A stretch of 64,000 bases of DNA from Leptotrichia sp. oral taxon 498. GTDB taxonomy: Bacteria; Fusobacteriota; Fusobacteriia; Fusobacteriales; Leptotrichiaceae. Where the stretch lies: NCBI RefSeq assembly GCF_002240055.1, contig NZ_CP016753.1, forward strand, positions 186,001 through 250,000. The letters are read 5' to 3'. This document shows positions 1 through 64,000 of this stretch, piece by piece (the first letter of the stretch is position 1; every line of letters begins with the position of its first letter). Made by a program: the position numbers and the translations under genes. The notes under the pieces were generated by a model. It was not told where the DNA came from. It saw nothing but the letters and a program-made list of their open reading frames with translations, and did no database searches.

Positions 1-2
1 AG

Positions 3-1067
3 CTGATTTTAGCAGGAGCCGAGAAAAAAATAAGTTACATGTCAAAACCGCACATTGGAACGGACAAACTTATTGGAATTATGAAAAATATCAGAAAAAA
101 AATTGAAAGCCTCGGCGGAGAATATAGATTTTGCACAAAACTTACAAAAATTAATTACGAAAACAATAAATTAAAAGAAATCGAAGTTGAAGATTTAGAA
201 AATGAAAAGAAATACACTATCTCAACGAATATCGCAGTTTTAGCGATTGGACATAGCGCAAGAGAAACATTTTATATGTTAAATGAACAAAAAGTCCAAA
301 TGGAGCGAAAAATTTTTTCTGTGGGAGTTAGAATCGAACACAAGCAAAGTATGATAAATAGAGCTCAATACGGAAAATTTGCTGATAAGTTGCCATCTGC
401 CGAGTACAAATTAAATGTCAAAACTTCTAATGGAAGAGGAGTTTACACTTTTTGCATGTGTCCCGGCGGAGTTGTAGTACCGTCTGCAAGTGAAGAAAAT
501 AGGTTAGTTGTAAATGGAATGAGTTATTCTAAAAGAAATTTAGAAAACGCAAATTCGGCAATTTTAGTAAATGTTTTTCCAGATGATTTTGAAGGAAATT
601 CAGTTCTTGCTGGAATTGAGTTTCAGCGAAAATTGGAAGAAAAAGCCTTTATTCTTGGTGGAAGTGACTACAAAGCTCCCGTTCAGCTATTTGGAGATTT
701 TTTAAATAACAAAGTTTCAAAAAAATTGGGAAATGTAAAGCCAAGTTACCTTGCAGATTACAAATTTGCCGACTTAAATCAGATTTTTCCTGAATATATA
801 AACTCTTCTCTAAAAGAAGGAATAACGCTTATGGACAAAAAAATAAAAGGATTTGCAAATTATGACGCCATTTTAACTGGTGTAGAAAGTAGAAGTTCAT
901 CTCCTGTAAAAATTCCAAGAAATGAAAAATTTTTTGCCAATATCGAAGGAATTATGCCTTGTGGAGAAGGTGCTGGATATGCTGGTGGAATAATGTCTGC
1001 TGCCGTTGATGGAGTGAAATGTGCTGAATTTGTTGTGGAATATTTTAAAGATTTGATGAGTAAATAA
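3..1067 (+). CDS. FAD-dependent dehydrogenase, COG2509-like (C-terminal part)
   Basis: The frame is open to the left edge, so this is the C-terminal ~354 residues of a longer protein; the ATG at 39 lies inside the conserved segment ISYMSKPHIGTDKL and is not the start. The family (uncharacterised NAD(P)/FAD-dependent dehydrogenases, usually a little over 500 residues) has an N-terminal Rossmann FAD site that would lie outside the window. Visible support: the SKPHIGTDKL segment, the mid-domain AVLAIGHSARETF, and the C-terminal FAD-closing stretch MPCGEGAGYAGGIMSAAVDG. The substrate is unknown. A hairpin terminator follows at once. Family confident, reaction not. Confidence 0.85.
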   Translation: MILAGAEKKISYMSKPHIGTDKLIGIMKNIRKKIESLGGEYRFCTKLTKINYENNKLKEIEVEDLENEKKYTISTNIAVLAIGHSARETFYMLNEQKVQMERKIFSVGVRIEHKQSMINRAQYGKFADKLPSAEYKLNVKTSNGRGVYTFCMCPGGVVVPSASEENRLVVNGMSYSKRNLENANSAILVNVFPDDFEGNSVLAGIEFQRKLEEKAFILGGSDYKAPVQLFGDFLNNKVSKKLGNVKPSYLADYKFADLNQIFPEYINSSLKEGITLMDKKIKGFANYDAILTGVESRSSSPVKIPRNEKFFANIEGIMPCGEGAGYAGGIMSAAVDGVKCAEFVVEYFKDLMSK

Positions 1068-1089
1068 AAATTCTAAATAAAAAAACAAA

Positions 1090-1128
1090 AAGAGGGTGTA
1101 ATTTTTTTATACACACTCTTAACTTTTT
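1090..1128 (+). terminator. Hairpin terminator after the FAD dehydrogenase
   Basis: AAGAGGGTGT and ACACACTCTT form a stem with one mismatch around a T-rich loop, 22 bases after the stop codon. The following U tract is interrupted, so it is a modest terminator for the plus-strand gene. Confidence 0.55.
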
Positions 1129-1143
1129 TATTAATTCAATAGA

Positions 1144-1725
1144 TTAATCAATAAATTTTACTTTATCTTCCATTTCCAAATATCTCTTATTCCCAATAAT
1201 TTTTTCCAAATCTAAATTTGAACGAATATTTCCACTATCAAGTTCTAAAAGTATTTTTTTTATTTCCTTCGTTGTAAATCCTATTCTCTTTAATTCTTTT
1301 TCGCTACATTTGTTAATATTATATTTCATAATTTCCCTGCCATAATTTTCTTTTGGATTTTTTATTTTTTCCTTATCCACAAAAAGATATTTTTTAGTAG
1401 TTTCCAATCCCGATTTTCCAAACCTTTCAATATTTTTCATCTCTTCAATATCTAAAATTATCCCAGTTTCATCACGAAACTTTATAATATTTTCTGCTTT
1501 TGATTTTGAAAACCCTAATTTTAACAAATCTGCGTATTCGACACTATTTACATCAAATTTTTTCTTTTTTTTTGTAAAGTCATTACTTTCTTTAGCTTTT
1601 TCTTTTTTGTAATTCACTTCTTTACTGATTTCAATATTTGGCTTATTCTTATCCTCAATAAAAAGTCTTAAAAAATTTCCCACAATTAAAAGCATAACAA
1701 AAATAATAATATATTTTATTTTCAT
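1144..1725 (-). CDS. Helix-hairpin-helix protein with N-terminal membrane anchor (ComEA-like)
   Basis: 193 residues. An N-terminal hydrophobic helix (residues ~4-21) is followed by a charged Lys-rich linker. Two helix-hairpin-helix-like units follow, around residues 60-115 (VEYADLLKLGFSKSKAENII) and 135-190 (NINKCSEKELKRIGFTTKEI). This is the ComEA/T2SK-like architecture, which binds DNA non-specifically, for example during uptake; a role in competence is only inferred. A comF homologue sits far away at 60.4 kb. The ATG follows a GGGGGATTTAATT leader. It is the last gene of the dnaJ block and could be co-transcribed with it. Confidence 0.65.
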   Translation of the reverse strand: MKIKYIIIFVMLLIVGNFLRLFIEDKNKPNIEISKEVNYKKEKAKESNDFTKKKKKFDVNSVEYADLLKLGFSKSKAENIIKFRDETGIILDIEEMKNIERFGKSGLETTKKYLFVDKEKIKNPKENYGREIMKYNINKCSEKELKRIGFTTKEIKKILLELDSGNIRSNLDLEKIIGNKRYLEMEDKVKFID

Positions 1726-1848
1726 AATTAAATCCCCCCAGATTTTTTTATTTTTTAAAATTATTAAATTTTATATTTTAATTTTTATTAAAAATATTTT
1801 TGAACTTTTCATTATTTAAACTTTAACTTATTTAGTAAATTTCACCGT

Positions 1849-3030
1849 TTAATTTTCAAATTTACTAAAGAATCTTTTTATTTTATCTTTAAATGATTTT
1901 CCTTCTTTGTAATTTTTAGTTTCCAGAGAACCGTCAAATTCTCTTAAAATTTTCTTTTGTTTTTCAGATAAGTTTGTTGGAGTTTCTATTTTTATTCTCA
2001 CTATTTCAGAACCTTTTCTAGCTCCATAGCTTATTCCTTTTTCCCTCAACTTAAATTCTTTTCCGTTTTGTGTCCCTTCAGCTATTTTTATTTTTACTTT
2101 TCCGTTAAGAGTAGGTACTTCGACTTCTCCACCTAAAATTGCTGTTGTAATTCCAACTGGTACATCACAATAAATATCAAGTCCTTGTCTATCAAAAATT
2201 TCATGTTTTTTCACGGTTATAAATATGTATAAATCTCCGTAGATTCCATCATTTCTTCCAGCATTTCCACCATCTCTTACGACAAGTCTTTGACCAGTTT
2301 CGACTCCTGCTGGTATTTTTATTTTTCTTGTAACCGTTTCATGCTCTATTCCAGTTCCATGACAATGACTACAAGCTTTTTCAGGTACTTTTCCAGTTCC
2401 ATGACATACATCACATTCCTGTGTCATCACTTGCATTCCAAAAATGGATCTTTGCTGCATTCTTATATGTCCTGAACCATTACATTTTGTACAAGTTTTC
2501 ATATGGCTTCCAGCTTCTGATCCAGAGCCGTGACAAGATTTACATTTTCCATCTCTTTTATATTTAATCTCTTTTTCTACACCATTTGCGACTTCTTCCA
2601 ACGTTAAGGTAAGATTATATCTCAAATCATCACCTTGATTAACTTTCGGACCTTGACTTCGGCTTCTTCCACCGCCACCAAAAAAGCTTCCAAAAATATC
2701 TCCTAAATCGTCAAAATCAAATCCTTGACCATTTCCAAATCCGCTAAAGCCTCCACTAAAACCTCCAGCTCCAGTACCGCCGCCACCATTTTCAAATGCC
2801 GCATGTCCATACTGGTCATAAGCTGCTTTTTTCTGTGGATCTGACAAAATTTCATACGCTTCATTTATTTCTTTAAATTTTTCTTCAGCATTCTTTTTTT
2901 CTGCATCTGACGAATTAGAAAATTTATCTGGATGATATTTCATTGCTGCTTTTCTATATGCCTTTTTTATATCTGATTCGCTCGCATCTTTACTTACCCC
3001 AAGCACTTCATAATAATCTCTTTTTGCCAT
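1849..3030 (-). CDS. dnaJ: Chaperone DnaJ (Hsp40)
   Basis: Co-chaperone that stimulates DnaK ATP hydrolysis and delivers unfolded clients in the cytoplasm. 393 residues, full length. The J domain (1-70) has HPD at 33-35. A Gly/Phe-rich linker (~85-135) follows, then four CxxCxGxG zinc motifs ([32 protein letters not shown]) and the C-terminal substrate-binding domains. The ATG at 3030 is preferred over the GTG at 3039, because the AGGAGG lies 10 bases before the ATG but only 1 base before the GTG. It is not contiguous with dnaK: three other genes lie between. No CIRCE was seen directly upstream, so its heat-shock control is unclear. Confidence 0.97.
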
Positions 3031-3135
3031 TTTCTCCACACCTCCTTTTTTTCAGAGATGTTCTCCTTTCTTTACGCATTATTTTTATTTCAATGTTTCA
3101 AAAAAGAGTTTATCTCTTTTTTATTTGTATAATTT

Positions 3136-4017
3136 TTATAATATTCCTTTAATTACTAACTTTGCAGTAAAAGTCTTATCTTTTTCCAATTTTAAAATCC
3201 CTTTTTTATCTTCCAATTTTCCTGTGCAATCTTCAAAATCTGAAATTCCATACCAAGGTTCTATGCACACAAACGGTGCTTTTGGCTTGCTCCAAAATGC
3301 AATATAAGGAAACCCGTTATATTCAACACTTAATTTTTTAGAATTTTTACTATTTTTTATTGTAACTTTTTCTGATTTCAAATCATCGAATATTATCGCA
3401 TCATCATCAAATACATTTTCAGTAATATACAATTTATTCTCATTATTCAAGCAATCAGCTTTTTCATCTAAAACAAGCCCTTTTTCATTCAATTTATATT
3501 TCTTTGAAGTCTCATTTTTCTCAAATTCCAAATAATAATCACTCAATTTTATGTCATCATTTACATCAAGTGCAAATGCAGGATGTGTTCCAAGCGAAAA
3601 ATACATATCAGAATCATTTTTATTTACAACATTGTACTCAATTTCCAAAGCATTTCCATTAATTGTATAAGTTATAAAAAGTTCAAACTCAAATGGATAT
3701 TTTTTCAAAGTTTCGTTATTTGAAAAAAATCTAAACTTCAAAGAATTTTCAGTCTTCTCAACTAGTTCAAAATCTTCAGTCCGAGCAAACCCATGCCGTG
3801 TAGAAATCTCATATTTATTTCCATCAAAACTATAAGCCCCATTTTTTATAGTCCCAACAAACGGAAACAGCACAGGTGAGCTGGCAGCCCAAAATTCAGG
3901 CTTTCTATCCCACATAAACTCTTCTCCATTTACTTTATAACTTTGTAATTCTGCTCCTCTATTTGCAACTGCAATTTCAATATTTCCATATTTTAGGGTA
4001 TTTATTGTACTTTCCAT
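3136..4017 (-). CDS. Aldose 1-epimerase family protein (mutarotase-like)
   Basis: 293 residues of the galactose mutarotase / LacX superfamily, beta-sandwich enzymes that interconvert anomers of hexoses or hexose phosphates. Visible: the early GAELQSYKVNGEEFMWD, VLFPFVGTIKNG, the RHGFAR segment carrying a conserved His, LGTHPAFAL carrying the second His, and the late CIEPWYGISD acidic region. The substrate is not evident. The ATG at 4017 has AAGGA ten bases upstream; the GTG at 4026 is too close to it. It lies between dnaJ and the small ORF on the same strand, probably one transcript. Confidence 0.85.
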   Translation of the reverse strand: MESTINTLKYGNIEIAVANRGAELQSYKVNGEEFMWDRKPEFWAASSPVLFPFVGTIKNGAYSFDGNKYEISTRHGFARTEDFELVEKTENSLKFRFFSNNETLKKYPFEFELFITYTINGNALEIEYNVVNKNDSDMYFSLGTHPAFALDVNDDIKLSDYYLEFEKNETSKKYKLNEKGLVLDEKADCLNNENKLYITENVFDDDAIIFDDLKSEKVTIKNSKNSKKLSVEYNGFPYIAFWSKPKAPFVCIEPWYGISDFEDCTGKLEDKKGILKLEKDKTFTAKLVIKGIL

Positions 4018-4048
4018 CTTTAACACATCCTTTTTTAAAGATTTTTAT

Positions 4049-4216
4049 TTATTTTGATTTTTTACTTTCATCATTGTACCAAATTTCTTTCCCAACCTCA
4101 TTATCCCAGTCTAAATCTGTTTTTTCATATTCCTCTTTGTAGTTTAAAAATAATTTTTCAATATTGCTTAGTTCTTCTTCTAATTTTTTTATTTCAGATT
4201 TTGAATTTTTTATCAT
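4049..4216 (-). CDS. Small acidic/coiled hypothetical protein, 55 aa
   Basis: Short ORF starting MIKNSKSEIKKLEEELSNIE, with a GAGGAAA ribosome site six to seven bases before the ATG. The first half is a probable coiled coil (Lys/Glu heptads); the second half holds LDWDNEVGKEIWYND. Function unknown. It starts 18 bases after the frameshifted zinc protein ends and stops 31 bases before the mutarotase start, so it fits an operon. Supported by the ribosome site and spacing only. Confidence 0.55.
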   Translation of the reverse strand: MIKNSKSEIKKLEEELSNIEKLFLNYKEEYEKTDLDWDNEVGKEIWYNDESKKSK

Positions 4217-4233
4217 AATAATTTCCTCTTAAT

Positions 4234-5359
4234 TCAAATATTTTCTTTTTTTAAATTTTCTATTGAATATTCTTTTGAAAGTAAATTAGGAATTTCCTTC
4301 ATCAATGATTCATCTATTAATTTTTGTTTATCAACTTTAACTTTAAATTCACTTGCAATATTTTTTAATTTTTTTTCTATTTTACAATTTATTAACGGAC
4401 TATAATAATAATCTTCATTAAAAGCAAAAATTATGTAATTTATTCTTTTTAATTGTTCTTCTTTTGAAAAATCCTTCAATTGTTTAAAAAAATTATCATA
4501 TAATACATTATTTTCTTCTACAAACATAAAAATTTCACTCTTATTTTCAAGTGGAAATACACAAATTTGTATATATTCTCTTTCTTCAGGTATTTGCTTT
4601 CTACCATTACAAATATCCTTTCCTTCTAAATCCCAAAGAAATTCAGTTAAAATTTGTAATGCTAATGGAACACAATAATCTAAAGATATATGATAACCCA
4701 TTTTGTATTTTATATTAGAAATAAAATTATTTTTATCTTTTAAAAAATTTCTCATTATATAACTATTATCATACTGTTCTATCTCTGTATTCCAGTTTTT
4801 AAAATCTTTAAATTTTTCACTATATTCTTCTTTTAATTTATTTATCTCCCCTAAACTTTTTTCTGGAAAATAAAATTCTAAATTCTGTATTTTTTTCATT
4901 CCAATATATATATCACGCATTATAATTCTTGTTTTATAAATATTTCTCAACAAATTTTTTAATGCAATTTCAGAAAAAATTCTTTGTTTTGTGATATTAA
5001 ATTCAGTATTATTAGATTTAAAATATTCTTCATATTCATTAAAAAGAGTTTTTTCACATTTTCCACATAGCAGATTAAATATTCCTGATTTATTGGTTTT
5101 TTTTAATTTCCCTAATTCATCGTTTTTTTTTTAATCTATAATCTTCTAATATAGAATCTATATCTTTTATCTTTATATTATTTTTTTTAATGCCTGTTCC
5201 AATATTTCTTAAAACAAAATTTGGTACAGAATGAGAATCAATTTTACGACTCTCTGAACCACACCAATAACATTTTTTATTTAATAATACTTTTTCATTG
5301 GCTTCTTTCTTTAATTTACTATCACTCTTATTTTTCATAATTTCAAAATTTTTATCCAT
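4234..5359 (-). pseudogene. Zinc-binding hypothetical protein, broken by a one-base slip in A10
   Basis: Two minus-strand ORFs (5359-5117 and the frame ending at 4234) are one gene. The first encodes CYWCGSESRKIDSHSVPNF and then stops just after an A10 run (T10 at 5123-5132). Reading with one A fewer continues without a stop through NLLCGKCEKTLFNEY and LLRNIYKTRIIMRD into the long second ORF. The joined protein would have about 375 residues, with two CxxC pairs near the N-terminus (a likely zinc site) and an alpha/beta C-terminal region. I do not recognise the family. Insertion of one A may be a sequencing error, a real mutation or a phase-variable state. Start ATG 5359 has AAAGGA upstream. 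Confidence 0.7.
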
Positions 5360-5397
5360 TTTTTTAATCCTTTGATTTGCATAAGTTATTAAAATAA

Positions 5398-5416
5398 TAG
5401 AGGGATTTCCCCCCTA
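5398..5416 (-). terminator. Possible terminator after dnaK
   Basis: Just past the dnaK stop, a run of six G pairs with CCCTCTA, followed by TTATTTT on the minus strand. The stem has one mismatch and the U tract is short, so it may only partly separate dnaK from the following genes. Confidence 0.4.
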
Positions 5417-5422
5417 TTTTTT

Positions 5423-7264
<1,842 letters not shown>

Positions 7265-7276
7265 TTAATTTTTAAT

Positions 7277-7843
7277 TTATTTCTTATTTACTGTAACCAT
7301 TGCTGGTCTTATAACTTTCCCTTTCAATTTATATCCTTTCTGAAACACTTTCACGATAACATCGTTGTCCAAATCTTCAACATTTTCAGTCATCATTGCT
7401 TGATGTTCATAAGGATTAAATTTTACGCCTTCTGCTGCTTCTAATTCTTCAACACCTTCTTCAGTTAAAAGATTTCTTAAATTTCTCAAAATCATATTAA
7501 CTCCTTCAACTAACGCATCAAAATTTTTAGTTTCTGTAGAAGCACTTTCAGCTCTTTCTAAATTATCAATATTATCTAATAATTTTATAATAATTCCTTC
7601 AGAAGCATATTTTTTCATTTCAGCAACTTCATTTTCTTTTCTTTTTGTGAAGTTTTGAAATTCAGCTAATTTTCTTGTATAAGAACTTTTCCATTCTTCC
7701 AAGTCCTTTTCAAGTTTTGCTATTACTTCTTCTGGTGTTTCTTCTTTAACTTCTCTTTCAGAATCATCAACTTTAGCTTCTTTAGTTTCTTTATCTAGCG
7801 TTTCTTTTGATTCTTTAACTTTTTCTTCTTTTTCTTTTTCCAT
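7277..7843 (-). CDS. grpE: Nucleotide exchange factor GrpE
   Basis: 188 residues. It releases ADP from DnaK. The N-terminal ~55 residues are a very charged Glu/Lys-rich extension. A long helical dimerisation region follows (EWKSSYTRKLAEFQNFTKRK), then the C-terminal beta domain with VEGVNMILRNLRNLLTEEGV and the closing KGYKLKGKVIRPAMVTV signature. It lies between hrcA and dnaK in the classical Gram-positive/fusobacterial order, so it is presumably under HrcA control through the CIRCE upstream of hrcA. Confidence 0.97.
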   Translation of the reverse strand: MEKEKEEKVKESKETLDKETKEAKVDDSEREVKEETPEEVIAKLEKDLEEWKSSYTRKLAEFQNFTKRKENEVAEMKKYASEGIIIKLLDNIDNLERAESASTETKNFDALVEGVNMILRNLRNLLTEEGVEELEAAEGVKFNPYEHQAMMTENVEDLDNDVIVKVFQKGYKLKGKVIRPAMVTVNKK

Positions 7844-7861
7844 TCCCCTCTCACTTTCTTT

Positions 7862-8866
7862 TTATTTATTTTTTTTTAATAAATACTGCACTTCTTCTGA
7901 AACATATTCAACAAGTCCAACCGTCTTTGAGTATTCCATCCGCTTTGGACCGATTACTCCCATCATTCCTTTCGCATCTCCAAAAGTATAAACTGAAAAC
8001 ACAAAAGAAAAATCTTCCAGTCCAGCAATTCCCAAATCTTCTCCGAAAATAACATTTACTTCACCATCTTTATATTTATCCATTTGAATAAATTGTGAAA
8101 AAATATTTTTCAAATCATTTGGACTATTAAACAATTTTGCTCGACTTACAACTTTTACAATATCATTGCTCTCAAATAAATTTGAACTCCCTTCAAAAAA
8201 TAATTTCCCTTCATTTAAATTTTGCTCTTCTTCCAATTCTTCTGGAATAAACAAATCTAAATCAGTTAAAAATTCTTTTAAATCTGATAATGTAAAAATT
8301 GAATTACTATTTTTTATTTTTTCATTTAAAAAATTGTTTATTTTATCAATTTCCTTTTCACTTACAGGATTTTCCAAATAAATATTAAGACTTTTCGTCA
8401 AAAATGTATCCATCACAACTACGGCTAACACATTTGTATCATTTATGTGTACAAATTGCACTTTTCTTATACTTTCCTGCCGAATTGACGGCTCCAATAC
8501 CACTCCTGCATATTGGCTAATTTTTGACAGCAACCTTGAAGTTTCTTCAAAAATTGCGTCTATTTGATTTATTTTTTTATTGTAGGTTTCAAAGACTTTT
8601 GCTTTTTCCTCTTGAGAAATATCTCTTATCTTTAAAAGTTCTTCGACATAAAGCCTATATCCCTCGCTTGTAGGTATTCTTCCAGAAGATGTGTGAGTTT
8701 TTACAATTAACCCTTTATCCTCTAAATCTGCCATCGTATTTCTAATTGTGGCTGACGACACACCAATATTATACTTTTTTTCAAGTGTTCTTGAACCAAC
8801 ACTTTCACCAAAATCCAAATAATGCTTGATGACCGCCTTTAAAATTAATTGCTCTCTCTCATTCAT
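7862..8866 (-). CDS. hrcA: Heat-inducible transcription repressor HrcA
   Basis: 334 residues. The N-terminal winged helix (RTLEKKYNIGVSSATIRNTM, about residues 22-41, then GLIVKTHTSSGRIPTSEGYR) is typical. A GAF-like and inserted dimerisation domain follows, ending in GPKRMEYSKTVGLVEYVSEE. HrcA binds the CIRCE operator and is kept active by GroEL; when misfolded proteins titrate GroEL the operon is released. First gene of the operon, with a CIRCE 22 bases before its start, so it is autoregulated. Confidence 0.97.
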   Translation of the reverse strand: MNEREQLILKAVIKHYLDFGESVGSRTLEKKYNIGVSSATIRNTMADLEDKGLIVKTHTSSGRIPTSEGYRLYVEELLKIRDISQEEKAKVFETYNKKINQIDAIFEETSRLLSKISQYAGVVLEPSIRQESIRKVQFVHINDTNVLAVVVMDTFLTKSLNIYLENPVSEKEIDKINNFLNEKIKNSNSIFTLSDLKEFLTDLDLFIPEELEEEQNLNEGKLFFEGSSNLFESNDIVKVVSRAKLFNSPNDLKNIFSQFIQMDKYKDGEVNVIFGEDLGIAGLEDFSFVFSVYTFGDAKGMMGVIGPKRMEYSKTVGLVEYVSEEVQYLLKKNK

Positions 8867-8887
8867 CTTAACACCCTTTCCTTTTTG

Positions 8888-8914
8888 TTAGCACTCTAAG
8901 ACTATTAGTGCTAA
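8888..8914. promoter_or_regulatory. CIRCE operator (HrcA binding site)
   Basis: TTAGCACTC, nine bases, then TAGTGCTAA: the canonical TTAGCACTC-N9-GAGTGCTAA with a single substitution in the second arm. It lies between the hrcA promoter and the hrcA start codon. Confidence 0.93.
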
Positions 8915-8924
8915 TCACAAATAT

Positions 8925-8953
8925 ATAATAATATATTTTTTACTTTTTGTCAA
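8925..8953 (-). promoter_or_regulatory. Vegetative promoter of hrcA-grpE-dnaK
   Basis: On the minus strand TTGACA (8953-8948), 17-base spacer, then TATTAT (8930-8925), immediately upstream of the CIRCE. The operator therefore covers the start of transcription. Confidence 0.8.
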
Positions 8954-9023
8954 CTCTTTTTTTTAATTTTTTTTAAAACTTTTTTATAAATATATCTAAA
9001 TAGACAAATTTAGCGCAAAAACA

Positions 9024-9052
9024 TCGACTTCCATATATTTTTATTATATAAT
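9024..9052 (+). promoter_or_regulatory. Promoter of leader RNA copy A
   Basis: TCGACT, 17-base spacer, TATAAT. The same arrangement (TTGACT, 17, TACAAT) precedes the second leader copy at 10466, which supports both. Confidence 0.6.
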
Positions 9053-9166
9053 TATGTTGTAAGCAAGGAAACTTACGCTGTATATCTGTGATGTTACTGA
9101 ATGAAAGTTTAAACATTATTTAAGAACATCAGCTACAAAGAGCCACCATTTTTAGTGGTATTTTTT
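9053..9166 (+). ncRNA. Structured leader RNA with attenuator-like terminator, copy A
   Basis: A transcript of about 110 bases precedes the decayed DUF3800 gene. It shares with the leader at 10495 a conserved core (CTGTATATCTGTG and ACTGAATGAAAGTTTAA) and a 3' hairpin with CCAC/GTGG arms and a U run just before the ribosome site. Pairings visible here: GTAAG with CTTAC, and TGATGTT (from 9088) with AACATCA (to ~9131). Candidate RNA motifs found upstream of DUF3800 genes have been named DUF3800-n in comparative surveys. Whether this is one of them needs a covariance-model search. Confidence 0.6.
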
Positions 9167-9180
9167 GAAAGGATTTTTTT

Positions 9181-9773
9181 ATGGAGATATTTGTCTATTC
9201 GGATGAATCTGGAGTTTTTGATGTTAAACATAATAAATATTATGTTTATAGCGAAGTAATTTTTTTGAATAAAAATAATAAAGATGTGAAAAACAAAAAA
9301 TATAAAATTATTAATGCAACAAAAAAGTTATAAAATTTGGCGTTATAATAAACCAAAAAGAAATACATCCAAAAATTTTTGAGAATAAAAAAAATAAGCA
9401 GTGATACCTAAATTATGCTTACAAAATTGGAAATAAAAATTATTTAAAAAAACTGATAGCCGAGAAAAAATAATAGAAGAAAAAGTAGAAAATGTTTATA
9501 TTTTCTTCGACGAATATTCAGCGACAACAAATAAAAAATATGAATTTTAAAGAAGGATTAATACAAGAATTTAAAAGCGAAACTTTTAATTCAAACTATG
9601 AAGTATACATAAAACCTATTTTTAAAAACTTAAAATATTTAGAAGTAAAATATTGCAATTCCGAAAAAACACCCATGATAAGACTAGCCGACATTACATC
9701 CAATTATTTATATAGCGGTGTTTTAAACAACAAACCTATACAAGATACAATTTATTTAAAAATGTTACCTTAA
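9181..9773 (+). pseudogene. DUF3800 protein, degraded
   Basis: It starts after AAAGGATTTTTTT with MEIFVYSDESGVFDVKHNKY; the early Asp-Glu-Ser-Gly is the DUF3800 hallmark (an RNase H-like fold is proposed for the family). The frame breaks near 9330 and again before 9492. The rest is recovered in other frames: VENVYIFFDE, KEGLIQEFKSETFNSNYEVY and the C-terminal TPMIRLADITSNYLYSGV, where RLAD is the second conserved acidic site. Several frameshifts and an internal loss make it non-functional. It lies just outside the left repeat of the mobile element. Confidence 0.75.
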
Positions 9774-9910
9774 ATAAAAAAATACATAGAAAGCTATATT
9801 TTTTATGAATTAAAATAAATATTTCAAAAATTTTGTGATTTAATAATCGATTTTTGAGAATATTCATAATTTTATATAAATATACACACATATTATCAGT
9901 AATAAAAAGA

Positions 9911-9955
9911 TATGTTACCCATATGGCAACATATCTAAAAAGGAGTTATGAAGAA
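9911..9955. repeat. Left direct repeat of the integrated element (attL candidate)
   Basis: 45 bp matching 21238-21282 at 38 positions; the last 20 bases (taaaaaggagttatgaagaa) are identical. The first half forms a hairpin that would terminate minus-strand transcription. Tandem AGTCCAA motifs lie just inside this repeat, and another pair lies just inside the right one, as expected for attachment sites of a tyrosine integrase. There is no gene between 9774 and 10179. Confidence 0.75.
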
Positions 9956-10007
9956 TCAACATCCTTTTTAAAGAAAACCTAGTAAAACAAGGACTGAATT
10001 TTAAAAA

Positions 10008-10027
10008 TAGTCCAATGTTAGTCCAAC
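10008..10027. repeat. Integrase arm-type site, left end
   Basis: Two AGTCCAA motifs 11 bases apart. The same pair with the same spacing lies at 21091-21109, just inside the other end of the element. This is consistent with arm-binding sites for the N-terminal domain of the integrase. Confidence 0.6.
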
Positions 10028-10146
10028 AAGAAATTGTTAGAATAAAAATCTCTAATTTTATAAAAAAATTCAACATTATCTGTAAATTTTAAAAATGGAA
10101 AATCCAACTAGAAACAATATTAAATTTAGTTATTGTATTATTTTTT

Positions 10147-10178
10147 CTCACTATGCTAATTTAGATAGTGAGTTTTTT
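10147..10178 (+). terminator. Strong intrinsic terminator
   Basis: CTCACTAT, ten-base loop, ATAGTGAG, then six T. It ends two bases before repeat copy 1. No clear gene precedes it, so it may end a small RNA or an eroded gene. Confidence 0.75.
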
Positions 10179-10179
10179 C

Positions 10180-10272
10180 TTGTAAGAGCCGATTTAAGAG
10201 CTTATTTTTGTTATTCAAGGGAAAATATCAAAAATAAGTTTAAATGCTCTCTACGGGGCTTATACAGAGTTA
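10180..10272 (+). repeat. 93-bp structured repeat, copy 1
   Basis: About 94% identical to 17393-17484. CTTATTTTTG (10201-10210) pairs with CAAAAATAAG (10229-10238), extended by AGAGC with GCTCT. A second small stem CTCT/AGAG encloses ACGGGGCTTATAC. Differences between the copies keep the pairing (A to G opposite T in both stems), which suggests an RNA or a folded DNA site. The reading frame that crosses both copies starts inside unrelated flanking sequence and is not a gene. Confidence 0.6.
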
Positions 10273-10465
10273 TCCGAGATTGTATTTTTGACATAGTCTG
10301 TGAGATAAAGGCACAGTATTTTGCAAAGCTATCCCTATAAGTATGGCACTATTTTCTTGATTCTAATTAGTGTGGCTTTGAAATACAAATAATTTTTTTT
10401 GAGAAAATTAGCAACCATTAATTTAATTTGTATAAATTGTTGTAAAAATTATGAAATTAAAAATC

Positions 10466-10494
10466 TTGACTTCTATATTTTTTTATTATACAAT
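10466..10494 (+). promoter_or_regulatory. Promoter of leader RNA copy B
   Basis: TTGACT, 17-base spacer, TACAAT, directly before the conserved leader. It matches the layout at 9024. Confidence 0.7.
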
Positions 10495-10601
10495 TATATT
10501 GCAGATAGGAGATTAGACTGTATATCTGTGTAACTGAATGAAAGTTTAAGTGTTATGTAAGAATACCAGCCACAGAGCCACTATTATAGTGGTATTTTTT
10601 T
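10495..10601 (+). ncRNA. Structured leader RNA with attenuator-like terminator, copy B
   Basis: It carries the same core as the leader at 9053 (CTGTATATCTGTG, AACTGAATGAAAGTTTAA) and a perfect 3' terminator CCACTA-TTA-TAGTGG followed by a U run (10578-10601). CAGAT pairs with ATCTG near the 5' end, and CTGTG with CACAG brackets the core. The terminator lies before the ribosome site of the next ORF, as in an attenuator or riboswitch, or as in an RNA antitoxin followed by partial read-through. Here the downstream genes are a small ORF and a GNAT enzyme, not DUF3800. Confidence 0.65.
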
Positions 10602-10620
10602 AATAAAAGGAGTGATTTTT

Positions 10621-10806
10621 ATGGCTACAATAAGTTTTTTTAGAACACCAGAATTTAAGACAGATAAAGAAATTGATGGTTTAATAAAAGCCTTAGAGAA
10701 TGATAGAAAGCCTAATTTAACAGATGTAAAAATAAGAACAATTACTGATGAAAAGGAAATAAAGGAATTATTGGGGTTAAATGATGGAAAAGATAACGTT
10801 GAGTGA
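10621..10806 (+). CDS. Small hypothetical protein, possible antitoxin partner of the GNAT
   Basis: 61 residues, starting MATISFFRTPEFKTDKEIDG after AAAAGGAGTGATTTTT, which fits the ATG at 10621 rather than the GTG at 10612. Its 3' end overlaps the GNAT start by 26 bases in another frame, so the two are translationally coupled. No DNA-binding motif is obvious. A small gene ahead of a GNAT enzyme resembles acetyltransferase toxin-antitoxin pairs, but the role is inferred from arrangement only. Confidence 0.7.
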   Translation: MATISFFRTPEFKTDKEIDGLIKALENDRKPNLTDVKIRTITDEKEIKELLGLNDGKDNVE

Positions 10807-11359
10807 ATTGTTGAAATATGATACAGAAGAAAATATAAAAAATAAATTTTTAAATAATTTTAAAAGTTTAGAAAACAATGATATAGAAAAATTTTTACAT
10901 AACCGAGCAATTGAATTTGAGAAAAAATCTGTTTCAACAACTCATTTAGTATTTAACAATAAAAAATTAGTTGGTTATTTATCGTTGTCAAATAAAAGTT
11001 TAATTTTATCCAAAGAACGATTTGAAAAATTAAGTAATAGCCGAAAGAAAAAATTAATGCAAAGTGGACAAATACTTGAAAATGGACATTTAGCTGTAAA
11101 TAGTTACTTAATTGGACAATTAGGAAAGAACTATAATTTAGCAAAAGAAGAACAAATAAAAGGAAAAGACTTGCTCTCATTTGGATTCAATTTATTGCTG
11201 GAAGTAAAAAAAATAATGACGGCACGTTATGTTTGGCTAGAATGTGAAAATTCTGAAAAACTTATAAATTTTTATAGAACGTTTGGATTTGAAAAAGTAG
11301 ATGATTTTATTTCTGAAGATGGATTTGTTGTTATGATAATGAAGTTGGATGAAAAATAA
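10781..11359 (+). CDS. GNAT family N-acetyltransferase (possible TA toxin)
   Basis: About 190 residues, starting at tandem ATGs (10781 or 10784). The C-terminal half carries the GNAT signature: KIMTARYVWLECENSEKLIN then FYRTFGFEKVDDFI. The mid segment LAVNSYLIGQLGKNYNLAKE fits the acetyl-CoA binding strand region. Relatives in mobile elements often act on aminoacyl-tRNA or other small cellular targets, but no target is evident here. It follows the small ORF and leader RNA copy B. Overlapping translation and the attenuator suggest its dose is kept low. Confidence 0.75.
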   Translation: MMEKITLSELLKYDTEENIKNKFLNNFKSLENNDIEKFLHNRAIEFEKKSVSTTHLVFNNKKLVGYLSLSNKSLILSKERFEKLSNSRKKKLMQSGQILENGHLAVNSYLIGQLGKNYNLAKEEQIKGKDLLSFGFNLLLEVKKIMTARYVWLECENSEKLINFYRTFGFEKVDDFISEDGFVVMIMKLDEK

Positions 11360-11420
11360 ATACTACTGATTATTATATGGTAATGTTTTTTTATAAAATA
11401 TTCAAAGGTGTGATTTTTTT

Positions 11421-11699
11421 ATGCCAACGGTTAGTACAAGTATAAAAATAGATGCCAAAACAAAGAAAGAAGCACAAGAATTATTTAAAGATATGGGAAT
11501 GAGTTTAACTGCAGCAATAAATATATTCTTGAAACAGGCAGTAAGAGAGCAGAGAATACCTTTTTATGTTGGAGAGCCAAAATATAAGGAAGAAGTTTAT
11601 CAAGCTATGAAAGATGTAGAACAAGGTAAGAATTTGAGCAAGTCTTATCATAGTGCTAGAGAAATGATAGAGGATATTTTGAAAGATGAAGATGAATAA
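11421..11699 (+). CDS. RelB/DinJ family antitoxin
   Basis: 92 residues. The N-terminal ribbon-helix-helix (VSTSIKIDAKTKKEAQELFK, then GMSLTAAINIFLKQAV) dimerises, binds the operator and represses the pair. The C-terminal part (EVYQAMKDVEQGKNLSKSYH) would wrap the toxin. It overlaps the next gene by 14 bases. Ribosome site AAAGGTGTG ahead of the ATG. Confidence 0.85.
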   Translation: MPTVSTSIKIDAKTKKEAQELFKDMGMSLTAAINIFLKQAVREQRIPFYVGEPKYKEEVYQAMKDVEQGKNLSKSYHSAREMIEDILKDEDE

Positions 11700-11970
11700 G
11701 TATAATTTAAAATATACAAATAGGTTTTCTAAAGATTTAAAATTAATAAAAAAACGTGGGTATAATCTAAAATTACTTGAAAAAGTAGTTGAAATATTGA
11801 TTAATCGTGAAAAATTGTCTGTAAAAAATAAAGATTATGCTTTAAAAAATAAATATTTAGGGTATCGTGAGTGCTGTATAACATCTGATTGGTTGTTAGT
11901 ATATAAAATAAAAGGTGAGGAATTAATATTACTAACAACGAAAACAAAAACTCCGAGCAGTTTATTTTAA
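11686..11970 (+). CDS. YafQ/RelE-family toxin homologue lacking catalytic histidines
   Basis: 94 residues of the type II toxin mRNA interferase fold, partner of the upstream RHH antitoxin. It aligns to YafQ over the whole length: KDHPLQGSWKGYRDAHVEPDW in E. coli corresponds to KDYALKNKYLGYRECCITSDW here, and TGTHAALF to TKTPSSLF. The Asp-Trp pair is kept. The histidines equivalent to YafQ H50, H63 and H87 are Tyr, Cys and Pro. It may be inactive, or use another chemistry. The start may be 11686 or the in-frame ATG at 11692. Confidence 0.8.
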   Translation: MKMNKYNLKYTNRFSKDLKLIKKRGYNLKLLEKVVEILINREKLSVKNKDYALKNKYLGYRECCITSDWLLVYKIKGEELILLTTKTKTPSSLF

Positions 11971-11982
11971 TAAAAAATTTGG

Positions 11983-12017
11983 AATCACAGTTTTTAATTT
12001 AGCTGTGATTTTTTTTT
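11983..12017 (+). terminator. Terminator of the RelB/YafQ-like pair
   Basis: AATCACAG, 12-base loop, CTGTGATT, then a T run, 13 bases after the toxin stop. Confidence 0.85.
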
Positions 12018-12156
12018 AAAATTATTTTTTATAAATTAAAAAATCAAACAGTATCGTTCTGGTAGACTTTTTCATTTCAAGGCAAGGTATTTATCCAAAA
12101 AAATTTTTAACGAACGCTATAAGGCTGTTACACGGATATACGAGCGAATAACAAAA

Positions 12157-12181
12157 GGGCCTCACTCAAAAAAGAAGGCCC
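12157..12181 (-). terminator. Terminator of the XRE regulator
   Basis: GGGCCT and AGGCCC arms with a U run on the minus strand, about 75 bases past the end of the regulator gene. The preceding 12018-12156 holds no gene that I can support. Confidence 0.7.
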
Positions 12182-12256
12182 AAATTTAAAATCTATTTTT
12201 AGAAAACACATCACTATTTTCTTAATTTTATTTTATAGCTTTAAATGTAATAAATT

Positions 12257-12583
12257 TTATTTAAATTTTTCTTTAAAAAAGGCATTTTGAATCTTATTGA
12301 ATAACTCTTCTTTTTCCTTAAAATCTATATTTTCATTATTAAAGAACGATATAATAGATGATTCTAAATTACTGGAATCTTTATTTATACCGTATAATAT
12401 GTATTCAGGTGAAACACTATATAAATTAGATAACTTAATTAAACTCTCACTATTTATTTTCCTCTCATTATTCTCATATCGTGAAATAGCTCCAGCAGAT
12501 GATTTTATTTTTCTAGCCACTTCTTCCAAAGAAAATTTGTACTTTTCTCTCAAACTTTTTAATCTTTTTCCTACATTTTCCAT
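12257..12583 (-). CDS. XRE-family transcriptional regulator
   Basis: 108 residues. The N-terminal helix-turn-helix (LKSLREKYKFSLEEVARKIK, then SAGAISRYENNERKINSESL) is a standard Cro/C1 domain. The C-terminal ~40 residues (SIISFFNNENIDFKEKEELF) may dimerise. It is divergent from AbiE. The palindrome ATTGATATTTTATCAAT overlaps the -35 of its own promoter, so autorepression is likely. The same palindrome recurs upstream of the Cro-like gene at 14385. Confidence 0.85.
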   Translation of the reverse strand: MENVGKRLKSLREKYKFSLEEVARKIKSSAGAISRYENNERKINSESLIKLSNLYSVSPEYILYGINKDSSNLESSIISFFNNENIDFKEKEELFNKIQNAFFKEKFK

Positions 12584-12647
12584 AGTAATTCTCCTTTAAA
12601 ATCAATAAATTTTACCATAAAATTGATATTTTATCAATTTAATTGAA
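12576..12647. repeat. Operator/promoter repeat, copy 1
   Basis: 72 bases reappear at 14243-14315 with few changes, including the start region of the XRE gene and the palindrome ATTGATATTTTATCAAT (12622-12638). On the minus strand TTGATA-17-TAAAAT forms the promoter of the XRE gene, with the palindrome over its -35. Confidence 0.7.
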
Positions 12648-12731
12648 ATAATAATGATAAATTTTATTTTTATGGTACAATTATTTTACTAATTACCAAA
12701 TAAATAAAAGATATAAAATTTGAATAAAATC

Positions 12732-12760
12732 TTGACAATTACTCTTTAAAATATTAAAAT
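12732..12760 (+). promoter_or_regulatory. Promoter of abiEi-abiEii
   Basis: TTGACA, 17-base spacer, TAAAAT, about 30 bases before the AbiEi start. Confidence 0.65.
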
Positions 12761-12790
12761 TAAAGTGTAATAGTAAAGGTAGTGATAATT

Positions 12791-13390
12791 ATGTTAAAAA
12801 TTACAAATGACAAATTAAATAATTTTTTTGAAAATAATACTATAATAACAGTTAAAGAAGCAGAAAAAATCGGTATAAAAAGACAGATTCTTTCTAATTT
12901 ATGTAAAAAAGGAATTTTAGAAAGAGTAAAGCAAGGAGTTTATCAGAAAAATGATACAATTACAGATGAATTTGTAAAAATACAAAAAAATAATAATGTG
13001 ATTTTTTCAAACACAACTGCTCTATACTTTCATAATTTAGCAGATAGAGTGCCAAATACAATTTCAATAACAGTTCCACAAGGTTATAATGTTTTGCATA
13101 TTACAAAAAAATTTGAAAATTTGAAGATTCATTATGTGAAAAAAGAAATATTTGAAAGTGGAAAAATTGAAACTTTGAGTAAAATGGGTGCTAAAATTTA
13201 TATTTATGATAAAGAGAGAACGATATGTGATATTATAAAAAATAAAGAAAAAATTGATGTGGATGTATTTTCAAAGGCATTAAAATTATTTTTTAAAAAT
13301 AAGGATATAAAAGTAAGAAAATTGATAAAATATAGTAAAGAATTAAAAATTGAGAAAAAAGTAAGAGAATATTTGGAGGTTTTGATATGA
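12791..13390 (+). CDS. abiEi: AbiEi-type antitoxin (winged helix)
   Basis: 199 residues. The N-terminal winged helix (ITVKEAEKIGIKRQILSNLC, then KGILERVKQGVYQK) and the following ALYFHNLADRVPNTISITVP are typical of AbiEi antitoxins of type IV toxin-antitoxin / abortive infection systems, which repress their own promoter. The ATG at 12791 follows AAAGGTAGTGATAATT; the upstream GTG at 12782 overlaps that site. It overlaps abiEii by four bases (ATGA). Confidence 0.87.
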   Translation: MLKITNDKLNNFFENNTIITVKEAEKIGIKRQILSNLCKKGILERVKQGVYQKNDTITDEFVKIQKNNNVIFSNTTALYFHNLADRVPNTISITVPQGYNVLHITKKFENLKIHYVKKEIFESGKIETLSKMGAKIYIYDKERTICDIIKNKEKIDVDVFSKALKLFFKNKDIKVRKLIKYSKELKIEKKVREYLEVLI

Positions 13391-14220
13391 CATCAGAAAA
13401 GTTAAAAGGGAAAATAAAAAGTTTTTCAGAAAAAAATAATTTGAAAGCACAGGAAGTACTACAAATGTATTTTTTTGAAAGATTTTTAGCTCGATTAGAA
13501 AAATCAAGATATAGAGTAAATTTTATAATAAAAGGTGGATTTTTAATTTCATCAATTATTGGTATACAAAATAGAACAACGATGGATATTGATACGACAA
13601 TAAAGGGACTTCCAGTAAAAGAGGAAATTATTAAAGAAATAATATTGGAAATTTTAAATATCGAAGTAAATGATGGAATAGAATTTGTATTGGGAAAAAT
13701 AGAAAATATAAGAGAAATATCGGAATATGAAAATTATAGATTACATTTGATGGCAAATTTTGAAAAAATAAAAAATCCACTAAAGATTGATATTACAACA
13801 GGAGATGTAATAATTCCATCAGAAATAGAATATTCATACGAAACAATATTTAAAGAAAAGCTGAATATTTTGGTTTATTCATTGGAAACATTGATTGCTG
13901 AAAAGTATGAAACTATAATAAAACGAAATATTACAACAACGAGATTGAGAGATTTTTATGATATTTATATGATTTTTAAATTGAAAAATGATAAAATAAA
14001 TGTAAATAACTTGAAACAAGCAATTTGGGAAACGGCAAAAAATAGAAATTCAACGGAAGAAATATTAGAAAGCAAGGAAATTTTAGAAGATATTAAAAAT
14101 GATGAATATTTGAATAAACAATGGAATATTTATAAAAAAGAAAATAAATATGTTGATAATATACAATTTTCTGAAATTTTGAAATTACTAAATAAAATAG
14201 CAGATATTGTACAAGAATAG
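13387..14220 (+). CDS. abiEii: AbiEii-type nucleotidyltransferase toxin
   Basis: 277 residues of the AbiEii/AbiGii nucleotidyltransferase family; the best-studied relatives add nucleotides to tRNA acceptor ends and stop translation. Visible motifs: IIKGGFLISSIIG (GG motif) at ~48, RTTMDIDTTIKG (paired Asp) at ~64, the later PLKIDITTGDVI strand with Asp, and ETLIAEKYETIIKRNITTTR, a conserved Lys/Arg segment. Coupled by ATGA overlap to abiEi, it forms a phage-defence module carried by the element. Confidence 0.87.
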   Translation: MTSEKLKGKIKSFSEKNNLKAQEVLQMYFFERFLARLEKSRYRVNFIIKGGFLISSIIGIQNRTTMDIDTTIKGLPVKEEIIKEIILEILNIEVNDGIEFVLGKIENIREISEYENYRLHLMANFEKIKNPLKIDITTGDVIIPSEIEYSYETIFKEKLNILVYSLETLIAEKYETIIKRNITTTRLRDFYDIYMIFKLKNDKINVNNLKQAIWETAKNRNSTEEILESKEILEDIKNDEYLNKQWNIYKKENKYVDNIQFSEILKLLNKIADIVQE

Positions 14221-14242
14221 AATACTCCATTATTTTTCTAAA

Positions 14243-14315
14243 TTTTTCATAATAATTCTACTTTAAAATCAATAAATTTAATCATAATTATTGATATTTT
14301 ATCAATTTAATTGAA
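14243..14315. repeat. Operator/promoter repeat, copy 2
   Basis: Near copy of 12576-12647, including a vestige of the start region of the XRE gene and the palindrome at 14290-14306. It implies that abiE was inserted next to a duplicated regulatory region; the XRE protein from 12583 could bind both. Confidence 0.7.
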
Positions 14316-14321
14316 GTTGTC

Positions 14322-14349
14322 TTGACAAACTTTTAATTTATGGTATAAT
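14322..14349 (+). promoter_or_regulatory. Promoter of the Cro-like gene
   Basis: TTGACA, 16-base spacer, TGGTATAAT. It lies directly beside operator copy 2. Confidence 0.8.
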
Positions 14350-14384
14350 TATTTTACCAATTAGCAAAAGATAGGAGATTTAAA

Positions 14385-14588
14385 ATGAAAAAAAATCTTT
14401 TAAAATCAAAAATGAGTTTAAACGAAGACAACAATAAAACATTGGCACACAAGCTAAAGATAACTCCTTCAGCATTTTCAAGAAAAATCAATGGAACTAG
14501 TAATTTTACTATTGAAGAAATGAAATTTATTAGGAAAGAATATGAGTTGAGTGATGTTGAGTTTTTGGATATTTTTTTTGATAATTAA
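14385..14588 (+). CDS. Small Cro-like DNA-binding protein
   Basis: 67 residues. NNKTLAHKLKITPSAFSRKI followed by NGTSNFTIEEMKFIRKEYEL is a compact helix-turn-helix. It resembles the 72-residue regulator at 19682 (same TPSAFSRKINGTSNF versus SESGLNKKMNGKNFF layout), so the element encodes two paralogous Cro-like regulators. Promoter and operator copy 2 lie directly upstream; ribosome site GATAGGAG. Confidence 0.75.
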   Translation: MKKNLLKSKMSLNEDNNKTLAHKLKITPSAFSRKINGTSNFTIEEMKFIRKEYELSDVEFLDIFFDN

Positions 14589-14684
14589 TTTGCTATTTGG
14601 TAAATTTTAAAAAAGGAGATGATAATTTAATCGAAACATATTTTTATATCAAATAGAAAATTAAATTAGAATAGGAGTGAAAAA

Positions 14685-15044
14685 ATGGATAAAAGAAAAA
14701 TTTGGGAGCAATACTATAACGATAATGATGAGAATAATAAAAATAATGGAGAAGAAAATAGCACTCAATCAGATGTTAAAAGAAAAGAGATATTAGAACA
14801 GTATTATGATAAAAATAAGGACTTAAGCGATGAGAATGTAGGGCTAAAATATATAGGATTAGTTTTTGCTGATGTTATATTATTAAATATTATAACTGCT
14901 CTTGGTTTTGCAATATTTGCAAGTTTAAATGGTTATGATAATAATTGGCTACTTGCAATTATTTTATGGGTAATTGATGTGTTTGTATTAGCATTATTTT
15001 TAAAAACTGTAAGTCAAACTATAAAATGTTTAAAAAAAATGTAA
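14685..15044 (+). CDS. Hypothetical two-helix membrane protein
   Basis: 119 residues, unrecognised. The N-terminal ~55 residues are polar, with two similar units (KRKIWEQYYNDN and KRKEILEQYYDKN, probably an internal duplication). Two membrane helices follow (about 58-80 and 86-108), then a short basic tail. First of four consecutive plus-strand membrane-associated genes (14685-17369) with close spacing, so probably an operon. Ribosome site AATAGGAGTG. Confidence 0.6.
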   Translation: MDKRKIWEQYYNDNDENNKNNGEENSTQSDVKRKEILEQYYDKNKDLSDENVGLKYIGLVFADVILLNIITALGFAIFASLNGYDNNWLLAIILWVIDVFVLALFLKTVSQTIKCLKKM

Positions 15045-15078
15045 TTAATAAGGATAACTTTAAAGAAAGGAACTTTTT

Positions 15079-15612
15079 ATGGATCTGAATTTAGATTTTT
15101 ACTTTTTATTCACTATTGTATTTTTTATCGTTTGGTTTTTTATAATTAAAAAAATTGAAATAGAAAAAGAAAATAATCTTAATGACTTAAATAATTTTAT
15201 TATGAAAAAGATGAGAGAAGTTAATAAAAGTAACTATTATGAATTAAAATATATCGAGGGATTAGAATTTCAAAAAGAAGAAAAAGTTTATGCTAAAATT
15301 TTAAATAACAGATTAGAAATTGGAAATTCTGATAAAAAAGAATTTTTAGATTTTGATAAAATTAAAATGATTGATTTTAATATAAAAGAGGAAAAATATG
15401 AAGATGTCATTTCAAACACTCTTGTAAAACATACATTTTTATGGAGTGAATTGAGAATCTCTTATTTGGACGATAACGAAAATATTCAAAAAATAATATT
15501 TGAAGATAGAAATTTTACAATTGAAAATTCTGAAAAAATTATCGAAAAAAGTTTTTTCTATTGTGAGTATTTAGGGAAAACTTTAAAAAAGAGGATTCCT
15601 CATTTGAAATAA
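15079..15612 (+). CDS. Hypothetical protein with N-terminal membrane helix
   Basis: 177 residues, unrecognised. One membrane helix at about 7-24 is followed by a soluble domain rich in beta-strand patterns (KVYAKILNNRLEIGNSDKKE, SNTLVKHTFLWSELRISYLD), which may resemble a PH-like fold. That is only an impression. 34 bases after the previous gene; ribosome site AAAGGAAC. Confidence 0.55.
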   Translation: MDLNLDFYFLFTIVFFIVWFFIIKKIEIEKENNLNDLNNFIMKKMREVNKSNYYELKYIEGLEFQKEEKVYAKILNNRLEIGNSDKKEFLDFDKIKMIDFNIKEEKYEDVISNTLVKHTFLWSELRISYLDDNENIQKIIFEDRNFTIENSEKIIEKSFFYCEYLGKTLKKRIPHLK

Positions 15613-15651
15613 AATTGAGCAAAAAATTAATTATAAATTTAAGGAGAAATT

Positions 15652-16536
15652 ATGAAAAATGATTTTTTTATCAAATTGGCTAAAAAAGATGAGAAAATGA
15701 CTTTATTGAAAATAGCAACACTACTATGTTTTATTGTACATACGATGATGTTGGCAAATTCGGAATCTATTCATCTTGTTCATTATTATATCGGTGAATA
15801 TGAAAGAGCTAGTATTTTCTATTTAATGGATTATCCAATGTATTTTCTATCATATTCTTTAGTGTATTTTTTACTTGAAAACATATTAATAATCATCTAT
15901 TTAAAATTTAAAGTGAATGGAGAAATAGATAAATTTTTTAAACTAAATTACATACTATTAATTCTAACAATGGGATTTTATTCATTAAGCACAATATTTA
16001 TGGTTTCTTTTATCATAAGTATCTATAAATGTTTTGAATTTGCTAAAACATTTTCAAAAAATAAAAAAAACTTGTTATTTTCAATATTAGGTTTTTTTAC
16101 TATTTTCTTTACTTCAATGTTATTATCTAAGATTGATAACTTTCTTTTTAGAATTTTAATTTTATTACTAGGAATTTTAGCAATGTCAAGTATCTATCTA
16201 TATAACAAAAAAATAAATAAAGTTCCAAGTTTAAATTATGTTTTTTTACTTTTAACCGAAATATGTTTTTGGACTAGAATTTTATCTGATGAATCAGTTA
16301 ATTTTATAGGACTATTGCTATTAATTATCACAATAATCGTGAATCTAAGAGTTATTTTCCCTAAAATAAAATCTTACACAAATTTTAGTAAAATTCAAAA
16401 AATCATAATAATTATAGGTATTTTATTTAGTTTGTTTTCTAAAGTATACATAATCAAAAAACAAGAACAAATTGAAACTATTTCAAAACAGGAATCTGAT
16501 ACTAACAATTCAAATGAAAATAATACTTTGGAATAA
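15652..16536 (+). CDS. Hypothetical polytopic membrane protein
   Basis: 294 residues with about eight hydrophobic segments from residue ~18 to ~265 and a polar Gln/Ser/Asn tail (QEQIETISKQESDTNNSNEN). No transporter motif recognised. It could be the channel or immunity-like part of the four-gene cluster, but nothing in the sequence fixes that. Ribosome site AAGGAG seven bases before the ATG. Confidence 0.6.
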   Translation: MKNDFFIKLAKKDEKMTLLKIATLLCFIVHTMMLANSESIHLVHYYIGEYERASIFYLMDYPMYFLSYSLVYFLLENILIIIYLKFKVNGEIDKFFKLNYILLILTMGFYSLSTIFMVSFIISIYKCFEFAKTFSKNKKNLLFSILGFFTIFFTSMLLSKIDNFLFRILILLLGILAMSSIYLYNKKINKVPSLNYVFLLLTEICFWTRILSDESVNFIGLLLLIITIIVNLRVIFPKIKSYTNFSKIQKIIIIIGILFSLFSKVYIIKKQEQIETISKQESDTNNSNENNTLE

Positions 16537-16562
16537 AAATATGGAGAAAAGGAATAAAAAAT

Positions 16563-17369
16563 ATGAATAATAAAACAAATATTCGTAATTTAATATTTGG
16601 AATTATAATGGGATTGATTGCTATATTTAATATTTTTGAGTGGACTAATTTTATAATTAAGTATAGCAAGCAAAATCCAAAAGTTTCAAAAGTTAAAAAA
16701 ATAAAAAAGAAAACTAATAAACACAATAACAATAATACAGAAAATGATATTGAGTATGAAATAAAATCAGGATATAAATACAAAAAATCTAATGGAGAAA
16801 ACTCAGTATTTACTCCAAGAAATCTCGGTTATGCTGAAAGTCTACTTAATAATCAAGTTTCATACGACAGTTTAAGAGAAGAATACTGTAGAACAGTAAA
16901 TGAAATTGTTAAGGTAGATAATGGAATAATGCCAGGTACAACTAAACTTTTTGAAGAAGTAACCTATACTCAAGTAGATGACGCTTATAGAGAACATTTA
17001 CAAAAAATAGCACAAATTAGACAAGTATTTGATACAATTTATGGAAATGATAATGATTTGGAAAATGGAGCAGGTTGTCATTATACTGGAACTCATTGGA
17101 ATAATGCAAATTCACAGTATAAAGCAAAACAATTTTACGATCGTTCTATAATTAAATACCTTAATAATCACGGTTATGGTATAAAAAATAATGCTAGTTC
17201 CACTCTTAAAAGAAAAGAAAAAAATCCAAATAATGAAAAAGAAATTGAAATTGAAAGAACAATTGACGAAACAATAAATGAAATTGATGGAACAACAAAT
17301 CAAATTGACCAAACTCAAAATAATAATTCAACAAATTCAGATGAAAGCGATGATGAATATTCAGAATAG
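16563..17369 (+). CDS. Hypothetical membrane-anchored extracytoplasmic protein
   Basis: 268 residues, unrecognised. A hydrophobic helix at about 10-33 is followed by a basic stretch (KVSKVKKIKKKTNK), a globular region (LREEYCRTVNEIVKVDNG, CHYTGTHWNNANSQYKAKQF) and a low-complexity Asn/Thr/Asp/Glu tail after residue ~215. The middle domain has two Cys and a conserved-looking Tyr-Thr-Gly-Thr-His-Trp patch that could be an active or binding site. Last gene of the cluster, ending 24 bases before repeat copy 2. Confidence 0.55.
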   Translation: MNNKTNIRNLIFGIIMGLIAIFNIFEWTNFIIKYSKQNPKVSKVKKIKKKTNKHNNNNTENDIEYEIKSGYKYKKSNGENSVFTPRNLGYAESLLNNQVSYDSLREEYCRTVNEIVKVDNGIMPGTTKLFEEVTYTQVDDAYREHLQKIAQIRQVFDTIYGNDNDLENGAGCHYTGTHWNNANSQYKAKQFYDRSIIKYLNNHGYGIKNNASSTLKRKEKNPNNEKEIEIERTIDETINEIDGTTNQIDQTQNNNSTNSDESDDEYSE

Positions 17370-17392
17370 AAAACAAAAGAGAAAATTTTTTA

Positions 17393-17484
17393 TTGTAATA
17401 GCCGATTTAAGAGCTTATTTTTGTTATTCGAGGAAAATATCAAAAATGAGTTTAAATGCTCTCTACGGGGCTTATACGGAGTTA
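17393..17484 (+). repeat. 93-bp structured repeat, copy 2
   Basis: Same orientation as 10180-10272, with about five differences, and foldable into the same two stems. Together the copies bracket the whole cargo region 10.3-17.4 kb. The terminator at 17505 follows. Confidence 0.6.
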
Positions 17485-17504
17485 CAAGTGCATATCTTAA
17501 TCAG

Positions 17505-17533
17505 ACAGGGCCTTAAAAAATGAAAGGCCCTGT
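17505..17533. terminator. Bidirectional terminator between cargo and repressor
   Basis: ACAGGGCCTT, nine-base A-rich loop, AAGGCCCTGT. It separates the plus-strand cluster from the convergent repressor gene ending at 17548. Confidence 0.8.
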
Positions 17534-17547
17534 ATTTTGTTGTCAAT

Positions 17548-18231
17548 TTATTTATTTTTAGTTTTCTCGTTCAATTCTTCAATAATTTTTTTATAATTAC
17601 TTGGCTTTTTCAAAGGTACTTTTTCAAATATTTTTTCCATTCTTTCTATTTTTTCATCATCATATCCTGTTTTGCTTCCATCTAAATGATATACTTCAAG
17701 ATAATTTATAAAATCATTTATATTATTTGTTGAACGAAGGCTTATAAATGAGAGAAAATCTTTGATTCCAATATAAAATGTATGTTTTTTATTTGGACTT
17801 CGAACAGCTACCACTTTAGGATTTCTTATAGCGTCTTCTATATCTCCATAAACTTCCCCTTCTTTTTCATCTATTGAATTTATTACATTAAATGAAAATC
17901 CTAAATTTTCTAAATAATCAATAAAACATATTATAGCTGTTATTCTCTTATTTTCTTTAAATAAAGCACTTAAAATTTCTCTTATCTCTGACTTTTCTTC
18001 TTTTTTAAAAAATTTTTCCAATTCATTTAAAGGTATCTCAAGTATTCTAAAAAAATCAAGCAAAGTATTAAATGGTATTGTTCTTTTCCCAACTTCATAT
18101 TTTTGTATACTTAATTTTGTTATATCCATTTGCTTGGCAAGATTTTCCAAACTCAGTCCTTTTCTTTTTCTATAATTTCTTATTATTTCTCCCAAAATTT
18201 TGTTATTCAATTCTTTATTATTTTCTTCCAT
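17548..18231 (-). CDS. CI-like XRE repressor of the element
   Basis: 227 residues. The N-terminal helix-turn-helix (IIRNYRKRKGLSLENLAKQM, then DITKLSIQKYEVGKRTIPFN) is followed by a ~150-residue C-terminal domain of unknown fold (LFKENKRITAIICFIDYLEN). It has no visible LexA-type peptidase Ser/Lys signature, so it is probably not RecA-cleaved; an anti-repressor or peptide control would be needed. Divergent from the replication genes, with shared operators between, it is the likely master switch between integrated and replicating states. Confidence 0.8.
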   Translation of the reverse strand: MEENNKELNNKILGEIIRNYRKRKGLSLENLAKQMDITKLSIQKYEVGKRTIPFNTLLDFFRILEIPLNELEKFFKKEEKSEIREILSALFKENKRITAIICFIDYLENLGFSFNVINSIDEKEGEVYGDIEDAIRNPKVVAVRSPNKKHTFYIGIKDFLSFISLRSTNNINDFINYLEVYHLDGSKTGYDDEKIERMEKIFEKVPLKKPSNYKKIIEELNEKTKNK

Positions 18232-18301
18232 AATTTCTCTCCAATCTTTGTTAGTACCATAATTATATAATAAATTTTACAAAATTTCAATAATTTTTTT
18301 A

Positions 18302-18419
18302 ATCAAAAAGATGTATTTTTAAAAAAATATGCCAAAAAGATATTGACAAATTTTAAAAATAGTGGTACAACTATATTATGATACAAAAGTATAATTTATT
18401 TTAAAACACATCTTTTTGA
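18302..18419. promoter_or_regulatory. Operator/promoter region between CI-like repressor and replication genes
   Basis: TCAAAAAGATGT (18303) recurs as CCAAAAAGATAT (18332) and, inverted, as ACATCTTTTTGA (18408-18419). TTGACA (18343) with an extended -10-like TGGTACAAC 17 bases on, or TATTAT further on, lies between them and would drive the plus-strand replication genes. The repeated half-sites are probable repressor sites. Confidence 0.6.
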
Positions 18420-18547
18420 ATATAAAAATTATTCTTCTATTATTAATTAGTATTAAACAAAATAGAAAAAAATTATAAAAAAATAACAATAAAAAAATGT
18501 AGTTTATTCCAAAAGAAAAGGTAGAAATTTTAAAAGGAGTGAATTTT

Positions 18548-18700
18548 ATGAAAAATAAAAGTTTAGAAAAAGAGGCAATTGAAAAGCATTGTCTTGAGTG
18601 CTGGGATGATGATAAGGAAAAAGTTTTAAACTGTCCTTATAATAAATGCCCTTTGTGGAAATTTAGATTAAAAGAAGAGAAGAAAGGAGAAAAGAATTGA
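18548..18700 (+). CDS. Small Cys-rich zinc-site protein, 50 aa
   Basis: It begins MKNKSLEKEAIEKHCLECWD and has CLEC, then CPYNKCPLWKFRLKEE, giving four Cys in a likely zinc site. Similar small CxxC...CPLW proteins are common in phage and integrative elements next to replication genes; their role is unknown to me. AAAAGGAG lies 6-7 bases before the start. Its TGA overlaps the ATG of rep (TGATG), indicating translational coupling. Confidence 0.75.
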   Translation: MKNKSLEKEAIEKHCLECWDDDKEKVLNCPYNKCPLWKFRLKEEKKGEKN

Positions 18701-19461
18701 TGAAAACAGATACAGAAAAAGTGATAGAAGAGAAGGAAAATTATTATTTAAAGGCTCTTGAATGGTATTCTGAATACGAAATAATATCAAAGTCTGAATA
18801 CAGCAGTATTAATACCTGTTTTAATAATTATATTGAATGCCACGAAAATTCAATGAAATTTACTAAAAATTTAAGATGTAAACGAAGAAGCTGTCCTATA
18901 TGTGATGAAATAGACAGAAGTGCCAAATATTTTGAAATAATGAAGAAAATAGAAAATTTTAAAAATAGATATTTGATATTTATACTGACAATAAATGGAA
19001 AAAATGTTGAAATTAATGATAAAAGTAGATTACAAAATGAATTAAATGTATTAAGAAAAAACTTTAATAAATTAGTCAAGTGTTCTTTTTTAAAAAATAT
19101 TGTAAAAGGATATTTAAGAGTAACGGAAATAGCTTATAATCCTGAAAGAAATTCTTTTCTTCCTCATTTACATATCCTGCTATTTACAATAAAAGGGATA
19201 TACAAACATTTTAAAATGAAAGAATTAAAAGAAATGATACAGGCTAAATGGAATACTATGAGTGGATTCAAAACCAATGTTCGTTTAGAAAAATTAGGTA
19301 CAGAAGAAAAAGTACAGAAAACTGTATCTTATTTAACTCATTCTAAAAAGAAAAGATTGAAAAATTTTTTTGATAATGATGAAAATAAGACAATTCTTTC
19401 TATTTATTTAAATATTATAAAAAGGAAAAGAATATATTATTGGAGTAAATTTAAAGAATAA
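18700..19461 (+). CDS. rep: Rolling-circle replication initiator, Rep_1 family
   Basis: 253 residues. It matches the Rep_1 layout of pC194/pUB110-type plasmids: N-terminal LRCKRRSCPICDEIDRSAKY, the strand YLIFILTINGKNV, GYLRVTEIAYNPERNSFLPH followed by LHILL (the HUH-type metal-binding His pair), and the later KTVSYLTHSKKKR, where Tyr is the probable nicking residue. It would nick the double-strand origin and let the excised circle replicate. Start ATG 18700 overlaps the previous stop. Combined with an integrase this makes an integrative element with its own replicon. Confidence 0.85.
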   Translation: MKTDTEKVIEEKENYYLKALEWYSEYEIISKSEYSSINTCFNNYIECHENSMKFTKNLRCKRRSCPICDEIDRSAKYFEIMKKIENFKNRYLIFILTINGKNVEINDKSRLQNELNVLRKNFNKLVKCSFLKNIVKGYLRVTEIAYNPERNSFLPHLHILLFTIKGIYKHFKMKELKEMIQAKWNTMSGFKTNVRLEKLGTEEKVQKTVSYLTHSKKKRLKNFFDNDENKTILSIYLNIIKRKRIYYWSKFKE

Positions 19462-19478
19462 GAATATTTCCTGTCAGA

Positions 19479-19508
19479 CTTATCCCCTTTGATTGATAAT
19501 AACGAATC
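19479..19508 (+). other. Possible double-strand origin (nick site)
   Basis: CTTATC, CCC, then TTTGATTGATAATAACGAATC just after rep resembles the CTTATCTTGATAATA nick region of pC194-type plasmids, and GATT/AATC can form a small stem. Resemblance only. Confidence 0.3.
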
Positions 19509-19681
19509 AAAAAAATAATTTTATGAAATAAATTTTTAAATTATTGAAAACTATAAACAGAAAATATATCTAAAATACAAGTTAAAAATCAAAAAATGTA
19601 ATATATAAAAACTTGCAACTTATTTTAACTTATTTTATCTAAAAATATACTAATAAAAATAGAGAAAGTAGAGTGGTAAAT

Positions 19682-19900
19682 ATGAATTTAGAAGATAAGA
19701 GACTAATATACTATACATTGAAAAGTAGAATTAGAAAAAAGAAATTGAACTATAAAGAAATATCAAAAAAAATGAATATATCAGAAAGTGGACTTAATAA
19801 AAAAATGAATGGAAAAAATTTTTTTACACAATCAGAAATATATGAATTAAAAGAATTGTTAGAATTGAGTAATGATGAATTGGTACAGATATTTTTTTAA
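19682..19900 (+). CDS. Cro-like DNA-binding protein
   Basis: 72 residues. NYKEISKKMNISESGLNKKM followed by NGKNFFTQSEIYELKELLEL is a helix-turn-helix of the same small family as the gene at 14385. It sits between rep and integrase and may be the excision or lysis-lysogeny style regulator (Cro/Xis role inferred). ATG 19682 preferred over GTG 19673. Confidence 0.75.
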   Translation: MNLEDKRLIYYTLKSRIRKKKLNYKEISKKMNISESGLNKKMNGKNFFTQSEIYELKELLELSNDELVQIFF

Positions 19901-19986
19901 ATAAATATATTGCAATAAAAGAAAAATAATATTAAAATTATAAAGCAGATAATGCTTTTTAGTTGGATTTTCAGAATGGAGAAAAT

Positions 19987-21051
19987 ATGAAAAAATATAA
20001 AAATGCAAATGGTACAGGGAGTATAACAAAAGTTAAAATAAATAGAACGAATCCTTTTAGAGTTAGAGTTACTAATCCTGTAACTAAAAAAAGACATTCT
20101 TTGGGATATTTCAGCACTAAAAAGGAAGCAACAGAAGTATTAAACAAATATTTTAATAATCCTTACAATTTAGAAAATCATAGAATTAAATTTAAAGATT
20201 TGTTTGAGTTATTTAAAAACAGTAAAAAAGATATTGTTGCTAAAAATACTTTGAACAGTTATATTAATAGTTTTAAACGATGTAAAGAGTTACATAATCT
20301 GGTTTTTAAAGATATTAGCACTCCAATATTGCAAAATCTAATAACTAATTTGAATTGTAGTATTTCAACTAAAAGTATGACAAAAGGATTTTTAAAAATT
20401 TTTTGGGACTATGCCAGAGAAATAGACATATTGGAAAAAAATAGAGCAGAATTTATAAATTTACCGAAAGAAACTGAAATCAAAGAAAAAAATCCTTTTA
20501 ATTATGATGAAATAGAAAAATTATGGAAAAACAAGGACATAATATGGGTAAAATATATTTTAATTATGATTTATACAGGTATGAGAATCGAAGAAACTGT
20601 GGAATTGAAAAAGGAAAATGTAGATTTACAGGAGGAATTTATACACGGTGGAAATAAAACTAGAAAAGGAAAAAATAGAAGTATACCTATTCATAAAGAT
20701 ATAGTTGAAATTATAAAAGAACTTTACGAGAACAGTCCAACAGATTATTTGATATACAATGATAAATGGATATTCAGTAAAAAAAAGAACGAAAATAAGC
20801 CTTTAAGAAAAAATTATTTTCGTGAGAAATTTTATAAAACATTGGAAACTTTAAAAATTAATAAACATAAAACTCACGATTGTAGAAAAACACTAGCAAC
20901 ACTTATGAGTAATCAAAAAATAAATAATATTGTGATAACAGATATAATGGGACACGAAAATATTGCGACAACAAAACAATATTATATTCAGACAGATAAA
21001 CAAAAACTAAAGTTATCAATGAATAGTTTAAATTTTAGAAAAACTTCATAG
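19987..21051 (+). CDS. int: Tyrosine site-specific integrase
   Basis: 354 residues. The N-terminal arm-binding domain (GTGSITKVKINRTNPFRVRV, then KKRHSLGYFSTKKEATEVL) is followed by a SAM-like core-binding domain and the catalytic domain: Arg in IYTGMRIEETVEL, a beta-hairpin Lys near TRKGKNRSIPIH, HDCRKTLATLM for the His-x-x-Arg box, and GHENIATTKQYY with the nucleophile Tyr. All six catalytic positions are recognisable, so it should be active. The start is the ATG at 19987 after GGAG. It ends about 190 bp from the right repeat, the usual position for an integrase beside its attachment site. Confidence 0.93.
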   Translation: MKKYKNANGTGSITKVKINRTNPFRVRVTNPVTKKRHSLGYFSTKKEATEVLNKYFNNPYNLENHRIKFKDLFELFKNSKKDIVAKNTLNSYINSFKRCKELHNLVFKDISTPILQNLITNLNCSISTKSMTKGFLKIFWDYAREIDILEKNRAEFINLPKETEIKEKNPFNYDEIEKLWKNKDIIWVKYILIMIYTGMRIEETVELKKENVDLQEEFIHGGNKTRKGKNRSIPIHKDIVEIIKELYENSPTDYLIYNDKWIFSKKKNENKPLRKNYFREKFYKTLETLKINKHKTHDCRKTLATLMSNQKINNIVITDIMGHENIATTKQYYIQTDKQKLKLSMNSLNFRKTS

Positions 21052-21052
21052 A

Positions 21053-21075
21053 AAGCCTTAATTATAGGCTTTTTT
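21053..21075 (+). terminator. Terminator of the integrase gene
   Basis: AAGCC and GGCTT arms around an A/T-rich loop, then six T, directly after the stop codon. Confidence 0.75.
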
Positions 21076-21090
21076 CTTGATATTAGTTTT

Positions 21091-21109
21091 AGTCCAACGC
21101 TAGTCCAAC
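21091..21109. repeat. Integrase arm-type site, right end
   Basis: Two AGTCCAA motifs 11 bases apart, matching those at 10009-10027 in sequence and spacing. Confidence 0.6.
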
Positions 21110-21237
21110 GGATAAGGTAAATGAGTACCTTTTTATGAAAAATTACAAATAAATAAAAAAACTAAAAAAATGAAAAAGATAACTGAATACCTTTTTGATA
21201 CTGTATTATCTTGTTTTGTAAGAAATGGCAAAAAAAA

Positions 21238-21282
21238 TATGCTACCCTTGTGATAGCATATTTAAAAAGGAGTTATGAAGAA
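21238..21282 (-). repeat. Right direct repeat (attR candidate) and feo operon terminator
   Basis: 45-bp partner of 9911-9955. On the minus strand it reads as an intrinsic terminator (ATGCTATCACAAGGGTAGCAT then a long U run) downstream of feoAB. The element therefore integrated in the terminator region of feo without cutting a gene and leaves a hairpin on each side. Confidence 0.75.
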
Positions 21283-21351
21283 AAAAGTTTTCACTTTTTC
21301 TATTGGTCACTGATAATTATACACTAACATCATTAGAAACCCTTTTTTTGT

Positions 21352-21534
21352 TTATTTGTTTTTAGTTTGAATATGACTTTTTTTGGGTCGCCCACAAGTT
21401 GAAGTTCCTGAACATCTGCAGCAATCTGTTCCACATAAATTTTTATTTTTTTTATAATCTTTATAAATTTTTCTAAATACTGCAAAAGCTACAAAAAGTG
21501 CTATTATTCCAACTATTATTGTTTTTATCATCAT
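21352..21534 (-). CDS. FeoB-associated Cys-rich membrane protein
   Basis: 60 residues. One membrane helix (~4-20) is followed by a cytoplasmic Cys-rich tail (NLCGTDCCRCSGTSTCG). Such proteins commonly close feo operons, probably taking the place of FeoC, and the Cys cluster may sense iron or an Fe-S cluster. It starts 15 bases after the feoB stop with a GAGGAAA ribosome site. Confidence 0.85.
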   Translation of the reverse strand: MMIKTIIVGIIALFVAFAVFRKIYKDYKKNKNLCGTDCCRCSGTSTCGRPKKSHIQTKNK

Positions 21535-21549
21535 AATATTTCCTCTTTT

Positions 21550-23745
21550 CTAAACTAATAATCTTGCAATGTTGAAAAATAATGTTGATACCACATATGG
21601 CAACACTAACAACATTGACACTTGAAATGCTAATAATTTCCATCCAAATTCTTGTTTTAAAGCTCCCATTGCTACGGCACATGGCACTACCAAAAGGACA
21701 TACAGCATAAATGAGTATGCTCTTAATTGACCATATTTATCATTCCACAAGCTTCTAATTGCGGGAATGATATTTCCACCTGCATCTTGGTCAAGCTCCT
21801 CCTGACTTTTCATTTCCAATGTCGCAATTTTAAAGGTTGCAATATGTCCTAATGATTTTACTGATTCTACTGCCGCTCCTCCCAATCCGACTACTTGATC
21901 TTTTAAATCTGATACAAAATTATATTCTTTTTTCTCATCATCTCCTTGAGATAATAAAATTTGTCCTAAAAATCCAACTACTGTTTCTTTTGCAATAATA
22001 CTTGGCACAATAGAAGCCACAGGTTCCCATCTGTCACCAAAACCAGTTGGCTTGAATACAGGCTGAACAACTTTCGCTGCTTGACCTATGTATGAACTTT
22101 CGGCATCTCCTTTATTTGGGAAATATTGGAAAAACCAAATAATTAATAAAATTCCTAAAACTATTGTAGTTGCTTTTTTTATGTAAGAGAAAGTTCTTGA
22201 TCTCATATTACTCCAGACAGCTTTTGCACCTGGAAGTCTATATGGCGGCAATTCTATAAGTAACTCTGTATTATTTCCTTTAAAGTATTTAAATCTTTTT
22301 AATATAAAAGCTACTAAAAGGGCCATAAATACACCAAAAACATAGATTGAAACTACTACTAAAGCTGCATTCTTGCTAAAAAACGCCGCTGCAAGCAATG
22401 AATAAACTGGCAGTCTTGCTCCACATGACATGAATGTTGCGATAACTCCTGTTAATCTTCTTGTTTTTTCATCTTCCAATGTTCTTGTTGAATAAATTGC
22501 TGGAACTGTACATCCAAATCCGATTAGCATTGGGATGAATGCTTTTCCTGAAAGTCCAACTTTTGTCATCATTTTATTTAAAATAAATGCAACACGAGCC
22601 ATATATCCGCTTTCTTCAAGAATTGCCATAAAGAAGTAAATAAAGAACATAAGTGGAACGAATGTCAATACTGAACCTACACCAGCCAAAATTCCATCAA
22701 GTATAAAGCTGCTTAACCAATCTGGCACTCCTTCGATGGCGTGACCTACATATTTTATGACGAAGTCACTGAAGAAACCATCAATCCAGTCAATGAACGG
22801 TGAACTTCCATCAAATACAATTACGAAGACAGCATAAATTATAGCGAGAAATGCTATTCCACCGAAAAACTTATTCAAAAGAACTTTGTCAATTTTATCA
22901 GTTAATGCAAATTTATCTCCAGTCCCTCTTTTTAGGTTCATTGAGATAATTCCACGCACTATTCCGTATCTTTCTCTTGCCAAAGCATCTTGAGGTTCAA
23001 GTCCGTAACGATTCTCAATATTTTTCTTTTCAGTTTCTCCAATATTAGAGACACTTACTCCAAATTCAGTTTTCACTCTTGCCGCTACATTAGTGTCATC
23101 TTCCAAGATTTTAATTGCTAACCATTCTACTGGATATTTTTCCAAAACTTTTTCATAAGATTTATCATTTTCCAATTTATCCTTCAAACTTTTAATATTA
23201 TCTTCGATTTCCTTTTCAAATGGCAATCTATGCTGTATTTTTTTATCTGAAGAATTTTTTTTGTAAAGTTCTACAGCTTTTTCCATAAGTTTGTCTACTC
23301 CAGCTCCAGATCTTCCACTTGTGAAAATAACTGGCACTCCCAATTGCTTTTCAAATTTTTCTATATCTAATTGATAGCCAATTCTTTTAAATTCATCTTC
23401 AAAGTTAAGTGCCATCACAACTGGAATATCAAGTTCCTTTAATAAAGCTGTCAAATAAATATTTTTTTCAAGCGATGTGGAATCTAGTACATTAATTATC
23501 ACATCAACTTTTTCATCCAGCAAAAAATCTCTTGAAACTCTCTCTTCTGCTGTACTCATTGATAAATTGTAAATTCCTGGCAAATCAATTAATTTTACAT
23601 CTTCATCTCCAACTGAAAAAAATACTTCTTTTTTTTCAATTGTTACCCCTGGCCAGTTTCCCATTTTTAGACTTGCATGTGAAATTTGGTTTATTAACGC
23701 TGTTTTTCCGACATTTGGGTTTCCGACAAATGCTATATTTATCAT
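21550..23745 (-). CDS. feoB: Ferrous iron transporter FeoB
   Basis: 731 residues. The N-terminal G domain has G1 GNPNVGKT (8-15), switch GVTIEKKEV and G3 DLPGIYNLS. The usual NxxD-type G4 is represented by ALNFEDEF. A helical GDP-dissociation spacer follows, then about ten membrane helices with the two Gate motifs (SGKAFIPMLIGFGCTVPAIY; VPSIIAKETVVGFLG). It imports Fe2+ across the inner membrane. ATGA overlap with feoA shows coupling. Confidence 0.96.
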   Translation of the reverse strand: MINIAFVGNPNVGKTALINQISHASLKMGNWPGVTIEKKEVFFSVGDEDVKLIDLPGIYNLSMSTAEERVSRDFLLDEKVDVIINVLDSTSLEKNIYLTALLKELDIPVVMALNFEDEFKRIGYQLDIEKFEKQLGVPVIFTSGRSGAGVDKLMEKAVELYKKNSSDKKIQHRLPFEKEIEDNIKSLKDKLENDKSYEKVLEKYPVEWLAIKILEDDTNVAARVKTEFGVSVSNIGETEKKNIENRYGLEPQDALARERYGIVRGIISMNLKRGTGDKFALTDKIDKVLLNKFFGGIAFLAIIYAVFVIVFDGSSPFIDWIDGFFSDFVIKYVGHAIEGVPDWLSSFILDGILAGVGSVLTFVPLMFFIYFFMAILEESGYMARVAFILNKMMTKVGLSGKAFIPMLIGFGCTVPAIYSTRTLEDEKTRRLTGVIATFMSCGARLPVYSLLAAAFFSKNAALVVVSIYVFGVFMALLVAFILKRFKYFKGNNTELLIELPPYRLPGAKAVWSNMRSRTFSYIKKATTIVLGILLIIWFFQYFPNKGDAESSYIGQAAKVVQPVFKPTGFGDRWEPVASIVPSIIAKETVVGFLGQILLSQGDDEKKEYNFVSDLKDQVVGLGGAAVESVKSLGHIATFKIATLEMKSQEELDQDAGGNIIPAIRSLWNDKYGQLRAYSFMLYVLLVVPCAVAMGALKQEFGWKLLAFQVSMLLVLPYVVSTLFFNIARLLV

Positions 23746-23963
23746 TCTACCACCTCAATCTCTACCTTTTCTGCCAAATTTTCACTGAGAACAATTTTGG
23801 TTTCTACTGTTTTAATCAAAATATTCCCATTTGCAATATTTTCAATTTTGCAGATATCACCCCTACAAACTCCTAAACTAAGTAATCTCGTGTCAAGTTT
23901 TTTTTCAATAATGTCTTTTAAAAAAAACTTGTCCCCCACTTTTCCTTGCAATAAAGTCATCAT
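23742..23963 (-). CDS. feoA: FeoA, SH3-like partner of FeoB
   Basis: About 74 residues: LLQGKVGDKFFLKDI, LLSLGVCRGDICKIEN, then GNILIKTVETKIVLSENLAE, the classical FeoA beta-barrel. It acts on FeoB at the membrane. ATG 23963 has AGGAG five bases upstream; the longer TTG-initiated reading is unlikely. It overlaps feoB by four bases. Confidence 0.9.
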   Translation of the reverse strand: MMTLLQGKVGDKFFLKDIIEKKLDTRLLSLGVCRGDICKIENIANGNILIKTVETKIVLSENLAEKVEIEVVE

Positions 23964-24059
23964 AATCACTCCTCTAAAATACAAATTAATTTCTCTAAAA
24001 TAATTTTATCTTCAAAATATAAATTACTTGTTTAATATTATATTTTGCTTATCAAAACT

Positions 24060-24088
24060 ATTTTATACTTTTTTTGAAATTTTTGCAA
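24060..24088 (-). promoter_or_regulatory. Probable feo promoter
   Basis: Minus strand TTGCAA, 17-base spacer, TAAAAT, about 100 bases upstream of feoA. No convincing Fur box was recognised in the AT-rich leader. The rest of 23964-24269 holds only the two divergent promoters. Confidence 0.5.
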
Positions 24089-24207
24089 GTATTTTTAAAT
24101 AAAATATATATTTAATTATAAAAATATAATAGCCTAAATTTTTTGAGGATAAAATATTTTTTACTCAAATTTTTTTATCATTAAAATTTTTATTTTATTA
24201 AAAAATA

Positions 24208-24236
24208 TTGATTTTTATAGAAAATAATTGTATTAT
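24208..24236 (+). promoter_or_regulatory. Promoter of the PLD-like lipoprotein
   Basis: TTGATT, 17-base spacer, TATTAT, 33 bases before the start codon. Confidence 0.55.
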
Positions 24237-24269
24237 TAAACAACGATTATAAAGAAGGAGAATTTTTTT

Positions 24270-25691
24270 ATGCAGAAAAAAAAATTTTTTTTAATTTTAC
24301 TTATTTTTCTGTCAATATTTTCGTGCAAAAGTTATGAAAAAATGGGACTCCAGACCAAAACTACCGTTTACAATGCCGACAATGTTGACTTTTACTACGA
24401 TTTGACTTACAAAAAAGATGGCGCAACACATTACGAAAGACAAATTTGGGATCAGGCTTATGATATTTTGGACAACGCTCATGACTTCTTTCTTATGGAT
24501 ATTTTTGTTTTTAACGATTGGGTTGGAAAAGGTGTGGAAGAAAAATTGCATCCGCTTCCAATCGCTGAAGAATTTGCACAAAAAATTCTAGAAAAAAAGA
24601 AAAGAGAGCCAAATGTTGAAATTTATTTGATACTTGATGAGAGTAATACCTTTTACGGCGCATTTGACAATCCAACACACAAAAAATTGGAAGAAGCTGG
24701 AGTAAAAATAGGTTATGTCGATTTAGCAAAATTGCGTGACCCGCTGCACTTGTATTCAGCACCTTGGCGACTTTTTATAAGACCGTTTGGAAATCCTAAA
24801 AATGTTGGAAAAACTAAAAATCCAGCTTATGAAGGAACTGATCCAGTTACGATTAGAAGTATTTTAAGAGCGTTAAATGCCAAAGCTGACCACAGAAAAT
24901 TGATTATGAACGAAAGCACGGCTATGCTAACTTCTGCAAATCCACATGCCGAAGGGTCAAGACATTCAAATGTGGCTTTTAAATTTTCTTCGCCAATCAT
25001 TCAAAAAATTTACGACGCTGAAAAGCCAGTTGCAAGAATTACCAAAAAAGATGGAAGTTTAAAACAAAGATTGCCAAATAAAAAACTTGATATCCCAGCT
25101 TCTCAAAACGATAAAATTAAATTGCAATATTTTACTGAAGGAGCGACTGGAATTGACATTTCAAAAGAATTAAAAAAAGCGAGATTTGGTGACAAAGTTG
25201 TGATAGCGCAGTTCTTTTTGGCGGACAGAAAAATTATTAATGACATAAGAAAAGCCGCTAAAAGAGGTGTAAAATTTGAAATAATCTTAAACAATTCCAC
25301 AGCCGGACTTCCAAACAAAGCATCCGCTGGAGAACTTATGAAATTTGCACGAAAGCACAATTACGACATCACAGTTAGATTTTACAACAAAGGCGAAGAG
25401 ATGTATCACGTGAAAATGATGTCTATCTTTAAAAAGGATTATATGATAACTTATGGCGGCTCGACTAACTTTACAAGAAGAAATATGAGAAATTATAATT
25501 TAGAAAATGAACTAAAAATAATTTCGAGTTACGATCAAAAAGTTTCAAAACAAATTTCAGATTACTACGACAGACTTTGGACAAATAGAGATGGTGATTT
25601 TACTTTGCCGTATGATGAGAATAAAAATGAAGGAGTTTTTAATGATTTGCTTTTTAGATTTATTGAAATGAATGGAATTGGAATTTTTTAA
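24270..25691 (+). CDS. Phospholipase D-superfamily lipoprotein
   Basis: 473 residues. A lipoprotein signal with lipobox around IFSC (Cys19) is followed by two PLD halves. The first HKD is DHRKLIMNESTAMLTSAN (~residues 208-227), the second YHVKMMSIFKKDYMITYGGS then TNFTRRN. Both have His-x-Lys and the downstream Asn that positions phosphoryl transfer. PLD-family proteins with this arrangement include cardiolipin synthases and phosphodiesterases. A surface or periplasmic lipid-modifying role is inferred. Monocistronic, with its own promoter and terminator. Confidence 0.85.
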   Translation: MQKKKFFLILLIFLSIFSCKSYEKMGLQTKTTVYNADNVDFYYDLTYKKDGATHYERQIWDQAYDILDNAHDFFLMDIFVFNDWVGKGVEEKLHPLPIAEEFAQKILEKKKREPNVEIYLILDESNTFYGAFDNPTHKKLEEAGVKIGYVDLAKLRDPLHLYSAPWRLFIRPFGNPKNVGKTKNPAYEGTDPVTIRSILRALNAKADHRKLIMNESTAMLTSANPHAEGSRHSNVAFKFSSPIIQKIYDAEKPVARITKKDGSLKQRLPNKKLDIPASQNDKIKLQYFTEGATGIDISKELKKARFGDKVVIAQFFLADRKIINDIRKAAKRGVKFEIILNNSTAGLPNKASAGELMKFARKHNYDITVRFYNKGEEMYHVKMMSIFKKDYMITYGGSTNFTRRNMRNYNLENELKIISSYDQKVSKQISDYYDRLWTNRDGDFTLPYDENKNEGVFNDLLFRFIEMNGIGIF

Positions 25692-25697
25692 AAAATT

Positions 25698-25725
25698 ATG
25701 GGGAATAAAAATTCCCCATTTTTTT
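25698..25725 (+). terminator. Terminator of the PLD-like gene
   Basis: ATGGGGAAT, AAAA loop, ATTCCCCAT, then seven T. Textbook form. Confidence 0.9.
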
Positions 25726-25745
25726 ATATTAAATATTACATTATA

Positions 25746-28700
25746 TTATACATCAACTGAAACAACTTTAGTTTCCCCAATTTCTTTATTCATCGTAATT
25801 CCATAAAGTCTGTGCGAACCTTTCATAGTTTCTTTATTGTGCGTGATTAAGATAAACTGCGATTTATCAGTAAAATTGTGAAGCAATTCCACAATTTTTT
25901 TCGTATTTTTTTCATCAAGAGCCGCTTCAATTTCGTCAAAAAAAGTAAAAGGACTCGGTCTGAACATAAAAATTGCCATAATAAACGAAACTGCCAACAT
26001 TGATTTTTCTCCACCTGACAAAAGTAAAAGCGATTGCTCAGGTTTATTCTTGTATTTTACGCTAAGCTCAAGTCCCGTTGTCAAAATATCTTCAGGGTTT
26101 ATCAGCTTTATGTTTCCCTTTGCTCCATTCAAAATATTTTCGCACATATATTCAAAATTTTTATTAATTTCTTCGTAAGCGGTTAAAAATTTTACTCGCA
26201 CCTCATTTTCAATTTCTTCAATAAATTCCAAAAGTGTTTTTCGGCTTTCCACCAAATCTTTTTTTTGATTCACAAGATTTTCATATTCTTTATTTTCACG
26301 CTCAAATTTTTCAATTGACGACAAGTCAACTTCCCCAATTTCCGCCCGCCTTTTTTCATTTTTAGAAAGCTCTTTTTTTATTTCCAAAAATTCTTTTTCA
26401 TTGCTTATCTCAAAATATTCTTCATCTTGCATAACTTTGCTTTCTTCAATTTCACCAATTTTTTCAGTTTCAAAATTCAAATCTTTTTCATTTTTTTTAA
26501 TTTTTTCAGATAATTTTTCATTTTCACTTTGAAACTTAACAATTTCAATTTCTAAATTTTTTAGTTCTCCCAAAATTTCTCGCTCAAACTTTTCAAATTT
26601 TTGAATTTCTTCTTCATTTTTTTTAATTTCGGACAAAATATTTTTATTTTCATTTTCATATTTAGAAATTTCATTTTCTTTAGAAAAAATTTCAGAATTT
26701 AATTTTTTCTGTAAAATTTCTTTTTCATTTTCAAATTGTACAATATTTTCAATTTCCCTCAAATTTTTTTTGTAGTCGCTGTAAATTTCATCATATCTTT
26801 TTTTATTGCCCTCTTTTTTCACTTTCAAAATTTCATAATCTTTATCAACAATATTTAATTTTTGCAAAAATTTTTCAGTATTTTCAATTTTAGAACTCTC
26901 ATTTTTAAGTTTTTCCAATTTTAAATTATTTTCTTTAATGTATTCGTCAATTTTTTTATTAACTCAAGATTTTGCAAAAGTTTTTTTTCTTTTTCCGAAA
27001 TAAAATCGTCAATTTGAGAAATTTCATATTCCAAAGTGTCAATCGACCTTTTTTCCCGTGAAAAATTTCCGTTAAAATTATCGTAACTTTTTACGAACTC
27101 ACTATATTCATTTTGAAATTCTCTAAAATTATTTTGCAACTCCTTTTTCCTTCTGTCAATTTTTTCAGCTTTTTCAAAAATTTTTTCAACTTTTTCATTA
27201 AACTCAAAAAACTTTTTTTCTTTTTCCAAAATTTTTTCTTCTAATTTTTTCAATTCTTTTTTTTGAAAAAGAAGCTCATCTCTTCTCTGCGAAAATCCTC
27301 CAGTCATTCTTCCACGAGAAGTGATAATATCGCCGTTAAGCGTCACAATTCTGTCACTAAAACCTTTTTTTAAAAGTTCAATTCCAATTTCCAAATTTTG
27401 TACAACAACAGAATTTCCATAAACAAACTGAACAACTTTTTCCAAGTTTTTATCAAATTTCACAATATTTCTTGCAAAATCAATTATTCCATTTTGACCT
27501 TTCGTATTTGAAACAATGCTTTTTTTCTCACTTTCACTAAATTCGCCAAACAATTTTTTTGAAAAATTTTTCTCAATTTTGGGAAGAAAATTCAAACTTT
27601 TAAAAACTTTTATATCGTTCATCGGCAAAAATGAAGCTCTTCCCATTTTTTCTTTTTTCAAAAGTTCAATGCAATTTCGTGCAACTTCAGTATTTTGTGT
27701 GACAATATCTTGAAACATTCCGCCTGACAAAGTTTGAATTGCCGCTTCAAAGCCAAAGGGAATTTCAATCAAATTTACAAAAGCTCCCACAACTCCATTT
27801 ATTTTTTTGTCTAATATGTATTTAATGCTTTTGTTAAAAGTTTCATTGTTTTCAATCGCACTAGAAATCGCATTCTTTTTAATTTTCAAATTTTGAAGCT
27901 CAAAATTCATTTTATTTTTATTTTTCACATTTTCCGAATGTTTTTCTCGCAAATTGTCAATTTCACTTGTTAAGCGAGAAATTTCCTTTTCACTTTGCAC
28001 TTTTTCCTTTTCTTTTTTTTCCTTTTGAAATTCAAATTTTTCTTTTTCTTGAATAAATTTTTCAAAATTCTCTTTTAATTTTTCCATTTGTGAAAAATTT
28101 CTTTTTTTCTCGTTTTTAGACAAAAAAATCCTTTTTTCCAAATCTTCATTTTCTCCAGCAATTTTTATTTTGTCAATCTCTAAATTAGAATTTTTTCGAG
28201 TTCTCTCTTTCAACTCTTTTTCGATTTTTTCACTTCTATTTTTTATTTCCAAAACTTTTTTATAAATTTCTTTTTTTTCTTTTTCTTTTTCAAAAAATTG
28301 TCTTTCCAAAATTTCTAATTCATTTTTTGAATCATTCAAAATTTTTTCTTTAGAAGAAATTTCAATTTCCAAATCTTTTTTTCTTTTCTCTTTTTCCAAA
28401 GCCTCAATTTCCAAATTAGAACTTTTATTCAAAATCTTAGAATACTCATCTTTAAGTTTTTCAATTTCGCCAAAATTACTATTTCTCTGTTTTTTTTGTA
28501 AAACAAGATTTTTTTTAGCTTCATCATTTTTTTTGCCAATTTTTTCCGATTCTTCTCGCTTCTCAGACAAATTTTTTTCAAGTTTTTCCAATTTTTCCAA
28601 AATTTCACTATTTTTTTCTTCAAACTCATCACGCAAAAATTTTTTTTCATTAATTCCATATTCCAGAATCATAAATTTTTGAGTGTCCATTTTATCAGAA

Positions 28701-29353
28701 ATTTTTTTGTAAAGCCTTGCCTTTTTTTGTTCAATTTTAAGTTCTTCCACTCTTTTTGACAAACTTTTTTCCACATAGTCTATTTTCTCAATTTCATTTT
28801 TGACATTTTCAAGTTTTTTCGTAGCTTCTTCCTTCTCATTCTTAGCCTTTTTAACTCCAGCTGCTTCCTCAATTATTTCTCTAAGCTCTTTTGGCGAAGA
28901 CCCAATTATCCGCTCAACTCGTCCTTGACCAATCACAGAATAAGCCTGTTTCCCAATTCCTGTATCCAAAAACAAGTTGTGAATATCTTTTAGCCGAATT
29001 CTTTCGTTATTCAAAAAATATTGATTTTCCCCACTTTTAAAAATTTTCCGAGTGATTTTCACATCTGTAAAATCAATGTCCAAATATTTATCGTCGTTGT
29101 TAATATAAAGACTGACTTCTGCTTGATTTTTTGCCTTTTTATTTTTTCCTCCAGAAAAAATCACATCTGAACTCTCTTTCGCCCTAATATTTTTATAACT
29201 CTGCTCTCCCAAAACCCACAGAATTGCATCCAGAATATTACTTTTTCCACTCCCATTCGGTCCCACAATTGAAGTTATTCCGCTGTCAAATTCAATTATT
29301 GTTTTATTTGCAAACGACTTAAAGCCGTTTATCTCCAATGCCTTTAAATACAT
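25746..29353 (-). pseudogene. smc: Chromosome segregation protein SMC, split at an A7 run
   Basis: Two consecutive minus-strand ORFs form one SMC. The first has MYLKALEINGFKSF, Walker A GPNGSGKSN, an N-terminal coiled coil, and the hinge (GVVGAFVNLIEIPFGFEAAI, SGGMFQDIV). It stops at 26921. The second gives the rest of the coiled coil and the head with LSGGEKSMLAVSF and Walker B FTFFDEIEAALDEKN. At T7 (26951-26957) a -1 shift on A-AAA-AAA joins the frames as ...LIKK-IDEYIKENNLKLEKLK. The joined protein would be about 1200 residues, normal for SMC. Because smc is usually important, an assembly indel or programmed slippage is more likely than true loss. The start is the ATG at 29353 after AAAGGA. 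Confidence 0.85.
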
Positions 29354-29487
29354 CGCTTTTCCTTTCAAAAATTTTATTTTTTTAATATCTATAACCTAGT
29401 TTTTATTTTATATTATTTTTTTTATTTTATCACAAGTAAAAAAATACTTCAAACTAAAAAGTTAATGTCGCTAAATAATAATTATTG

Positions 29488-29496
29488 TGATATAAT
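29488..29496 (+). promoter_or_regulatory. Extended -10 promoter of holA
   Basis: TGATATAAT, an extended -10 without a clear -35, about 110 bases before holA. Confidence 0.45.
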
Positions 29497-29605
29497 TTTA
29501 GAACATAAAGTTAGAATATTAAAATAAATAAATAAAGAAAGAAAAAAAAATAAAATTAAATAAATAAAATTAAAAAAAATAACAAAAATTTTGAAAAGAG
29601 GAAAA

Positions 29606-30601
29606 ATGATTTATTTTATTGGTGGGACAAAATTTAGAGAATTTAAATATTTTGAAATTTTAAATAAATTGAGAGAAAAAAATCCTAATATCTCTGAGAG
29701 CTTTTTTGATGCAGAACTTAAGGAAGATGAAAATTTTTTGGAAAAACTTATGACAAATTCTATCTTTTCTTCGCAGGAACTTGTCGTGTTAAAAAGAGCG
29801 CAAAAAATAAAAAAATTTGAAACATTTTTGAAAAACATCGCTAATTTGGATATAATAAATAAGCAAATTATTATTGACTATGAAAAAGAAGATGGAAAAT
29901 TGAATGCCGAGCTAAAAAAAGTTCTTGATAAACTTGAAAAAGATAAAAAAATTAAAAATTTTTTGTTTTTAAAAGACGAAGATATTGAAATACAAAATTA
30001 TGTTATGCTTGAGCTGAAAATAAATAAAAAAAATGCTAGTTCACTTTTGGAAATGATTGGAACAAATCCTTTTAAAGTGAAAAATGAAATTGAAAAAATA
30101 AAAATTTTTTTAGATGGAGAAAAATTTGATTTAAAAAAACTAAAGAATATTATTTCTATAGAAAAAGAATATAAAATTTACGAAATAACTAAAGAAATTT
30201 TATCAAATAGAATAAATGAAGTTATGAAATATTTGGAGCAAACTAAGGAATATATGGGAGTGCTTTATTCACTGTATAACGAATTGGAAGTTTTATATAA
30301 AATAAAAATTTTAAAAAAAGAAGGTAAACAATTTAGCTCTAATTATAACACTTTTAAAATTCAGTTTGAAAAAGTAAAAGAAGCATTTAAAATAAATAAC
30401 AGAATTCCAAATTCGTATGCTATTTTCAAAAAATTGGAATTAGAGAAAAATTATAGTTTAGAAAGTTTAAAAAAATTGGTATATCGCTCCTGGGAAATTG
30501 AAAATTCTATAAAAACTGGAAAAATTGAGATGAGTGCTGGAGTCGAAAGGCTAATAATGCAGATTTCTTCACTTTATAAGATAGACTGTATAATAAAATG
30601 A
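29606..30601 (+). CDS. holA: DNA polymerase III delta subunit
   Basis: 331 residues. The clamp-loader delta fold: N-terminal MIYFIGGTKFREFKYFEILN, the strand pattern SSQELVVLKRAQKIKKFE, then FKVKNEIEKIKIFLDG (the family's NElEKl segment) and a C-terminal helical collar domain. It opens the beta clamp within the tau-delta-delta' complex. The sequence is divergent and Lys-rich but end-to-end in length. ATG 29606 follows AGAGGAAAA; the TTG at 29591 is less likely. Confidence 0.8.
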   Translation: MIYFIGGTKFREFKYFEILNKLREKNPNISESFFDAELKEDENFLEKLMTNSIFSSQELVVLKRAQKIKKFETFLKNIANLDIINKQIIIDYEKEDGKLNAELKKVLDKLEKDKKIKNFLFLKDEDIEIQNYVMLELKINKKNASSLLEMIGTNPFKVKNEIEKIKIFLDGEKFDLKKLKNIISIEKEYKIYEITKEILSNRINEVMKYLEQTKEYMGVLYSLYNELEVLYKIKILKKEGKQFSSNYNTFKIQFEKVKEAFKINNRIPNSYAIFKKLELEKNYSLESLKKLVYRSWEIENSIKTGKIEMSAGVERLIMQISSLYKIDCIIK

Positions 30602-30666
30602 AACTCATTATAATTTCGTGTTAAAATATTAATAACCACAAAAACATTAACAAGAGGAAATACATC

Positions 30667-30975
30667 ATGAGTTGTAAATATTTTACTATAAATGCGAAAA
30701 ATAAACTAGAGGTTCTGCTAGAAAAAAACTACAAAATAAAAGAGAGTTGCTGAGATTTTTAAAAAAAGTCAGGGCTACTATTTATCGGGAAATTAAGAGA
30801 CTTAAAGGTGAATATTGTACTAAAAAAGCTCAGATAAATGCCAATAATAAAGTCTGTAAAAAAGGCAGAAACTTACAAAATTACTTCTGAATTAAAGTAT
30901 TTAATAGAGTCCAAGCTTTATAAAATATGGTCGCCAGAACAAATTGCAGAAAGAGAATTGCAATTTATAATATAA
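30667..30975 (+). pseudogene. IS30-family transposase remnant (N-terminal)
   Basis: It starts MSCKYFTINAKNKLEVLLEK NYKIK, then in shifted frames ATIYREIKRLKGEYCTKKAQ and LYKIWSPEQIAERELQF. This is the helix-turn-helix and early region of IS30 transposases with several frameshifts; the DDE domain is missing. A related smaller piece lies at 34420. Confidence 0.8.
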
Positions 30976-31028
30976 AAAAATAAAAACCCCAAAATATTTT
31001 ATTTAGAGGCTTTTTTTATTTTTTCTAG

Positions 31029-31787
31029 TTATATTGAATAAATATCCGTTTCACTCTCAGAATATCTTTTCAAAAAATTTTGTAACCTCTTATTTTGAGA
31101 ATTAACAAAAATTTCTTCAGGCTTTCCTTCTTCTATAATTGTTCCACCATCCATAAATACTATATAATCAGATACTTCTCTTGCAAACTGCATTTCATGG
31201 GTAACAATTATCATTGTCATATTTTCTTTTACCATATCTTTTATAACTTTCAGAACTTCTCCGATAAGTTCAGGATCAAGTGCTGAAGTTGGCTCGTCAA
31301 GTAAAATTACTTTTGGACTCATTGCAACCGCCCTTGCGATTCCTACCCTTTGCTGCTGTCCTCCAGAAAGCTGATTTGGATAAAATTCGGCTTTATCTTT
31401 TAATCCCACTTTTTCAAGCATTTTTAATCCAATTTCTGTTGCTTCATTCCTATTCATTTTTTTTACAATTAAAAGACCCTCAATTACATTTTCCAAAGCA
31501 GTTTTATTTTTGAATAAATTATAATTCTGAAAAACCATTGTCGTATTTTTTCTAAGTCTGTTTATATCTTTTTTATTTATTTTGCTCAAGTCAAATGTTT
31601 CGTTTCCAAAAGTTATTGTTCCTGATGAAGCTGTTTCAAGAAAATTAAGGCTTCGTAAAAATGTTGATTTTCCAGATCCGCTCGGTCCTATGATACTTAT
31701 TACCTGTCCTTTTTCTATTTTAAAGTTTATTCCTTTCAAAACTTCATTTTTTCCAAAAGACAATTTTAGATTTTCAACCTTTATCAT
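31029..31787 (-). CDS. Polar amino acid ABC transporter, ATP-binding protein
   Basis: About 252 residues. Walker A GPSGSGKST, Q-loop MVFQNYNLF, signature LSGGQQQRVGIARAVAM, Walker B VILLDEPTSALDPEL, H-loop TH in IIVTHEMQFA. It belongs to the GlnQ/HisP/TcyC class that powers polar amino acid uptake. The ATG at 31787 directly follows the permease stop, with AGGTGG eight bases upstream. The substrate within this class is not readable from sequence. Confidence 0.93.
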   Translation of the reverse strand: MIKVENLKLSFGKNEVLKGINFKIEKGQVISIIGPSGSGKSTFLRSLNFLETASSGTITFGNETFDLSKINKKDINRLRKNTTMVFQNYNLFKNKTALENVIEGLLIVKKMNRNEATEIGLKMLEKVGLKDKAEFYPNQLSGGQQQRVGIARAVAMSPKVILLDEPTSALDPELIGEVLKVIKDMVKENMTMIIVTHEMQFAREVSDYIVFMDGGTIIEEGKPEEIFVNSQNKRLQNFLKRYSESETDIYSI

Positions 31788-31788
31788 T

Positions 31789-32502
31789 CTACAGTCCACC
31801 TACTCTCAATTTCTTTTCCACAATTCCCATGACTTTTTCCACAATTATGCAAACAACCCAGTAAATTCCAGCAACAACAATATATGCCTCAAAAATATCC
31901 AGCCCTGAAGCTGATATTATTTTTGCTTTTCCCATCATTTCCACAATTGAAACTGTAAAAGCAAGTGAGGAATCCTTTATCAGACTTATGAAAGTATTTC
32001 CAAAATTAGGAAAAGTTATTATAATCGCCTGTGGAAGCACAATTCTTCTCATTGCCTGCCATTTTGTCATTCCAATAGACAATGCAGCTTCAACTTGCCC
32101 TTTATCCACCGACTGAATTGCCGCCCTGAATGTTTCTGACAGATAACCTGATACATTTAAAATAAATGCCACATAAACAAATATAATCGCAGGAATATTA
32201 TTCACATCTATATTAAATCCATACTTTAAATGTATATAATCTAATATTTTAGGCAATCCATAATAGGCAAGGTAAATCTGAACTAAAAGAGGTGTCCCTC
32301 TTATAAAGGACACATAAATTGTAGCAAGCCTTGTCAGCACAGGAATTTTATTTATTCTCACAAGTGCGATAAAAAAACTGAGTATCAGCGAAAATATCAT
32401 CGTAACAATCGCAATATTCAGAGTCATTGGCAATGCTTTCAGTATTTCTGGAATAGCTCTTACCATAAATCCCCAGTTTAAAAAAGGTACATTATTATTC
32501 AT
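31789..32502 (-). CDS. Polar amino acid ABC transporter, permease
   Basis: 237 residues with about five membrane helices. The N-terminal ALPMTLNIAIVTMIFSL is the HisM/GlnP family entry; FIRGTPLLVQIYLAYYGLP and the EAA loop EAALSIGMTKWQAMRRIVLP (coupling site for the ATPase) are typical. It lies between the binding protein and the ATPase, all in one operon. Confidence 0.93.
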   Translation of the reverse strand: MNNNVPFLNWGFMVRAIPEILKALPMTLNIAIVTMIFSLILSFFIALVRINKIPVLTRLATIYVSFIRGTPLLVQIYLAYYGLPKILDYIHLKYGFNIDVNNIPAIIFVYVAFILNVSGYLSETFRAAIQSVDKGQVEAALSIGMTKWQAMRRIVLPQAIIITFPNFGNTFISLIKDSSLAFTVSIVEMMGKAKIISASGLDIFEAYIVVAGIYWVVCIIVEKVMGIVEKKLRVGGL

Positions 32503-32523
32503 TACTTTTCTCCTGTTTATAAA

Positions 32524-33315
32524 TTATTTTGTATAATCTCCACCAAACCACTTTTCTGATATTTTGGCAAGCGTTCCGTCAGCTTTCATTTCAGCTAGTG
32601 CTTTATTTACTTTATTTTTCAATTCTTCGCTATCTTTTCTAAATGTGAAGTATACAGGTGTTTTTGTTACAGGCTCTCCTACGATTTCTACAAGATTTCC
32701 TCTTTGTTTTGTGAAATATCCTACTGTCAATCTGTCATTTAAAGTAGCGTCTGCTTTTCCTTGTGCAATTTCTTCAAGTGCAATTGAAACATTTCCATCA
32801 AAATAAGCATAATTTATTTCCTTATTTTTGTCAAAATCAGTCAAAGTCTTGTTATAATTGCTTCCTACTCCTGTCATAACCCTTTTACCTTTTAAATCCT
32901 CAAGTGTCTTAATGTCAGTTCTTCCCTTTTTAACGATAATTTGAGCGGCTGATACTAAATAATCATCAGAAAAAGTATATTTTTTCTCTCTTTCAGGATT
33001 TTTAGCAATTTCATTTGCAATAAAGTCAAATTTTTTCGATTCCAGTCCTAAAAACATACTATCCCAAGGTGTAGGCACAAACTCTATATCTAAATTTGCT
33101 CTTTTCCCAATTTCTTCAACAACTTCCACATCATATCCAGTTAATTTCCCACTTCCATCAGTAAACGTAAATGGTGCATAAACTCCTTCTGTTCCAACTT
33201 TCACTTTTTGTTTTCCTTCACTACTCCCACTTTTACCATTTTCCTGTTTCCCTCCACAGCTGATAAGAAATAGTCCTATCAATAAAATTCCTGTTAATTT
33301 TAAAATATTTTTCAT
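32524..33315 (-). CDS. Amino acid ABC transporter substrate-binding lipoprotein
   Basis: 263 residues. Lipoprotein signal with lipobox LISC (Cys20). Family 3 solute-binding fold: KVGTEGVYAPFTFTDGSGKL, TGYDVEVVEEIGKRANLDIE, FIANEIAKNPEREKKYTFSD, and the C-terminal KISEKWFGGDYTK. It captures a polar amino acid; cystine or glutamine-type ligands are common for this class. First gene of the three-gene operon. Confidence 0.93.
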   Translation of the reverse strand: MKNILKLTGILLIGLFLISCGGKQENGKSGSSEGKQKVKVGTEGVYAPFTFTDGSGKLTGYDVEVVEEIGKRANLDIEFVPTPWDSMFLGLESKKFDFIANEIAKNPEREKKYTFSDDYLVSAAQIIVKKGRTDIKTLEDLKGKRVMTGVGSNYNKTLTDFDKNKEINYAYFDGNVSIALEEIAQGKADATLNDRLTVGYFTKQRGNLVEIVGEPVTKTPVYFTFRKDSEELKNKVNKALAEMKADGTLAKISEKWFGGDYTK

Positions 33316-34006
33316 GATTTTCCTCCTAAAATTTTTATATTTTTTGTTTACTATTAATTTATACTAATATCCCATTTAAAAAATAGAAGTAAAATTCTAT
33401 AATAATTAATTTGATAACTTTTTAAAAAATCAAATTTAATTCTTAAGTATTCATATAAATAAGGGATTTTTATTGTGACCTTGGCTTGTCTAAGCATTTT
33501 TTTGAAACAAAAGCGAAACTCGCTAATGCTCAAACATATAGAAATAGAAAAAACTATTATTAATCATAATATCTATAAATAAAATTATAAAAGTCTTTAA
33601 GATGAATACTTAACAATAAATTTAATTAAAGGATTATTTTAATAGTTACATAGGTTGTATAATAGCATAATCCTATTAAAAATGACTTTAATTTCATAAA
33701 TTTTTTGATCCCTACTCTTTGAAACAGGAAATAGTATTAAAACAAAAAAATTTATCTTATTAAAGAAAAAAGCCGAATAAGATTATCCGGCTTTCTAGGA
33801 TGCAATCTCATTTTTCGATTTTTTTTGCTTTGAAATGAGCTTACATATAAAATTATTTCCAGTTAATTTTAAAATAAACTCTACAAATTCATGTATATTA
33901 TCATATTAAGTTATAGTTTTTTATTAATAGTATACTTAATTAACCTTTTCAATCTCTTTATTTGTATATAAAAATATTATACTATAATTTTTTTAATTTG
34001 TAAAGA
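33316..34006. other. Non-coding interval upstream of the ABC transporter
   Basis: No supported gene. On the minus strand a nested hairpin (AAGCATT...AATGCTC around GCGA/TCGC, about 33497-33533) could lie in a long ABC-operon leader. No recognised riboswitch core. Confidence 0.4.
33765..33795 (-). terminator. Terminator of the cupin gene
   Basis: AAAGCCGGATAA...TTATTCGGCTTTTTT on the minus strand gives a stem with a U tract, 210 bases beyond the cupin stop. Confidence 0.75.
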
Positions 34007-34288
34007 TTATTTTTTTATAAGTGTTTCATTAAATTCTGTATACTCCAATGCAGTACCTTTAACAAGATTCTTTCCATCAAAACCAATGATGTCGCCAGGC
34101 ACTAAAGTATGTGTTTCATCGTCATTTAAATATATTTCCAATTTCCCCTTTAAAACCGAAATTACAACATCTTCTCCTTCATGATTATGCAAAGGGATTT
34201 TTTCTCCTGAATCTAAAACTTCCTTCACCACTTTATAATTAGTCCCACTAAAAGCTAATCCACCTTGATTTTTTACTATTCCAGCCAT
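34007..34288 (-). CDS. Small cupin-domain protein
   Basis: 93 residues, a single cupin barrel: KIPLHNHEGEDVVISVLKGK carries the first motif with two His and a Glu, and the second motif (HTLVPGDIIGFDG) is weaker, so metal binding may be by fewer ligands. Function unknown; similar small cupins bind sugars or metals. ATG 34288 has GAGGAG nine bases upstream. Confidence 0.8.
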   Translation of the reverse strand: MAGIVKNQGGLAFSGTNYKVVKEVLDSGEKIPLHNHEGEDVVISVLKGKLEIYLNDDETHTLVPGDIIGFDGKNLVKGTALEYTEFNETLIKK

Positions 34289-34419
34289 TTCAATCATCTC
34301 CTCTATATTTCAAATTAACTAATATCTTTTAGCTGTACAAATATTATACTCTCATTCAAATATTTTGTAAAGCAAATTTTTTTATAACTACAACATTTGA
34401 TACTAAAAACTTTATTTAA

Positions 34420-34560
34420 ATAGAAAAATAAATCGGAGGTTCCGCTAAAAGAAAATTACAAAATAAAAGAAAGTTGATAAGATTCTTAAAAAAGATAAAG
34501 CTACTATTTATCAGAGAATTAAGAACCTTAATACTAATAAATTCAAAACCTAACCTAGAA
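34420..34560 (+). pseudogene. IS30-family transposase remnant, short
   Basis: Same N-terminal stretch as at 30667 (LKENYKIKES..., then ATIYQRIKNLNTNKF in another frame) with stops in every frame. Only about 45 residues' worth remains. The rest of 34289-34745 shows no gene. Confidence 0.65.
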
Positions 34561-34745
34561 AATGTTTGAACTACGCAACACTATTTAAAAAATTTTTACA
34601 TGAAATTAAATTTTAGGAAATCTAAAAAAATGTTGCATCTAAATATTGCAATTTATGATAAATAAAAAAATTTGACAAAAATTTAGAATTTTGCTAACAT
34701 AAACGGGTAGAAAAAATAAGATTTGAGAAAAGAAGGAGAAAAATT

Positions 34746-35756
34746 ATGTCAAGTATTTTTATACCAGAAGGTTATGACCCAAAATACGGGATAATGGAAA
34801 CAGAAATTGCAATTAAGTTCGTAAAAGATTTTTTTGAAAAAGAACTTTCAAGTGCATTAAATTTAACAAGAATATCAGCACCGTTATTCGTAAAAAAATC
34901 TTCGGGGTTAAATGACAATCTAAATGGCGTGGAAAGACCAGTTGCATTTGAAACAAAAGAAGTTCCTGACGAAACGTTAGAAATTGTACATTCACTTGCA
35001 AAATGGAAAAGAATGGCACTAAAAAGATATGGTGTGCCAGTAGGACAAGGAATTTACACAGATATGAACGCAATCAGAAGAGATGAAGATATGGACAACA
35101 CACACTCAATCTATGTTGACCAATGGGATTGGGAAAAAGTTATCACAAAAGAAGATAGAAATTTTGATTTTCTAAAAGAAACTGTTAGAAAAATATACAA
35201 AGTCTTTTTAAATACAGAAAGAGAACTTAGTGCTAGATTTGAAAAAGTAAAAATCAGTTTACCAAATGAAGTTACTTTTATAACTTCACAAGAATTAGAA
35301 AATTTATATCCAAATTTAACTCCAGAAGAAAGAGAAAACGAATTTGCAAAAAGTAGAGGAGCAATTTTCGTTATGCAAATTGGAAAAGTTTTAGCTTCTG
35401 GACAAAGACACGATGGTCGTGCTCCAGACTATGATGACTGGGAATTAAACGGAGATTTGATTTTATGGGATCCTGCATTAAATCATTCATTGGAATTATC
35501 TTCAATGGGAATCCGTGTTGACAAAGACGCACTAGAGAGACAATTAAAAGAATTGAATTTGGAAGAAAGAAAAGAATTAGATTTCCACAAACAACTTTTA
35601 AATGGAGAATTACCGCTAACAATCGGTGGAGGAATCGGACAATCAAGAATTTGCATGTTCTTTTTACAGAAAGCACACATTGGAGAAGTTCAAGCTTCAT
35701 TCTGGACTGAAGATATTAAAAAGGTTTGCCGTGAAAATGGAATAAACTTGTTATAA
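34746..35756 (+). CDS. asnA: Aspartate-ammonia ligase (asparagine synthetase A)
   Basis: 336 residues, the usual length. It makes asparagine from aspartate, ammonia and ATP through aspartyl-AMP. Class II synthetase-like core: ISAPLFVKKSSGLNDNLNGV, RPVAFE, HSLAKWKRMAL, the DMNAIRRDEDMDNTHSIYVD segment, ASGQRHDGRAPDYDDW and the closing GGGIGQSRICMFFL. All are characteristic of AsnA. Monocistronic, with terminator. Confidence 0.97.
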   Translation: MSSIFIPEGYDPKYGIMETEIAIKFVKDFFEKELSSALNLTRISAPLFVKKSSGLNDNLNGVERPVAFETKEVPDETLEIVHSLAKWKRMALKRYGVPVGQGIYTDMNAIRRDEDMDNTHSIYVDQWDWEKVITKEDRNFDFLKETVRKIYKVFLNTERELSARFEKVKISLPNEVTFITSQELENLYPNLTPEERENEFAKSRGAIFVMQIGKVLASGQRHDGRAPDYDDWELNGDLILWDPALNHSLELSSMGIRVDKDALERQLKELNLEERKELDFHKQLLNGELPLTIGGGIGQSRICMFFLQKAHIGEVQASFWTEDIKKVCRENGINLL

Positions 35757-35828
35757 AAAGTAAATTCATTAATTATAAATTTATTTAAAAATTATGTGTA
35801 GTCTATAATAAATAAATATTTTAAAATA

Positions 35829-35874
35829 AGAGACTATCCTGTAAATTTGATTTTACAAGATATAGTCTCTTTTA
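35829..35874 (+). terminator. Terminator after asnA
   Basis: AGAGACTAT...ATAGTCTCT with inner TGTAAA/TTTACA pairing, then TTTAATTTT. Confidence 0.75.
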
Positions 35875-35915
35875 ATTTTATAAAAATCTCCATAATTTCG
35901 TAATTTTAAAATAAT

Positions 35916-36350
35916 TTATTTTTTCATCTTATCATACATTTTAGCAAGTTCAAATAATCTTTTTTTTGTAATTTGTTCATATACATATATTTCAGTATTT
36001 GCTGCTCCTCTCCCAAATATCACCCCTTTTCCATTTTCATCTTTTGTTGAAGCTTCTACCTGTTGCTCTCTTTTTTTTAACCATTGACGTTGTTTATTTC
36101 TAAAATTATCTTTTTCAGTTTTAGACATTTTTTCTCTAATTAAATTGTAGACCTGAGTAAGTTCTTCATCTAGCATATCATTAAATTGTTGATTAATGTT
36201 AGTAGCTTCAACTCCAAATCCACCTCTTTCCTCAACCATTTCATCTCTAATTCTTTCATAATTTGAAATTTTTTTTCTTAAATTAGATTCATAACTTGCA
36301 AAAGTCAAAATCCCAAATATTAAAAATATTGCTAATAATATTTTCTTCAT
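35916..36350 (-). CDS. Secreted LprI/DUF1311-like protein
   Basis: 144 residues. Signal peptide (MKKILLAIFLIFGILTFAS). The mature part has the LprI-type helical pattern: FNDMLDEELTQVYNLIREKM, then RNKQRQWLKKREQQVEA and a late IYVYEQITKKRLFELA. The domain occurs in lysozyme-inhibitor lipoprotein LprI and many secreted proteins. The Cys pairs usual in the family are absent here. Periplasmic. Confidence 0.7.
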   Translation of the reverse strand: MKKILLAIFLIFGILTFASYESNLRKKISNYERIRDEMVEERGGFGVEATNINQQFNDMLDEELTQVYNLIREKMSKTEKDNFRNKQRQWLKKREQQVEASTKDENGKGVIFGRGAANTEIYVYEQITKKRLFELAKMYDKMKK

Positions 36351-36380
36351 ATTGAACCACCTTCTTTTTATAATTTTTTT

Positions 36381-36779
36381 CTATTTTACTATGATTTTTT
36401 TCACATTAACACCAAAATTCCCTCCTCCTTCATCTTCAATAGTTACACCTGTTTTTATGTATACTCTTTCAGCATTATCAATTAATTCTGAAAAATATTC
36501 TTTTTGAAGGTCACTATTGTAGTATATCCTTAGTGCAGCTCTATGGTATTCCTTATCACTATCTGTTGCATCATCTCCATAATAAGTTCTTCCATTAATT
36601 ACACATTTCTTAAACATATAATATTCTCCAGGTGTCCCATCTCCAGTTATTGACTCATTATCATAACCTGCAGCTCCCAAATAATCCGTACAATAACTTT
36701 TTGATTTCACAGTTATTCTTTGTTTTCCAAATGATAAAATTCCTATCACTAAAAATATTCCTAAAAATAATTTTTTCAC
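36381..36779 (-). CDS. Small secreted Cys-containing protein
   Basis: 132 residues from the GTG at 36779, which has AAGGAG eight bases upstream (the earlier GTG overlaps it). Signal peptide (MKKLFLGIFLVIGILSFG). The mature part has two Cys, in KSYCTDYLGAAGYDN and FKKCVINGRTYYGDD. The C-INGxxY pattern recurs in the secreted protein at 61986 (NCKINGHYF), suggesting a small paralogous family. Function unknown. It is 30 bases upstream of the LprI-like gene, likely co-transcribed. Confidence 0.65.
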   Translation of the reverse strand: MKKLFLGIFLVIGILSFGKQRITVKSKSYCTDYLGAAGYDNESITGDGTPGEYYMFKKCVINGRTYYGDDATDSDKEYHRAALRIYYNSDLQKEYFSELIDNAERVYIKTGVTIEDEGGGNFGVNVKKIIVK

Positions 36780-37003
36780 AAGAATCACTCCTTTTTTAAT
36801 CTTATTTAAAATTGAAATATTATTTATTATATATATATATATACCTTATATATATTTGTTTTTAATTATATTAAAATTAATTTAAAATAAAAATTACTCA
36901 CTTAAACTTTTACTTAAATTTTTAAATGAGTAATTTTTTTATTTTTATAATAATTTGATAATTTCAAAATCAAAACTTTACTTTTTTTATTTTTTTAAAA
37001 ATA

Positions 37004-38227
37004 TTATTTCACTTTAACAATTTTTTTCTTCCCAGCTCTCACAACCATTCCACTTTCAAGAACAACCGTGGCTTTCACATCTTTTATTGGCTCATCGTTT
37101 ATTTTGAATCCACCTTGCTGAATTAATCTTCTAGCTTCACTTGTCGTTTTTAGCAATCCTGTTTCTTTTACCAATAAATCAATGATTCCAACTTCTTTGT
37201 ATTCCAATTCAACTTCAGGCAAGTCAACATTTAAGTTTCTCTTACTGAATACATTTTCAAACCAATCTCTCGCTTCTTTAGCCGCTTCTTCACCGTAGTA
37301 AATTTTTACAACTTCAGCTCCCAATTGTTTTTTAGCTTCCATTGGATGTAAACTTCCATCTGCGATTTGTGCCTTAATTTCTTCAATTCTCTCAAAAGGG
37401 ACATCAGTTATCATTGTATAATAATTTTCCATCAATTCATCTGAAATTGACATAACTTTACCAAACATATCGTTTGGCGTATCTTTTACACCAATGTAGT
37501 TTCCTAATGATTTAGACATTTTTTCCACTCCATCAAGTCCAACCAAAATCGGCATTATCATACAAATTTGTTGCTCTTGACCAAAGTTTTTCTGTAAATC
37601 TCTTCCTCTTAACAAATTAAATTTTTGTTCAGTCGCACCTAATTCCACATCAGCGTGTAACTCAACTGAATCATACCCTTGTAAAATTGGATACATAAAC
37701 TCAATCAATGAAACTGGTTTATTTTCAGATAATCTTTTTGAAAAATCTTCTCTCGAAATCATTTGTGAAACTGTAAATTGTGACAACAAATTCAACGCAT
37801 CTGATAACGATAATTTTTCCAACCAGTCAGCATTGTAAACAACATTAATTTTATCTAAATCCAAAATTAATTTTACTTGATCCAAATATGTTTTAATATT
37901 TTCCATAACTTGTTCTTCTGACAACATTTTTCTAGTTTCAGATTTTCCAGTTGGATCTCCAATTCTTCCAGTGAAAGTTCCAATCAAGAAAAACACATCG
38001 TGCCCCAAATCTTGAAACTGTTTTAATTTTCTCAAAGGTACCGCATGTCCCAAGTGCAAATCAGACCCAGTTGGATCAATCCCCAATTTTACTCTTAATG
38101 GAGTATTAGTCGAAATTGATTTCTCCAACTTTTTCTTAAATTCATTTTCATTAATTATTTCATCGCACCCGCGACTTAAAATATTAAATTGTCTTTCTAC
38201 TTCTTGTTTAATTTCTAATTCTGTCAT
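37004..38227 (-). CDS. tyrS: Tyrosyl-tRNA synthetase
   Basis: 407 residues. Class I signature DPTGSDLHLGHAVP (HLGH at 58-61), then KMSKS in GLDGVEKMSKSLGNY, tyrosine-binding residues in QFTVSQMISREDF and LQGYDSVEL, and a C-terminal S4 RNA-binding domain (EARRLIQQGGFKINDEPI). The sequence resembles the TyrZ-type bacterial subfamily. No T-box-like leader was seen. Confidence 0.97.
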   Translation of the reverse strand: MTELEIKQEVERQFNILSRGCDEIINENEFKKKLEKSISTNTPLRVKLGIDPTGSDLHLGHAVPLRKLKQFQDLGHDVFFLIGTFTGRIGDPTGKSETRKMLSEEQVMENIKTYLDQVKLILDLDKINVVYNADWLEKLSLSDALNLLSQFTVSQMISREDFSKRLSENKPVSLIEFMYPILQGYDSVELHADVELGATEQKFNLLRGRDLQKNFGQEQQICMIMPILVGLDGVEKMSKSLGNYIGVKDTPNDMFGKVMSISDELMENYYTMITDVPFERIEEIKAQIADGSLHPMEAKKQLGAEVVKIYYGEEAAKEARDWFENVFSKRNLNVDLPEVELEYKEVGIIDLLVKETGLLKTTSEARRLIQQGGFKINDEPIKDVKATVVLESGMVVRAGKKKIVKVK

Positions 38228-38328
38228 TTTTTTATTTTTTCTCCTTATTTCTTAATTTTCTTTAATTTCTATATTTTTTTAATTTTTTTAACAAATCTAT
38301 TATTTCTCAATTTTTACTAATTTTATTT

Positions 38329-39255
38329 TTATAAATATGCAACATATTTCATAAAATAATAAACAATCGGCAATACAAATAACGCACTGTCAAATCTGTC
38401 CAAAAATCCACCATGTCCTAAAAGTAAATTCCCAGAATCCTTAACTTCCAATTCTCTTTTTATCTTAGATTCCACCAAATCTCCCAGTTCGGCAAAGATT
38501 CCTATTGCAAGTGCAAGGATAAAGGCTTTTAATCCTCCAATGGCAACATAATCGTAATTTACAGAACAGGTCTTTGTTAAAAATGAAATTCCGCAGACAA
38601 AATTTGCTATGAATAAATATATTTTGTCAAAAGATAAAATTACTAAAAATACCCCTAAAATTCCTGCAATTGCACCTTCAATTGATTTTTTCGGACTAAT
38701 TTTTGGAGCAAGTCTGTGTCTAAATATTTTTCCGCCGATTGCCATTCCGACAAGATAAGCAGAAATATCACATGCCCAAATTAGCATAAATGTCATTACA
38801 ACTAAAATTTTTCCATTTGGAAATTCATATTTTATTAGTAAAATATGTGAGAATAAATACGAAACATAAATTATTCCAAATAAAGTATAGGAAATTTCTG
38901 CCATTGCATTGTGAATTTTTACTTTAAAAACTTGCCTTAAAGACAGAAGAATTATTGCAAATACGATAAATCCTCCCATATCAAAGTTAATTTGCTTAAA
39001 AAGTTCAAATTTAAAATATGAAAAAATATTTTTTGAATTTTCCTGAAAATATATCGCAACAGGCAAAAACAGCCCAAGTCCCATTCCAATCCTGCTTGCC
39101 ACTTCAAATCCCTTGTCCTTTAGCATTTTGTAAAATTCAAAAAGCGATATTCCAATTATTACAAGAGTAAACACCAAAAACATCAGATTTCCTTTTAAAA
39201 ATATCCATAAAAGGAAAGGTACAAACAACAAAATAATAAATAATCTACTTAACAT
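38329..39255 (-). CDS. cdsA: Phosphatidate cytidylyltransferase
   Basis: 308 residues, about eight membrane helices, with the C-terminal CdsA signature around SPKKSIEGAIAG and GDLVESKIKRELEVKDSGNL then LLGHGGFLDRFDS. It makes CDP-diacylglycerol for phospholipids. Its start overlaps the uppS end by 11 bases, the common bacterial pairing. Confidence 0.96.
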   Translation of the reverse strand: MLSRLFIILLFVPFLLWIFLKGNLMFLVFTLVIIGISLFEFYKMLKDKGFEVASRIGMGLGLFLPVAIYFQENSKNIFSYFKFELFKQINFDMGGFIVFAIILLSLRQVFKVKIHNAMAEISYTLFGIIYVSYLFSHILLIKYEFPNGKILVVMTFMLIWACDISAYLVGMAIGGKIFRHRLAPKISPKKSIEGAIAGILGVFLVILSFDKIYLFIANFVCGISFLTKTCSVNYDYVAIGGLKAFILALAIGIFAELGDLVESKIKRELEVKDSGNLLLGHGGFLDRFDSALFVLPIVYYFMKYVAYL

Positions 39256-39958
39256 TCAGCCCTCCGTATCTTCTATCCCTTTTATTAAAGGATAAAATCG
39301 CTTTATCTAATTCATTTTCATCAAAATCAGGCCAGAAAACATCTGTTATATAAAACTCCGAATAGGCAATTTCCCAAAGCAAAAAATTGCTTATCCTAAA
39401 TTCTCCACTCGTTCTGATTACAAGTTCTGGATCTGGGATTTCTGGTCGGTACATATATTTTGAAAACTCTTCTTCTGTAACTTTTTCGATTTTTTTTGTT
39501 TCATTTTCACTCAAAATTTTATTTACCGCACTTACAATTTCCCTTCTTCCGCCATAATTAAAAGCAATATTAAAAGTTATTTTACTACAATCTTCTAAAA
39601 ATTTTTGTGTATCTTCAATTTTTTTTAGAAGTTTTGGAGAGATATTTTCCTTTTCCCCTGTCACAACCAACTTTACACCTTGCTTTTTCAGATTTTTTTT
39701 CTCTTTATCCAAATATTTTCCAAATAAATCCATAAGACCGTTTACTTCCTTTTGCGGACGCTTCCAGTTCTCAGTTGAAAAAGCGTAAACAGTCAAATAT
39801 TTCACTCCAATTTCTCCAGCATATCTTAAAATTTTTTCAAGGCTAGCTGCTCCAGCTCTATGCCCTTCTAACCGAATTTTTCCACGTTCCTTAGCCCATC
39901 TGCCATTTCCATCCATAATAATTGCTATATGATTTGGTATTATTAAATTTTTATCCAT
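39245..39958 (-). CDS. uppS: Isoprenyl diphosphate synthase (undecaprenyl-PP synthase)
   Basis: 237 residues. Cis-prenyltransferase motifs: HIAIIMDGNGRWAKERG (catalytic Asp), GHRAGAASLEKI, YLTVYAFSTENWKRP, NIAFNYGGRREIV, PDPELVIRTSGEFRISNFLL. It makes the lipid carrier for peptidoglycan and envelope glycans. The ATG at 39958 sits at the first motif and follows AAAGGT; the upstream in-frame start adds an unconserved stretch. Confidence 0.97.
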   Translation of the reverse strand: MDKNLIIPNHIAIIMDGNGRWAKERGKIRLEGHRAGAASLEKILRYAGEIGVKYLTVYAFSTENWKRPQKEVNGLMDLFGKYLDKEKKNLKKQGVKLVVTGEKENISPKLLKKIEDTQKFLEDCSKITFNIAFNYGGRREIVSAVNKILSENETKKIEKVTEEEFSKYMYRPEIPDPELVIRTSGEFRISNFLLWEIAYSEFYITDVFWPDFDENELDKAILSFNKRDRRYGGLNVK

Positions 39959-40137
39959 CTTTTGACCTTTCAAGATATTTTTTATAATTATAACAGGGTA
40001 TACAGTATTTTTCAAGCATAATTTTATTAAATTATATTTTTATTTCAAGATTATTTTTTTATTTAAAAATAAAATAGTTTTTGTTATAATATTAATATAG
40101 AAAAATAAAAAATTTTATTATTAGGAGATTTACAAGT

Positions 40138-40632
40138 ATGAAACATAAAATACCGAAAACAAATGCACTTAGAATTTTGGACAAACAAAAAATTCATTAT
40201 GATATTCACACTTACGAATGGAGTGAAGATAAACATGTAGGAGCTGAAGTTGGCAATCATTTTCCAGAATTAGCCGACAGAATTTTTAAGACGATTGTGT
40301 TAAAAGGAAAAAGTAAAGAGCTTTTTGTCTGCGTCATTCAAAGTGAGAAACATTTGGACTTAAAAAAAGTGGCAAAAGCCTGTGGTGAAAAAAATATTGA
40401 TCTACTTCCGCTTTCTGAGCTTGAAAAAAATACTGGCTACATTCGTGGAGGGTGTTCTCCTGTTGGAATGAAGAAAAAATACAAGACTTTTTTTGATACA
40501 GAAGCAAAAATGTTTGATAAAATAGTTGTTTCCGCTGGAAAGCGAGGACTTCAAATGGAAGTTAAAACCAAAGAATTAATAAAAGTTGTGGATGGAAAAC
40601 TTGCAGAACTTGTGACGACTGAAGAAAAATAA
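40138..40632 (+). CDS. ybaK: YbaK/EbsC-family Cys-tRNA(Pro) deacylase
   Basis: 164 residues: KIPKTNALRILDKQKIHYDI, ADRIFKTIVLKGKSKELFV, the GYIRGGCSPVGMKKKYKTFF segment typical of YbaK, and a closing GLQMEVKTKELIKVVDG. The fold removes mischarged cysteine from tRNA-Pro. Terminator follows. Confidence 0.92.
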   Translation: MKHKIPKTNALRILDKQKIHYDIHTYEWSEDKHVGAEVGNHFPELADRIFKTIVLKGKSKELFVCVIQSEKHLDLKKVAKACGEKNIDLLPLSELEKNTGYIRGGCSPVGMKKKYKTFFDTEAKMFDKIVVSAGKRGLQMEVKTKELIKVVDGKLAELVTTEEK

Positions 40633-40647
40633 AAGTTTTTAAAATAA

Positions 40648-40684
40648 AAATATATTGCATTTAATTTTAGCAATATATTTTTTT
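40648..40684 (+). terminator. Terminator after ybaK
   Basis: ATATATTGC, loop, GCAATATAT, then T run. It also faces the minus-strand gene ending at 40702. Confidence 0.8.
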
Positions 40685-40701
40685 ATTTATAATTTTAGAT
40701 T

Positions 40702-41724
40702 TTAAAGTTTTAAAGTTTCCAATTTCAAGATTTCCCCATTTCTCAAATTTGCTCTCATTTTTTGAATTTTTTCATCCATTTTGTCTAATTCTTTTAAGAT
40801 TTCTTTTTCTTCTGGAGAAGTTTTGATTATTTTAGCAATTCCACCATTTTTTATGATTACTCTTTTGTTTGCAATTAGAGCTAGTGTTGGGTCGTGAGTT
40901 GCCATTAAAACTATTTTATCTGCAGAAACCAATAATTCTAATGCTTTTTTTCTATCAATTCCAGCGTTTTCAATTTCGTCGATTAAAACGATTGGAGAAG
41001 AACTTAAAATTGCTGTGTCGGCGATCATCAGTGCTCTTGATTGTCCTCCACTTAAGGCTGTAATTGCTGTGTCTAGGTTAAATTTTTCTCCTGCTAATTT
41101 ATTTGCTTCTAAAATTATTTTTTCTGTTACAGCTTCCACATCTTCAACCATACGGCTTTTAGCATGTAATTCCAAAAATTCTTTAACCGACAAATCCATA
41201 ACAAAGTTCATATTTTGCGATAATTGAGCAACTAATTTATTATTTGAGGAAAATCTCCACTTTTTGTCAGGGGATTCGTTATTTATTAAAATTTCTCTTT
41301 GAGTTGGCGTGTCTTTTTGTGCCGTCCATTCGATGTCAGCTAATAATCTTGATTTTCCTGAACCTGTTGGTCCTACGATTGAAATTATTTCTGATTTATG
41401 AATGTCTAGCCTTCCAAATCCTTCTGGATTTCCCGTTTTATCTTGTCCAGCCAAAATTGTAAGCGTTTCAACACCTGTTTCTTCTTCCATTCCCAAAAAC
41501 AATTTCATTTGCTCAACATATTCAATCAATGAAATCTCAATATTTTCCATATCAAGTGCCATATCTTCTTTTTGTTCTTCTGTAAACATTTTCAAAAATT
41601 TACTGAAAGTTTTATCTTCGTATCCTTCAATAATTATATTATTTTCAACAAAAAAATTTTCGGCAAACGGATATTTTTCTATTAATTCTCTCATCGAAAG
41701 TTTATCCACTAAATTTCTATTCAT
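40702..41724 (-). CDS. ABC ATPase with N-terminal DUF1858-like domain
   Basis: 340 residues. Residues 1-55 (LVDKLSMRELIEKYPFAENF, then FVENNI) look like the small helical DUF1858/hybrid-cluster-associated domain. The ABC domain has Walker A GPTGSGKSRL, signature LSGGQSRALMIADTAIL, Walker B IVLIDEIENAG and H-loop MATHDPTLALI. No permease gene lies nearby, so it may act in the cytosol as a power unit, not in transport. It overlaps the GTPase gene by eight bases; ATG 41724 has AGGTGG five bases upstream. Confidence 0.8.
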   Translation of the reverse strand: MNRNLVDKLSMRELIEKYPFAENFFVENNIIIEGYEDKTFSKFLKMFTEEQKEDMALDMENIEISLIEYVEQMKLFLGMEEETGVETLTILAGQDKTGNPEGFGRLDIHKSEIISIVGPTGSGKSRLLADIEWTAQKDTPTQREILINNESPDKKWRFSSNNKLVAQLSQNMNFVMDLSVKEFLELHAKSRMVEDVEAVTEKIILEANKLAGEKFNLDTAITALSGGQSRALMIADTAILSSSPIVLIDEIENAGIDRKKALELLVSADKIVLMATHDPTLALIANKRVIIKNGGIAKIIKTSPEEKEILKELDKMDEKIQKMRANLRNGEILKLETLKL

Positions 41725-42418
41725 TCGCACCACCTAAATTCATTTTTCTAACATTTCCCATTTGATATTTTTCACCAATTCTTGTTTCACCTAAGCAATA
41801 CGAGCAAAGCGCTGATGGCATTGGAAATCTAAGTTTTTTCCCTTGAACTGTTTCAATTTCTTTTTCTTTTTCATACAACAATGTGCTCAATTCATAAGCT
41901 CCTTGTCCTGTCAAACCATTCACATGCATTGTTACAGCTGTCGGATTTACTGAATTAACTCTCGACGCAAATACTTCTCTTTCTGCTTGAGAAACGATGT
42001 CCCCTTTTGTAATGATGACAATATCAGCTGATTTTAACATTGGACCAATTTTTTTTGGCGTATTAATTCCTGATAAATTATCAATTACACAAACTCCTTT
42101 TATATCTTTAATGTATGGCGAACAACGATTACACAATCCCGCTGATTCTGTAATTAAAACCGATAATCCCAAACTTCTTCCCCATTGCACAACTTCCTCG
42201 ATATTTGACACAAAAAAGTGATCTGGACACAAAGCTCCTGAAATTCCTTTTTTTACTGGAATTCCCGCTTTTTCATATAATTTGTCGTCATCTGTATATA
42301 GACAATCAAATTTTACTACACCAACTGACATCCCTTGTTTTTTTAGTGCATCAACCGTTTTTAAAATAACGCTTGTTTTCCCTGAAGATGGCGGTCCTGA
42401 AAATATAACTAAATTCAT
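41717..42418 (-). CDS. CobW/HypB/UreG-type GTPase with two CxxC motifs
   Basis: 233 residues. P-loop GPPSSGKTS at 7-15, a switch-like KFDCLYTDD, TESAGLCNRCSPY with CxxC, G4-type ITKGD, and a C-terminal CSYCLGETRIGEKY with another CxxC. Relatives load nickel, cobalt or zinc or activate metalloenzymes. The Cys pairs could carry a metal or cluster. Middle gene of a three-gene operon with the soluble binding protein and the ABC ATPase. Confidence 0.82.
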   Translation of the reverse strand: MNLVIFSGPPSSGKTSVILKTVDALKKQGMSVGVVKFDCLYTDDDKLYEKAGIPVKKGISGALCPDHFFVSNIEEVVQWGRSLGLSVLITESAGLCNRCSPYIKDIKGVCVIDNLSGINTPKKIGPMLKSADIVIITKGDIVSQAEREVFASRVNSVNPTAVTMHVNGLTGQGAYELSTLLYEKEKEIETVQGKKLRFPMPSALCSYCLGETRIGEKYQMGNVRKMNLGGANE

Positions 42419-42435
42419 AATTTTCTCCTAATTTA

Positions 42436-43671
42436 TTAAAAATATTTTTTTATTTCTTCGTCAAATAATTTTTCACCTTCACGAACAATTTTTCCTACAT
42501 CATTTTTATAAATAAAATCCCAGCCAACCCATTTAAAATTTTGATTTTCTTCCAAGTGATTGTCAACATTTGGATTAGTTGTAGGAAATTTTCCATTTGC
42601 TGAAAATAAATTTCCAACTTTTTCCGATAAAAATAAATCTAAAAATGGTTTAATTTTATCCGCTTTTTCTTTTTTTGTAATCATAAAAATCGGACTTAAA
42701 AGAGCTCCATCTTTTGGCCAGACAACTTCTAAATCACTCGCTCCATTTACCATTTGTGAAAAAAAGTATGGAATAATGCTTATTGCTGGTGCTTCTTGCG
42801 CTTTTGTCCTAGCTTTTACCATTTGTGCTGGATGAAGATTTTTTTTGTAAGATTTTGCAAGTTTTTTAATTCCATCTATTCCATATTCTTTGTAAACCAT
42901 CACGATTAAAGCATTAAATAAATCTAAATCTGCCATTGGAAGTGCGACCGAATTTTCAAATTCATCGGATAAAATCTCATCCCAAGTCTGTGGCACTTTT
43001 CTATCTTTTAGAGCAGTTTTGTTCACCAAAAATACCGCTGGAACAACTCCCATTATTGCATATCTTTTTTTAGGATCTCGCAAATCAATATTTTCATTGC
43101 AAAAATCTTTATTCATATTTTCAAAATATGTTTCAAAAATTCCATTTTCCATATATTGACCCATCAAATTTTTGTCAAAAAAAAGCTCAAATCCAGCTGA
43201 CAACAAAACATCTGGAACTTCATTTGCATCTCCAGTCTTAACTTTTTCAACAACCCAGTCAAGTCCTAAATTTGCAGACTGCAATTCATATTTAATTGTG
43301 TAGTCATTTTTTTTATTTTGAGCGTCAACCCACTCTTTAATTCCTTCCAATAGCGGAATTCTAATCGGACAAGGCAGGACTCCTTCAATCAAAACATCAT
43401 TTTTACTAGCTTTGCTTTTATTAACTTCATTTTCTTCAAGCGAAATATCGACTTCACTATCTTTTTTCAAAAAAGCATTTAGTTTTTCCAAAAATAATTC
43501 TGGATTAATTCTTTTTGATTTTAGTGCCATTCCCAATTTTATATTTTTCCCCATAATTTTAAGCATCTCTTTATTTTTAAAATTGTCAAATCCATTTGTA
43601 ATGAAAAAATCATATATTTTTGGATCATCATTTATAATATCATAAAGCGTTTCATTTAGTAAATCTTTCAT
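42436..43671 (-). CDS. DUF1858 domain fused to an ABC-type substrate-binding protein, no signal peptide
   Basis: 411 residues. Residues 1-70 match a DUF1858-like helical domain (ETLYDIINDDPKIYDFFITN, NKEMLKIMGKNIKLGMALKS, PELFLEKLNAFLK). Residues ~95-410 are a type 2 periplasmic-binding fold of the iron/molybdate class (VPDVLLSAGFELFFDKNLMG, KVPQTWDEILSDEF, GKFPTTNPNV). There is no signal peptide and no lipobox, so the protein should be cytosolic. That is unusual for this fold and suggests binding of an intracellular cofactor or anion. First gene of the operon. Confidence 0.82.
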   Translation of the reverse strand: MKDLLNETLYDIINDDPKIYDFFITNGFDNFKNKEMLKIMGKNIKLGMALKSKRINPELFLEKLNAFLKKDSEVDISLEENEVNKSKASKNDVLIEGVLPCPIRIPLLEGIKEWVDAQNKKNDYTIKYELQSANLGLDWVVEKVKTGDANEVPDVLLSAGFELFFDKNLMGQYMENGIFETYFENMNKDFCNENIDLRDPKKRYAIMGVVPAVFLVNKTALKDRKVPQTWDEILSDEFENSVALPMADLDLFNALIVMVYKEYGIDGIKKLAKSYKKNLHPAQMVKARTKAQEAPAISIIPYFFSQMVNGASDLEVVWPKDGALLSPIFMITKKEKADKIKPFLDLFLSEKVGNLFSANGKFPTTNPNVDNHLEENQNFKWVGWDFIYKNDVGKIVREGEKLFDEEIKKYF

Positions 43672-43703
43672 ATTTTTCCCCTCACATTTTAAAAATTAAT
43701 TTT

Positions 43704-43760
43704 AGACTTGTTCATAAACAAAATATTTTTTATTAAGTTTAAAAACAAGTCTTTTTTTCT
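43704..43760. other. Long hairpin upstream of the DUF1858 operon
   Basis: AGACTTGTT and AACAAGTCT with a loop of about 30 bases. On the plus strand it is followed by a T run (terminator form); on the minus strand it lies in the leader of the operon starting at 43671. Confidence 0.5.
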
Positions 43761-43925
43761 TTTAGATTTTTAGAAAGTAATAATTTTTTATATTTGTAAA
43801 TGTTTGTTTCGGGTAAAATTTTATCATATTTTTCAAAAAAAATCTGTAATATATATTACAAAAAAATTTTAATTTGATTTTTTTAATTTTAAATTATATA
43901 ATAAATAAAAAATTTAGGAGAAAAA

Positions 43926-44867
43926 ATGAAAATATATGTGGCTCCAATGTCAGGAATTACCGATTATTCCTTTAGAAAAATAATGGAGAAATTTAATCCA
44001 GATCTTTTATTTACAGAAATGGTTAATGCTAATTTATTAAATCGTGAAAATGATGCCACGATTAACGAACTTTTGAAGTGCGATGACAAAGAAAAAAATG
44101 GAACACAGATTTTTGGCAGCAATAAAAATGAACTTCTTTTGGGAATTTTGAAATTAGAAGAAATTGGGTTTAAAAAAATTAATATAAATATGGGTTGTCC
44201 GCAGCCAAAAATTATAAGAAATGGAGCGGGTTCAGCACTTTTGGAAAATTACAATTTGATGGACGAACTTTTTTCAGAATTGCTTCCAAAATTAGATTCT
44301 GACACAAAAATTTCAATAAAAATTCGGACTGGCTACAAAAATTTTAACAATCCAGAAATTTTTTTGGATTTGGCAAACAAATACAATCTTGATTTTATCT
44401 GCGTTCACGGTAGGACACAAAATCAATTTTATTCTGGCACGGCAAATTGGGAAATTGTTTCAAATTTGAGTAAACTTCCACGAAATACAGAATTTTTTGG
44501 AAATGGAGATTTATTTGAGCCAAAATTTATAAAAGAGCAAGTTAAAAAATGTAATTTGGATGGAATTATGCTCTCAAGAGGAGTTATTGGAAATCCTTGG
44601 TTAATCGCTCAAGCAAGGGAATTTTTACAAACTGGGAAAATAAAAACTATTAAGACATTTGATGCTACAAAAGAAATTGTTTTGGAACATTTGGAAAATA
44701 TTTTTGAGAATAAAGGGGAAATTAAAGCCGTTCTTGAGATAAATAAATTTTTGAAACCGTATTTTTTAAAATTTCAAGATGAAATTTTTGATTTTAAAAA
44801 TAAAATTGGAAAAATTATTGTTGAAAAAAATTTTACCCAAAAACAAAACTTAATAAAAAAATTGTAA
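43926..44867 (+). CDS. dus: tRNA-dihydrouridine synthase
   Basis: 313 residues. FMN-binding TIM barrel: VAPMSGITDYSFRKIM, FTEMVNANLL, NINMGCPQPKIIRNGAGSAL with the catalytic Cys, ISIKIRTGYKN, CVHGRTQNQFYSGTANW, FGNGDLFEPK, GIMLSRGVIGNPWLI. It reduces uridines in the tRNA D-loop. First gene of a plus-strand run that continues with three peptidase or amidase genes. Confidence 0.95.
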   Translation: MKIYVAPMSGITDYSFRKIMEKFNPDLLFTEMVNANLLNRENDATINELLKCDDKEKNGTQIFGSNKNELLLGILKLEEIGFKKININMGCPQPKIIRNGAGSALLENYNLMDELFSELLPKLDSDTKISIKIRTGYKNFNNPEIFLDLANKYNLDFICVHGRTQNQFYSGTANWEIVSNLSKLPRNTEFFGNGDLFEPKFIKEQVKKCNLDGIMLSRGVIGNPWLIAQAREFLQTGKIKTIKTFDATKEIVLEHLENIFENKGEIKAVLEINKFLKPYFLKFQDEIFDFKNKIGKIIVEKNFTQKQNLIKKL

Positions 44868-44886
44868 AATCAAAAAGGAGAAAAAA

Positions 44887-45977
44887 ATGATAAAATTTCC
44901 ACAAGCGCCTAAATATGGCGATAAAGTTTTTTTAATATGCACTTCTTCGCCTATTTTGCCAGAAGAAATAGAAGAGTGTAAACAAATTGTAGAAAATCTT
45001 GGATTTTATCCTGTTGTCGGAAAAAGCCTTTCTCAAAATATTGGAGGATATATGGCAGGAAGTGCTGATATTCGGATAAATGATTTGCACGAAGCATTTT
45101 CAAATCCTGAAATAAAAGCTATTTTTTGTGTAAAAGGTGGATTTTCTTCTTCACAGCTTTTAGATAAAATCGACTATGAATTAATAAAAAAAAATCCAAA
45201 ACTTTTTGTCGGCTACAGCGATGTCACTAATTTAAATATCGCTTTTAACCAAAAATGCGGACTTGGAACATACCACGGTCCGATGATAAGATCAAATATG
45301 CTTTATGACTTTAACGAATTTACAAAAAAATCTTTTCTTTTTTCAATAAACAAGAAAAATGGAGAAAAATGGAAACTTGAAAATCCAAATTCAAAAAAAT
45401 TAAATTTATTAAATAAAAATAATTTTATCGAAATTGAAATCAAAAGAGAAAAAGAAGTAATAGAGAAAGAAAGAATAGCGAAAGAGAAAGAAAAAGAAAA
45501 AGAAAGAGAAAATAAAAAGAAAGAAAAAAAAATAAAGAACAAATAAAAAAAGAAATTAAAAATAAATTTAGAGAAATAAAAGGTCAGTTAATTGGAGGAA
45601 ATTTATCTTTACTTGTTACAACGCTTGGAACTGATTACGAGATTGACACAAAAGATAAAATTTTGTTTATCGAAGAAATTGAAGAAGAAATTAGCAGAAT
45701 TGACAGAATGATGACGCATTTAAAACTTTCTGGAAAACTTGACGACTGCCGCGCCGTTTTATTTGGAAATTTTGACGGCTGCGAAAACACTTACGATCCA
45801 AATTATACTTTGGACGATTTTTTAAATAATTTTTTTAAAGATTTTAAAAAGCCTGTCATTACTGGAATCGAATGTGGTCATAAAAAACCAGATTTAGTAA
45901 CTTTGCCACTGGGAGCAGAATGTACAATAAATATTGACAAAAATTTTGATAATATCAAAATTTATTTTAAAAAATAG
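44887..45977 (+). pseudogene. ldcA: LD-carboxypeptidase (peptidase S66), frameshifted at A9
   Basis: The N-terminal part has KYGDKVFLICTSSPILPEEI, CVKGGFSSSQLLDKIDYELI and the nucleophile Ser in LFVGYSDVTNLN. The frame ends at 45546 after a Lys/Glu-rich stretch. A -1 shift at A9 (about 45519-45527) continues as KNKEQIKKEIKNKFREIKGQ, LIGGNLSLLVTTLGTDYEI, FIEEIEEEISRID and IECGHKKPDLVTLPLGAEC (catalytic Glu and His). Without the break it would be about 363 residues, with an unusual ~45-residue Lys/Glu insert between the domains. It cleaves LD-peptide bonds in peptidoglycan recycling. The break may be an assembly error. Confidence 0.8.
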
Positions 45978-46109
45978 CTAAAAAAGAGTTTAAAAAAAGA
46001 GAAAAAAAGAAAAAAATATAAAATTAACAGATAAAAGAAATATATAAATAAATATAAAGAAAAAGAGAAAGAAAATAAAAAGCAAATAAAAAAAGAAAGA
46101 AGGAAAATT

Positions 46110-47075
46110 ATGATTTTTGATATGCATGCTGATGTTTGGACTGATAATTTTTGGGAGTATCAAAAAGGAAATTTTGATGTAATTAGAAAAAAATATGAAA
46201 AAAAATTTCTGGAAAGTGGACTTTTTGGAGGAATTTTTGTAATTTATATTGATTTTAGAAAAGTTGAGAACATTGAAAAATATTTTTTGGAAGATCTTTG
46301 TGCAATGACCAGAGAATTGTATTATTCCAAAGATTTAATTCATGTTGTAAAAAATTCAAAAGATTTTGAAATTTTAGAAAAAGAAAAGAGCAAAAAATTT
46401 AGAGTTGTTCTTGGAATCGAAGGATTAATTGGAATTGGCGACAATCTTAACTATATTTATTTACTTCATCAATTGGGAATTCGCCACATTGGACTAACTT
46501 GGAATGAAACAAACGCTTTTGCAACTGGACAAAGCGGAGATAAAAACCGTGGACTTACGCCACTTGGCATAGATGCCATAAAAGTGATAAATGAACTTGG
46601 AATTTTACTTGATTTATCCCACGCCAACGATAAGACTTTCTGGGACGTGGCAAAATATTCGAAAAAACCTTTTTTTGCCTCGCACTCAAATTCAAGAACA
46701 CTTTGTCCATCTCTTAGAAATTTGACTGACGACCAGATTTTATGTATTGGAGAGCATGAAGGAATGATTGGAATGAATAGCTACCACAACTTTGTGAGTC
46801 GTGATGAAAATAAAAAAAATCTTGATGCTCTAATTGAGCACATGGAATATGTTGCCGAAAAAATTGGACTTGACAAAGTGGGATTTGGACTTGACTTTGA
46901 CGAATATTACACACCTTCAGGTGAAAGCTGTGAAGGACTTAACGGACTTGAAAATGTAACTAAGTTAAACAACATAACTTTGGCTCTAAAAAAACGTGGA
47001 TATTCTCAAAACGAAATAGATATGGTAACTTATAAAAATTTTATTGATTTTTATAAAAGAGTAGAAAATAAATAA
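46110..47075 (+). CDS. Renal-dipeptidase-like peptidase M19
   Basis: 321 residues. Binuclear zinc amidohydrolase: MIFDMHADVW (His-x-Asp), VVLGIEGLIGIGDN (Glu), GIRHIGLTWNETNAFATG, LLDLSHANDKTFW (His), PFFASHSNSRTLCP (His) and GFGLDFDEY (Asp). It hydrolyses dipeptides, likely with L-D substrates from the wall, in keeping with the neighbouring LD-carboxypeptidase and C26 amidase. Confidence 0.93.
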   Translation: MIFDMHADVWTDNFWEYQKGNFDVIRKKYEKKFLESGLFGGIFVIYIDFRKVENIEKYFLEDLCAMTRELYYSKDLIHVVKNSKDFEILEKEKSKKFRVVLGIEGLIGIGDNLNYIYLLHQLGIRHIGLTWNETNAFATGQSGDKNRGLTPLGIDAIKVINELGILLDLSHANDKTFWDVAKYSKKPFFASHSNSRTLCPSLRNLTDDQILCIGEHEGMIGMNSYHNFVSRDENKKNLDALIEHMEYVAEKIGLDKVGFGLDFDEYYTPSGESCEGLNGLENVTKLNNITLALKKRGYSQNEIDMVTYKNFIDFYKRVENK

Positions 47076-47099
47076 AAAATTTAGATTTTGAAAATAAAA

Positions 47100-47162
47100 A
47101 CAAATAAATAAAGTAAAGCGAAAAGAAAAGAAAAAAGAAAAGAAAAGAAAAGAAAGGAAACA
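47100..47162 (+). repeat. Purine-only GAAAA repeat before the C26 gene
   Basis: About 60 bases of A/G with near-tandem GAAAA units lead directly into the start codon region of the next gene and contain its ribosome site (AAAGGAAAC). Similar A/G tracts fill 45990-46105. Length variation here could alter translation. Confidence 0.6.
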
Positions 47163-47167
47163 AAAAA

Positions 47168-47911
47168 ATGAAAAAGCCAATTATTGCAATAACTTCTTCG
47201 ATGGACTTAAATCCCGATAGATTAAATGACAACAGAACTATGGTTTCACTTGATTACAGCAATTCTGTGATAAATTCTGGCGGAATTCCTGCAATTCTTC
47301 CAATTACAGACAATTTTGAAGTCATAAAAGAACAAGTAAAATATTTTGACGGGCTAATTTTATCAGGTGGCGGAGATCCTGACCCAAATTTATACGGCGA
47401 GGACTGTCTTCAAGAATTGGGGGATATTACACCTGAACGAGATACTTTTGAACTTGCAATTTTAGAAGAATTTTTAAAAACTAAAAAGCCTATTTTAGGG
47501 ATTTGTCGTGGACTTCAATTGATGAATGTCTTTTACGGTGGAACTCTTTATCAGGATATAAAATATGTAGATACAAATATTCAGCATAAGCAAAAATGGC
47601 TTGCTGATTTGCCGACACACGACATAAATATTTTAGAAAATAATATTTTATTTGAAATTTTTGGGAAAAAAGCTCGGACAAATTCATTTCATCATCAGAT
47701 GATAAAAGATTTGGGAAGAGAATTGACTTCGATTGCAACTGCAAATGACGGAGTTATAGAAGCAATTCAAAATAAAAATTATCCATTTTTTTATGGAGTG
47801 CAGTGGCATCCTGAAATGATGGCTTCCAGAGGGAATCTAGGAATGAAAAAAATATTTGATAAATTTATTGAAAGTTGTAAAAATCTAGAAAAACAAAAAC
47901 AAGGGGGGTGA
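47168..47911 (+). CDS. Class I glutamine amidotransferase-like, peptidase C26 (PuuD-like)
   Basis: 247 residues. Gamma-glutamyl hydrolase fold: LILSGGGDPDPNLYGED, nucleophile Cys in ILGICRGLQLMNVFYGG, and the His/Glu of FFYGVQWHPEMM. Related to gamma-glutamyl-GABA hydrolase, but here the context of peptide-degrading enzymes suggests hydrolysis of gamma-glutamyl bonds from wall peptides (inference). Last gene of the run; convergent with citrate synthase. Confidence 0.9.
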   Translation: MKKPIIAITSSMDLNPDRLNDNRTMVSLDYSNSVINSGGIPAILPITDNFEVIKEQVKYFDGLILSGGGDPDPNLYGEDCLQELGDITPERDTFELAILEEFLKTKKPILGICRGLQLMNVFYGGTLYQDIKYVDTNIQHKQKWLADLPTHDINILENNILFEIFGKKARTNSFHHQMIKDLGRELTSIATANDGVIEAIQNKNYPFFYGVQWHPEMMASRGNLGMKKIFDKFIESCKNLEKQKQGG

Positions 47912-47935
47912 CCCCTTGCAAAAAATATATATTAA

Positions 47936-49267
47936 CTATAAAATAACATTCCCTTCTTCATCAATCGCCTTATAAGCTGGACGAATTAATTTTTTATCAA
48001 TTATAATCTGCTCAATTCTATGCGCATTCCAACTGGCAATTCTTGCAAGTGCAAAAAGTGGCGTGAAAATATTTTGAGGAATATCCAATAAATTGTAGAC
48101 AAAACCTGAATATAAGTCAACATTTGCACAAATCGTAAAATCTTCTCCCTTTAATTCTTTTCCAACTTCTTTTGTAAGTTCTTCAATATCAGAAAACAGC
48201 TTAAATTCTTTCAGTGAATCTTTATCTTTAGCAAGTTCATAAGCCTTTTCTTTTAAAAGTACAGCTCTTGGGTCTGAAAGCGTATAAATAGCGTGTCCCA
48301 TTCCATAAATTTTCCCTTTTTTGTCAAAAGCTTCTTTTTCAAAAATTTTTCTTATATATTCCTTTAATTTTTCTCTGTCTGTATAATTACAGTTTTTCTT
48401 AATATCTTGTATCATTTTAGTTACCATTGAATTTGCTCCCCCGTGCATAGGTCCTTTTAATGAACCAATTGACGCTGAAATTGATGAATATGTGTCAGTT
48501 CTTGTGGAAGAAACCACGTGAGAAGTAAAAGTCGAATTATTTCCTCCCCCGTGCTCAGCGTGTATAACTAAAATTAAATCCAAAATCTCCGCTTCAAGTT
48601 CAGTAAATTTGTTATCTGGTCTTAACATATGTAGTATATTTTCAGCAACACTGTATTCTTCAACAGGATTATGAATAATTAAACTTTTATTAAAATGCTT
48701 GTAATTGGTCGCCTGATAACAATAAACTAAAAGACTTGGAAATTTTGCAATTAAATTTAAAGTTTGATTTATCAAATTATTTAATTCCACAGAATCAGGA
48801 TTTGGATCAAGGGTATAAAGACACAAAACCGTTCTTTGGAGTTGATTCATAATATCTACACTTGGTTTTCTCAAAATAAAATCTTCAATAAATTCTTCTG
48901 GCAAATTTTGCAACTCTTTTAATGTACTTAAAAACATTTTTAACTCAAAATTTTCTGGAACTTTTCCAAAAAGCAGCAAAAACATTGTTTTTTCAAAGGC
49001 ATATCTATTTCCTTTTTCTTTAAATTTTTCAATAAGAGTTTTTAGTGGAATTCCTCGAAAATAAAGCTGACCTTCTTTTGGAATTTTTTTACCGTCTTCG
49101 ACAGAATATCCGACTACCGCTCCAATCTTTGTAAGTCCAACTAAAACTCCTGTCCCATTTTTATTCCTAAGTCCTCTTTTGACATCCAGCTTGTCATAAA
49201 TATCTTTCGAGATAAAATTATGTTCCTGTATCAAAAGGCTCAGCTCGTGTATAAAATCACTTTTCAA
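47936..49267 (-). CDS. gltA: Citrate synthase
   Basis: 443 residues. Condenses oxaloacetate and acetyl-CoA. Motifs: LYFRGIPLKTLIE, HAEHGGGNNSTFTSHVVSST (catalytic His), GSLKGPMHGGANSMVTKMI, GKIYGMGHAIYTLSDPRAVL, CANVDLYSGFVYNLL with catalytic Asp region, ASWNAHRIEQI. The start is a TTG at 49267, seven bases after AGGAGG; the upstream TTG overlaps the ribosome site. End of a three-gene operon with aconitase and isocitrate dehydrogenase. Confidence 0.95.
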   Translation of the reverse strand: MKSDFIHELSLLIQEHNFISKDIYDKLDVKRGLRNKNGTGVLVGLTKIGAVVGYSVEDGKKIPKEGQLYFRGIPLKTLIEKFKEKGNRYAFEKTMFLLLFGKVPENFELKMFLSTLKELQNLPEEFIEDFILRKPSVDIMNQLQRTVLCLYTLDPNPDSVELNNLINQTLNLIAKFPSLLVYCYQATNYKHFNKSLIIHNPVEEYSVAENILHMLRPDNKFTELEAEILDLILVIHAEHGGGNNSTFTSHVVSSTRTDTYSSISASIGSLKGPMHGGANSMVTKMIQDIKKNCNYTDREKLKEYIRKIFEKEAFDKKGKIYGMGHAIYTLSDPRAVLLKEKAYELAKDKDSLKEFKLFSDIEELTKEVGKELKGEDFTICANVDLYSGFVYNLLDIPQNIFTPLFALARIASWNAHRIEQIIIDKKLIRPAYKAIDEEGNVIL

Positions 49268-49292
49268 ATAGCTCCCTCCTTTCAAGCAAAAT

Positions 49293-50297
49293 TTATAAAT
49301 TTTCTATAATTTTTTGCGTAAATTCACTAGTTGTTGCATTTCCACCTAAATCAGCTGTCTTTACTCCTGATTCTAATGTCTTTAAAATAGCATTTTCAAT
49401 TTTTGTAGAAAATTCGTCCATTTTTAAATATCTTAGCATTTCCACACCTGATAAGAGAATTGCTAATGGATTTGCTTTATTTTGTCCAGCAATATCAGGT
49501 GCTGAACCGTGAACTGCTTCAAATATCGCAATGTCGTCCCCAATATTCGCACCTGGTGCAACACCAAGCCCTCCGACAAGTCCTGCGACCAAATCAGACA
49601 AAATATCTCCATACAAGTTCATTGTAACAATAACTTTATATTTTTCTGGATTTGTGACAAGCTGCATACACATATTGTCAATTATAACTTCTTCCAATTT
49701 AATATTTTCATAACCAGCTTCTTGTGAAATTTCTCTTGCGGTATTCAAAAACATTCCGTCAGTCAACTTTAAAATATTTGCTTTATGTACAACTGTCACT
49801 TTGTCAATGTTATTTTTTTTGGCATATTCAAAAGCATTTTTTATTATTCTGTAACTTCCTTTTTTTGTAATTCTTTTTATAGCAACTGCCACATTTTTTT
49901 TGTCATCTTCATATTTTTCTTCTCCAATATAAAGCCCTTCGGTATTTTCCCTAAAAATTACCAGGTCAATGTTGTCATATCTTGTTTTAATTCCTGGAAG
50001 AGTTCTCGATGGTCTAAAATTTGAATACAAGTCATATTTTTTTCTCAAATAGACATTTATACTTCTAAAACCTTTTCCAATCGGTGTTGTAATCGGCCCT
50101 TTAATCGCTATTTTGTTTTTTTCCACACTTTTGTATAAACTTTCAGGTATTAGTTCTCCAGTTTTTTCATAAACAGTTGTCCCAGCGTTTTCTTTTTCAA
50201 ATTCAATTGGAACTTTTGCCGCTTTAAATACTTTTTCCAAACTTTCTGATATTTCAAATCCAATCCCATCTCCAGGAATTAATGTAACTTTTTTCAT
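49293..50297 (-). CDS. icd: Isocitrate dehydrogenase, NAD-type (IDH/IMDH family)
   Basis: 334 residues: TLIPGDGIGFEISESLEKVF, AIKGPITTPIGKGFRSINVY, LRKKYDLYSNFRPSRTLPGI, VIFRENTEGLYIGEE, NMCMQLVTNPEKYKVIVTMN, LYGDILSDLVAGLVGGLGVA, FEAVHGSAPDIAGQNKANP. The short monomer and the SINVYLRK segment fit NAD-dependent isocitrate dehydrogenase rather than isopropylmalate dehydrogenase, and the operon supports this. Confidence 0.88.
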   Translation of the reverse strand: MKKVTLIPGDGIGFEISESLEKVFKAAKVPIEFEKENAGTTVYEKTGELIPESLYKSVEKNKIAIKGPITTPIGKGFRSINVYLRKKYDLYSNFRPSRTLPGIKTRYDNIDLVIFRENTEGLYIGEEKYEDDKKNVAVAIKRITKKGSYRIIKNAFEYAKKNNIDKVTVVHKANILKLTDGMFLNTAREISQEAGYENIKLEEVIIDNMCMQLVTNPEKYKVIVTMNLYGDILSDLVAGLVGGLGVAPGANIGDDIAIFEAVHGSAPDIAGQNKANPLAILLSGVEMLRYLKMDEFSTKIENAILKTLESGVKTADLGGNATTSEFTQKIIENL

Positions 50298-50392
50298 AAA
50301 TCCACCTTCTTTGTTATAGTTTATTTTAATAATTTAAAAAACTGTCACTTACTTTCCCAAAATAAATGACAATTTTTTAATTAAAAGAAAAA

Positions 50393-52330
50393 TTAGTTTA
50401 AAAATTCATCACTTACTGCAAATTTCAAATATCCACCATATTTCAATATTTTAAGTTCTCTTGCCGAACCGTTGAATTTTGCTTTAAATTCATTATTTTT
50501 TGTAAGATTTTTTACTGTAAATTCTCCTTTTGCTAAAGAATTTTCGACATCAGTCAACTGCAATTCATCATATTCGTCAATTCCGTCGTAATCGCTTTGA
50601 TTTTCAAATTCTAAAGGAATTATTCCACTATTTATTAAATTTGCCTTGTGAATTCTTGCAAAAGATTTAGCAATTACAGCTTTTATTCCTAAATATAATG
50701 GAAGAAGCGCTGCATGTTCACGGCTTGAACCTTGTCCGTAGTTATCTCCACCAACTATGATTCCACCATCATTTTTTTCAGCTCTTTCTTTAAAATCAGG
50801 AATTATTGTTTCAAAACAATGTTGTGACAATTTTGGAATATTTGAACGGAATGGTAGTAATCCCGCATTTGATGGACAAATATCATCTGTTGTCACATTA
50901 TCTTTAGTTTTTAAAATAACTTTTTTTGTAATTGTGTCTTTTAATTTTTCTCCAATTGGGAATGGTTTAATATTTGGTCCCATAACAATTTCTACATTTT
51001 TTCTCTCATTTTCATCTTGGCTTGGGAAAATGAAATAATTTTCTGAAGATTCAAATTTTTCTGGCTGCTTAATAATTATTTCTTCACCCAAAGTACGAGG
51101 ATCTGTCAAATATCCTGTAAGAGCCGAAGCTGCCGCAGTTTCTGTACTAACCAGATAAACTTCAGCGTTCATTGTTCCACATCTTCCTTTAAAGTTACGG
51201 TTAAATGTTCTAAGCGAAATTCCATTTGATTTTGGTGCCTGCCCCATTCCGATACAAGGTCCACAAGCTGCTTCCAAAAGTCTTGCTCCTGCTCCGATAA
51301 ATTTAGCAAGTGCTCCATTTTCAGAAATCATTTTCATAATGTTGCTTGAACCAGGTGACAACACTAAGCTCACATCAGGATGAACCTTTTTCCCGTCAAG
51401 AATTTTTGCAAGTTTCATAAAATCTGAATAAGAAGAGTTTGTGCAAGAACCTATTGCAATTTGGTCAACTTTTATTTTTTCATCTGGAATTTCATGTACA
51501 TTGTCTGGACTGTGTGGAAATGCTGCAAGCGGTACCAAATCATCCAAATTTACAATTAACTTTTTATCATACACTGCATCTGCATCTGGCAGTAATTCAA
51601 TGAAATCAGATTCTCTTGACTGTTTTTTAAGAAAATCTCTGGTAATTTCGTCACTTGGGAAAATTGAGGTTGTAGCTCCTAGTTCAGCTCCCATATTTGT
51701 AATTGTGGCTCTATCTTCCACAGAAAGGGATTTTATTCCTTCTCCAGTATATTCCATCACAAATCCAACTCCACCTTTTACAGTAAGTTCCTTTAAAACA
51801 TAAAGAATTATATCTTTTGCCGAAACCCAAGGTTTTAATTTTCCTCTTAATTCAATGTTATAAACTTTTGGAACTTTTAAATAATAAAGTCCTCTTGCCA
51901 TTCCAATTGCAACGTCAAGTCCACCCGCCCCAATTGCTATCATTCCAAGTCCTCCGCCAGTTGGAGTGTGGCTATCTGAACCAATCAAAACTTTTCCTGG
52001 TTTTCCGAATTTTTCTAGATGCAATCTGTGACAAATTCCATTTCCAGGTTTTGAAAAAACTATGTTATGTTTTGCCGCTGATGTCTTTATAAATTCGTGG
52101 TCGTCTGCATTTTCAAAGCTTGACTGAAGCATATTATGGTCGACATATGCAACAGAAATATCAGTTACGACTTTATCCACATTCATCGCATTTAATTGAA
52201 GATATGCCATCGTCCCAGTTGAATCTTGTGTAAGTGTCTGATTTACTTTTACAGCGATTTCATTTCCAGCTTTCAGCTCACCTTTTAACAAATTGTTCTT
52301 TAAAATTTTGTAAGTTAAACTCATTCCCAT
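50393..52330 (-). CDS. acn: Aconitate hydratase
   Basis: 645 residues, the short aconitase class. LTQDSTGTMAYLQLNAM, VLIGSDSHTPTGGGLGMIAI, IGSCTNSSYSDFMKLAKIL with the first cluster Cys, EAACGPCIGMGQAPKSNGIS with the Cys pair, and VGGDNYGQGSSREHAALLPL in the swivel domain. It holds a [4Fe-4S] cluster and converts citrate to isocitrate. Good ribosome site (AGGAGG, seven bases). First gene of the acn-icd-gltA operon. Confidence 0.95.
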   Translation of the reverse strand: MGMSLTYKILKNNLLKGELKAGNEIAVKVNQTLTQDSTGTMAYLQLNAMNVDKVVTDISVAYVDHNMLQSSFENADDHEFIKTSAAKHNIVFSKPGNGICHRLHLEKFGKPGKVLIGSDSHTPTGGGLGMIAIGAGGLDVAIGMARGLYYLKVPKVYNIELRGKLKPWVSAKDIILYVLKELTVKGGVGFVMEYTGEGIKSLSVEDRATITNMGAELGATTSIFPSDEITRDFLKKQSRESDFIELLPDADAVYDKKLIVNLDDLVPLAAFPHSPDNVHEIPDEKIKVDQIAIGSCTNSSYSDFMKLAKILDGKKVHPDVSLVLSPGSSNIMKMISENGALAKFIGAGARLLEAACGPCIGMGQAPKSNGISLRTFNRNFKGRCGTMNAEVYLVSTETAAASALTGYLTDPRTLGEEIIIKQPEKFESSENYFIFPSQDENERKNVEIVMGPNIKPFPIGEKLKDTITKKVILKTKDNVTTDDICPSNAGLLPFRSNIPKLSQHCFETIIPDFKERAEKNDGGIIVGGDNYGQGSSREHAALLPLYLGIKAVIAKSFARIHKANLINSGIIPLEFENQSDYDGIDEYDELQLTDVENSLAKGEFTVKNLTKNNEFKAKFNGSARELKILKYGGYLKFAVSDEFLN

Positions 52331-52522
52331 TTTATTACCTCCTAAATATTAAGTTCTCATTTCATCACATTTTATATTATATTCTGCAAATCAAAGATTG
52401 TCAATAATTTGATTATAAAAAAATTATTTTGATAAAAAAAGTATGGAAAAATTTTGAAAGATATAGTATAATTTTATAAAAAAATCTAATGTTACAGAAT
52501 AGAAAGGAAAAAAATAAAAAAA

Positions 52523-53710
52523 ATGAATAAAATGAAATATTTAGTAAATATGTTAATTGCCTATATTTTATATCCTTTTAAAAAAAATTCATTTAAAAAG
52601 AAAAAAATCTGGATTGTGGGTGGAAATGCTGGTGAACTTTATGTTGACAACGGTCGTGCAATGTACGAATATTTAAGAGCAAAAGAAGGAATCGAAGAAT
52701 ACTGGGTAATTAACAAAAATTCAAAATCAGCGCAAAAAATTCCAGGAAAAAAATTAATTAAAGGTAGCATAAAAAGTTATTTATATTTTATGAATTCTGA
52801 AGTTGTGCTATTTTCTCACTCAATTTCCGCTGATATAGTCCCTTACCTTTTCGTTGTCCCGCTTTTAAAAAGATTTCACAAAAAAGTTTTTAAAGTTTTC
52901 CTAAATCACGGAACAGTCGGATTTAAAGTCAATCATCCGATGAATAAAAAGACGCAAAAAATTGCTCAAGACATTGTAAAATCTTATGACTTAAACATTT
53001 GCGACTCCAATTTTGAAAAGAATATAAAGACTAAAGTATGGTGGCAGATTCCAGAAAATACTGCAGTTATAACAGGTTATCCCAGATATGATAAACTTTA
53101 CAATGTGAAAAGTTCTCAAAAAGAAATACTTTTTATGCCAACTTGGAGAAATTGGATAAAATCAGAAAATTTAAAAATTGAAGATACAGATTATTTTAAA
53201 AATATTACAAATTTGATTACAGATCCAAAATTAAATGAATTTCTTAAAAAAAATAATATAAAATTCAATATTTACATTCATCAGCTTATGCAAGATTATT
53301 TAAAAAATTTCGACAATATAGAACTTTCTGAAAATGTAAAAATTTTACCAGCTGATGCTGAAATTACGCAAGAACTTGAAAAATCTGAAATTTTAATTAC
53401 TGATTATTCTAGCGTTGCATATGACTTTTATTACTTAAATAAACCAATAATATTTTTTCAGTTTGACAAAGATGAATATGACAAAAAAGTTGGCTCATAT
53501 GTAAAAAATAAAGATTTATTTGGAATACAGGTAAAAAGTGTGGAAAAATGTGTCGAAAATATCATAAAAATTTCAGAAAATAATTTTAACTACGATAAGA
53601 ATTTAATAGAAAAATTTGAAAAATTACAGCCAAAATTTTTGAAATACACAGATAAAAAAAATTGCGATAGAGTTTACACTGAAATCATAAAACATTTAAA
53701 AAATAAATAA
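52523..53710 (+). CDS. CDP-glycerol glycerophosphotransferase family protein
   Basis: 395 residues of the TagB/TagF-type fold: KIWIVGGNAGELYVDNGRAM, KVFKVFLNHGTVGFKVNHPM (the HGT-type active site), TGYPRYDKLYNV, ILFMPTWRNWIKSE, ILITDYSSVAYDFYYLNKPI, FFQFDKDEYD. It would add glycerophosphate units to a surface glycan. Fusobacteria have an outer membrane and are not known for teichoic acids, so the acceptor may be LPS or a capsule. Monocistronic, with terminator. Confidence 0.88.
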   Translation: MNKMKYLVNMLIAYILYPFKKNSFKKKKIWIVGGNAGELYVDNGRAMYEYLRAKEGIEEYWVINKNSKSAQKIPGKKLIKGSIKSYLYFMNSEVVLFSHSISADIVPYLFVVPLLKRFHKKVFKVFLNHGTVGFKVNHPMNKKTQKIAQDIVKSYDLNICDSNFEKNIKTKVWWQIPENTAVITGYPRYDKLYNVKSSQKEILFMPTWRNWIKSENLKIEDTDYFKNITNLITDPKLNEFLKKNNIKFNIYIHQLMQDYLKNFDNIELSENVKILPADAEITQELEKSEILITDYSSVAYDFYYLNKPIIFFQFDKDEYDKKVGSYVKNKDLFGIQVKSVEKCVENIIKISENNFNYDKNLIEKFEKLQPKFLKYTDKKNCDRVYTEIIKHLKNK

Positions 53711-53718
53711 AAAAATAA

Positions 53719-53747
53719 AACTACCTTTTTATGTGAGGTAGTTTTTT
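53719..53747 (+). terminator. Terminator after the glycerophosphotransferase gene
   Basis: AACTACC, short loop, GGTAGTT, then T run. Confidence 0.85.
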
Positions 53748-53817
53748 ATACTCAAATTTTTTAAGTTCATTATTGAAAGTATAATTTAAAAAAAATTTTT
53801 TTTAAACTAATAATAAT

Positions 53818-54084
53818 TTAGTTAGCTAATTTATTGATTTTTAATGCAAGTCTTGATTTTTTTCTTGAAGCAGTATTTTTTTTGATTACACCTTTAGTTA
53901 CAGCTTTATCTAGTTCTTTGTAAGCTACTTGTAATGCTGTTTTAGCTTCGTCGACATTTTTAGCTTCCACAGCTTTTATAACTTTTTTTACAAAAGTTCT
54001 AGTTCTACTTTTAATTGCTTGGTTTCTAAGTGCATTTCTTTCACCTATGAATACTCTTTTTTTAGATGCTTTAGAATTTGCCAT
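53818..54084 (-). CDS. rpsT: 30S ribosomal protein S20
   Basis: 88 residues: MANSKASKKRVFIGERNALR, RNQAIKSRTRTFVKKVIKAV, KELDKAVTKGVIKKNTASRK then KSRLALKINKLAN, the full S20 helical pattern that binds 16S rRNA. Monocistronic, with ribosome site GAAAGGAGTG. Confidence 0.97.
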   Translation of the reverse strand: MANSKASKKRVFIGERNALRNQAIKSRTRTFVKKVIKAVEAKNVDEAKTALQVAYKELDKAVTKGVIKKNTASRKKSRLALKINKLAN

Positions 54085-54569
54085 TTTTTCACTCCTTTCG
54101 ACAAAATTTATATTTTTGCTAATACGCAGTCAAACAATTTTAAAAAGACATAGCGCCGAATATCTATTGTTTGGCTAAACTACTACTTTTTTCTTTTTAA
54201 ATTTGTAATTACTATGAATATCAGAATTCACATAATATATTATCATTTTTTTCAATAAAAATCAAGTAATTTGCACTAAAAATTTTTTAGGATCCATTTT
54301 TCACTTTTAAAATTAATTTAAAAAAAAAACAAAAAATTTGAATATTTATTTGATAAAATTCTCTCTTATCAAACTATAATAATAAAATTTTTACCAATTT
54401 TTGTTAAAAATTTATGAAAAAACTTTTTTTTAATTATTGTTGAGAATTATTAAAAAAAGTAGTATAATATAAAAATAAATTGAAAGTCTGAATTTTTTTA
54501 GATTTTTTTATTTTGATAAAAAAATAACTTGATTTTGAGTTGTTTTATTTAGATGAATTGGAGAAAAAA
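54085..54569. other. rpsT leader and intergenic region
   Basis: On the minus strand a leader of about 150 bases before rpsT contains GTTTAGCCAAAC-type complementary pieces and AATTGTTTGACTGCG that can fold back. Possibly S20 autoregulation, unproven. The remaining ~300 bases are AT-rich; no further gene seen. Confidence 0.4.
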
Positions 54570-55151
54570 ATGAAATACAATGATACAGATTTTATGAGAG
54601 ATGTAGAAAAAGTTGCAGATAGAGCGCATAGCGCAAAAATTGAATGCAGTTTATATTTGGGAGAATACAAAGAAAGAGTGATAAAGGCTTTGACATTTGA
54701 TGAAGTTAATGAAAAAGGCATTTATTATGAAATTGAAGAAGCTATGGAAGACAAAAACGCCTACAAGCTATTAATTTCTCACCAAGCTGATTTTGTCAAT
54801 ATAAAAAAATATATTGAAATCGCCAAGAAAAAAGGAATGTCATACAAAATGATTGATAGTTTAGAATACTCAGGAGATATCGCTCTTGTCGTCGCTGCTA
54901 AAGATGCAATTGAACACGGTGAAAATGACAATATTTTAGTACAACCTAAATTGGAAGTTATAAAGCAGAAAAATTTACCGGAAATTTATTATAAATCAAT
55001 GGAAAAATGTATTTGTGAATTTCATTTAGATATAGTTCGAAAAGAATTGCCAAATTATATAAAAAACTATAAAGAAATAGGATTCTTGGACAAATTATTT
55101 GGTTCAAAATGTCCAATATGTCAAAAATTAGGAGGAAAAAAGCGTGGTTGA
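54570..55151 (+). CDS. DUF1694 (YueI-like) protein with Cys-rich C-terminal extension
   Basis: 193 residues from the ATG at 54570, six bases after GGAG. Residues ~25-125 match DUF1694/YueI: YLGEYKERVIKALTFDEVNE, KLLISHQADFVNIKKYIEIA, YSGDIALVVAAKDAI. The C-terminal ~60 residues add KCICEFHLDIVRKELP and SKCPICQKLGGKKRG, four Cys that could bind a metal. Function unknown. Its last eight bases overlap the murA start. Confidence 0.78.
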   Translation: MKYNDTDFMRDVEKVADRAHSAKIECSLYLGEYKERVIKALTFDEVNEKGIYYEIEEAMEDKNAYKLLISHQADFVNIKKYIEIAKKKGMSYKMIDSLEYSGDIALVVAAKDAIEHGENDNILVQPKLEVIKQKNLPEIYYKSMEKCICEFHLDIVRKELPNYIKNYKEIGFLDKLFGSKCPICQKLGGKKRG

Positions 55152-56412
55152 TGGATTTAAAATAAAAGGAAAAAATAGTTTGAACGGAACTATAAAAGTA
55201 AGCGGAGCAAAAAATGCAGCTCTTCCAATCCTTATCGGAACACTTGTTGCAGAAGGGGAATATATTTTAAGAAATGTACCAAATTTAAGAGATATTAGAG
55301 TTACAATGAAACTTTTAGAAGATTTGGGAATGAAAACCGAAAAATTAGACGAAACTACTTATAAAATTGTAAATGAAGGATTTAAAAGAAATGAAGCTAG
55401 TTACGAAATTGTAAAACAAATGAGAGCTTCATTTTTGGTAATGGGACCTATGATTGCCAATCTTGACGAAACAGTTGTTTCACTTCCAGGAGGATGTGCA
55501 ATTGGTTCAAGACCTGTTGACCTGCATTTAAAAGGATTTGAGCTTTTGGGTGCGGAAATTACTAGAATTCATGGATATGTTCATGCAAAATCAGATAATT
55601 TAAAAGGGTCAGAAATTCCATTAGGATTTCCAAGCGTTGGCGCAACTCAAAATATCATGATGGCTGCAGTAAAAATTCCAGGAAAAACTATCATTTCAAA
55701 TGCTGCAAGAGAGCCTGAAATAGTAGATTTAGGAAACTTTTTAATAAAAATGGGAGCAAAAATTAAGGGACTTGGAACTACTAGAATTGAAATTGAAGGA
55801 GTAAAAGATTTACATGCCGTTGAATATTCAATTATGCCAGATAGAATTGAAGCTGGAACTTATGTAATTGCTTCTTTAATCACCGAAGGAGATTTAAAAA
55901 TTCAAGATGCCAGACTTGACGACTTGGGTGAATTCAAATCTGACCTCGAAAAAATGGGTGTAAAATTTAAAGAAGAAGGAAATATTTTAACTGTAAAAGG
56001 AAATTTAAAAGAATTAAAACCTTGTAATGTTAAAACTCTTCCACATCCAGGATTTCCAACTGATATGCAGCCACAGATGATGTTACTTCAAACATTGGTA
56101 AACGGAACTAGCACAATGGAAGAAACTGTATTTGAAAACAGATTTATGCATGTGCCAGAATTTAACAGAATGGGTGCTGACATTATGATAAAAAGAGGAA
56201 TTGCCGTTATAAATGGAGGAGTTTCACTAACTGGTGCCGCTGTCATGTCTTCAGATTTAAGAGCTGGAGCTGCACTTGTACTTGCTGGACTTGCTGCCGA
56301 AGGGGAAACTATCGTAAACAGAGTTTATCACATTGATCGTGGATATGACAGACTAGAAGCTAAATTAAACGCTGTCGGTGCTGATATTCAAAGAATTAAA
56401 CTTGATATCTAA
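55144..56412 (+). CDS. murA: UDP-N-acetylglucosamine 1-carboxyvinyltransferase
   Basis: 422 residues. First committed step of peptidoglycan synthesis. KGKNSLNGTIKVSGAKNAAL holds the catalytic Lys-Asn, LPGGCAIGSRPVDLHLKGFE holds the active-site Cys (fosfomycin-sensitive type), PDRIEAGTYVIASL and DLRAGAALVLAGLAAEGET follow. GTG start at 55144, eight bases after AGGAGG, inside the end of the DUF1694 gene. Confidence 0.97.
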   Translation: MVDGFKIKGKNSLNGTIKVSGAKNAALPILIGTLVAEGEYILRNVPNLRDIRVTMKLLEDLGMKTEKLDETTYKIVNEGFKRNEASYEIVKQMRASFLVMGPMIANLDETVVSLPGGCAIGSRPVDLHLKGFELLGAEITRIHGYVHAKSDNLKGSEIPLGFPSVGATQNIMMAAVKIPGKTIISNAAREPEIVDLGNFLIKMGAKIKGLGTTRIEIEGVKDLHAVEYSIMPDRIEAGTYVIASLITEGDLKIQDARLDDLGEFKSDLEKMGVKFKEEGNILTVKGNLKELKPCNVKTLPHPGFPTDMQPQMMLLQTLVNGTSTMEETVFENRFMHVPEFNRMGADIMIKRGIAVINGGVSLTGAAVMSSDLRAGAALVLAGLAAEGETIVNRVYHIDRGYDRLEAKLNAVGADIQRIKLDI

Positions 56413-56440
56413 AAATAAACAATATTTTGAATAATAAAAA

Positions 56441-56490
56441 AGAAGTTGTCTCAAAATGCTTAAAATTTTGAGTTCAGCTTCTATTTTTTT
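56441..56490 (+). terminator. Hairpin after murA
   Basis: AGAAG...CTTCT with inner CAAAAT/ATTTTG pairing and a T run. It may also be the end of the decayed IS1182 copy. Confidence 0.7.
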
Positions 56491-56697
56491 GTCCAAATTC
56501 AATATCCTTATCTAAAATTTCTTTTTTCAGATACTTTTCTATACAATTTTTCTCTATAGTTCTAGTAGTATTAATACCGTCAAACATGGCATATGCGATG
56601 ATTCAAGGATATTAACTCCAATATCCATAGGCAAAAACAATTGATAATTTGGAAAAAATATAGTACAATTAGTTAAATGGTTATTGTTATTTATCAT
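56491..56697 (-). pseudogene. IS1182-family transposase remnant
   Basis: From the ATG at 56697 the minus strand reads INNNNHLTNCTIFFPNYQLF then LPMDIGVNILESS, the IS1182 N-terminus. After a frame change it reads IIAYAMFDGINTTRTIEKNC, the family's helical segment. An internal deletion has removed the rest. It is flanked by IS-like end sequence and the murA hairpin. Confidence 0.7.
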
Positions 56698-56771
56698 AAT
56701 TCAATTATACCATTTTACAGAGATTTTATAGTGAAACCACTTTAAAGTAAAAATGAGAAATGTTCAGTTAA

Positions 56772-56820
56772 TTAGTTTCTGTATGGAATTATCAGTTCGA
56801 TATTAAAGGGATTTGACTAT
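56772..56820 (+). repeat. 49-bp inverted repeat, left arm
   Basis: It matches the reverse complement of 57732-57780 at 47 of 49 positions. It begins TTAGTTTCTGTATGG. The arms bracket the methyltransferase gene. Confidence 0.85.
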
Positions 56821-56901
56821 ATATAGTATCATCTGTGTAATTTAGAAAATTCATTATAAATAAATTTAGTTTGTATAATAAAAAAATTGAAAGAGAGTGC
56901 T

Positions 56902-57651
56902 ATGATAAGAACTGATAAGGAAAAATTTCTAGAAAAAATTAAAGAAAATATTGATATTGAAAACTTAAAAGGAGATGGGAAAATATTTTCATATGTAAAC
57001 AGAGATTATCTCGCAGGAGATAATAAAAAATATATGAATATGTATGATAAGTTATCATTTTGGTATGATTTTGGTGAAAAATGGATAGGATTGTTCAGAT
57101 ACGGGAATACGATTTCTGAAATGAGAAAAAATCTTATGAAACATCTGGAGTGGAGAAATGGCATTTCTGTTTTATATGTTTCTATCGGTACTGGAAAGGA
57201 TTTAAATTTTATTCCACAGAATGTTGATTTAAAATCTTTAGATTTTACAGGTATAGACATTTCCTATGGAATGTTAAAAAAATGTCATTCCATCTGGAAA
57301 AAAAGAACAAATCTTACATTAGTAAATTGCTGTGCTGAAGATTTACCTTTTAAAGACAATGTTTTTGATATTGTTTTTCATGTGGGAGGAATTAATTTTT
57401 TTACTGATAAGGCTCTAGCTATAAAAGAAATGATTCGTGTATCAAAACCTGGTTCAAAGATAATGATAGCGGATGAAACTACAGATTTTATTAAAAATCA
57501 ATATAAGAAAAGTATTTTTACAAAAAATTACTATAAAAACACAGATTTTGATTTAAGTGAAATCCAGAAATGTATACCTGAAAGTGTAAAAGAAAAGAAG
57601 ACAGATTTTTTATGGAACAACAGATTTTATTGTATTACATTCAGAAAATAG
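56902..57651 (+). CDS. Class I SAM-dependent methyltransferase
   Basis: 249 residues. The Rossmann core: motif I VLYVSIGTGKDLNFIP, FTGIDISYGMLKKCHS, then CCAEDLPFKDNVFDIVFHVG and MIRVSKPGSKIMIADETTDF. This resembles UbiE/MenG or small-molecule methyltransferases. The substrate is unknown. It is alone between two 49-bp inverted repeats, which hints at recent gain or inversion. ATG 56902 chosen; the TTG at 56887 is weaker. Confidence 0.85.
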   Translation: MIRTDKEKFLEKIKENIDIENLKGDGKIFSYVNRDYLAGDNKKYMNMYDKLSFWYDFGEKWIGLFRYGNTISEMRKNLMKHLEWRNGISVLYVSIGTGKDLNFIPQNVDLKSLDFTGIDISYGMLKKCHSIWKKRTNLTLVNCCAEDLPFKDNVFDIVFHVGGINFFTDKALAIKEMIRVSKPGSKIMIADETTDFIKNQYKKSIFTKNYYKNTDFDLSEIQKCIPESVKEKKTDFLWNNRFYCITFRK

Positions 57652-57731
57652 AGCCAGAATAGAAAAACAGCACCTTCAATATCAAATTTAAGATAGAAAG
57701 TGCTGTTTTTAAAATATCTCTTCATGTATAG

Positions 57732-57780
57732 ATAGTGAAATTCCTTTAATATCGAACTGATAATTCCATACAGAAACTAA
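57732..57780 (-). repeat. 49-bp inverted repeat, right arm
   Basis: Inverted partner of 56772-56820. The 1009-bp unit between the outer edges carries only the methyltransferase. Confidence 0.85.
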
Positions 57781-57879
57781 ATTTACCTTTTTTTATTTAT
57801 CAAAATTTTTCTAAACTAAATTTTATAAAAAAATAAAAGTCCTAAAAAAGAACTTCTATTAATTATATTTTTTTATTTT

Positions 57880-60435
57880 TTATTTTTTATTTTTTCTAAA
57901 TGAGTCAAACATATTTTTTGCATTGCTGTAGAGAACTTTTACTTCGTAAGGTTTTACATCCACTTGGATTTTTCTCTCAGAAATCGCATAATTCTCTTTT
58001 GGATTTAACTGATTTTTATAAAATCCAAACATTTTGGGAACATTTAAGTTTAGCGGATAACTGTCGGCACTGTTGTTTACCAAAACTATGATTGATTCAT
58101 TTCCCAAGGAAATTTCATAGGAAATAAAATCTGTATTTGGTTTTGGTGGCGTGTAGTCACGACCTTGATATAATTTTGCTCTTCTTGTTTCATCAGCTAA
58201 ATATGCTGCAATTTCAGTGTCAACTCTACCTTTTGTCTTTTCATCGCCATAAACCTCCAATATTCTAAGTTTTCCATTTTTAAACAGATTTTTGCGCTCT
58301 TTTCTTATTTTTAATAAACTTCTGTAATGATTTTCAATTTCTTTATTGCTCGTAACTGGATAAGAAATAAATTTTTGCACTTCATTTATTTCCACCGAAT
58401 CCGGCAAATTTCTAAACACTTTTTTATATTTACTTATGTCATCAGTTTCGTTATCATATGGATCATAATCTTCCCACAGCATAGGTTTTCTATTTCGAGG
58501 CGAATCTGATCCCCACATTCCCTTCTCATCTCCATAATAAATAATGGGAGTTGCAGGCAACATCATTTGCATTGAAACTACTCTTTTTAATTTATTTATC
58601 GCAGTTCCATCGTATAAATCAGGTCTTATGTTCAAATATTGGTTCGACTGATTATTTCTGTCGTAAACACGGTTTGTGTTTATCATTCCACTAAAAATTC
58701 TGTCTGTATCCAGTGAACCTATAAAAAGTTGTGTCATGTTAAATCTGTTAGCTGAATACTTATTATAAATTTCGTTTAATTTTGAAGCAAATTCCACTCC
58801 ATTTATACGATAATTCGGATTTGTATTTACAGTGTACTTAATTATATTATTAACAACATTGTAATCCGCCCCACTGTCGTAAACTCCATCATCTATATCT
58901 TTTGTAAAACTGTTGGAAAACTCTCCAGTTATTAATAAATCTGGCTTATATTGCTTTAAATTTTCTGTAATTTCCGCTATATATTCTTTATTTCTATCAT
59001 CATAATAAACATATCTAATTCCATCAATCCCGTCATCATAAACATTTTTCTTAAAAGTCTGGTCAGGCCCTAAAATCCATTTTTTCATTGAATTTTCAAA
59101 ATAATTTTGAACTTCCTTATTGCTCAAATCAAGCACCGTGTCTTTTAAATACCAATTTTTAAATTCTTTATTTTCTCTTGCAAAAAAAGCTCCAGAAGTC
59201 ACATCTGGCGCAACTTCCAAAACAACTTTCAAGCCTTTCTGATGCGCCTTTTTTACAAGACTTGCAAGAACTAAGTCAGAATCAGTCCAAACCCAGCTAT
59301 TTGTATTTCTCAAATCTTCCCCAAGCAAATTTTTATCAGTTGTCGGATTAAAAACTAATAAATTTAATTCTTTGTCACCGTTGACATTGTGAACAGGTGC
59401 TTTTATATCAAGCGCCTTTATTGTCCCAGTCTGCTCAATAACTCCGAAATATGGATCCACATGATTAAAGTAAATCGTGTCATATTTGTGATTTGAAAGT
59501 GAATAAAAAGGAGACGATAAAATTATATATTCCACTCCTAAATTTTTCAAATAATCCAATTTTTCTTCAACACCTTTTAAATCTCCACCATAATAACGTG
59601 TATAATTTTGCACTTCATTTAAGGCACTCTCTTCCCATTCATTTTTTTCTTCGTAATTACTGTTCCATTCATTTAATGAAAACTGAGGTTTGCTTCCATC
59701 TCCCCATTCAGCTAAAAGAAGCTCCCTTTTTGTAGTTCCCGAACGAATTTCTCCAGTTGGCGCAGAAAAGTCATCGGTTCCAAATTCATTAAAAATTGCA
59801 TCGTTGTCGACATCTCCATTTCTAAATGAATCAATATAAATTTGGTAACCAACAGAGCCTTTTGCCCAATCTGGAATCTGTGTCAATTTTTTTGAATTTG
59901 TATATTCAAACGGAATTACAGAACTTCTATTTTTTGTCAAGTTTCTTCCCATAAAATATTTTGTCTTGGCATCAGTTATTTCAAAATAATAATCTTTGAT
60001 CGTATCTGGAACTTCTGCTAAAAATGTTTCATTTCCACCGTAATTCCCAATCCCACGCATCATTTTTTTTCCATTTTTGTAAATCACTTCCACCGAATAG
60101 ACATCGTTATTTTTGGTTTTCATAAGTATTTTTACATTTTTTCCATCTTTTACACGATATTCAGAATTTTCTTCGTGTTTTAAAGAGTTTACATCTATTA
60201 TTCCGTCATTTCTCTGACTGTACTTCAAGTTTTCATTTGCACTTTTATTTTCTTGTTCGTCTATAATTTCTTCATCTATTTTTGAGCTGTCATCTATAAT
60301 TTCTTGCGTTGATTCGTCAAGATGCTCCATATTTGTATCTGCATTGTTCACTTTATCACTTTTTTCTTTTGAAAAAGAAAGAGTTGTACCAATTATAAAT
60401 AACAGAACTGTCATTTTTAATTTTAATTTGCTCAT
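57880..60435 (-). CDS. Secreted GH13 alpha-amylase-family protein, probably catalytically altered
   Basis: 851 residues. Signal peptide (MTVLLFIIGTTLSFS), an acidic linker, an N-terminal beta domain, then the GH13 barrel: PDWAKGSVGYQIYIDSFRNG, EYIILSSPFYSLSNHKYDTI, GIDGIRYVYYDDRN, LLITGEFSNSF, MTQLFIGSLDTDRIF. The Glu acid/base and the third Asp are present. The nucleophile Asp in the usual RxD is Val here (GIRYV), and the conserved His before the last Asp is Leu. Related to neopullulanase-type enzymes of the periplasm or surface. It may bind glycans rather than cut them. Confidence 0.85.
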   Translation of the reverse strand: MSKLKLKMTVLLFIIGTTLSFSKEKSDKVNNADTNMEHLDESTQEIIDDSSKIDEEIIDEQENKSANENLKYSQRNDGIIDVNSLKHEENSEYRVKDGKNVKILMKTKNNDVYSVEVIYKNGKKMMRGIGNYGGNETFLAEVPDTIKDYYFEITDAKTKYFMGRNLTKNRSSVIPFEYTNSKKLTQIPDWAKGSVGYQIYIDSFRNGDVDNDAIFNEFGTDDFSAPTGEIRSGTTKRELLLAEWGDGSKPQFSLNEWNSNYEEKNEWEESALNEVQNYTRYYGGDLKGVEEKLDYLKNLGVEYIILSSPFYSLSNHKYDTIYFNHVDPYFGVIEQTGTIKALDIKAPVHNVNGDKELNLLVFNPTTDKNLLGEDLRNTNSWVWTDSDLVLASLVKKAHQKGLKVVLEVAPDVTSGAFFARENKEFKNWYLKDTVLDLSNKEVQNYFENSMKKWILGPDQTFKKNVYDDGIDGIRYVYYDDRNKEYIAEITENLKQYKPDLLITGEFSNSFTKDIDDGVYDSGADYNVVNNIIKYTVNTNPNYRINGVEFASKLNEIYNKYSANRFNMTQLFIGSLDTDRIFSGMINTNRVYDRNNQSNQYLNIRPDLYDGTAINKLKRVVSMQMMLPATPIIYYGDEKGMWGSDSPRNRKPMLWEDYDPYDNETDDISKYKKVFRNLPDSVEINEVQKFISYPVTSNKEIENHYRSLLKIRKERKNLFKNGKLRILEVYGDEKTKGRVDTEIAAYLADETRRAKLYQGRDYTPPKPNTDFISYEISLGNESIIVLVNNSADSYPLNLNVPKMFGFYKNQLNPKENYAISERKIQVDVKPYEVKVLYSNAKNMFDSFRKNKK

Positions 60436-61163
60436 ATTTCTCCTTTACTTTTTTTAATTTCTTTTGCCGCCGCAATACAAAAAACGATAATATTCAGATT
60501 TTTAATTTTAGAACTTTGTAAAATCTCATTTTTTATTTCTTTCAAAGTCGCTCCAGTCGTGACAATGTCGTCAACTATCAAAATATTTTTATTATTAAAA
60601 TCAATTCCTTCAGAAATTTCAAATGCGCCTTTTATATTTTTTTTCCTTTTTTCCTCGTCCAAAATTAACGCCATCTTTTTAGTATTTTTTGTCCTTTTAA
60701 TTTTACAATATTTTATTTCTAAATAATTTAGAATCTCGTCAACTTGATTAAAACCCCGTTCACTTTTTCTCTTTTTACTTACAGGCACACTTACAACAAT
60801 ATCTATTTTTTCTTTTTTCAGAATAAAATAAAATTCTTTTTTTATAATTTCCGAAATAAATTTTACCAAAATTTTTTTTCTATTATATTTATACTCATAT
60901 ATCAATCTTTTAAATTCATTGTTATAATCCCACAAATAATAAATATTATTAAGTTTTCGCAATTTTTTTAAATCATTAAAAAGTTTTTTAGTCTTTTTTG
61001 AAACTATTTCGCACTCAACTAATTCCTCCCCAGAAATTATATCTTTGTTTCTAAAAAAAATTCCTTTAAATTTAAAAATCTCGCTTTTTAATTTATCAAT
61101 AATTTTTAACTGGGTCTTTGACTTTTTCAAGCACTTTAGTTGAGTACATTTCAGTATATCCAC
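60432..61163 (-). CDS. comF: ComF-family phosphoribosyltransferase-like protein
   Basis: Up to 243 residues. The C-terminal PRTase motif NILIVDDIVTTGATLKEIKN and VSVPVSKKRKSERGFNQVDE are hallmarks of ComF, required for DNA uptake in competent bacteria. The N-terminal zinc-finger typical of ComF is poor here, and the first ~22 codons overlap the zinc-ribbon gene, so the start is uncertain; a later start inside KIIDKLKSEIF is possible. The stop overlaps the GH13 start by four bases. Confidence 0.85.
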   Translation of the reverse strand: MDILKCTQLKCLKKSKTQLKIIDKLKSEIFKFKGIFFRNKDIISGEELVECEIVSKKTKKLFNDLKKLRKLNNIYYLWDYNNEFKRLIYEYKYNRKKILVKFISEIIKKEFYFILKKEKIDIVVSVPVSKKRKSERGFNQVDEILNYLEIKYCKIKRTKNTKKMALILDEEKRKKNIKGAFEISEGIDFNNKNILIVDDIVTTGATLKEIKNEILQSSKIKNLNIIVFCIAAAKEIKKSKGEI

Positions 61164-61296
61164 AATTTTGACATATTTTTAAATAAAACATATCTATTCC
61201 GATTTTCGCTTTTGTCGTTTTCGTTGTCGGCACCGCTATTTTTTTTATTTCAAATGTTTTTTCACCACATTTCAAGCATCTTTCATTATTTCTCAT
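61096..61296 (-). CDS. Zinc-ribbon protein, 66 aa
   Basis: MRNNERCLKCGEKTFEIKKI carries one CxxC and FYLKICQNCGYTEMYSTKVL the other, forming a rubredoxin-like zinc ribbon. Similar small proteins are annotated as nucleic-acid-binding but have no known role. ATG 61296 follows TGAGGTGAAAT. It lies between yraN and comF on one transcript. Confidence 0.8.
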   Translation of the reverse strand: MRNNERCLKCGEKTFEIKKIAVPTTKTTKAKIGIDMFYLKICQNCGYTEMYSTKVLEKVKDPVKNY

Positions 61297-61304
61297 ATTT
61301 CACC

Positions 61305-61667
61305 TCAAAACGCATTTTTTATCCATTCAATATTATTAGAAAAACTGTCTATTCCAATAATATCATACCTTACGCCACTATTCCATTTATTTTTTAATAT
61401 ATATATCTGTGAAGTCGCCAAAATCTTTTTTTGTTTTTCTTGCGTAACCATTTCAACAGCTTTCCCAAAAGAATTATTTTTTCTATATTTAACTTCCACA
61501 AAAACAAGTGTTTCGTCATTTTCAAAATCTTTAAAAATCAAGTCAATCTCCCCATATCTGCTAGAAAAATTTTTTTCAACAAAAACAAGCCCTTGTAAAA
61601 CCAAATACTTTTTAGCAATCTTTTCATATTTAAACCCAATTTCTCTCTTATTTCTCAATTTTCCCAT
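61305..61667 (-). CDS. YraN family endonuclease-like protein
   Basis: 120 residues. GFKYEKIAKKYLVLQGLVFV, then NFSSRYGEIDLIFKD and LVFVEVKYRKNNSFGKAVEM: the Asp...Glu-x-Lys restriction-like core of the YraN/UPF0102 family. It probably acts on Holliday-type or other DNA; role unresolved. First gene before the zinc ribbon and comF. Confidence 0.9.
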   Translation of the reverse strand: MGKLRNKREIGFKYEKIAKKYLVLQGLVFVEKNFSSRYGEIDLIFKDFENDETLVFVEVKYRKNNSFGKAVEMVTQEKQKKILATSQIYILKNKWNSGVRYDIIGIDSFSNNIEWIKNAF

Positions 61668-61985
61668 CTTAATAAACCAATTCCCTTTTTTATTTTTCTA
61701 AAAATATTTTATCACATTTGAAGTGAAAAAACAAAATTTTCATTTTTTATAATTTTTATGAATTTGTTTTGAATTATTAATTTTATTATAATATTCATTA
61801 TTATTCATATTTTAATATTTTTATCAATATATAATTTTTTTAATCAACAAACTAAAATACAAGATAAAACTAATTAAAAAATCAAGAAAAAAAGGTATAA
61901 CTTTAATGTAAAAGAAAAAAATTGGATATTTTTTTATTATATAAAATATTCATTTAAAAAATTATAAAAGAGGAAGTGAGTTTTT
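61668..61985. other. AT-rich divergent intergenic region
   Basis: Separates yraN and the secreted protein gene at 61986. TTATATAAAATATTC near 61938 may hold a -10 for the plus-strand gene. No ORF supported. Confidence 0.35.
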
Positions 61986-62339
61986 ATGAAAAAAATATTA
62001 ATGCTAATGTTATTATTAGGTAGTTTTGCTTTTGGTAAAAGTCTATCAATCAAAACTGGAAAATCAGATAGATGTGTTCCAGCAGATTCTAAAATTCATT
62101 ATCAAGGAATAGATTCTTTTAATGAAGGATATTATGCTCATCTATATAATTATGCTAATTGTAAAATAAATGGGCATTATTTTAACAATGTACAATTAGT
62201 AATAATTACAAATAGTAGCAATAAATTTACAGACACGCTTTCATCTTTATCATTTTATCCAAATAAAATTGTATACTATTCTCCAAGTGAAAATAAAATT
62301 TCATTTAATATAAATAAAGTGGTATCATGGAAGCGTTAA
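61986..62339 (+). CDS. Small secreted Cys-containing protein
   Basis: 117 residues. Signal peptide (MKKILMLMLLLGSFAFGKS). Two Cys, in KSDRCVPADSKIHYQG and YANCKINGHYFNN. The C-x-INGxxY/F motif and length resemble the protein at 36381. Periplasmic or secreted, function unknown. Ribosome site AGAGGAAGTG. Confidence 0.65.
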   Translation: MKKILMLMLLLGSFAFGKSLSIKTGKSDRCVPADSKIHYQGIDSFNEGYYAHLYNYANCKINGHYFNNVQLVIITNSSNKFTDTLSSLSFYPNKIVYYSPSENKISFNINKVVSWKR

Positions 62340-62363
62340 ATAACAATTAAAAAATTTTCGTTC

Positions 62364-62414
62364 AAACCTCTGAATAATGTATAATAAAATAATTATACAT
62401 ATTTGGAGGTTTTT
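62364..62414. terminator. Bidirectional hairpin terminator
   Basis: AACCTC...GGAGGTTTTT with inner ATGTATAAT/ATTATACAT pairing, 25 bases after the secreted protein stop. Confidence 0.75.
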
Positions 62415-62508
62415 ATTTTGGATAATATAAATTAAAAGATATAAAAAAATTGCAAAAAAATATGATATAATTTAAAAAAAATCAAAACAAAAGGAGATAA
62501 AAATAAAA

Positions 62509-63177
62509 ATGAGTAAAAAATTTAATTACAAACCATTAATTGAATATACAAATTATGAAAGAAAAAAATATATAAAACCTGAAAAAGCTGGAGATTTAAA
62601 AGAAGATATGGAGCTTTTTAGGAAAAATGGACAAAATGCTAGAAAAGTTTTTACGGAAATTGCAAAGGCTTTGAAAGAAAAAACAGATGGATTTCATTTG
62701 CAAAAAGTTAGCAGCTGGATGAATCAGGCTCAGATTGCAAGACCTTATCTTTGGGTGTTTTTGCGACAAGATGGGGATAGTGAAAGTGAATCAGGGATTG
62801 CGTTGAGAGTTTTTAAAAATGAGAAGACTAAGAAAATTGGGATTTCGCTTGAAGTGAGTTTTGTTGAGCGTAAAATTGGGGAAAATACGCTTGAAAATCA
62901 GAATAAAGTTTTGCAAATGCCGATTGATGAACCGCTTTATTATTTTGTGCAATTTGCGAAAAGTAAGGAAAACTGTGCTTTGGATAGATTTGAAGGAAAT
63001 GAAAAAAATAGAGAAAAATTTCTTAAAAATTTGGAAAATGGGGAAATTAGAAAAGTTTTGGTTAAGTTTGATGTGGAAGAAATTGAGAGATTTGATAGTT
63101 TGGATGATCTTGTTGAGGAATTTTTGAAGGGATTTGAATTGTTAATACCGTTTTATTTGAAAACAAAGGAGATTTAG
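62509..63177 (+). CDS. Conserved hypothetical protein (HI_0552-like, tentative)
   Basis: 222 residues, soluble. Notable segments: NYKPLIEYTNYERKKYIKPE, FHLQKVSSWMNQAQIARPYL, WVFLRQDGDSESESGIALRV, EPLYYFVQFAKSKENCALDR. The layout recalls the HI_0552 family, but I cannot confirm it. AAAGGAG precedes the start. Eight bases separate it from the next gene. Confidence 0.6.
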   Translation: MSKKFNYKPLIEYTNYERKKYIKPEKAGDLKEDMELFRKNGQNARKVFTEIAKALKEKTDGFHLQKVSSWMNQAQIARPYLWVFLRQDGDSESESGIALRVFKNEKTKKIGISLEVSFVERKIGENTLENQNKVLQMPIDEPLYYFVQFAKSKENCALDRFEGNEKNREKFLKNLENGEIRKVLVKFDVEEIERFDSLDDLVEEFLKGFELLIPFYLKTKEI

Positions 63178-63184
63178 GAAGAAA

Positions 63185-64000
63185 ATGATTTCGGATTTTG
63201 ATAAAATGTATAATTGGATATTGGAATTTACTAATTTTCTTTCATATGAAGTTCGTCCGTTAGAAAAATATGACAGATTTTTAAAAAATTTTCACCTTAA
63301 TTTCAATGCAAATGAAAAAAGAATGATTATTAAATTTATGAATGAAGATGGAATATTTAATCACACTTATAATTTAACGGATTTTGAAAAGAAACCATTA
63401 AAGTATAACTTAAATAATCTGAGTGAAATAGAAAACATGTCAAATTATTTACCTGATGAAGCTAAGGATTTAATTGAAATTTCTGAAAAAATTAAAAGTA
63501 AAAAGGAAGAAGATAATGAAAAAGGGTATGAAAAATTTATTGAAAATTTTTTGGATATTAAAATTTTTAAGCTGTTTGGAAAAAATATAACTTTGTATTC
63601 TAAAAAAGATGTGGAAAATTCAAATATATTAAAGAGAATAATCAAATTAATGACATACAGGTTAAAAAATGAATTTAATGTAATTAATAATTTGATGTAT
63701 ATTTTTGATATGAAATTTTCAAAAGATAGTATTGCATTGAAATTGTATGGTTGCTTATATGTTGGTGCGTTGATCTTTGGTTGTATTTTATATTTATTTT
63801 TTAATGAAATTATGATTATGTGGATACTTTTTATATTTTTCATAATATCAGAATATATAAATGTGTTGCTAAAAGAAAAAAATTTTGAATGGAATAAGAA
63901 TAATGAATCGAGTTTTTTAATGTTTTTTCTAATTACAGTAATATATATTTATACTATGTCTTTTAGATTTGAACTTGTATACCAGTATATGATTTTAAAT
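63185..64000 (+). CDS. Hypothetical membrane protein (5' part, runs off the window)
   Basis: 272 codons open to the edge, starting MISDFDKMYNWILEFTNFLS. The first ~185 residues are charged and soluble. Two or more membrane helices follow (LYGCLYVGALIFGCILYLFF, IMWILFIFFIISEYINVLL, FLMFFLITVIYIYTMSF). No family recognised. The ATG follows the previous stop by eight bases; probably co-transcribed with the gene at 62509. Confidence 0.6.
   Translation, partial: MISDFDKMYNWILEFTNFLSYEVRPLEKYDRFLKNFHLNFNANEKRMIIKFMNEDGIFNHTYNLTDFEKKPLKYNLNNLSEIENMSNYLPDEAKDLIEISEKIKSKKEEDNEKGYEKFIENFLDIKIFKLFGKNITLYSKKDVENSNILKRIIKLMTYRLKNEFNVINNLMYIFDMKFSKDSIALKLYGCLYVGALIFGCILYLFFNEIMIMWILFIFFIISEYINVLLKEKNFEWNKNNESSFLMFFLITVIYIYTMSFRFELVYQYMILN

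Follow-up and report, generated by a model that had tools for sequence, protein, structure and literature searches.

Both leader-like RNAs in the window, the 64 000 nt stretch of the Leptotrichia sp. oral taxon 498 genome analysed here, belong to the DUF3800-I family (RF02969), an RNA family already catalogued but here placed in a new genomic context. Comparisons among relatives, plasmids and phages show that a DUF3800 gene is the regular partner of this RNA, on either side of it depending on the clade of the protein, and the sequences point to a structured small RNA gene of about 110 nt with its own promoter and intrinsic terminator. The reading favoured here, with a probability of roughly 60 %, is that of an antitoxin-like small RNA/nuclease pair, of which the second RNA in the window has been orphaned, the GNAT operon behind it having been acquired by replacement. 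An attenuator reading is secondary.

The first-pass annotation had described two related attenuator-like leaders sharing a promoter layout, a conserved core and a terminator placed before the ribosome site. Their relatedness is far beyond chance: in a cmscan over the whole window both copies exceed the RF02969 gathering score of 44.2 bits and align end to end with the covariance model, in agreement with the suggested link to DUF3800-type motifs. In Rfam this family has the type 'Gene; sRNA'; the original paper on the DUF3800 motifs is reportedly that of Weinberg in 2017. The promoter and core blocks of the two copies are 82–84 % identical, and the similarity extends well beyond promoter and terminator. 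Each sigma70-like promoter ends where its RNA begins, and each RNA is closed by an intrinsic terminator, likewise found by pattern scan for both copies. Because promoter-like sites in the region are no commoner than in shuffled sequence (13 against 14.0), the promoter calls rest on this constant placement, which is seen throughout the family; terminator-like sites are above chance (4 against 0.4 in shuffles). The DUF3800 neighbour usual in RF02969 is a pseudogene at copy 1, and at copy 2 a GNAT operon stands in its place. Unlike typical members, copy 2 and several relatives are without DUF3800 and precede GNAT, PDC-S33 or RelB genes, and copy 1 is degenerate.

Table 1. Features of the two RNA loci in the window and of the exchange locus around copy 2
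Feature	Position	Strand	Evidence
Promoter of RNA copy 1, TCGACT-17-TATAAT	9024..9052	+	Pattern scan, 10/12 matches
DUF3800-I RNA copy 1, degenerate	9052..9169	+	RF02969, 49.3 bits, E 1.7e-4
Intrinsic terminator of RNA copy 1	9142..9159	+	Pattern scan
DUF3800 pseudogene (90-nt deletion, frameshifts, stops)	9181..9774	+	550/589 aligned bases as in the intact G009 gene
Conserved left flank of exchange locus	10329..10442	+	In 8/13 Leptotrichia genomes
Promoter of RNA copy 2, TTGACT-17-TACAAT	10466..10494	+	Pattern scan
DUF3800-I RNA copy 2, intact	10494..10603	+	RF02969, 89.6 bits, E 1e-12
RNA copy 2, P1	10500-10522		
RNA copy 2, P2/P3/P4	10525-10576		
RNA copy 2, terminator	10577-10593		
Small ORF, 61 aa, presumed GNAT antitoxin	10621..10806	+	Small ORF right before GNAT at 20/20 listed homologous loci
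GNAT protein, 192 aa, predicted tRNA-acetylating-toxin-like	10781..11359	+	PF13673, 23.5 bits, just under cut-off
RelB-like antitoxin	11421..11699	+	PF04221
YafQ-like toxin	11686..11970	+	PF15738, E 2.2e-24
Hairpin/terminator-like sequence, right border of exchanged block	11983..12017	+	Cargo comparison among relatives
XRE-type regulator, common right flank	12257..12583	-	HTH_3, E 1.6e-13

It had also been proposed that stems can form in both copies, which is only partly borne out. Copy 2 keeps 31 of the 34 Rfam pairs, and its predicted fold contains P1, a two-part P2 enclosing P4, and the terminator hairpin. In copy 1, eight of the 34 pairs are non-standard (26 kept), against two or three in Leptotrichia relatives; stems P1, P2 and P4 are damaged and are lost from the predicted minimum-energy fold, and in the RNA tree its branch length is 0.175, compared with 0.044 in intact sisters. 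This tree gives no resolution on whether the Leptotrichia RNAs without DUF3800 form one clade. Tandem repeats are absent from both copies, each being a single non-repetitive structured unit. The P3 hairpin has a GNRA tetraloop in every Leptotrichiaceae copy (GAAA, GAGA, GCAA, GUAA, GUGA), and elsewhere in the upstream-type clade, where the RNA precedes the DUF3800 gene, the loops are mostly UNAC-like (UAAC, UCAC, UGAC); UNAC loops resemble GNRA loops.

The earlier proposal had been made to depend on covariation in homologues, and covariation was found. In an alignment of 17 distinct RNAs, 87 % of cells are paired, against 29–42 % with the partners slid, and two-sided changes occur at 13 pairs, where shuffles have a mean of 6.7 and none of 500 reaches 13, figures that are biased towards the structure to which the alignment was fitted. 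RNAalifold's own prediction from the same alignment likewise includes P4 and the terminator stem with two-sided changes.

Behind copy 1 lies, as first described, a decayed DUF3800 gene, with 93 % nucleotide identity to the intact gene of G009. Its fragments at 9181-9330 and 9492-9770 have PF12686 matches below the Pfam cut-off, and no intact DUF3800 gene was found in the genome of the window. Compared with its G009 counterpart, RNA copy 1 differs at 24 of 135 sites (18 %), mostly by G>A and C>T changes, and the pseudogene at 39 of 589 (7 %; Fisher P 1.3e-4). On these sequences, drift alone does not obviously explain the faster divergence of the RNA than of the pseudogene.

Elsewhere in the Leptotrichiaceae, DUF3800 is found downstream of the RNA in G001, G009, G082, G091, G092 and prophage L027. 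Five of the six DUF3800 genes in the family adjoin the RNA, the sixth being of a longer, 464-aa kind. No partner gene is present behind the RNA in G094, where it lies beside tRNA-Asn, or in G095, where DUF3800 has been lost a few codons after its start. Among 389 relatives reaching beyond the family, under strict filters and sparse sampling, RF02969 was found only in Leptotrichiaceae. Blastn of the RNA against plasmids and phages gave no match, and proteins and covariance models were used instead. The RNA is present at nine of ten plasmid and phage DUF3800 genes, three times upstream and six times downstream (one below gathering). At the tenth, a Mesomycoplasma DUF3800 gene (L090), there is no recognisable RF02969; this gene may possibly have a different or diverged RNA.

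On viral contigs, no DUF3800 gene was found by single-sequence search and 69 were found by alignment-based search. RF02969 adjoins 35 of the 39 such loci scanned, 20 upstream and 15 downstream, always on the same strand; of the remaining four, one is on a contig that is cut off too early, and the other three encode distant proteins (23 % identity). The side follows the similarity of the protein to the Leptotrichia query, being upstream at identities of at least about 40 % and downstream at about 35 % or below. It thus tracks the protein clade, and a single relocation could account for this. Promoter matches at the RNA start average 9.7/12 for upstream RNAs and 9.5/12 for downstream RNAs, over a background of 6.6-6.8; in upstream-type loci there are usually about 10-17 nt from the RNA end to the start codon. 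With a promoter of its own also when downstream, the RNA cannot have an obligatory role as 5′ attenuator as its main one on this evidence; a separate small RNA gene is indicated, and the earlier view of it as in essence an attenuator leader is not supported. Several DUF3800 genes adjoin prophage lysis or integrase genes, or sit in a satellite phage, like cargo genes. In Streptococcus phages Javan73 and Javan110 (L094, L095 2119-3181), a Cro/CI regulator overlaps the DUF3800 start and the RNA follows DUF3800.

The RNA is often without DUF3800, as in 8 of 14 Fusobacteriota matches and three prophage cases, which amount to about eight events (the GNAT, PDC-S33, G006, G094 and G095 lineages; prophages L179/L185, L187 and L202). 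The reverse, a DUF3800 gene of the RNA-partnered kind without the RNA, is nearly absent, an asymmetry that would be expected if DUF3800 is harmful without the RNA. Orphan RNAs score like partnered ones (70-94 bits). On the prophage-like contig L187 (3676-4336), an unrelated ORF of 171 aa comes after the RNA.

When DUF3800 and GNAT were compared with the PDB by sequence profile, nothing credible was matched; matches came from fold comparison. The AF2 model of DUF3800, built from a 28-sequence alignment, has a pLDDT of 90.8, and its best PDB matches are RNase HII/H2 structures at a moderate level (E 1e-5 to 1e-3, TM about 0.5). The acidic residues D8, E59, D141 and D201 are invariant. DUF3800 is predicted from this model to be an RNase HII-like nuclease; an RNase H fold had been proposed for it earlier (PMC10910872).

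At the locus of copy 2, it had been suggested that the RNA changes its cargo, and among Leptotrichia relatives the genes behind it do differ: cargo swapping at this exchange locus is real. The left flank adjoins GNAT, DUF3800, PDC-S33 or RelB versions and two RNA-less versions, and the XRE regulator of the right flank is common to G001, G005, G006, G009, G010 and G012. Behind the cargo, the versions of G005, G010, G006 and G012 have a near-identical right-border hairpin, that of G001 being less alike. Between the flanks are RNA-DUF3800 in G001, RNA-GNAT-RelB/YafQ in G000, G005 and G009, RNA-PDC-S33 in G005 and G010, and RNA-RelB in G006, where a separate promoter behind the RNA serves RelB. 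G007 and G012 (L051, L049) have RelB/YafQ with the RNA body absent, and the junction falls in a TTTTTTATTA-like repeat that is present on both sides of the RNA. PDC-S33 is a PADLOC candidate, matched by the RelA/SpoT-domain protein behind the RNA in G005 and G010 (E 2.9e-96). In these versions (L004, L008) the RNA promoter, just upstream of the RNA, holds a palindrome, TTGTTGTA-AAAG-TACAACAA, a possible repressor operator. To the right, an AbiEi/AbiEii pair (window 12782-14220) lies between two HTH genes; it is missing from the shorter G001 version, and this is therefore a second cargo site.

In the window, copy 2 precedes a small ORF and a GNAT gene, as first described. The small ORF has no Pfam or NCBIfam match. 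The AF2 model of the GNAT protein (pLDDT 76) has top PDB matches that include many GNAT toxins (7byy, AtaT, AtaT2, TacT3, GmvT, KacT), and a likeness to toxins that acetylate tRNA is predicted. Relatives of this protein were found in 16 of the family's 33 genomes, and at most of these other loci a sigma70-like promoter of their own lies immediately upstream. In the interval 10494-10621, up to the start of the small ORF, the pattern scan lists no further plus-strand promoter-like site; the GNAT operon therefore probably depends on transcripts that start at the RNA promoter and read through the terminator. A search for the RNA at other GNAT homologue loci found none, and only one near-identical lineage (G000, G005, G009; about 96-97 % identity over the segment), that of the window, has the RNA-GNAT arrangement. 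The link is one event, and no recurrent RNA-GNAT partnership is shown. RNA 2 may or may not act on GNAT as well, its three copies being too similar for a test of selection.

In the favoured reading, the RNA would most likely bind and restrain the DUF3800 nuclease in a type III-like manner, as in AbiF/RCd22 or ToxIN. In the window, the first pair would have decayed in both gene and RNA. Judging by the orthologous versions, the former cargo behind RNA 2, presumably DUF3800 as still in G001, would have given way to a self-contained toxin-antitoxin operon of small ORF and GNAT together with RelB/YafQ, and the GNAT operon, without the promoter that most relatives have, would probably be read from that of the RNA. 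The orphan RNA 2 may be no more than a relic, may serve to neutralise incoming DUF3800, or may simply be a promoter-terminator unit setting low GNAT expression. From this analysis a putative antitoxin role for the DUF3800-I RNA is plausible; however, a protein of RNase HII-like type is not necessarily toxic.

Other relations between RNA and protein have to be weighed. Rather than inhibiting the DUF3800 nuclease, the RNA might serve it as cofactor or guide in a ribonucleoprotein effector. The predicted RNase HII-like fold, the obligate-looking pairing and the strongly conserved core would suit this, as would the TPR-DUF3800 protein that accompanies some Cas12a2 loci (PMC10910872). However, no variable guide segment is apparent, and the RNA repeatedly outlives the protein, which is easier to explain for an antitoxin; a cofactor or guide is considered unlikely. 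It is highly improbable that the RNA works as a type I-like antitoxin by base-pairing with the DUF3800 mRNA. Although the location of a small RNA next to the gene of a putative toxin might suggest this, the RNA is on the gene's own strand rather than antisense, and in a rough test its predicted duplexes with the cognate start region (-31.5 kcal/mol) were no stronger than with non-cognate ones (-31.1 kcal/mol). These energies give no support to antisense pairing at the DUF3800 start.

For RNA 2, the question is what it does before the GNAT operon. It is somewhat unlikely that it is only a relic and a recombination boundary, its position without function. G007 and G012 lack the RNA body, their junction lying between the repeats, which indicates that the RNA is dispensable there, and the GNAT link is confined to one lineage; yet the fold of RNA 2 has been kept, while RNA 1, equally partnerless in this genome, has decayed. 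A mere relic would not need the high scores seen in orphan RNAs, although the GNAT lineage is too recent for a selection test. Distinctly unlikely is a cis-acting transcription attenuator, in which the terminator, perhaps switched by a ligand or protein, controls the following gene and the cargo is exchanged behind it. Such control would fit the place of the terminator, which immediately precedes the ribosome site both in the window and at upstream-type loci, the truly different cargo, and the lack of a listed promoter-like site between RNA 2 and the GNAT operon. RCd22 combines attenuation of its toxin with neutralisation (PMC12373285). Against it, the RNA lies downstream of DUF3800 with its own promoter in 15 viral and six plasmid/phage loci, RelB in its version is served by a separate promoter located behind the RNA, and no antiterminator was identified. 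It is improbable, but would be of consequence, that the RNA freed from DUF3800 is a portable control cassette for unrelated toxins (GNAT, RelA/SpoT-type PDC-S33), through conditional read-through or direct binding; a single structured RNA would then serve chemically different toxins.

Among known systems, RCd22-AbiF of Clostridioides difficile is the closest tested precedent for the antitoxin reading and has the same layout, its own promoter, a structured ncRNA of about 100-130 nt, a terminator and then a prophage-borne toxin gene; RCd22 binds the AbiF protein and thereby neutralises it, both in cis and in trans (PMC12373285). It differs in its Abi_2/AbiD/F-family protein and in the two repeated motifs of RCd22 (PMC12373285), whereas DUF3800-I has a predicted RNase HII-like protein, a putative RNA-protein contact and an RNA that is sometimes downstream. 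Type III systems (ToxIN, CptIN, TenpIN) share the order RNA, terminator, RNase gene with upstream-type DUF3800 loci; DUF3800-I differs from them in having no tandem repeats, no ToxN-like protein and no fixed RNA position. Their single-promoter order holds for upstream-type loci, and in downstream-type loci the RNA follows the gene with its own promoter. Nor is the consistent 5′ leader position expected of a riboswitch or attenuator seen, 15 of the 35 viral-contig RNAs being downstream. The window operon resembles GNAT modules (AtaRT, TacAT, KacAT) in its small upstream ORF and, by predicted structure and gene order, in the GNAT toxin fold match and the adjacent small gene at every listed locus; it differs in that its 192-aa GNAT protein is only 12-20 % identical to those toxins and its small ORF has no match in Pfam or NCBIfam.

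No function has been assigned to DUF3800-associated RNAs in the literature examined. With these results the family becomes a testable proposal, an RNase HII-like protein with a mobile, self-contained small RNA on either side of it that often outlives the protein. The orphan RNAs and the exchange locus are natural experiments, in which RNA antitoxins may have been kept as anti-addiction elements or recruited by new toxin operons.

Follow-up and report, generated by a model that had tools for sequence, protein, structure and literature searches.

A methyltransferase gene between inverted arms

The window analysed here, a stretch of 64,000 nucleotides from the chromosome of Leptotrichia sp. oral taxon 498 (contig NZ_CP016753.1; genome G000 below), contains a gene for a class I SAM-dependent methyltransferase that lies between two inverted arms and to the right of an IS1182 remnant (Table 1). 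The arms (inverted repeat I1) are 54 nt long, identical at 51 of 54 positions (94%) and separated by 901 nt. The initial annotation had described 49-bp inverted repeats matching at 47 of 49 positions; this is correct for the stretch it considered, and the longer match is obtained when that stretch is extended. The ORFs and the domain matches (Methyltransf_31, 1e-14; Methyltransf_11, 1.3e-14) confirm that the arms enclose a single SAM methyltransferase gene and no recombinase or transposase. A promoter-like sequence and the terminator hairpin of the gene are both located inside the arms.

Among solved structures, those closest to the protein are generic small-molecule or lipid methyltransferases. 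Assignment as an arsenite or menaquinone methyltransferase was rejected, the UbiE/MenG and ArsM matches being generic and far below the curated cut-offs, as was a role as a defence-system gene, for which the only sign was a weak match (1.5e-7) to the methyltransferase portion of a single PADLOC model, reflecting the generic domain. No close relative of the protein was found in the genome contigs collection or in viral contigs, and plasmids and phages gave only distant methyltransferases (< 32% identical) among the matches listed. Elsewhere in the window, two members of the DUF3800-I RNA family (RF02969) lie ~1.3 kb apart on the forward strand, at 9052-9169 (49.3 bits) and 10494-10603 (89.6 bits).

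Table 1. Features of the methyltransferase locus (positions in the window).
Feature	Position	Strand	Remarks
IS1182 remnant	56433-56728	-	IS end (~56440-56491) and 5' part of the transposase; other end replaced by MITE
Left TA (target dinucleotide)	56727-56728		In the IS1182 sequence GATTT-TA
Complete IS630-type MITE, left copy, TAGTGAAACC...GGGATTTGACTA	56729-56819	+	TA on each side
Left arm, extent as initially annotated	56772-56825	+	Inner part of the left MITE
Right TA (target dinucleotide)	56820-56821		In the methyltransferase upstream sequence
Class I SAM-dependent methyltransferase, 249 aa	56902-57651	+	ATG at 56902, stop codon ends at 57651
Terminator-like hairpin I17, AAAAACAGCAC...GTGCTGTTTTT	57661-57711	+	Right edge of the unit common to loci
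Right MITE, inverted, truncated	57733-57780 (right arm 57727-57780)	-	Inner end kept, outer end absent
Right junction with host intergenic DNA	57778-57900		Continuous with the cassette-free site of G007 and G009

The adjoining IS1182 remnant, also recorded initially, is verified to the left of the arms by its match to a complete copy in the same genome: positions 56595-56729 share 93% identity with the promoter-proximal end of that copy (G000:262594-262728), whose transposase matches NF033551 (IS1182) at 2.3e-99. Of the query sequence used in this comparison, positions 1-91 match many IS ends.

The arms belong to a dispersed repeat family with IS630-type ends

A 29-nt core of the arm has exactly two occurrences in the window, against an expectation of 0.00 from 100 shuffles, and likewise exactly two in the 2,152,181-base (2.15-Mb) genome when up to three mismatches are allowed. 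Outside the genus, the exact arm was found in none of 84,980 species genomes or viral contigs, collections that are perhaps without near relatives. A 20-nt piece of the arm is commoner in relatives than in reversed controls, and a query with an unrelated site of a congener (G001:187.9k) retrieved a family of ~100-bp (~90-110-bp) repeats throughout the genus. The consensus starts with TATAGTAAAACCNCTTTAAAACCGAACT and ends with ...AGTTTGATTTTAAAGGGATTTGAGTATA, an imperfect inverted copy of the start; the ends are of IS630/Tc1-mariner type (TATAGTAAAACC...) with TA target duplication. The initial annotation held that arms found only here would speak against its proposals. Within its own genome the exact arm is indeed confined to this locus; the family to which it belongs is abundant in sister species.

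With a model built from 24 copies, ten of the 13 congeners have at least 71-106 matches per genome, the counts being lower bounds because 108 candidates were scored per genome. G014 has 41 matches and G017 seven; the 18 remaining genomes of the bacterial family have none. The clade of G000, G007 and G009 is nearly devoid of the family (9, 3 and 8 matches respectively), in contrast to its abundance in the other ten congeners. Independent 20-kb samples totalling 397 kb yielded eight copies; their reversed sequence yielded none. Besides the methyltransferase locus, G000 holds six strong copies. No base pairs were returned by RNAalifold for a consensus RNA structure of the repeat, and single folds were unremarkable.

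Transposases of the DDE_3 (IS630) type are present in nine of the 13 congeners. In G001 an IS630 element of ~0.93 kb at 199.7 kb is bounded by the terminal inverted repeat (TIR) TATAGTAAAACCTATTTAAAACTGAACT, which is identical to the MITE end at 25 of 28 positions. A clean comparison of a filled and an empty site is available as one pair, for a family copy outside the window: G012 reads CTGTTT-TA-(TAGTAAAA...GAGTA)-TA-TAATT where the orthologous site of G001 reads CTGTATTATAATT, a duplication of TA. This G012 copy (L258:4838-4953) is inserted at the 3' end of a gene and provides the stop codon of that gene.

When both strands of the whole window were scanned with the 28-nt end, the top three of 127,944 positions all fell at the arm locus [56821(-), 23/28; 57731(+), 21/28; 56727(+), 21/28; next best in the window, 19]. 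The locus thus holds three IS630-type ends, two belonging to the left MITE and one being the inner end of the right MITE. The repeated element on the left exceeds the arm, starting at ~56727, and its inverted counterpart on the right is limited to the arm-sized part. A model that excluded the window copy recovered the left MITE with nhmmer at 2.5e-7 (56724-56823), and the R1 model matched both of its strands, with 30.2 and 21.7 bits; against the family, the window copy has a modest score of 26.6 bits. With nhmmer the right MITE gave 14.5 bits over model positions 81-112.

The features that define a MITE are present in this family. The repeat is short, noncoding and dispersed (91 bp in the left copy, with many family copies), the window copy agrees with the TIR consensus at each of its ends, the TIRs are common to the G001 IS630 element as an autonomous relative, and the TA target-site duplication is clean for the G012 copy. 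The arms can consequently be regarded, from their sequence, as copies of a non-autonomous MITE family of the IS630/Tc1-mariner type. Several copies lie immediately 5' of start codons and have TATA-rich ends, as would be expected if the ~100-bp repeats were a common promoter or regulatory element and not a MITE. This is very improbable, as other copies are downstream of genes or between terminators, the G012 copy creates a new stop codon at a site that is empty with TA duplication in its ortholog, and the repeat ends match those of the IS630 element.

The unit is an insertion and its gene has spread horizontally

In the sister species G009 and G007, whose murA genes are 95% and 93% identical to that of the window, the gap between murA and the amylase gene is < 200 bp and lacks the methyltransferase unit; the methyltransferase gene is found elsewhere in G007 and is absent from G009. 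The right junction is precise at ~57778-57780, and at least ~75 bp of the intergenic region has been replaced, so that no target duplication of the unit can be read. The target-site duplication that had been suggested as a check is accordingly not visible for the whole unit, host DNA having been lost at the insertions in both G000 and G001.

The G001 unit is collinear with that of the window from -175 to +855 relative to the gene, 93% identical and situated at another locus. The order IS1182 end, MITE and gene is common to both, in the same orientation; G001 is the one other species with this arrangement, each species being represented by one genome. The sites orthologous to the G001 unit are empty in G002, G004 and G005, and ~1 kb of host sequence, with most of a regulator gene, has given way to the unit. 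At this locus (L047, G001:1560000-1573000, ~5890-7040) a small flavin-type gene was lost when the unit arrived, and an HTH-type regulator beside xseA was cut short (names assigned by eye). At the right edge of the G001 unit, in the position corresponding to the right arm, there is a TIR-like stretch, TATATAGAAGGTAACCCCCCTTTAATATC.

Comparison of the flanks places the left MITE between two ancestral contexts. The complete IS1182 copy of the same genome reads GAGATTTTATCTCGG at the corresponding point, with the TA intact. Copies of the gene in other species that are free of the MITE read TTTATATAGTATC, where the window has GACTA-TA-TATAGTATC; in both the window and G001 the MITE sits exactly at the TA of TTTATATAGTATC. 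One TA flank is therefore derived from IS1182 and the other from the methyltransferase upstream sequence. With respect to the gene, the left MITE is just upstream of the core promoter and the right half copy just downstream of the terminator.

Methyltransferase copies with 90-98% identity are found in nine close genomes, at several loci unrelated to one another. The identity of the methyltransferase is far above that of murA (98 against 80% in G011, 96 against 81% in G001, and 91 against 76% in G017, which belongs to another genus); the single gene has moved horizontally. In G006 (L054, ~5717-6750) ends of a second subtype of IS630-type TIR (TATACTAAACCCC...) stand on both sides of the gene: to its left is half an element, to its right a full MITE of ~120 bp. 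No MITE pair surrounds the gene at the G002/G004/G008, G017, G007/G011 and G020 loci, so MITEs are not required for its spread. In G008, G004 and G002 (L050, L051 and L052) the unit is flanked, at ~-176 to +839 relative to the gene, by a 28-nt imperfect direct repeat (CATTTAATATTGTAATTTAG..., 23-25 of 28 positions) that may have been left by its insertion. Flanking direct repeats were rejected as a general target duplication of the gene unit, being absent elsewhere.

Assembly and present state of the unit

The arrangement is very probably that of a horizontally spread single-methyltransferase unit composed of two facing MITE copies of one subtype, complete on the left and half on the right, and an IS1182 remnant. 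Because its two TA flanks come from different contexts, the left MITE may be the product of recombination between a MITE in IS1182 and a MITE upstream of the gene. The MITE-bracketed segment would then have entered the genome by transfer, through recombination at MITE or IS copies or by the action of an IS630 transposase in trans. In the present genome the unit is most likely an immobile relic, since the outer end of the right MITE has been lost and no cognate transposase was found in G000, where the only DDE_3 match belongs to the other TIR subtype. The MITE-like passenger unit or transposon relic of the initial annotation was thus right in essence: the arms are of IS630 type and the gene is a mobile insertion absent at this site from the closest relatives.

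How the right arm arose bears on this account. It might have originated when one half of the left MITE was duplicated locally in inverted form, during DNA repair or template switching and with no transposition on the right side. The centre common to both arms, TTAGTTTCTGTATGGAATTATCAG, has no other occurrence in the genome; it is specific to the subtype and deviates from the family consensus, for which reason the right arm may be a local duplicate and not an independent insertion. The arms are also more alike (94%) than are the left arm and its G001 counterpart (~81%). However, the independent G001 locus has its TIR-like stretch at the corresponding right-hand position, and two of the three differences of the right arm are shared with the left copy of G001. 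On this evidence local duplication is rather unlikely. It is unlikely that MITE, gene and inverted MITE form a functional composite transposon moved as one by an IS630 transposase in trans. Facing MITE ends do flank the gene in G000, G001 has a MITE together with a TIR-like right end, another IS630-type subtype brackets the gene in G006, and relatives hold IS630 elements with matching TIRs; yet the unit has no TA duplication, its right outer end is missing (truncation at 57780), host DNA was deleted at both insertion sites, and several loci of the gene are without MITEs.

The initial annotation had also suggested an invertible switch. The arms would then serve as recombination sites for flipping the methyltransferase gene or a promoter. 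Near-perfect inverted arms around one gene would suit such a device, but it is unsupported and extremely improbable here: the unit encodes no invertase, no recognisable recombinase-like ORF for a site-specific invertase beside the arms exists among the ORFs of 52-62 kb, and the arms come from a dispersed MITE family with DDE-transposon ends, the right copy being truncated. The promoter and terminator of the gene moreover lie within the arms, and the orientation is the same in G001, the one other species with the arrangement.

A broader proposal, that the methyltransferase is a nomadic gene repeatedly carried by bracketing MITE subtypes (A in G000 and G001, B in G006), with the MITE pair acting as a trans-mobilized device for gene capture, is speculative and quite improbable; the preferred reading remains the spread unit with its two facing MITE copies and IS1182 debris.

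Relation to known systems and significance

The family resembles RUP of pneumococcus, a 107-bp MITE present in 108 copies that has the ends of IS630-Spn1, targets TA and often inserts into IS elements (PMC2229807): it is ~100 bp long, has ~100 copies per genome, IS630-like TIRs, a TA target and no ORF, and the left MITE abuts the IS1182 remnant at a TA just as RUP inserts into IS elements. It differs from RUP in sequence and phylum, and here a pair brackets a gene. Similarity is also seen to the Correia repeat enclosed elements (CREE/NEMIS) of Neisseria, inverted-repeat MITEs with > 100 copies and a terminal TA that lie upstream of genes (PMC2649163). The present family shares the inverted-repeat form, the terminal TA and copies upstream of genes; unlike CREE, with its non-coding core, a whole gene lies between two MITEs here.

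As in mobile insertion cassettes and MITE-associated resistance genes, a passenger sits between inverted repeats without a transposase and would depend on an autonomous relative. The qnrS2 cassette of pAC3 has intact 22-bp inverted repeats and is plasmid-borne (PMC5444012), whereas the present unit is chromosomal and has lost its outer right end. Since the unit has neither two intact outer ends nor a target duplication of its whole length, it is not classed as a mobile insertion cassette. Among the open-access papers listed for Leptotrichia we found no description of the MITE family, a weak indication that it is new, though MITEs of this kind are already known.

Viewed as a switch or as a new system, the locus is ordinary. 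Its interest lies in an abundant MITE family, found across an oral bacterial genus and linked to a partner IS630 element, and in the remains of MITEs and IS elements that border a single gene moving horizontally. The spread of genes with the help of MITEs can thereby be put to the test in Fusobacteriota.
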